Below, piece by piece: positions 1 through 11,415 of a stretch of 11,415 bases of DNA. The notes beneath the pieces are model-generated. The model saw only the letters and a program-made list of their open reading frames with translations, searched no databases and was not told the DNA's origin. Origin of the DNA: Candidatus Peregrinibacteria bacterium RIFOXYB2_FULL_32_7 (lineage in GTDB: Bacteria > Patescibacteriota > Gracilibacteria > UBA1369 > GWF2-33-10); NCBI GenBank assembly GCA_001787465.1, contig MFXJ01000024.1:1-11415 (forward strand), given 5' to 3'. How positions within the stretch are numbered: position 1 is the first letter of the stretch; the number at the start of each line of letters is the position of its first letter. A program made the position numbers and the translations under genes.

Positions 1-743
1 TCACTATTTGTATTTACCACTTTAAATGAAATTTCTTTTTTAGAAATTCTTTTTTCATCTAAAAGTACTCTATATACAGCCAAAGCCACACCATCCAAAG
101 ATTGTTCTGGAAATTGATTGACAGCTAATTCAACTATTGAAGCTTCATCGCCTCTTAATCTAGGCGCGATATCTTTACTCCATCTATCAAAAGATATATC
201 CATTACTGATATATACCTATCATTATCTCGTATAGCTTTTCGTATTTTAGGTGCCATACTAGTAATTATATCCATTACATTTGTTCTTGCAGCAACTAAT
301 TCTTCTTTCTCTCGCTGAAAATCTCTCACTTCAGCATCGCTTTGCAATACTTTATCAGATGTCCTTTTTAGTTCTTTTAATAATTGGCTATCATTTTGTT
401 TTTCCACCCCACTCCAATCTGCAATTAATTCTAAATATGTTACGGGTCTCCCTTCTCCAGAAGACATCCTTTTCTCAACTCTTAAAGGAACTCCGTGCCA
501 ATTCCCCAATCCTTCTACAAGAGTTTTTGCTTCTCCTTGGAATATATTTGGATTTATATTATTAATTCTTGCTGTATTTACAAAATAATCTGGATTAAAA
601 AATTCAGTTCCATCATAATCTCTATCTCTTTTTAAATCTAAAACAACTGCCGTTTTTTCTCCTTTGGTTGCACGTAACTTTAAACTAGAAACTGCCGCCT
701 CTACTGAAATACTTGTTTCTGGAGATCTCCATCTCTCTCTCTC
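1..743 (-). pseudogene. C-terminal continuation of the frameshifted gene, partial, unknown function
   Basis: This frame is open for about 247 codons from the TAG at 744-746 to the window edge, with no plausible start near its upstream end; the first ATG is near 466. It overlaps the end of the 701-1240 reading frame. Deleting one GA unit from the (GA)6 tract at 732-743 joins the two, giving a protein of more than 410 residues that continues beyond the window. The product is soluble-looking. It has a beta-rich start (KTAVVLDLKRDRDYDGTEFF), a strand-like PVTYLELIADW near 420-450, a charged helical stretch around 290-390 and an all-alpha-looking end. I do not recognise a family. The long open frame argues that it is or recently was translated. 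It is listed as broken only because the present repeat number disconnects it from its start. Confidence 0.6.
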
Positions 744-1240
744 CTAGACTCTTCTCTATCACCAAAGTGATCATTTAATGGATTATTATAAGCTCCTGAT
801 ACTTGTTGTGGATTTGCCAATATCCCTAAACTTGAAATTCTTCCTAATATTTCAGAATTTACCTTCATCCAATCAGCTGAATTTTTTATAGGTTGCCCGG
901 GAACAAGTGGTAAATCTTTTTCAGGAGCATAATCAATTGAGCTATAACCTAAATTTACAATTACCGTTTTTCCAGATTCACCTGCCTTTAATACAGCAGG
1001 TCTATAAGCTCTATCATATGTTGGGTCTGCTAATAAACTGGCCGTATTAAATACAATAAATAAATCGGCCCTAGTCCTCTCTCTTTGTGCTTGAGCTGTT
1101 TCACACCCTGGTATGAAGCCCCATGAAGTTATTACTTCATGACCTTGCCGTTGTAATAAATTAGCTAAATCTCTATATTGAGAGGAATGTGACACTTTTG
1201 CTGAATCTGCATCAGCTGCAATTATTGATATACGTCCCAT
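701..1240 (-). CDS. N-terminal part of a frameshifted gene, TIR-like alpha/beta domain (tentative)
   Basis: The 179-residue product reads as alternating beta strands and helices: strand at residues 3-9, helix 21-33, strand 35-40, strand 58-65 (ADLFIVF), strand 91-97 (KTVIVNL). The order ITSW..IPG.E, then ADLFIVF..SLLADPTYD, then VIVNLGY..IDY, then DLPLVPGQPI resembles bacterial TIR domains, which use NAD or act as effector-associated modules. No glutamate sits where TIR NADases usually carry the catalytic one (the stretch is YDRAYRPAV), so activity is doubtful. This assignment is by eye. From about residue 167 the frame is probably wrong: at a (GA)6 tract it runs to a nearby TAG, while the frame two bases away stays open to the window edge. 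The ATG at 1240 follows a promoter 22-35 bases upstream and has no Shine-Dalgarno sequence. Alternatives are a nucleoside deoxyribosyltransferase-like or another Rossmann-like fold. Confidence 0.7.
   Translation of the reverse strand: MGRISIIAADADSAKVSHSSQYRDLANLLQRQGHEVITSWGFIPGCETAQAQRERTRADLFIVFNTASLLADPTYDRAYRPAVLKAGESGKTVIVNLGYSSIDYAPEKDLPLVPGQPIKNSADWMKVNSEILGRISSLGILANPQQVSGAYNNPLNDHFGDREESRRERDGDLQKQVFQ
732..743 (-). repeat. (GA)6 dinucleotide tract at the frameshift point
   Basis: Six GA units on the minus strand lie exactly where the reading frame of the TIR-like gene breaks. With six units the frame ends 13 codons later at TAG. With five or eight units it would run into the long open frame that continues to position 1. 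This is the arrangement expected of a slippage-controlled on/off switch, but a sequencing indel would look the same. Confidence 0.8.
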
Positions 1241-1269
1241 ATATTATTTTTTTTAATGGCTAATAGCAC

Positions 1270-1296
1270 AGGATAACATCTCTCTCTCTTTGTCAA
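1270..1296 (-). promoter_or_regulatory. Promoter of the TIR-like gene with a (GA)5 repeat in its spacer
   Basis: On the minus strand a perfect -35 TTGACA (1291-1296) is followed by a 15-base spacer and an extended -10 TG-T-TATCCT (TG at 1277-1278, -10 at 1270-1275). The spacer is AA, then (GA)5 at 1279-1288, then TGT. Adding one GA unit gives 17 bases, the sigma-70 optimum, so repeat length would set promoter strength. Transcription would start near 1263, about 22 bases before the ATG at 1240. Confidence 0.65.
1279..1288 (-). repeat. (GA)5 dinucleotide tract in the promoter spacer
   Basis: Five GA units (TC on the plus strand) lie between the -35 and -10 boxes of the leftward gene. A further (GA/CT)4 run lies inside the same gene at 1077-1084, encoding RER at residues 53-55. 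Confidence 0.85.
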
Positions 1297-1339
1297 TGAT
1301 AAATAATTTCAAGTTTTTTTAAATAAGGATAAAATGTAC

Positions 1340-1379
1340 TTGCGGTATGTTTTTACATGATAAACTAAAACTTAAGTTT
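1340..1379 (+). promoter_or_regulatory. Possible promoter and palindromic operator for the DUF4143 ATPase
   Basis: TTGCGG (1340-1345), a 15-base spacer and an extended -10 TG-A-TAAACT (TG 1358-1359, hexamer 1361-1366) form a weak promoter candidate on the plus strand. A perfect 12-base palindrome, AAACTTAAGTTT (1368-1379), falls where transcription would begin, 8 bases before the ATG at 1388. It could be a repressor site. In AT-rich DNA a palindrome this long can also arise by chance. Confidence 0.35.
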
Positions 1380-1387
1380 AATAAAAC

Positions 1388-2521
1388 ATGTTCAATCGAA
1401 TACAAAAAGTAGAAAGTATAGAAGATTCCAGTCGTTTCCTTTGGGGACCTAGACAGTGTGGCAAAAGCAGTCTCCTTAAAAAACTTTTTCCACAGTCTCC
1501 TTATTTTGACTTGTTGCGCTCTGAAGAATTCCATCGTTTAACTTTTGAGCCTTGGTTGTTACGCGAATCTCTTGGGGAAAATCCAAAATTTCCAATTATT
1601 ATAGACGAAGTACAAAAAATTCCTTTACTTCTTGATGAAGTGCAGTGGATGATTGTAAATAAAGGATTTCAATTTATACTTTGCGGATCAAGTGCTAGGA
1701 AATTAAAAAGAGGAGGGGGCAATTTACTTGACGGAAGAGCTATACGATATGAGTTATTTCCTTTAGTTTCAAAAGAAATACCTGATTTTGATCTAATTAG
1801 AGCTTTGAATCATGGACTTTTACCAAAACATTATTTGTCTAATTCTCCAAAAATCTTTTTAAAATCATATATCGGTGATTATTTACAACAAGAAATAGTT
1901 GCTGAAGCTCTTATTCGAAATATAAATTCTTTTGCGAAATTTTTAGAAACAGCGGCTTTTTCTAACGGAGAAATGGTAAATTATCAAAATATTGCTACTG
2001 ATTGTGGTGTTAGCAGTCCAACTGCTAAAGAATATTTTCAAATCCTAAGTGATACTTTACTGGGAAGATTTGTTGAATCTTATAGAAAAAAAGCAAAAAG
2101 AAGAGTTATTCATGCTCCTAAATTTTATTTTTTTGATGTCGGAATAGTAAATTCATTATTAAATAGAGAAAATATTATTCCAAAAACTGAAGTATTTGGC
2201 AGGGCTTTTGAGCATTTTATTTTTCAAGAACTAATTGCTCATAGTCATTATTCAGGACTTTCTTATGATATTAAATATTGGAGAACATCTTCAGGTTTTG
2301 AAGTCGATTTTATTCTTGGAGATGAAGTGGCTATTGAAGTCAAAGGCACAGATTTGGTTCATCATTATCAACTCAAAAATCTCAAAGCTTTTAATGAAGA
2401 ATATAAAACAAAAAGATCCATTGTTGTTTCACTTGATTTAAGGCCAAGACAAATTGATAATATAGAAATTCTGCCTTGGAAGGTGTTTTTGGAAGAGTTA
2501 TGGGAAGGAAAAGTTATTTAA
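1388..2521 (+). CDS. AAA_14/DUF4143 family ATP-binding protein
   Basis: The 377-residue protein has the architecture of the common AAA_14 plus DUF4143 ATPases. Walker A is GPRQCGKSS at residues 20-28, Walker B is PIIIDEVQ at 70-77, and a sensor-1-like LCGSSARKL lies at 99-107, with GGGNLLDGR just after. The C-terminal part carries FEHFIFQEL, then YWRTSSGFEVDF and AIEVKG. D307, E317 and K319 form a D-x9-E-x-K pattern, and the DUF4143 region is thought to have a PD-(D/E)xK nuclease-like fold. Length and the ILPWKVFLEEL end are normal, so the gene looks intact. The cellular role of the family is not established; members are mobile and often stand alone. It is divergent from the TIR-like gene, from which 147 bases separate it. 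No Shine-Dalgarno sequence precedes the ATG. The family call is firm; nuclease activity is inference. Confidence 0.9.
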   Translation: MFNRIQKVESIEDSSRFLWGPRQCGKSSLLKKLFPQSPYFDLLRSEEFHRLTFEPWLLRESLGENPKFPIIIDEVQKIPLLLDEVQWMIVNKGFQFILCGSSARKLKRGGGNLLDGRAIRYELFPLVSKEIPDFDLIRALNHGLLPKHYLSNSPKIFLKSYIGDYLQQEIVAEALIRNINSFAKFLETAAFSNGEMVNYQNIATDCGVSSPTAKEYFQILSDTLLGRFVESYRKKAKRRVIHAPKFYFFDVGIVNSLLNRENIIPKTEVFGRAFEHFIFQELIAHSHYSGLSYDIKYWRTSSGFEVDFILGDEVAIEVKGTDLVHHYQLKNLKAFNEEYKTKRSIVVSLDLRPRQIDNIEILPWKVFLEELWEGKVI

Positions 2522-2592
2522 AGTTCCCGCTTGAATATGCTGTTGAAATGAATAAGTTGATTGAAATGGAGATGGAGGGCAGTGTAGGATAA
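2500..2592 (+). CDS. Possible 30-residue small ORF overlapping the ATPase end
   Basis: An ATG at 2500, inside the last codons of the ATPase in another frame, opens a 30-codon frame ending in TAA at 2590-2592. The product begins MGRKSYLKF, has an acidic amphipathic stretch (MNKLIEMEMEG) and resembles nothing I recognise. It could be a coupled small protein, the remnant of a former downstream gene, or chance. Confidence 0.15.
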   Translation: MGRKSYLKFPLEYAVEMNKLIEMEMEGSVG

Positions 2593-2625
2593 TTATGAAT
2601 TTTAGATTTTAAATTTTAAATTACT
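2591..2625 (+). other. AT-rich low-complexity intergenic segment before the SufD-like gene
   Basis: Nearly pure A/T with repeated ATTTTAAA-type words. It begins with AATTATGAATT, whose reverse complement AATTCATAATT recurs at 4461-4471 just before another plus-strand gene. An ATG at 2595 opens only five codons before TAA. No convincing promoter or ribosome binding site was seen. Confidence 0.4.
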
Positions 2626-3423
2626 TTGTCAAAAACTTTAATTCTCAAAAAATCAAAAAAATTCTTAAGCCTCGATAAATCTTTAGAAAAAATTAAAATT
2701 TGCGAGGAAGTGCAAGCCGTATTTGTTATTGATCCTACAAAAATTCATTTAACAGAAATTAAAATCGCGAAAAATTCATCTCTACATTTGCTTTATTTCT
2801 GTAATCGGATTTTTGAAAAAAATTGGAATGTAAATACAAAAATTTTTTTAAAAGATAATGCGCAAAGCAATATCACGCAAATTTATTTTGGAACAAAAAA
2901 TACCTCTATTAATTTTGAGGTTTTTCTAAATGGAAAAAATTCAGTTTCCAATATTTACGCTGTATATTTTGCCGATAAATCTCAAAATTGCGATTTTCAA
3001 ATTGCTAACAATTTTATTGGACAAGGAAATGAAGGAGAAGTCCTGATCAAAGGAATTGTTTGTGATCAAGCCAAAGTTAAAGTTGATGGACAAATAAAAA
3101 TTTCAAAAAAAGCCCATGAAACCAAAGCAATGCTGATTGAAAACAGCTTAATGCTTAACGAAACTGCTGAAATCACACATCTTCCTGTCCTAAGAATCAA
3201 CACCAATGATGTCAGAGCTTCTCACGCCGCTTCAATTACACGCTTAAATGAAGAAGATTTATTTTATTTAAAATCAAGAGGACTCAAAGAAAACTTAAGC
3301 AAACAGCTATTAATTGACGCTTTTCTATCCACAACTTTCACCAAAGACAAAACTTTTGAAAGATATTTTTGCAAAATCAATAAAAAAGTTTTAGAAAAAT
3401 TTGAGAATAATTCTATAATATAG
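2626..3423 (+). CDS. sufD: SufD-like (SufB/SufD family) Fe-S cluster assembly protein
   Basis: This 265-residue protein matches the SufBD core family (PF01458), a beta-helical scaffold that with SufB and the SufC ATPase builds iron-sulphur clusters in the cytoplasm. The signature is near the C-terminus: LPVLRINTNDVRASHAAS, then LNEEDLFYLKSRGL. H200 in ASHAAS corresponds to the conserved SufD histidine (H360 in E. coli), and the NDV/ASH form favours SufD over SufB. It is much shorter than E. coli SufD (423 residues), lacking most of the N-terminal helical region. The start is TTG at 2626; an in-frame TAA at 2617-2619 rules out a useful upstream start, and the first internal ATG is too far in. 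No sufB or sufC lies beside it here. It ends inside the tail of the convergent mdh gene, overlapping by 11 bases. The family is clear; the subunit type is probable. Confidence 0.85.
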   Translation: MSKTLILKKSKKFLSLDKSLEKIKICEEVQAVFVIDPTKIHLTEIKIAKNSSLHLLYFCNRIFEKNWNVNTKIFLKDNAQSNITQIYFGTKNTSINFEVFLNGKNSVSNIYAVYFADKSQNCDFQIANNFIGQGNEGEVLIKGIVCDQAKVKVDGQIKISKKAHETKAMLIENSLMLNETAEITHLPVLRINTNDVRASHAASITRLNEEDLFYLKSRGLKENLSKQLLIDAFLSTTFTKDKTFERYFCKINKKVLEKFENNSII

Positions 3424-4330
3424 CTATCATTTTTTTTACATGTTCAGCCGCTTTCTCTAATCTTAATTGTTCATCTTTCGTTAAATTAATTTCAATAATT
3501 TCACTTATTCCATCTTTATTTAATTTCAAAGGCACGCCTAAATAAATATCATTAAATCCATACTGCCCACACAAATATCCTGAAGCTGGTAAAATTTTTC
3601 TTTGATTTCTAACTATTGCTTGCGTCATTTCAAAAATCGCTCCTGCTGGCGCAAAATAAGCACTTCCTGTTTTTAAATAAGAAATAATTTCAGCTCCAGC
3701 ATTAATAGTCCTCTGAACTAAATCATCAATATCTTTTGGTGGTAAAATTTCCACTAAAGGACGGCCAGCAACAAACGTATGATTAATAATTGGCACCATT
3801 GGCGCTCCATGCGTTCCCAAAACTATTGTTTGCACTTGGCTAGCTGAAACTTGAAGTTTCTCAGCAATAAAAGCACGGAAACGTTCTGTATCAAGCAGTC
3901 CAGCCATACCAATAACTTTTTTGGAATCAAATCCTGATAATTTATGAACTAAATAAGTCATAGCATCCAAAGGATTAGTCACGCATATCAAAATACTCTT
4001 AGGAGCATATTTCACAATATTAGGGACAATAGCTTTAACAACTTCAGCATTTTTATACAATAAATCATCTCTACTCATCCCCTCAACACGTGGAAATCCT
4101 GCGCTAATAATAATAATATCAGAATTTTCTATCATTTGATAATCTCCAGTACCGCAAATCATCACGTCTGACTGCAATGAAGGAGCGGCTTGCATCAAAT
4201 CAAGCGCCTTGCCTTTTGCCATATCAGCATCTTTATCAAGTAAAATTAACTCATGACACATCTTGCGTTCAACTAATCGATACGCAGTTGTCGCACCTAC
4301 GAAACCAGCTCCAATAATAGAAATTTTCAT
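3413..4330 (-). CDS. mdh: NAD-dependent malate dehydrogenase (LDH-like type)
   Basis: It interconverts malate and oxaloacetate with NAD(H) in the cytoplasm. The 305-residue product has the complete LDH/MDH layout: GAGFVG at residues 7-12, D32 ending the second strand (NAD over NADP), N119 in VTNPLD, D147 and R150 in LLDTERFR, and catalytic H174 in GTHGAP. The specificity loop reads GFPRVEGMSR, with arginine at position 81 (position 102 in LDH numbering), where lactate dehydrogenases carry glutamine, and R87 after it. This supports malate as substrate. An extended -10 lies about 38 bases upstream of the ATG. The 3' end overlaps sufD tail-to-tail by 11 bases, and no terminator is visible between the two. 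Confidence 0.93.
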   Translation of the reverse strand: MKISIIGAGFVGATTAYRLVERKMCHELILLDKDADMAKGKALDLMQAAPSLQSDVMICGTGDYQMIENSDIIIISAGFPRVEGMSRDDLLYKNAEVVKAIVPNIVKYAPKSILICVTNPLDAMTYLVHKLSGFDSKKVIGMAGLLDTERFRAFIAEKLQVSASQVQTIVLGTHGAPMVPIINHTFVAGRPLVEILPPKDIDDLVQRTINAGAEIISYLKTGSAYFAPAGAIFEMTQAIVRNQRKILPASGYLCGQYGFNDIYLGVPLKLNKDGISEIIEINLTKDEQLRLEKAAEHVKKMIAIL

Positions 4331-4368
4331 ATTAATAGGATAATTTTTACGTTTTTTACAACACCTAC

Positions 4369-4377
4369 ATTATAACA
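4369..4377 (-). promoter_or_regulatory. Extended -10 promoter element for mdh
   Basis: On the minus strand TG-T-TATAAT is a perfect extended -10 (hexamer 4369-4374, TG at 4376-4377). A TTGCAA is present upstream but only 14 bases from the -10, so the -35 is uncertain. Transcription would start near 4362, giving a leader of about 32 bases before the ATG at 4330. Confidence 0.6.
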
Positions 4378-4440
4378 ATTCTCTTATATTGCAAACTAAA
4401 TTTCTTCGCATAAACGAAAGATCATTTTACAATAAAGATA

Positions 4441-4478
4441 ATTCACTATTCACAATTTATAATTCATAATTTTTTAAA
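4441..4478 (+). promoter_or_regulatory. AT-rich upstream region with possible -10 for the 4479 gene
   Basis: TATAAT at 4458-4463 lies 15 bases before the ATG at 4479, which would leave a leader of under 10 bases. No good -35 is seen. The stretch is built of repeated TTCA(C/T)AATT-like words (TTCACTATTCACAATTTATA) and contains AATTCATAATT, an inverted match to 2591-2601. Confidence 0.3.
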
Positions 4479-4871
4479 ATGTCTTTCCCACAAATCCTTC
4501 CGATATACTTCGGCATCATGGTAATCATACTTCGTCTTCCTGGGCTCGTCTATCCTCATAAATTTAAAAAAGTCTTTTCTGACTTATTAAAAAGTGAAGA
4601 TATGATGAGGTTAATGGGATTATTTATTACTATTCCCGGATTAATTTTGGTTTTGATGTGGGAATTTTATATTGAAGGAGTCTATATTATTCTCCCCATC
4701 ATAGGCGCTTTGTTATTTTTTTTAGGAACAAACATTATATGGATGCCACATTTAATTTATAAAAAAATTCTCAAACCAATTTTAGAACTAAATGATGAAC
4801 AAATCAGAGCAATTTGTTTAATCAAAATTTTAATCGCATGCTGGATCGTATATTTAGGATTTAATTATTAA
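4479..4871 (+). CDS. Small four-helix membrane protein with internal duplication, unknown function
   Basis: The 130-residue product is strongly hydrophobic, with about four membrane segments near residues 6-25, 44-63, 67-88 and 108-127. Two short amphipathic loops resemble one another: PHKFKKVFSDLLKSEDMMRL before segment 2, and PHLIYKKILKPILELNDEQ before segment 4. Each is followed by a helix starting near a leucine-rich turn. This implies duplication of a two-helix unit. The pattern recalls DUF2065/YjeT-like small membrane proteins, but that is a loose resemblance. It has no signal peptidase site, catalytic motif or ribosome binding site. It is followed at 100 bases by the 512-residue gene, which has its own promoter. 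Confidence 0.75.
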   Translation: MSFPQILPIYFGIMVIILRLPGLVYPHKFKKVFSDLLKSEDMMRLMGLFITIPGLILVLMWEFYIEGVYIILPIIGALLFFLGTNIIWMPHLIYKKILKPILELNDEQIRAICLIKILIACWIVYLGFNY

Positions 4872-4918
4872 GAAACCGTAACGAAAAAATTTAAAAGACT
4901 CTTATATAAAATTTTCAT

Positions 4919-4961
4919 AATATTTAAAATATTTTGCTTTTTTAAAATATCGGCATATAAT
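4919..4961 (+). promoter_or_regulatory. Promoter of the 512-residue gene, nearly leaderless, with abutting inverted repeat
   Basis: TTGCTT (4934-4939), a 16-base spacer and a perfect TATAAT (4956-4961) lie just before the ATG at 4973, so the transcript would begin within about 5 bases of the start codon. The inverted repeat AATATTT-A-AAATATT (4919-4933) ends exactly where the -35 begins and could bind a regulator, although its composition makes chance possible. Confidence 0.6.
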
Positions 4962-4972
4962 AAAATTTAACT

Positions 4973-6511
4973 ATGTCAAACGAACAAGCACCATCATTAA
5001 ATTCTATTTATCTAACCGCTAGCTCAGCAGAAGATCGTTCGCGCGACAAAACAGACTCGTTAGCAAAAAAAATGGCTTTACAAATAGTAAAAGCTATTCG
5101 TGAAAATTTACAAAACAGATTAGAAGGAGTAAATCCGCTTCAAATAAACGAAATATATTTAGCCTCGCAACTTGCTCCTTTTCTTGATAATGAAAATTTA
5201 GGAATTACTTGCCCGAATGACTCGAACGAGCGGGCTGGAGAAGAATCTACTGAATTAGATGAAGGCAATGAAATTCAACAATTGAGTCTAGATGAAAATG
5301 AAATCCCTAATCAAAATAGAATTAAACAATTTATGCATGCCGTGCGCAAAGAAATTTTTGCACTTTTAACTGATGATAATGAACAAAATAATTTAATACG
5401 ACAAAGTTTACAGGAAGCAAAATTTATCTACACCAGAGTAAAATCAAATATCCAGCCAGTATTACATGAAAAAGCCTTTGCAAGCGTTCAAAATGGGCAA
5501 ACCGTTCTTGTCGCTGGCGCGGAATCAAGACATGGCCTAGATCCAAATCTAATACCAAAAAGCTATAATTTATCAGAAGAACAAAAAGATAAATTTAAAG
5601 AAGGAAATTATCTTGCTGTCGGAGTGGTTGGTGAATTATTAGGAAATGAAGCAAGTAGTAGCATGGGCAAAGTCGTAGAACAAATGTTTATCAATATGAT
5701 TGGAAAAGAAACTTTGAAAGAAAAAAGAACAGAAATAGAAAATTATCTGGACTGGATGTCAGCTTATTCCAGATATATGGCGTTAAAAAATGAACACGCT
5801 TTTAATCCCGAAGGTTTAGAAAAAGATTTTGGTGAACAAATTCGAGCAAGCCAAGAAATTGATAAAGATATTTTAGAACAAATTTATACGCAAATAAATA
5901 CAGCAAGAACAACTGGACAAAGCTTTATCTCAACAAATCATTTATTCACAACTCATAATTGCTGTATCCCAACTAATGGCGCGGCCGCCGCGATCTTCGA
6001 ACCTCAAGCAAATACAAAAGATGGTCTTAACATTCTTGCTTTCACAACTAAAACTAATGATCAAACAATAGCGCATAGATTTGAAAACGAACATCAAGAT
6101 CAAACTATTCAACAAGCTTATAATAAAATAAAAGATCAATATAATTTAGAGGATGATGAAGCGCAAAAAATGCTTTACTGCATTCATAGCGCTTTTGCTG
6201 GACTAATTCCATTATTTTTAGATCCTGTTAAAAAACTTTCAGGTGATGGTCCAATAACACAAATGAAACAATTTACAGAATTATGCCAAGAAAATCCTCA
6301 AAGACTTATTGAACTTGGCATTTTACCATTTGGTGGTCTTTATGGCGGACATCCATCAGCCGCTACTGCACTCACAATCATCAAAGATATTTTCGAGTAT
6401 TTCAGAAATCATCCAAAAAAAGAAGTTTTAGCTCTAATAGCTAGTGTTTGGGGACCTTTGGCTGGAATATCTATGACGTTATTTAAATATTATAAAAAAA
6501 CTGAAGAATAA
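4973..6511 (+). CDS. Unrecognised 512-residue protein with C-terminal hydrophobic segment
   Basis: I recognise no family. There is no signal peptide. Residues 1-110 are polar and acidic with little predicted structure (DRSRDKTDS; later ESTELDEGNE). From about 115 onward the protein looks helical and well folded. Notable pieces are a Cys-Cys pair at 330-331 within THNCCIPTNGAAAA, HSAFAGLIPLF, and a glycine-rich ILPFGGLYGGHPSAA. The last 28 residues begin with a hydrophobic stretch (about 485-504) followed by a basic tail FKYYKKTEE, which would fit a tail anchor. The DNA around 5980-5996 is unusually GC-rich for the gene, encoding the alanine run. The promoter is strong and nearly leaderless. 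The gene converges on glyS, with 46 bases between them and no clear terminator. It is probably real given its length and promoter; function unknown. Confidence 0.85.
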   Translation: MSNEQAPSLNSIYLTASSAEDRSRDKTDSLAKKMALQIVKAIRENLQNRLEGVNPLQINEIYLASQLAPFLDNENLGITCPNDSNERAGEESTELDEGNEIQQLSLDENEIPNQNRIKQFMHAVRKEIFALLTDDNEQNNLIRQSLQEAKFIYTRVKSNIQPVLHEKAFASVQNGQTVLVAGAESRHGLDPNLIPKSYNLSEEQKDKFKEGNYLAVGVVGELLGNEASSSMGKVVEQMFINMIGKETLKEKRTEIENYLDWMSAYSRYMALKNEHAFNPEGLEKDFGEQIRASQEIDKDILEQIYTQINTARTTGQSFISTNHLFTTHNCCIPTNGAAAAIFEPQANTKDGLNILAFTTKTNDQTIAHRFENEHQDQTIQQAYNKIKDQYNLEDDEAQKMLYCIHSAFAGLIPLFLDPVKKLSGDGPITQMKQFTELCQENPQRLIELGILPFGGLYGGHPSAATALTIIKDIFEYFRNHPKKEVLALIASVWGPLAGISMTLFKYYKKTEE

Positions 6512-6557
6512 ATTGATTTTCACTATACCATTCTAAATTCCAAAAATTTTCAATCCT

Positions 6558-7958
6558 TTAAATTTTTTTCCAAAACCATTCCCTCAACTCCGCTACTGGT
6601 ATTCTATCCTGCTCCATTGAATCTCTATTTCTTATTGTTACTGACTGATCCCCTTCCGTTTCAAAATCGACTGTTACACAAAATGGCGTTCCGATTTCAT
6701 CTTGTCTCCTATATCTCTTGCCTATTGAACCAGAATCATCATACTCGCACATAAAATCTTTTTTCAAAGTATCATAAATTTCTTTCGCTTTTTCTCCTAA
6801 TTGTTTTGATAATGGAAAAATTGCAATTTTAATCGGCGCAATCTTTGGATGAAATTTCATCACTGTCCTCTCGCCTTCTTCACCTAAATTTTCTTCCACG
6901 TAAGCATTGATCAAAAATGCTAAAACCGCTCGATCAGCGCCAAATGACGGTTCAATTACATGTGGAATATAAACTTCATTGGTTTGCGAATCGCGGTATT
7001 CCAATTTCTGACCAGAAAATTTGATATGCTGAGATAGATCAAAATTACCTCGATAAGCAATCCCAGTTAACTCCCCCCACATATCATCAGTTTTTTCACC
7101 TTTTTTTCCGGCTTTCCCAAATGGAAATTTAAACTCAATATCTTTTGTCATAGTTGAATAATGGCTTAATTCATCTTTTTCATGCGCTCTAAATCTAAGC
7201 TTATCCTTAGAAATACCTAAATCCGTAAACCACTTAAACGCTTGCTCGCACCAATGTTCAAACCACTCTTTTTCAGTCCCAGGTTTGATAAAAAATTCAA
7301 TCTCCATTTGTTCAAACTCACGTGTTCGAAAAGTAAAATTACCAGGAGTGATTTCATTTCGAAAAGCTTTACCAATTTGAGCAATACCAAAAGGAACTTT
7401 TACCCTAGTAGTATCAATAATATTTTTAAAATTAACAAAAATCCCCTGAGCTGTCTCTGGCCGAAGATAAACCAAAGCACTGTCTTCCTTAATCACGCCT
7501 TGATGAGTTTCGAACATGAGATTAAAACTTCTCGCTTCAGTAAAATTACATTTCCCGCATTTAGGACATGGAATTTTATGTTTTTCTATTAAATTACCGA
7601 TCTCTTTCAAAGATTTTCCAGCCACCGCTTCTATTCCAAATTTTTCTTCAATCAGCTTATCCCCTCTCACTCTCTCCTTACAATTCTTGCAATCCATCAA
7701 TGGATCACTAAAATTAGTTACATGTCCTGAAGCTTCCCAAGTTTTTGGATTCATCAAAATCGCCGCATCAAGTCCAACCATATCATCTCGTTCTTGAACG
7801 AAAGTTTTCCACCATTGCTCTTTAATATTTTTTTTAAGCAAAACTCCATAAGGACCGTAATCCCAAGTATTAGCTAATCCGCCATAAATTTCAGAACCAG
7901 GATAAATGAAGCCTCGCCTCTTACAAAGAGCCACGAGTTTTTCCATTAAGTTTTCCAT
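6558..7958 (-). CDS. glyS: Glycyl-tRNA synthetase, class II dimeric type
   Basis: It attaches glycine to tRNA-Gly using ATP in the cytoplasm. The 466 residues are normal for the single-chain dimeric enzyme. The N-terminal CKRRGFIYPGSEIYGG and WDYGPYGVLLKKN are typical. A zinc-binding insertion uses C90, C93, C131 and C134. LRPETAQGIF is at 165-174, motif 2 runs from AFRNEITP through FRTREFEQMEIEFF (198-223), and motif 3 is EPSFGADR at 336-343. The C-terminal anticodon-binding domain is about 372-466 (IAIFPL, DDSGSIGKRYRRQDEIGTP). Two starts are possible, residue 1 or residue 5, both ATG; GGA about ten bases before residue 1 is the only Shine-Dalgarno-like element. A terminator separates it from the upstream 3D-domain gene, so it needs its own promoter or readthrough. 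No T-box is present in the 81-base gap. Confidence 0.97.
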   Translation of the reverse strand: MENLMEKLVALCKRRGFIYPGSEIYGGLANTWDYGPYGVLLKKNIKEQWWKTFVQERDDMVGLDAAILMNPKTWEASGHVTNFSDPLMDCKNCKERVRGDKLIEEKFGIEAVAGKSLKEIGNLIEKHKIPCPKCGKCNFTEARSFNLMFETHQGVIKEDSALVYLRPETAQGIFVNFKNIIDTTRVKVPFGIAQIGKAFRNEITPGNFTFRTREFEQMEIEFFIKPGTEKEWFEHWCEQAFKWFTDLGISKDKLRFRAHEKDELSHYSTMTKDIEFKFPFGKAGKKGEKTDDMWGELTGIAYRGNFDLSQHIKFSGQKLEYRDSQTNEVYIPHVIEPSFGADRAVLAFLINAYVEENLGEEGERTVMKFHPKIAPIKIAIFPLSKQLGEKAKEIYDTLKKDFMCEYDDSGSIGKRYRRQDEIGTPFCVTVDFETEGDQSVTIRNRDSMEQDRIPVAELREWFWKKI

Positions 7959-7976
7959 TTTTTATCCAAACTAATA

Positions 7977-8011
7977 ATTAAAAAGCCTCTCTAGCATAAC
8001 AAGTAAAGGCT
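7977..8011 (-). terminator. Intrinsic terminator after the 3D-domain gene
   Basis: On the minus strand AGCCTTT (8005-8011) pairs with AGAGGCT (7984-7990), seven pairs including one G-U, with a 14-base loop and then TTTTTAATT. It lies 29 bases after the stop of the 3D-domain gene and just upstream of glyS. Confidence 0.75.
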
Positions 8012-8039
8012 GATTAATCTAGATAAAATAAATATAATC

Positions 8040-9530
8040 TTAACTTTCCAAATTTTTTAAAACTTCCAAAGTTTTAGGTCCAACTCTTCCAGCTCCAAGA
8101 TCATCTTCACTTGAAATAATCCCTCTATCCAACTGAAAAGCCAAAACTGCTTCTCTAGTGTTATCACCAAAAAAAGTAGAGGTAAAAGTCCCTTTAAAAT
8201 ACCCTAATTGCTGTAAAAATTCCTGTAATTTTTTCACATTCTCATTATTATCTCCTAAATCCATTTCCGAATTCAAAAAATTAGCTGTCAAACCTTTAAT
8301 ATTTTCTAAATTTGTAACTGATTTTTTATCTTCTTTATTAATTTTTGCCAAAATTTTCTCATCTTCTTCTTCCCTTCTAATCGCAATCATACCTTTGGTC
8401 TGAATTCTCAAATCAGTCAAATCATTCATATAAGATTTTGTCAAAGGACCAAAAACTCCAGCTCCTTCTTCATCACTACCTGCAATTATTCCTGTTTTTA
8501 ATTGAAATTTTCTTAAAGCATGTGCCGTTACTTCTCCAAAATATCCGCTAGGTTCTTCAAGCTTCAAATATCCTAAAGCTTGCAATTGCTCTTGAAGCCA
8601 TACTACTTCTTCACCACTATCTCCTATCTCCAATTGAGATAAAACATATTGAGGTTCTTCATACAAATCATCATATTTTTGTAATTCTTCTAAATAATTA
8701 ATTGGTTTTTGATATTTTCCATTTTTAAAATCTTCTAAATCTTTTTCCAAAATTTTTCTTGTTTGAGGACCAACAAATCCCGCCCCAAAAGAATAATCGC
8801 TATCAATAATATCACGACCAATTTGATAACTAACAATTGCCTTTTGAGTCGTTTCATCAAAAACACCAGTAATATTTTCTTCATTTAAATAACCAAAATC
8901 TTTCAAAGCTGACTGTAAAAACTCAACTTTCTCACCCTGATTTAAGACCCCTAGATTTTCTGTAAAATATTTTAAAGTTACAGTCGTAAAACCATTATAA
9001 GAACCAGCAATAGCCGTTAAAATTAAATCTATATACTCACTGGCATTTTGCGCTAAATCAAAATAGACCTCTTCAATCATATTTTCGCTTTCTTCAGAAT
9101 CATAAATCGTAACCGGAACAGTTCTTTTTCCCCAAGCTAAAGCGCGCTTCAGTCCCTCATCTCCAAATCCAAGCCAAATATCCAAACGTTTATTTTTTAT
9201 CGCTCCTCCCCTATCACAAACACTGCCTGTGCCAAATCCAGGAATATCAATTTTCACTCCAAATTCAAAATTAGACGGAGCCGCAATTAAGCCAGGATAA
9301 ACCTGCTTGCCACAAGCGCCATTTGTTCCATTTCCATTAAGTCTTCTATCTCCATTATAAGATCCAGTAACATATGTTTGTTGATCCGGTAGAGGAGAAT
9401 AATAAGCTGTTATCGTATATTCATCCTGATATGCCGCAAACACATTAGGAATTGCCATAAAAAATAAAACAGAAGTTGCTAAAATAGATAAAGAAAGCCG
9501 TAATTTTAAATTAATCTGAAAAATTCCCAT
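8040..9530 (-). CDS. Secreted 3D-domain protein with three peptidoglycan-binding domains
   Basis: This 496-residue exported cell-wall protein has a clear signal peptide (basic start, hydrophobic 12-27, VFA at 30-32 before the cut). Residues 37-143 form a 3D/double-psi-beta-barrel domain related to MltA/RpfB-type enzymes: TAYYSP, CGK, GLIAAP, CDRGGAIKNKRLDIW, VTIY. D106 and D117 match two of the three aspartates that name the domain; the first (AVDP in the family) is replaced by alanine-proline. C73 and C105 could form a disulphide. Three PG_binding_1 repeats follow, roughly at 194-262, 298-369 and 424-493, each ending G-(V/A)-GP-x-T-like (GAGFVGPQT, GAGVFGPLT, GAGRVGPKT). A charged linker rich in E and K (380-400) precedes the last one. 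It probably binds and may cleave or modify peptidoglycan. An extended -10 promoter lies 67 bases upstream and a terminator lies downstream. Confidence 0.9.
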   Translation of the reverse strand: MGIFQINLKLRLSLSILATSVLFFMAIPNVFAAYQDEYTITAYYSPLPDQQTYVTGSYNGDRRLNGNGTNGACGKQVYPGLIAAPSNFEFGVKIDIPGFGTGSVCDRGGAIKNKRLDIWLGFGDEGLKRALAWGKRTVPVTIYDSEESENMIEEVYFDLAQNASEYIDLILTAIAGSYNGFTTVTLKYFTENLGVLNQGEKVEFLQSALKDFGYLNEENITGVFDETTQKAIVSYQIGRDIIDSDYSFGAGFVGPQTRKILEKDLEDFKNGKYQKPINYLEELQKYDDLYEEPQYVLSQLEIGDSGEEVVWLQEQLQALGYLKLEEPSGYFGEVTAHALRKFQLKTGIIAGSDEEGAGVFGPLTKSYMNDLTDLRIQTKGMIAIRREEEDEKILAKINKEDKKSVTNLENIKGLTANFLNSEMDLGDNNENVKKLQEFLQQLGYFKGTFTSTFFGDNTREAVLAFQLDRGIISSEDDLGAGRVGPKTLEVLKNLES

Positions 9531-9556
9531 ATTTTTTATTTTTATTTTTATTTTTT
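9531..9556 (-). repeat. Tandem AAAAAT repeat in the 5' leader of the 3D-domain gene
   Basis: On the minus strand four A5-6/T units run right up to the ATG at 9530. No Shine-Dalgarno sequence is present, so an unstructured A-rich leader may serve ribosome loading. Slightly upstream, GATATTT (9585-9591) and AAATATC (9557-9563) form an inverted repeat in the same leader. Confidence 0.6.
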
Positions 9557-9596
9557 GATATTTCGAAACTAAACTTAAAGCTTAAAATATCATTTT

Positions 9597-9605
9597 ATTA
9601 TATCA
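9597..9605 (-). promoter_or_regulatory. Extended -10 promoter for the 3D-domain gene
   Basis: On the minus strand TG-A-TATAAT (hexamer 9597-9602, TG 9604-9605) is a perfect extended -10. TTGCAA upstream is 21 bases away, too far for a standard -35. Transcription would begin near 9590 and leave a leader of about 60 bases. The rest of the gap (9606-9729) holds only a small TTCTTT-AGG-AAAGAA hairpin (9652-9666) without a U tract. Confidence 0.6.
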
Positions 9606-9729
9606 CAAAAAACAACTGCTAATTTGCAAAACCCAAGTATTTAAGCTGATTTTCTTTAGGAAAGAAGATGAAAATGTGTTTTAATATACAGGTAGAAGAT
9701 ATTTTAATCTAAAGGACAAGAGGCGAAAA

Positions 9730-10722
9730 TCACGATCTTCCCTCCCAGTATCTTTTTAACATTACCGCTAAAGTATACTTAAATGCTTCTTGGCTCACTT
9801 TCTGCATTACACTTTCAGCTGAATCCAAAATTTCTTCCGCTATAGACCAACTAACTGCTTCTGAAGCCCAATCGGGCCACTGACCTTCAATAATCTCTCC
9901 AGTATAATTTTCTCCATCATCTATTTCTAAATAATATCGATACAACATTATTGCCAAAGTATATTTGAATGCTTCCTGACTCACCGGCAGTAAAACACTT
10001 TCAGAACTATCTAAAATTTCTTTTAAAAGGCACCAATTAACTGCTTCCACAGCCCAATCAGGCCACTGACCTTCAACACTTTCTCCTGTAAATTTTTCTC
10101 CATCATTTATTTCTAGATAGTATCGATACAACATCACAGCTAAAGTATATTTGAATGCTTCCTGACTCACCGGTTGTTGCGCACTTTCAAGCGAATCCAA
10201 AATATTATTTTCTACTGCCCAATTAACAGCATCTTCTGCCCAGTCTGGTATCGCCATTGAATTATTTTCATAAACATCCAGCCATGGTTGCGGATCTATA
10301 TATCCACTATATCCATTTTCATAATTTAAAGTATCTCCATATTGATCAATCCCGCGTAGTCCAAAATGAAGATGTGGACCAGTAGAAAAACCAGTATCAC
10401 CAGACGATAAAATGATTTCACCTTCTTTCACTATATTCCCCTCCTCAAAAAAAGGCTTTTCATTTCCATGACAATATAAAGTTTGGAAATGACAATCATC
10501 AATATGATGATCAATTCTAATATAATGACCATAGCCTTCGCTATCATAGCCAACATATCTTACTACCCCATCAGCTACTGCTTTGATTTCAGTTCCAAGC
10601 GGCGTTCCAAAATCAATACCATTATGTCCATCAAGGTCAAACTGCGCATAAACATCAGGATTTTCACCAAATCCCTGAGTGGCACGATAACTACCGTCAA
10701 ATGGATAACGAAAAGGGTACAT
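9730..10722 (-). CDS. M23 (LytM-type) metallopeptidase with three SLH-like repeats
   Basis: The 330-residue protein starts with a zinc endopeptidase of family M23, which cuts peptide cross-links in peptidoglycan. All active-site parts are present: H33 and D37 (GHNGIDFG), H85 (YCH) and H117/H119 (TGPHLHFG). Residues 159-330 hold three tandem units of 62, 62 and 48 residues with PDWA..AVNW at the front and VSQEAFKYTLAVMLYRYY in the middle. This is the pattern of S-layer homology (SLH) domains that bind wall polymers, though divergent. There is no signal peptide, and an in-frame TAA two codons before the ATG rules out a longer start, so export must be non-classical. It begins 3 bases after the NIF3-like gene stops. 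It is the only gene here ending in TGA. Confidence 0.9.
   Translation of the reverse strand: MYPFRYPFDGSYRATQGFGENPDVYAQFDLDGHNGIDFGTPLGTEIKAVADGVVRYVGYDSEGYGHYIRIDHHIDDCHFQTLYCHGNEKPFFEEGNIVKEGEIILSSGDTGFSTGPHLHFGLRGIDQYGDTLNYENGYSGYIDPQPWLDVYENNSMAIPDWAEDAVNWAVENNILDSLESAQQPVSQEAFKYTLAVMLYRYYLEINDGEKFTGESVEGQWPDWAVEAVNWCLLKEILDSSESVLLPVSQEAFKYTLAIMLYRYYLEIDDGENYTGEIIEGQWPDWASEAVSWSIAEEILDSAESVMQKVSQEAFKYTLAVMLKRYWEGRS
9760..10258 (-). repeat. Tandem 186-base repeats encoding the SLH-like units
   Basis: Matching blocks start at 9760, 9946 and 10132, exactly 186 bases (62 codons) apart. The units share long nucleotide identities, such as TTTCTCCATCAT and TATCGATACAA between units two and three and TTTGAATGCTTCCTGACTCA between units one and two (plus-strand order). 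The similarity at DNA level points to recent duplication or gene conversion. Confidence 0.85.
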
Positions 10723-10725
10723 AAA

Positions 10726-11043
10726 TTAACAATTTAGCAATTTATATACATCAATCACCGGCTCCTCATACGGGTGCACTTTCTTAATTGCATCCAAGAT
10801 CTCTTTTAATTTACTCTCTTCACAAACAGTTTCAATCTTTTCCTCTTCAACCTCTTCAATTTTTCCTAACTTGCCTATAAAAGGCTTAGTATTTTTTAAA
10901 GGACGAAATCTCCCAATTCCAGAAATTGAAAAACTGCAAAAATCATAATTTCCAATATGCCCAGCTCCAGATTTTCCCAAAACTAATCTAATTTTATCAG
11001 CATGGGAAACTGGAGTATAAATAACAATTTTTAATAAATTCAT
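10726..11043 (-). CDS. NIF3/YqfO-type small domain protein
   Basis: The 105-residue protein corresponds to the PII/CutA-like insert domain of NIF3-family (YqfO) proteins, found alone in many bacteria. Matching features are the start KIVIYTPVSHADKIRLVL, GAGHIGNYDFCSFS, GRFRPL, PFIG, the acidic stretch KIEEVEEEKIET and the HPYEEPVIDVYKL end. Its role is unknown; the domain may bind small ligands or metals and trimerise, by family analogy. The stop TAA is followed by TTT and then the ATG of the M23 gene, so the two are probably one transcript and translated in coupling. The start ATG has no Shine-Dalgarno sequence. Confidence 0.85.
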   Translation of the reverse strand: MNLLKIVIYTPVSHADKIRLVLGKSGAGHIGNYDFCSFSISGIGRFRPLKNTKPFIGKLGKIEEVEEEKIETVCEESKLKEILDAIKKVHPYEEPVIDVYKLLNC

Positions 11044-11139
11044 AAATTTTCAAAAAAAAACTTCCACTTAAAAATTAACTAAAGTATGATAAAAAAGCAA
11101 TTAACCAAATTAAAATCACCAAAAACTAAAAACTAATTT
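11044..11139. other. Divergent intergenic region between the NIF3-like gene and tRNA-Thr
   Basis: A 96-base A-rich gap. TATGAT at 11085-11090 could be the -10 of the tRNA, with no good -35. On the minus strand TTGCTT (11095-11100) could be a -35 for the NIF3-like gene, with TAATTT 17 bases further as a weak -10. Neither is strong. Confidence 0.25.
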
Positions 11140-11215
11140 GCCACCTTAGCTCAGCTGGTAGAGCAATGCATTCGTAACGCATAGGCCGTGGGTTCGAATC
11201 CCATAGGTGGCTCCA
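11140..11215 (+). tRNA. tRNA-Thr (anticodon CGT)
   Basis: The full cloverleaf folds: acceptor GCCACCT/AGGTGGC, D stem GCTC/GAGC, anticodon loop TTCGTAA with CGT at 11173-11175 (reads ACG, threonine), T arm GTGGG-TTCGAAT-CCCAT. CCA is encoded at 11213-11215. The 31-39 pair is an A-C mismatch and the discriminator is T. The sequence resembles E. coli thrW. Confidence 0.95.
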
Positions 11216-11258
11216 TCCTACGCTCATCCTCACTTCGTTCGGTTTGAGCTTCGGATGG
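11213..11258 (+). other. Long hairpin beginning at the tRNA CCA end
   Basis: CCATCC (11213-11218) pairs with GGATGG (11253-11258), and inside it GCTCA (11222-11226) pairs with TGAGC (11245-11249), separated by a 3x3 internal loop. The left arm begins with the CCA of the tRNA. The right arm overlaps the terminator stem, so the two structures exclude each other. Confidence 0.6.
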
Positions 11259-11270
11259 CAAGCCATTTTT
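11255..11270 (+). terminator. Intrinsic terminator of the tRNA-Thr transcript
   Basis: ATGG-CAAG-CCAT (11255-11266) forms a short stem closed further by C-G, followed directly by TTTTTAT. It has no U tract on the other strand, so it serves the rightward tRNA transcript. Confidence 0.6.
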
Positions 11271-11290
11271 ATAAAATCTAGACTACCAAA

Positions 11291-11415
11291 CTACAGCTTA
11301 GCTATAATCGCATCTCCCATTTCTTTTGTTCCAACCGCAGTTATATCATCACGATTTTCTTTTAAATCATAAGTAACATTTTTTCCTTCAGCTATAACTT
11401 CAGCAATAGCTTTTT
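11291..11415 (-). CDS. icd: Isocitrate dehydrogenase, C-terminal fragment (5' end outside the window)
   Basis: The last 40 codons before TAG (11291-11293) read [19 protein letters not shown], then [19 protein letters not shown]. The VTYDL and AVGT-x-EM-x-DAII signature is typical of the C-terminus of NAD(P)-dependent isocitrate dehydrogenases, the enzymes that oxidatively decarboxylate isocitrate to 2-oxoglutarate. The related isopropylmalate dehydrogenase usually has a different tail here. Only the end is visible, so cofactor type cannot be judged. It converges on tRNA-Thr. Confidence 0.75.

Follow-up and report, generated by a model that had tools for sequence, protein, structure and literature searches.

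The promoter site and the gene behind it

The stretch of DNA that was analysed (the window, 11,415 nucleotides) carries on its minus strand, at 1296-1270, a sequence that had been read, without database searches, as TTGACA, 15 bases containing (GA)5 and TGT-TATCCT, and that reading is right base for base. The -35 element TTGACA lies at 1291..1296 (it is present in 20 of 20 related sites, although it is also the anchor of their alignment) and the -10 element TATCCT at 1270..1275, with TGT just before it. Between them, at 1276..1290, is a purine-rich 15-base spacer, AAGAGAGAGAGATGT, at the end of which stands the TGT of the extended -10. The (GA)5 inside this spacer occupies 1279-1288 and, together with the flanking A, makes an alternating run of 11 bases. 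The start region or leader that follows, GTGCTATTAGCCATTAAAA (1251..1269, minus strand), is common to the window site and a second site in the same genome (L180), and in part to one in the sister genus (L175); transcription is predicted to start within it. The ATG of the downstream ORF (1240-1238, minus strand) is 29 bases past the -10 element. The sequence GAGAGAGAGA has three matches in the window, at two places (two of them overlap), against 0.02 expected from shuffles.

Ordinary extended -10 promoters of the primary sigma factor combine TTGACA and TGn-TATNNT with a spacer of 15-17 bases. The window site has TTGACA and TATNNT at a workable spacing (15 being the short end of it) upstream of an ORF, as a primary-sigma promoter should, and very probably is a promoter. 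To that extent the sequence-only reading stands, but its picture of a lone phase switch is not supported: a conserved motif is dispersed here in 20 copies, to which the site belongs. It is absent from a generic promoter scan because that scan tries spacers of 16-18 only. Elsewhere in the window, a divergent AAA_14/DUF4143 ATPase gene occupies 1388-2521 of the plus strand (PADLOC PDC-S01 match, 1.1e-52), and an M23 peptidase gene contains, at 9758-10227, a 186-base repeat in about 2.5 imperfect copies.

The downstream ORF (701..1240, minus strand; 179 aa) is an orphan and the probable first part of a longer gene. Its frame, which begins at 1240, is closed by the stop codon at 703-701; a second frame on the same strand (3..743) stays open to the end of the contig once past its stop at 746-744. 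Immediately after that stop, where the two reading frames meet within the coding region, lies a second tract, (GA)6, at 732..743. The second frame continues in P0002, a protein of 365 aa encoded on a 24,283-base contig, with 155 of 155 residues identical over the shared part. Frames 701-1240 and 3-743 thus probably belong to a single long gene, broken in frame at or close to 732-743; the start called for P0002 is internal, as a frame break would have it, but a contig end could also account for this. Another protein, P0001, differs at one residue and ends in the same frame, so that a second assembly has the same frame state (the longest contig of P0001 is 2,332 bases, and it therefore does not come from the window's contig). 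This weighs against a slip in sequencing, and there is no sign in it of switching. The (GA)6 junction could mark a decayed gene, a contingency tract or a programmed frameshift. A full-length fused protein was not found among the best 7,997 candidates scored, nor were homologs of the window gene found besides near-identical copies, nor a relative of P0002 in one viral-contig scan. Assignment to a defence family was rejected, the two gene halves being without PADLOC match. The suggestion that the downstream gene is TIR-like fared no better: the ORF's match to TIR_2 (14.5 bits, E 0.05) is below the cut-off of 28, and its single-sequence structure model is poor (pLDDT 53), the first TIR-named chain ranking 49th of the 50 matches listed. 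Structural matches to so low-confidence a model were disregarded and a fold-based identity was rejected; such a model leaves a TIR fold compatible, but the TIR identity of the ORF is not confirmed.

A family of related sites and the genes that follow them

Profile searches yield 20 related sites: eight in the window's own genome (G000; 1.11 Mb in 116 contigs, 74% complete) and 12 in Candidatus Peregrinibacteria RIFOXYB2_FULL_33_20 (G001), which is of another genus and is the single other member of the taxonomic family among the genomes searched. The second of two profiles, R2, was built from all 20 matches, and the scores that it gives to its own sites are therefore not independent; the model-free evidence is a spacer-blind search of G000 for TTGACA-N13-21-TATNNT: this pattern has 49 matches, among which are five near-identical sites with a GA spacer, and the reversed control has 34. 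The 24-base motif, with three mismatches or fewer, is found at five sites in G000 and at none with the reversed pattern; with a gap allowed, it occurs in two of 59 genomes, G000 (five sites) and G001 (four). Clear matches to the first profile, R1 (built from 12 sites and run on 99 genomes), are likewise confined to G000 and G001, 22 other genomes having matches at E<=0.1, the best at 0.0046. With R2 no further site rises above background in G000 or G001 (in eight genomes, there is a gap between E values of 8e-6 and 0.014), and at E<=0.001 none is found in 336 other genomes of the class, so that two of 338 match in a set drawn from a larger group with stricter filters. The weakest three sites, L169, L170 and L172, obtain 26-28 bits from a model that includes them, which is little more than the 24.0 of the best unrelated pattern matches. 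Among the genomes searched, the motif is restricted to two genomes of one family. The sites may be copies of one another and so are not independent.

The consensus is AAAC-TTGACA-GAGAGAGAG(TA)ATGT-TAYnnT, then a start region of the ATAGATGTTTTA or GTGCTATTAGCC type, about 58 bases before an ATG. Its information content (computed against an assumed base composition of 34% A and 34% T) is 9.9 bits in the six positions of the -35 element, 13.1 in the first 11 positions of the spacer, 4.9 in its last four, 5.1 in the -10 element and 8.1 in the next 20 positions, with 7.9 bits in sum for 50 further positions upstream. When the last four positions are omitted, 227 of 244 spacer positions are purines and seven of the 20 spacers are wholly purine. 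With 13.1 bits against 9.9 in the -35 element, the GA stretch is the most informative part; it is conserved as a part of the promoter, and looks like a promoter element in its own right more than a bare slippable repeat. Of the 18 sites that have a readable ORF, 17 have the ATG 50-64 bases from the start of TTGACA (where several ATGs share one stop the one nearest +59 was chosen, which favours this result); at the remaining site the ATG is at +113, and the gene there is transporter-like (839 aa). One site, at L176, is cut by a contig end. At L170 (G001:C1), the ORF behind the site, at 1020-1300, is apparently split over two frames.

The genes behind these promoters are mostly small orphans. 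Sixteen of 17 products scanned with Pfam have no family above cut-off, the one that passes being transporter-like, whereas 15 of 20 neighbours (hand-picked by size from 31 listed ORFs) do have one and five do not. Comparison of 18 products by BLASTP at E 0.01 gives one related pair, one protein from each genome, at 49% identity; the others are unrelated. Ten proteins compared with PHROGs gave a best match at E 0.045. Conflict or accessory genes (Fic, RhuM, AbiEi, HepT, a DUF4143 ATPase, a TOTE primase) adjoin motif-bearing genes at L167, L168, L173 and L176, and an association of the motif genes with accessory islands is possible.

Two spacer lengths and the question of slippage

The spacer is 15 bases long at eight sites, 17 at 12 and 16 at none, two weak sites (L172 and L169, for which a naive score preferred 14 and 20) having been assigned 17 by their flanking ATGT/leader anchor. 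Length goes with the GA repeat: an alternating GA run of at least 10 bases is present at all eight 15-base sites and at one of the 12 17-base sites (L174_1120), so that eight of nine long-run sites have 15 and 11 of 11 others 17 (p 7e-5 with the cut at 9 or 10, 0.0047 at 8 and 0.015 at 7, for cuts picked post hoc and sites that are not independent). It had been proposed that one more GA unit would bring the window's spacer to 17. Sister sites with 17 do exist, and one of them is exactly one GA longer (GAGAGAGAGAGTAATGT vs GAGAGAGAGTAATGT), the spacer of L174_1120 being the commonest 15-base spacer plus one GA; but a whole-unit difference that clean is found at only one of the 12.

The flanks tell something of the history of these lengths. 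Spacers of different length can stand between similar flanks: L165 (17) and L168_2889 (15) are alike at all but two of 26 flank positions, and L175 (17) is next closest to the window site and L180 (both 15), which differ from it at 9-10 of 26. Nearest flank neighbours have equal spacer length in 14.1 of 20 cases (permutation p 0.031). The spacer has probably, on this comparison, changed by two bases more than once, yet its length tends to be inherited; unit-wise slippage of the GA run over evolution is plausible.

Whether slippage also toggles single cells is another matter. A slipped-strand phase-variable promoter, weak or OFF at 15 and ON at 17, is an unlikely account of the window site, even if several of its ingredients are at hand: the GA repeat sits between the -35 and -10 elements, sister sites with 17 include one that is a single unit longer, and the spacer lengths are two apart with none of 16 (two sites having been set to 17 by anchor). 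Moreover, every GA run of at least 11 bases found in the two genomes is in one of four promoters of this family or in the tract inside the window gene. Against this, the perfect GA runs measure just 10-13 bases (roughly 5-6.5 units); both genera have the 15-base form (at five and three sites), which is unlike a transient OFF state; eight of nine long GA runs share one spacer length, and lengths of 13 or 19 do not occur; spacer length follows flank similarity; and 11 of the 12 17-base sites are without a GA run above 8 bases. With runs so short and one length so dominant, rapid switching would be unlikely.

Comparison with Haemophilus influenzae points the same way. The hifA/hifB promoters, whose design the window site was said to share, do resemble it in having a dinucleotide repeat between -35 and -10, which is proposed there to alter the spacing by steps of two (available part of PMC2651432). 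The switching tract of hifA/hifB is (TA)9-11, however, whereas the window site has five units and the longest run in its family is 13 bases, or 6.5 units, which falls short of a tract length for high-frequency slippage as seen there (PMC2651432, same part). Also unlike hifA/hifB as described in that part, the window site is one of 20 dispersed copies, with a spacer whose conservation extends to sites where it is not a repeat. In Haemophilus itself, most five-unit tracts are invariant, 7 of 8 five-unit dinucleotide loci showing no length change between strains (PMC2651432, as far as available). Less likely again is a phase-variable regulon of these reduced-genome Peregrinibacteria, in which nine dispersed long-GA promoters would alternate between spacers of 15 and 17 bases, each of them independently turning its own fast-evolving orphan gene on and off, and the (GA)6 inside the window gene's coding sequence would be a second GA contingency locus. 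For a slippage-prone repeat in a candidate-phylum bacterium there is a parallel in Gracilibacterium BD1-5, with its hypervariable repeat gene (PMC6851277, in the text available); unlike those of the promoter family, its 9-base repeats are coding and confined to one gene, and the available text of PMC6851277 does not use the word promoter.

A probable promoter class and its possible readers

The reading that we favour, and hold to be probable, is that the window site belongs to a lineage-restricted class of dispersed promoters, a putative regulon, standing before mostly small orphan proteins. From the sequences we infer promoter function for the family, its reader, and slippage as the source of length change. 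The primary sigma factor would read the motif, through TTGACA and the extended -10, and a regulator or an effect of DNA shape would probably read the GA stretch. In the course of evolution, perfect GA runs would gain or lose whole units and so arrive at 15 or 17; with either length the -35 and -10 elements would stay within working range, so that length may tune promoter strength and would not act as a fast ON/OFF control. What sets the family apart from the ordinary extended -10 promoter is its strongly conserved purine spacer and start region, its confinement to two genomes and its place before mostly orphan genes. The explanations considered here are not all mutually exclusive, and a purine-rich element combined with slippage could be a real switch. 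The family is more interesting as a lineage-specific promoter class than as a single switch: with 20 members, mostly before genes without known families, it offers a handle on possibly co-regulated lineage-specific genes in uncultured organisms with reduced genomes, and it provides a natural 15/17 spacing series for testing the spacer's own role. No description of a promoter class of Peregrinibacteria was found among the open-access papers listed.

Recognition by a dedicated alternative sigma factor, with the GA stretch as part of the recognition sequence, would be compatible with a regulon and suits a motif that is strong and lineage-restricted. Candidates are not lacking, since proteins with Sigma70_r2 number four in G000 and five in G001, three and four of them besides RpoD. 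The -35 and -10 elements are of the primary-sigma type, however, and among the top four matches listed the extra sigma proteins of the two genomes are at best 35% identical, as compared with 79% for RpoD. That RpoD is the only close sigma pair favours the primary sigma factor, with the reservation that G000 is incomplete. None of the nine sigma genes in the two genomes (G000, again, being incomplete) has TTGACARRR within 110 bases upstream of its chosen start. An alternative sigma factor is accordingly improbable.

Mobile or duplicated cassettes of promoter plus gene, spread by copying, would make conservation a matter of recent descent and not of function. Near-identical promoter and leader sequences at the window site and at L180, which has no ORF behind it, are what one might expect of copying, and several neighbours are conflict or accessory genes. 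On the other hand, the 50 positions upstream of the promoters have little in common, the 18 products are unrelated save for the one pair, and the motif occurs in two genera; such cassettes are no likelier than a dedicated sigma factor. The L180 site itself (about 4216-4262; G000:C2:16215-16261) is without the usual ORF, and the next gene is convergent.

A scan of 84,980 species genomes gave 75 stretches, of which four, from RIFOXYB2_FULL_33_20, also have the remainder of the motif and score 31.6-52.8 bits with R2 (a profile built partly from these four). A widespread bacterial motif is rejected, the other 71 of the 75 reaching 24.0 bits at most, a score largely attainable from the searched bases alone; so are a phage-borne motif (12 viral stretches, at most 22.8 bits with R2) and a lone chance promoter, given 20 related sites and the empty reversed control of the 24-base motif. 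One of the viral stretches, L131, has the core minus one GA unit, with 13 bases of spacer; it is, however, located within a phage coding frame and is without the leader.
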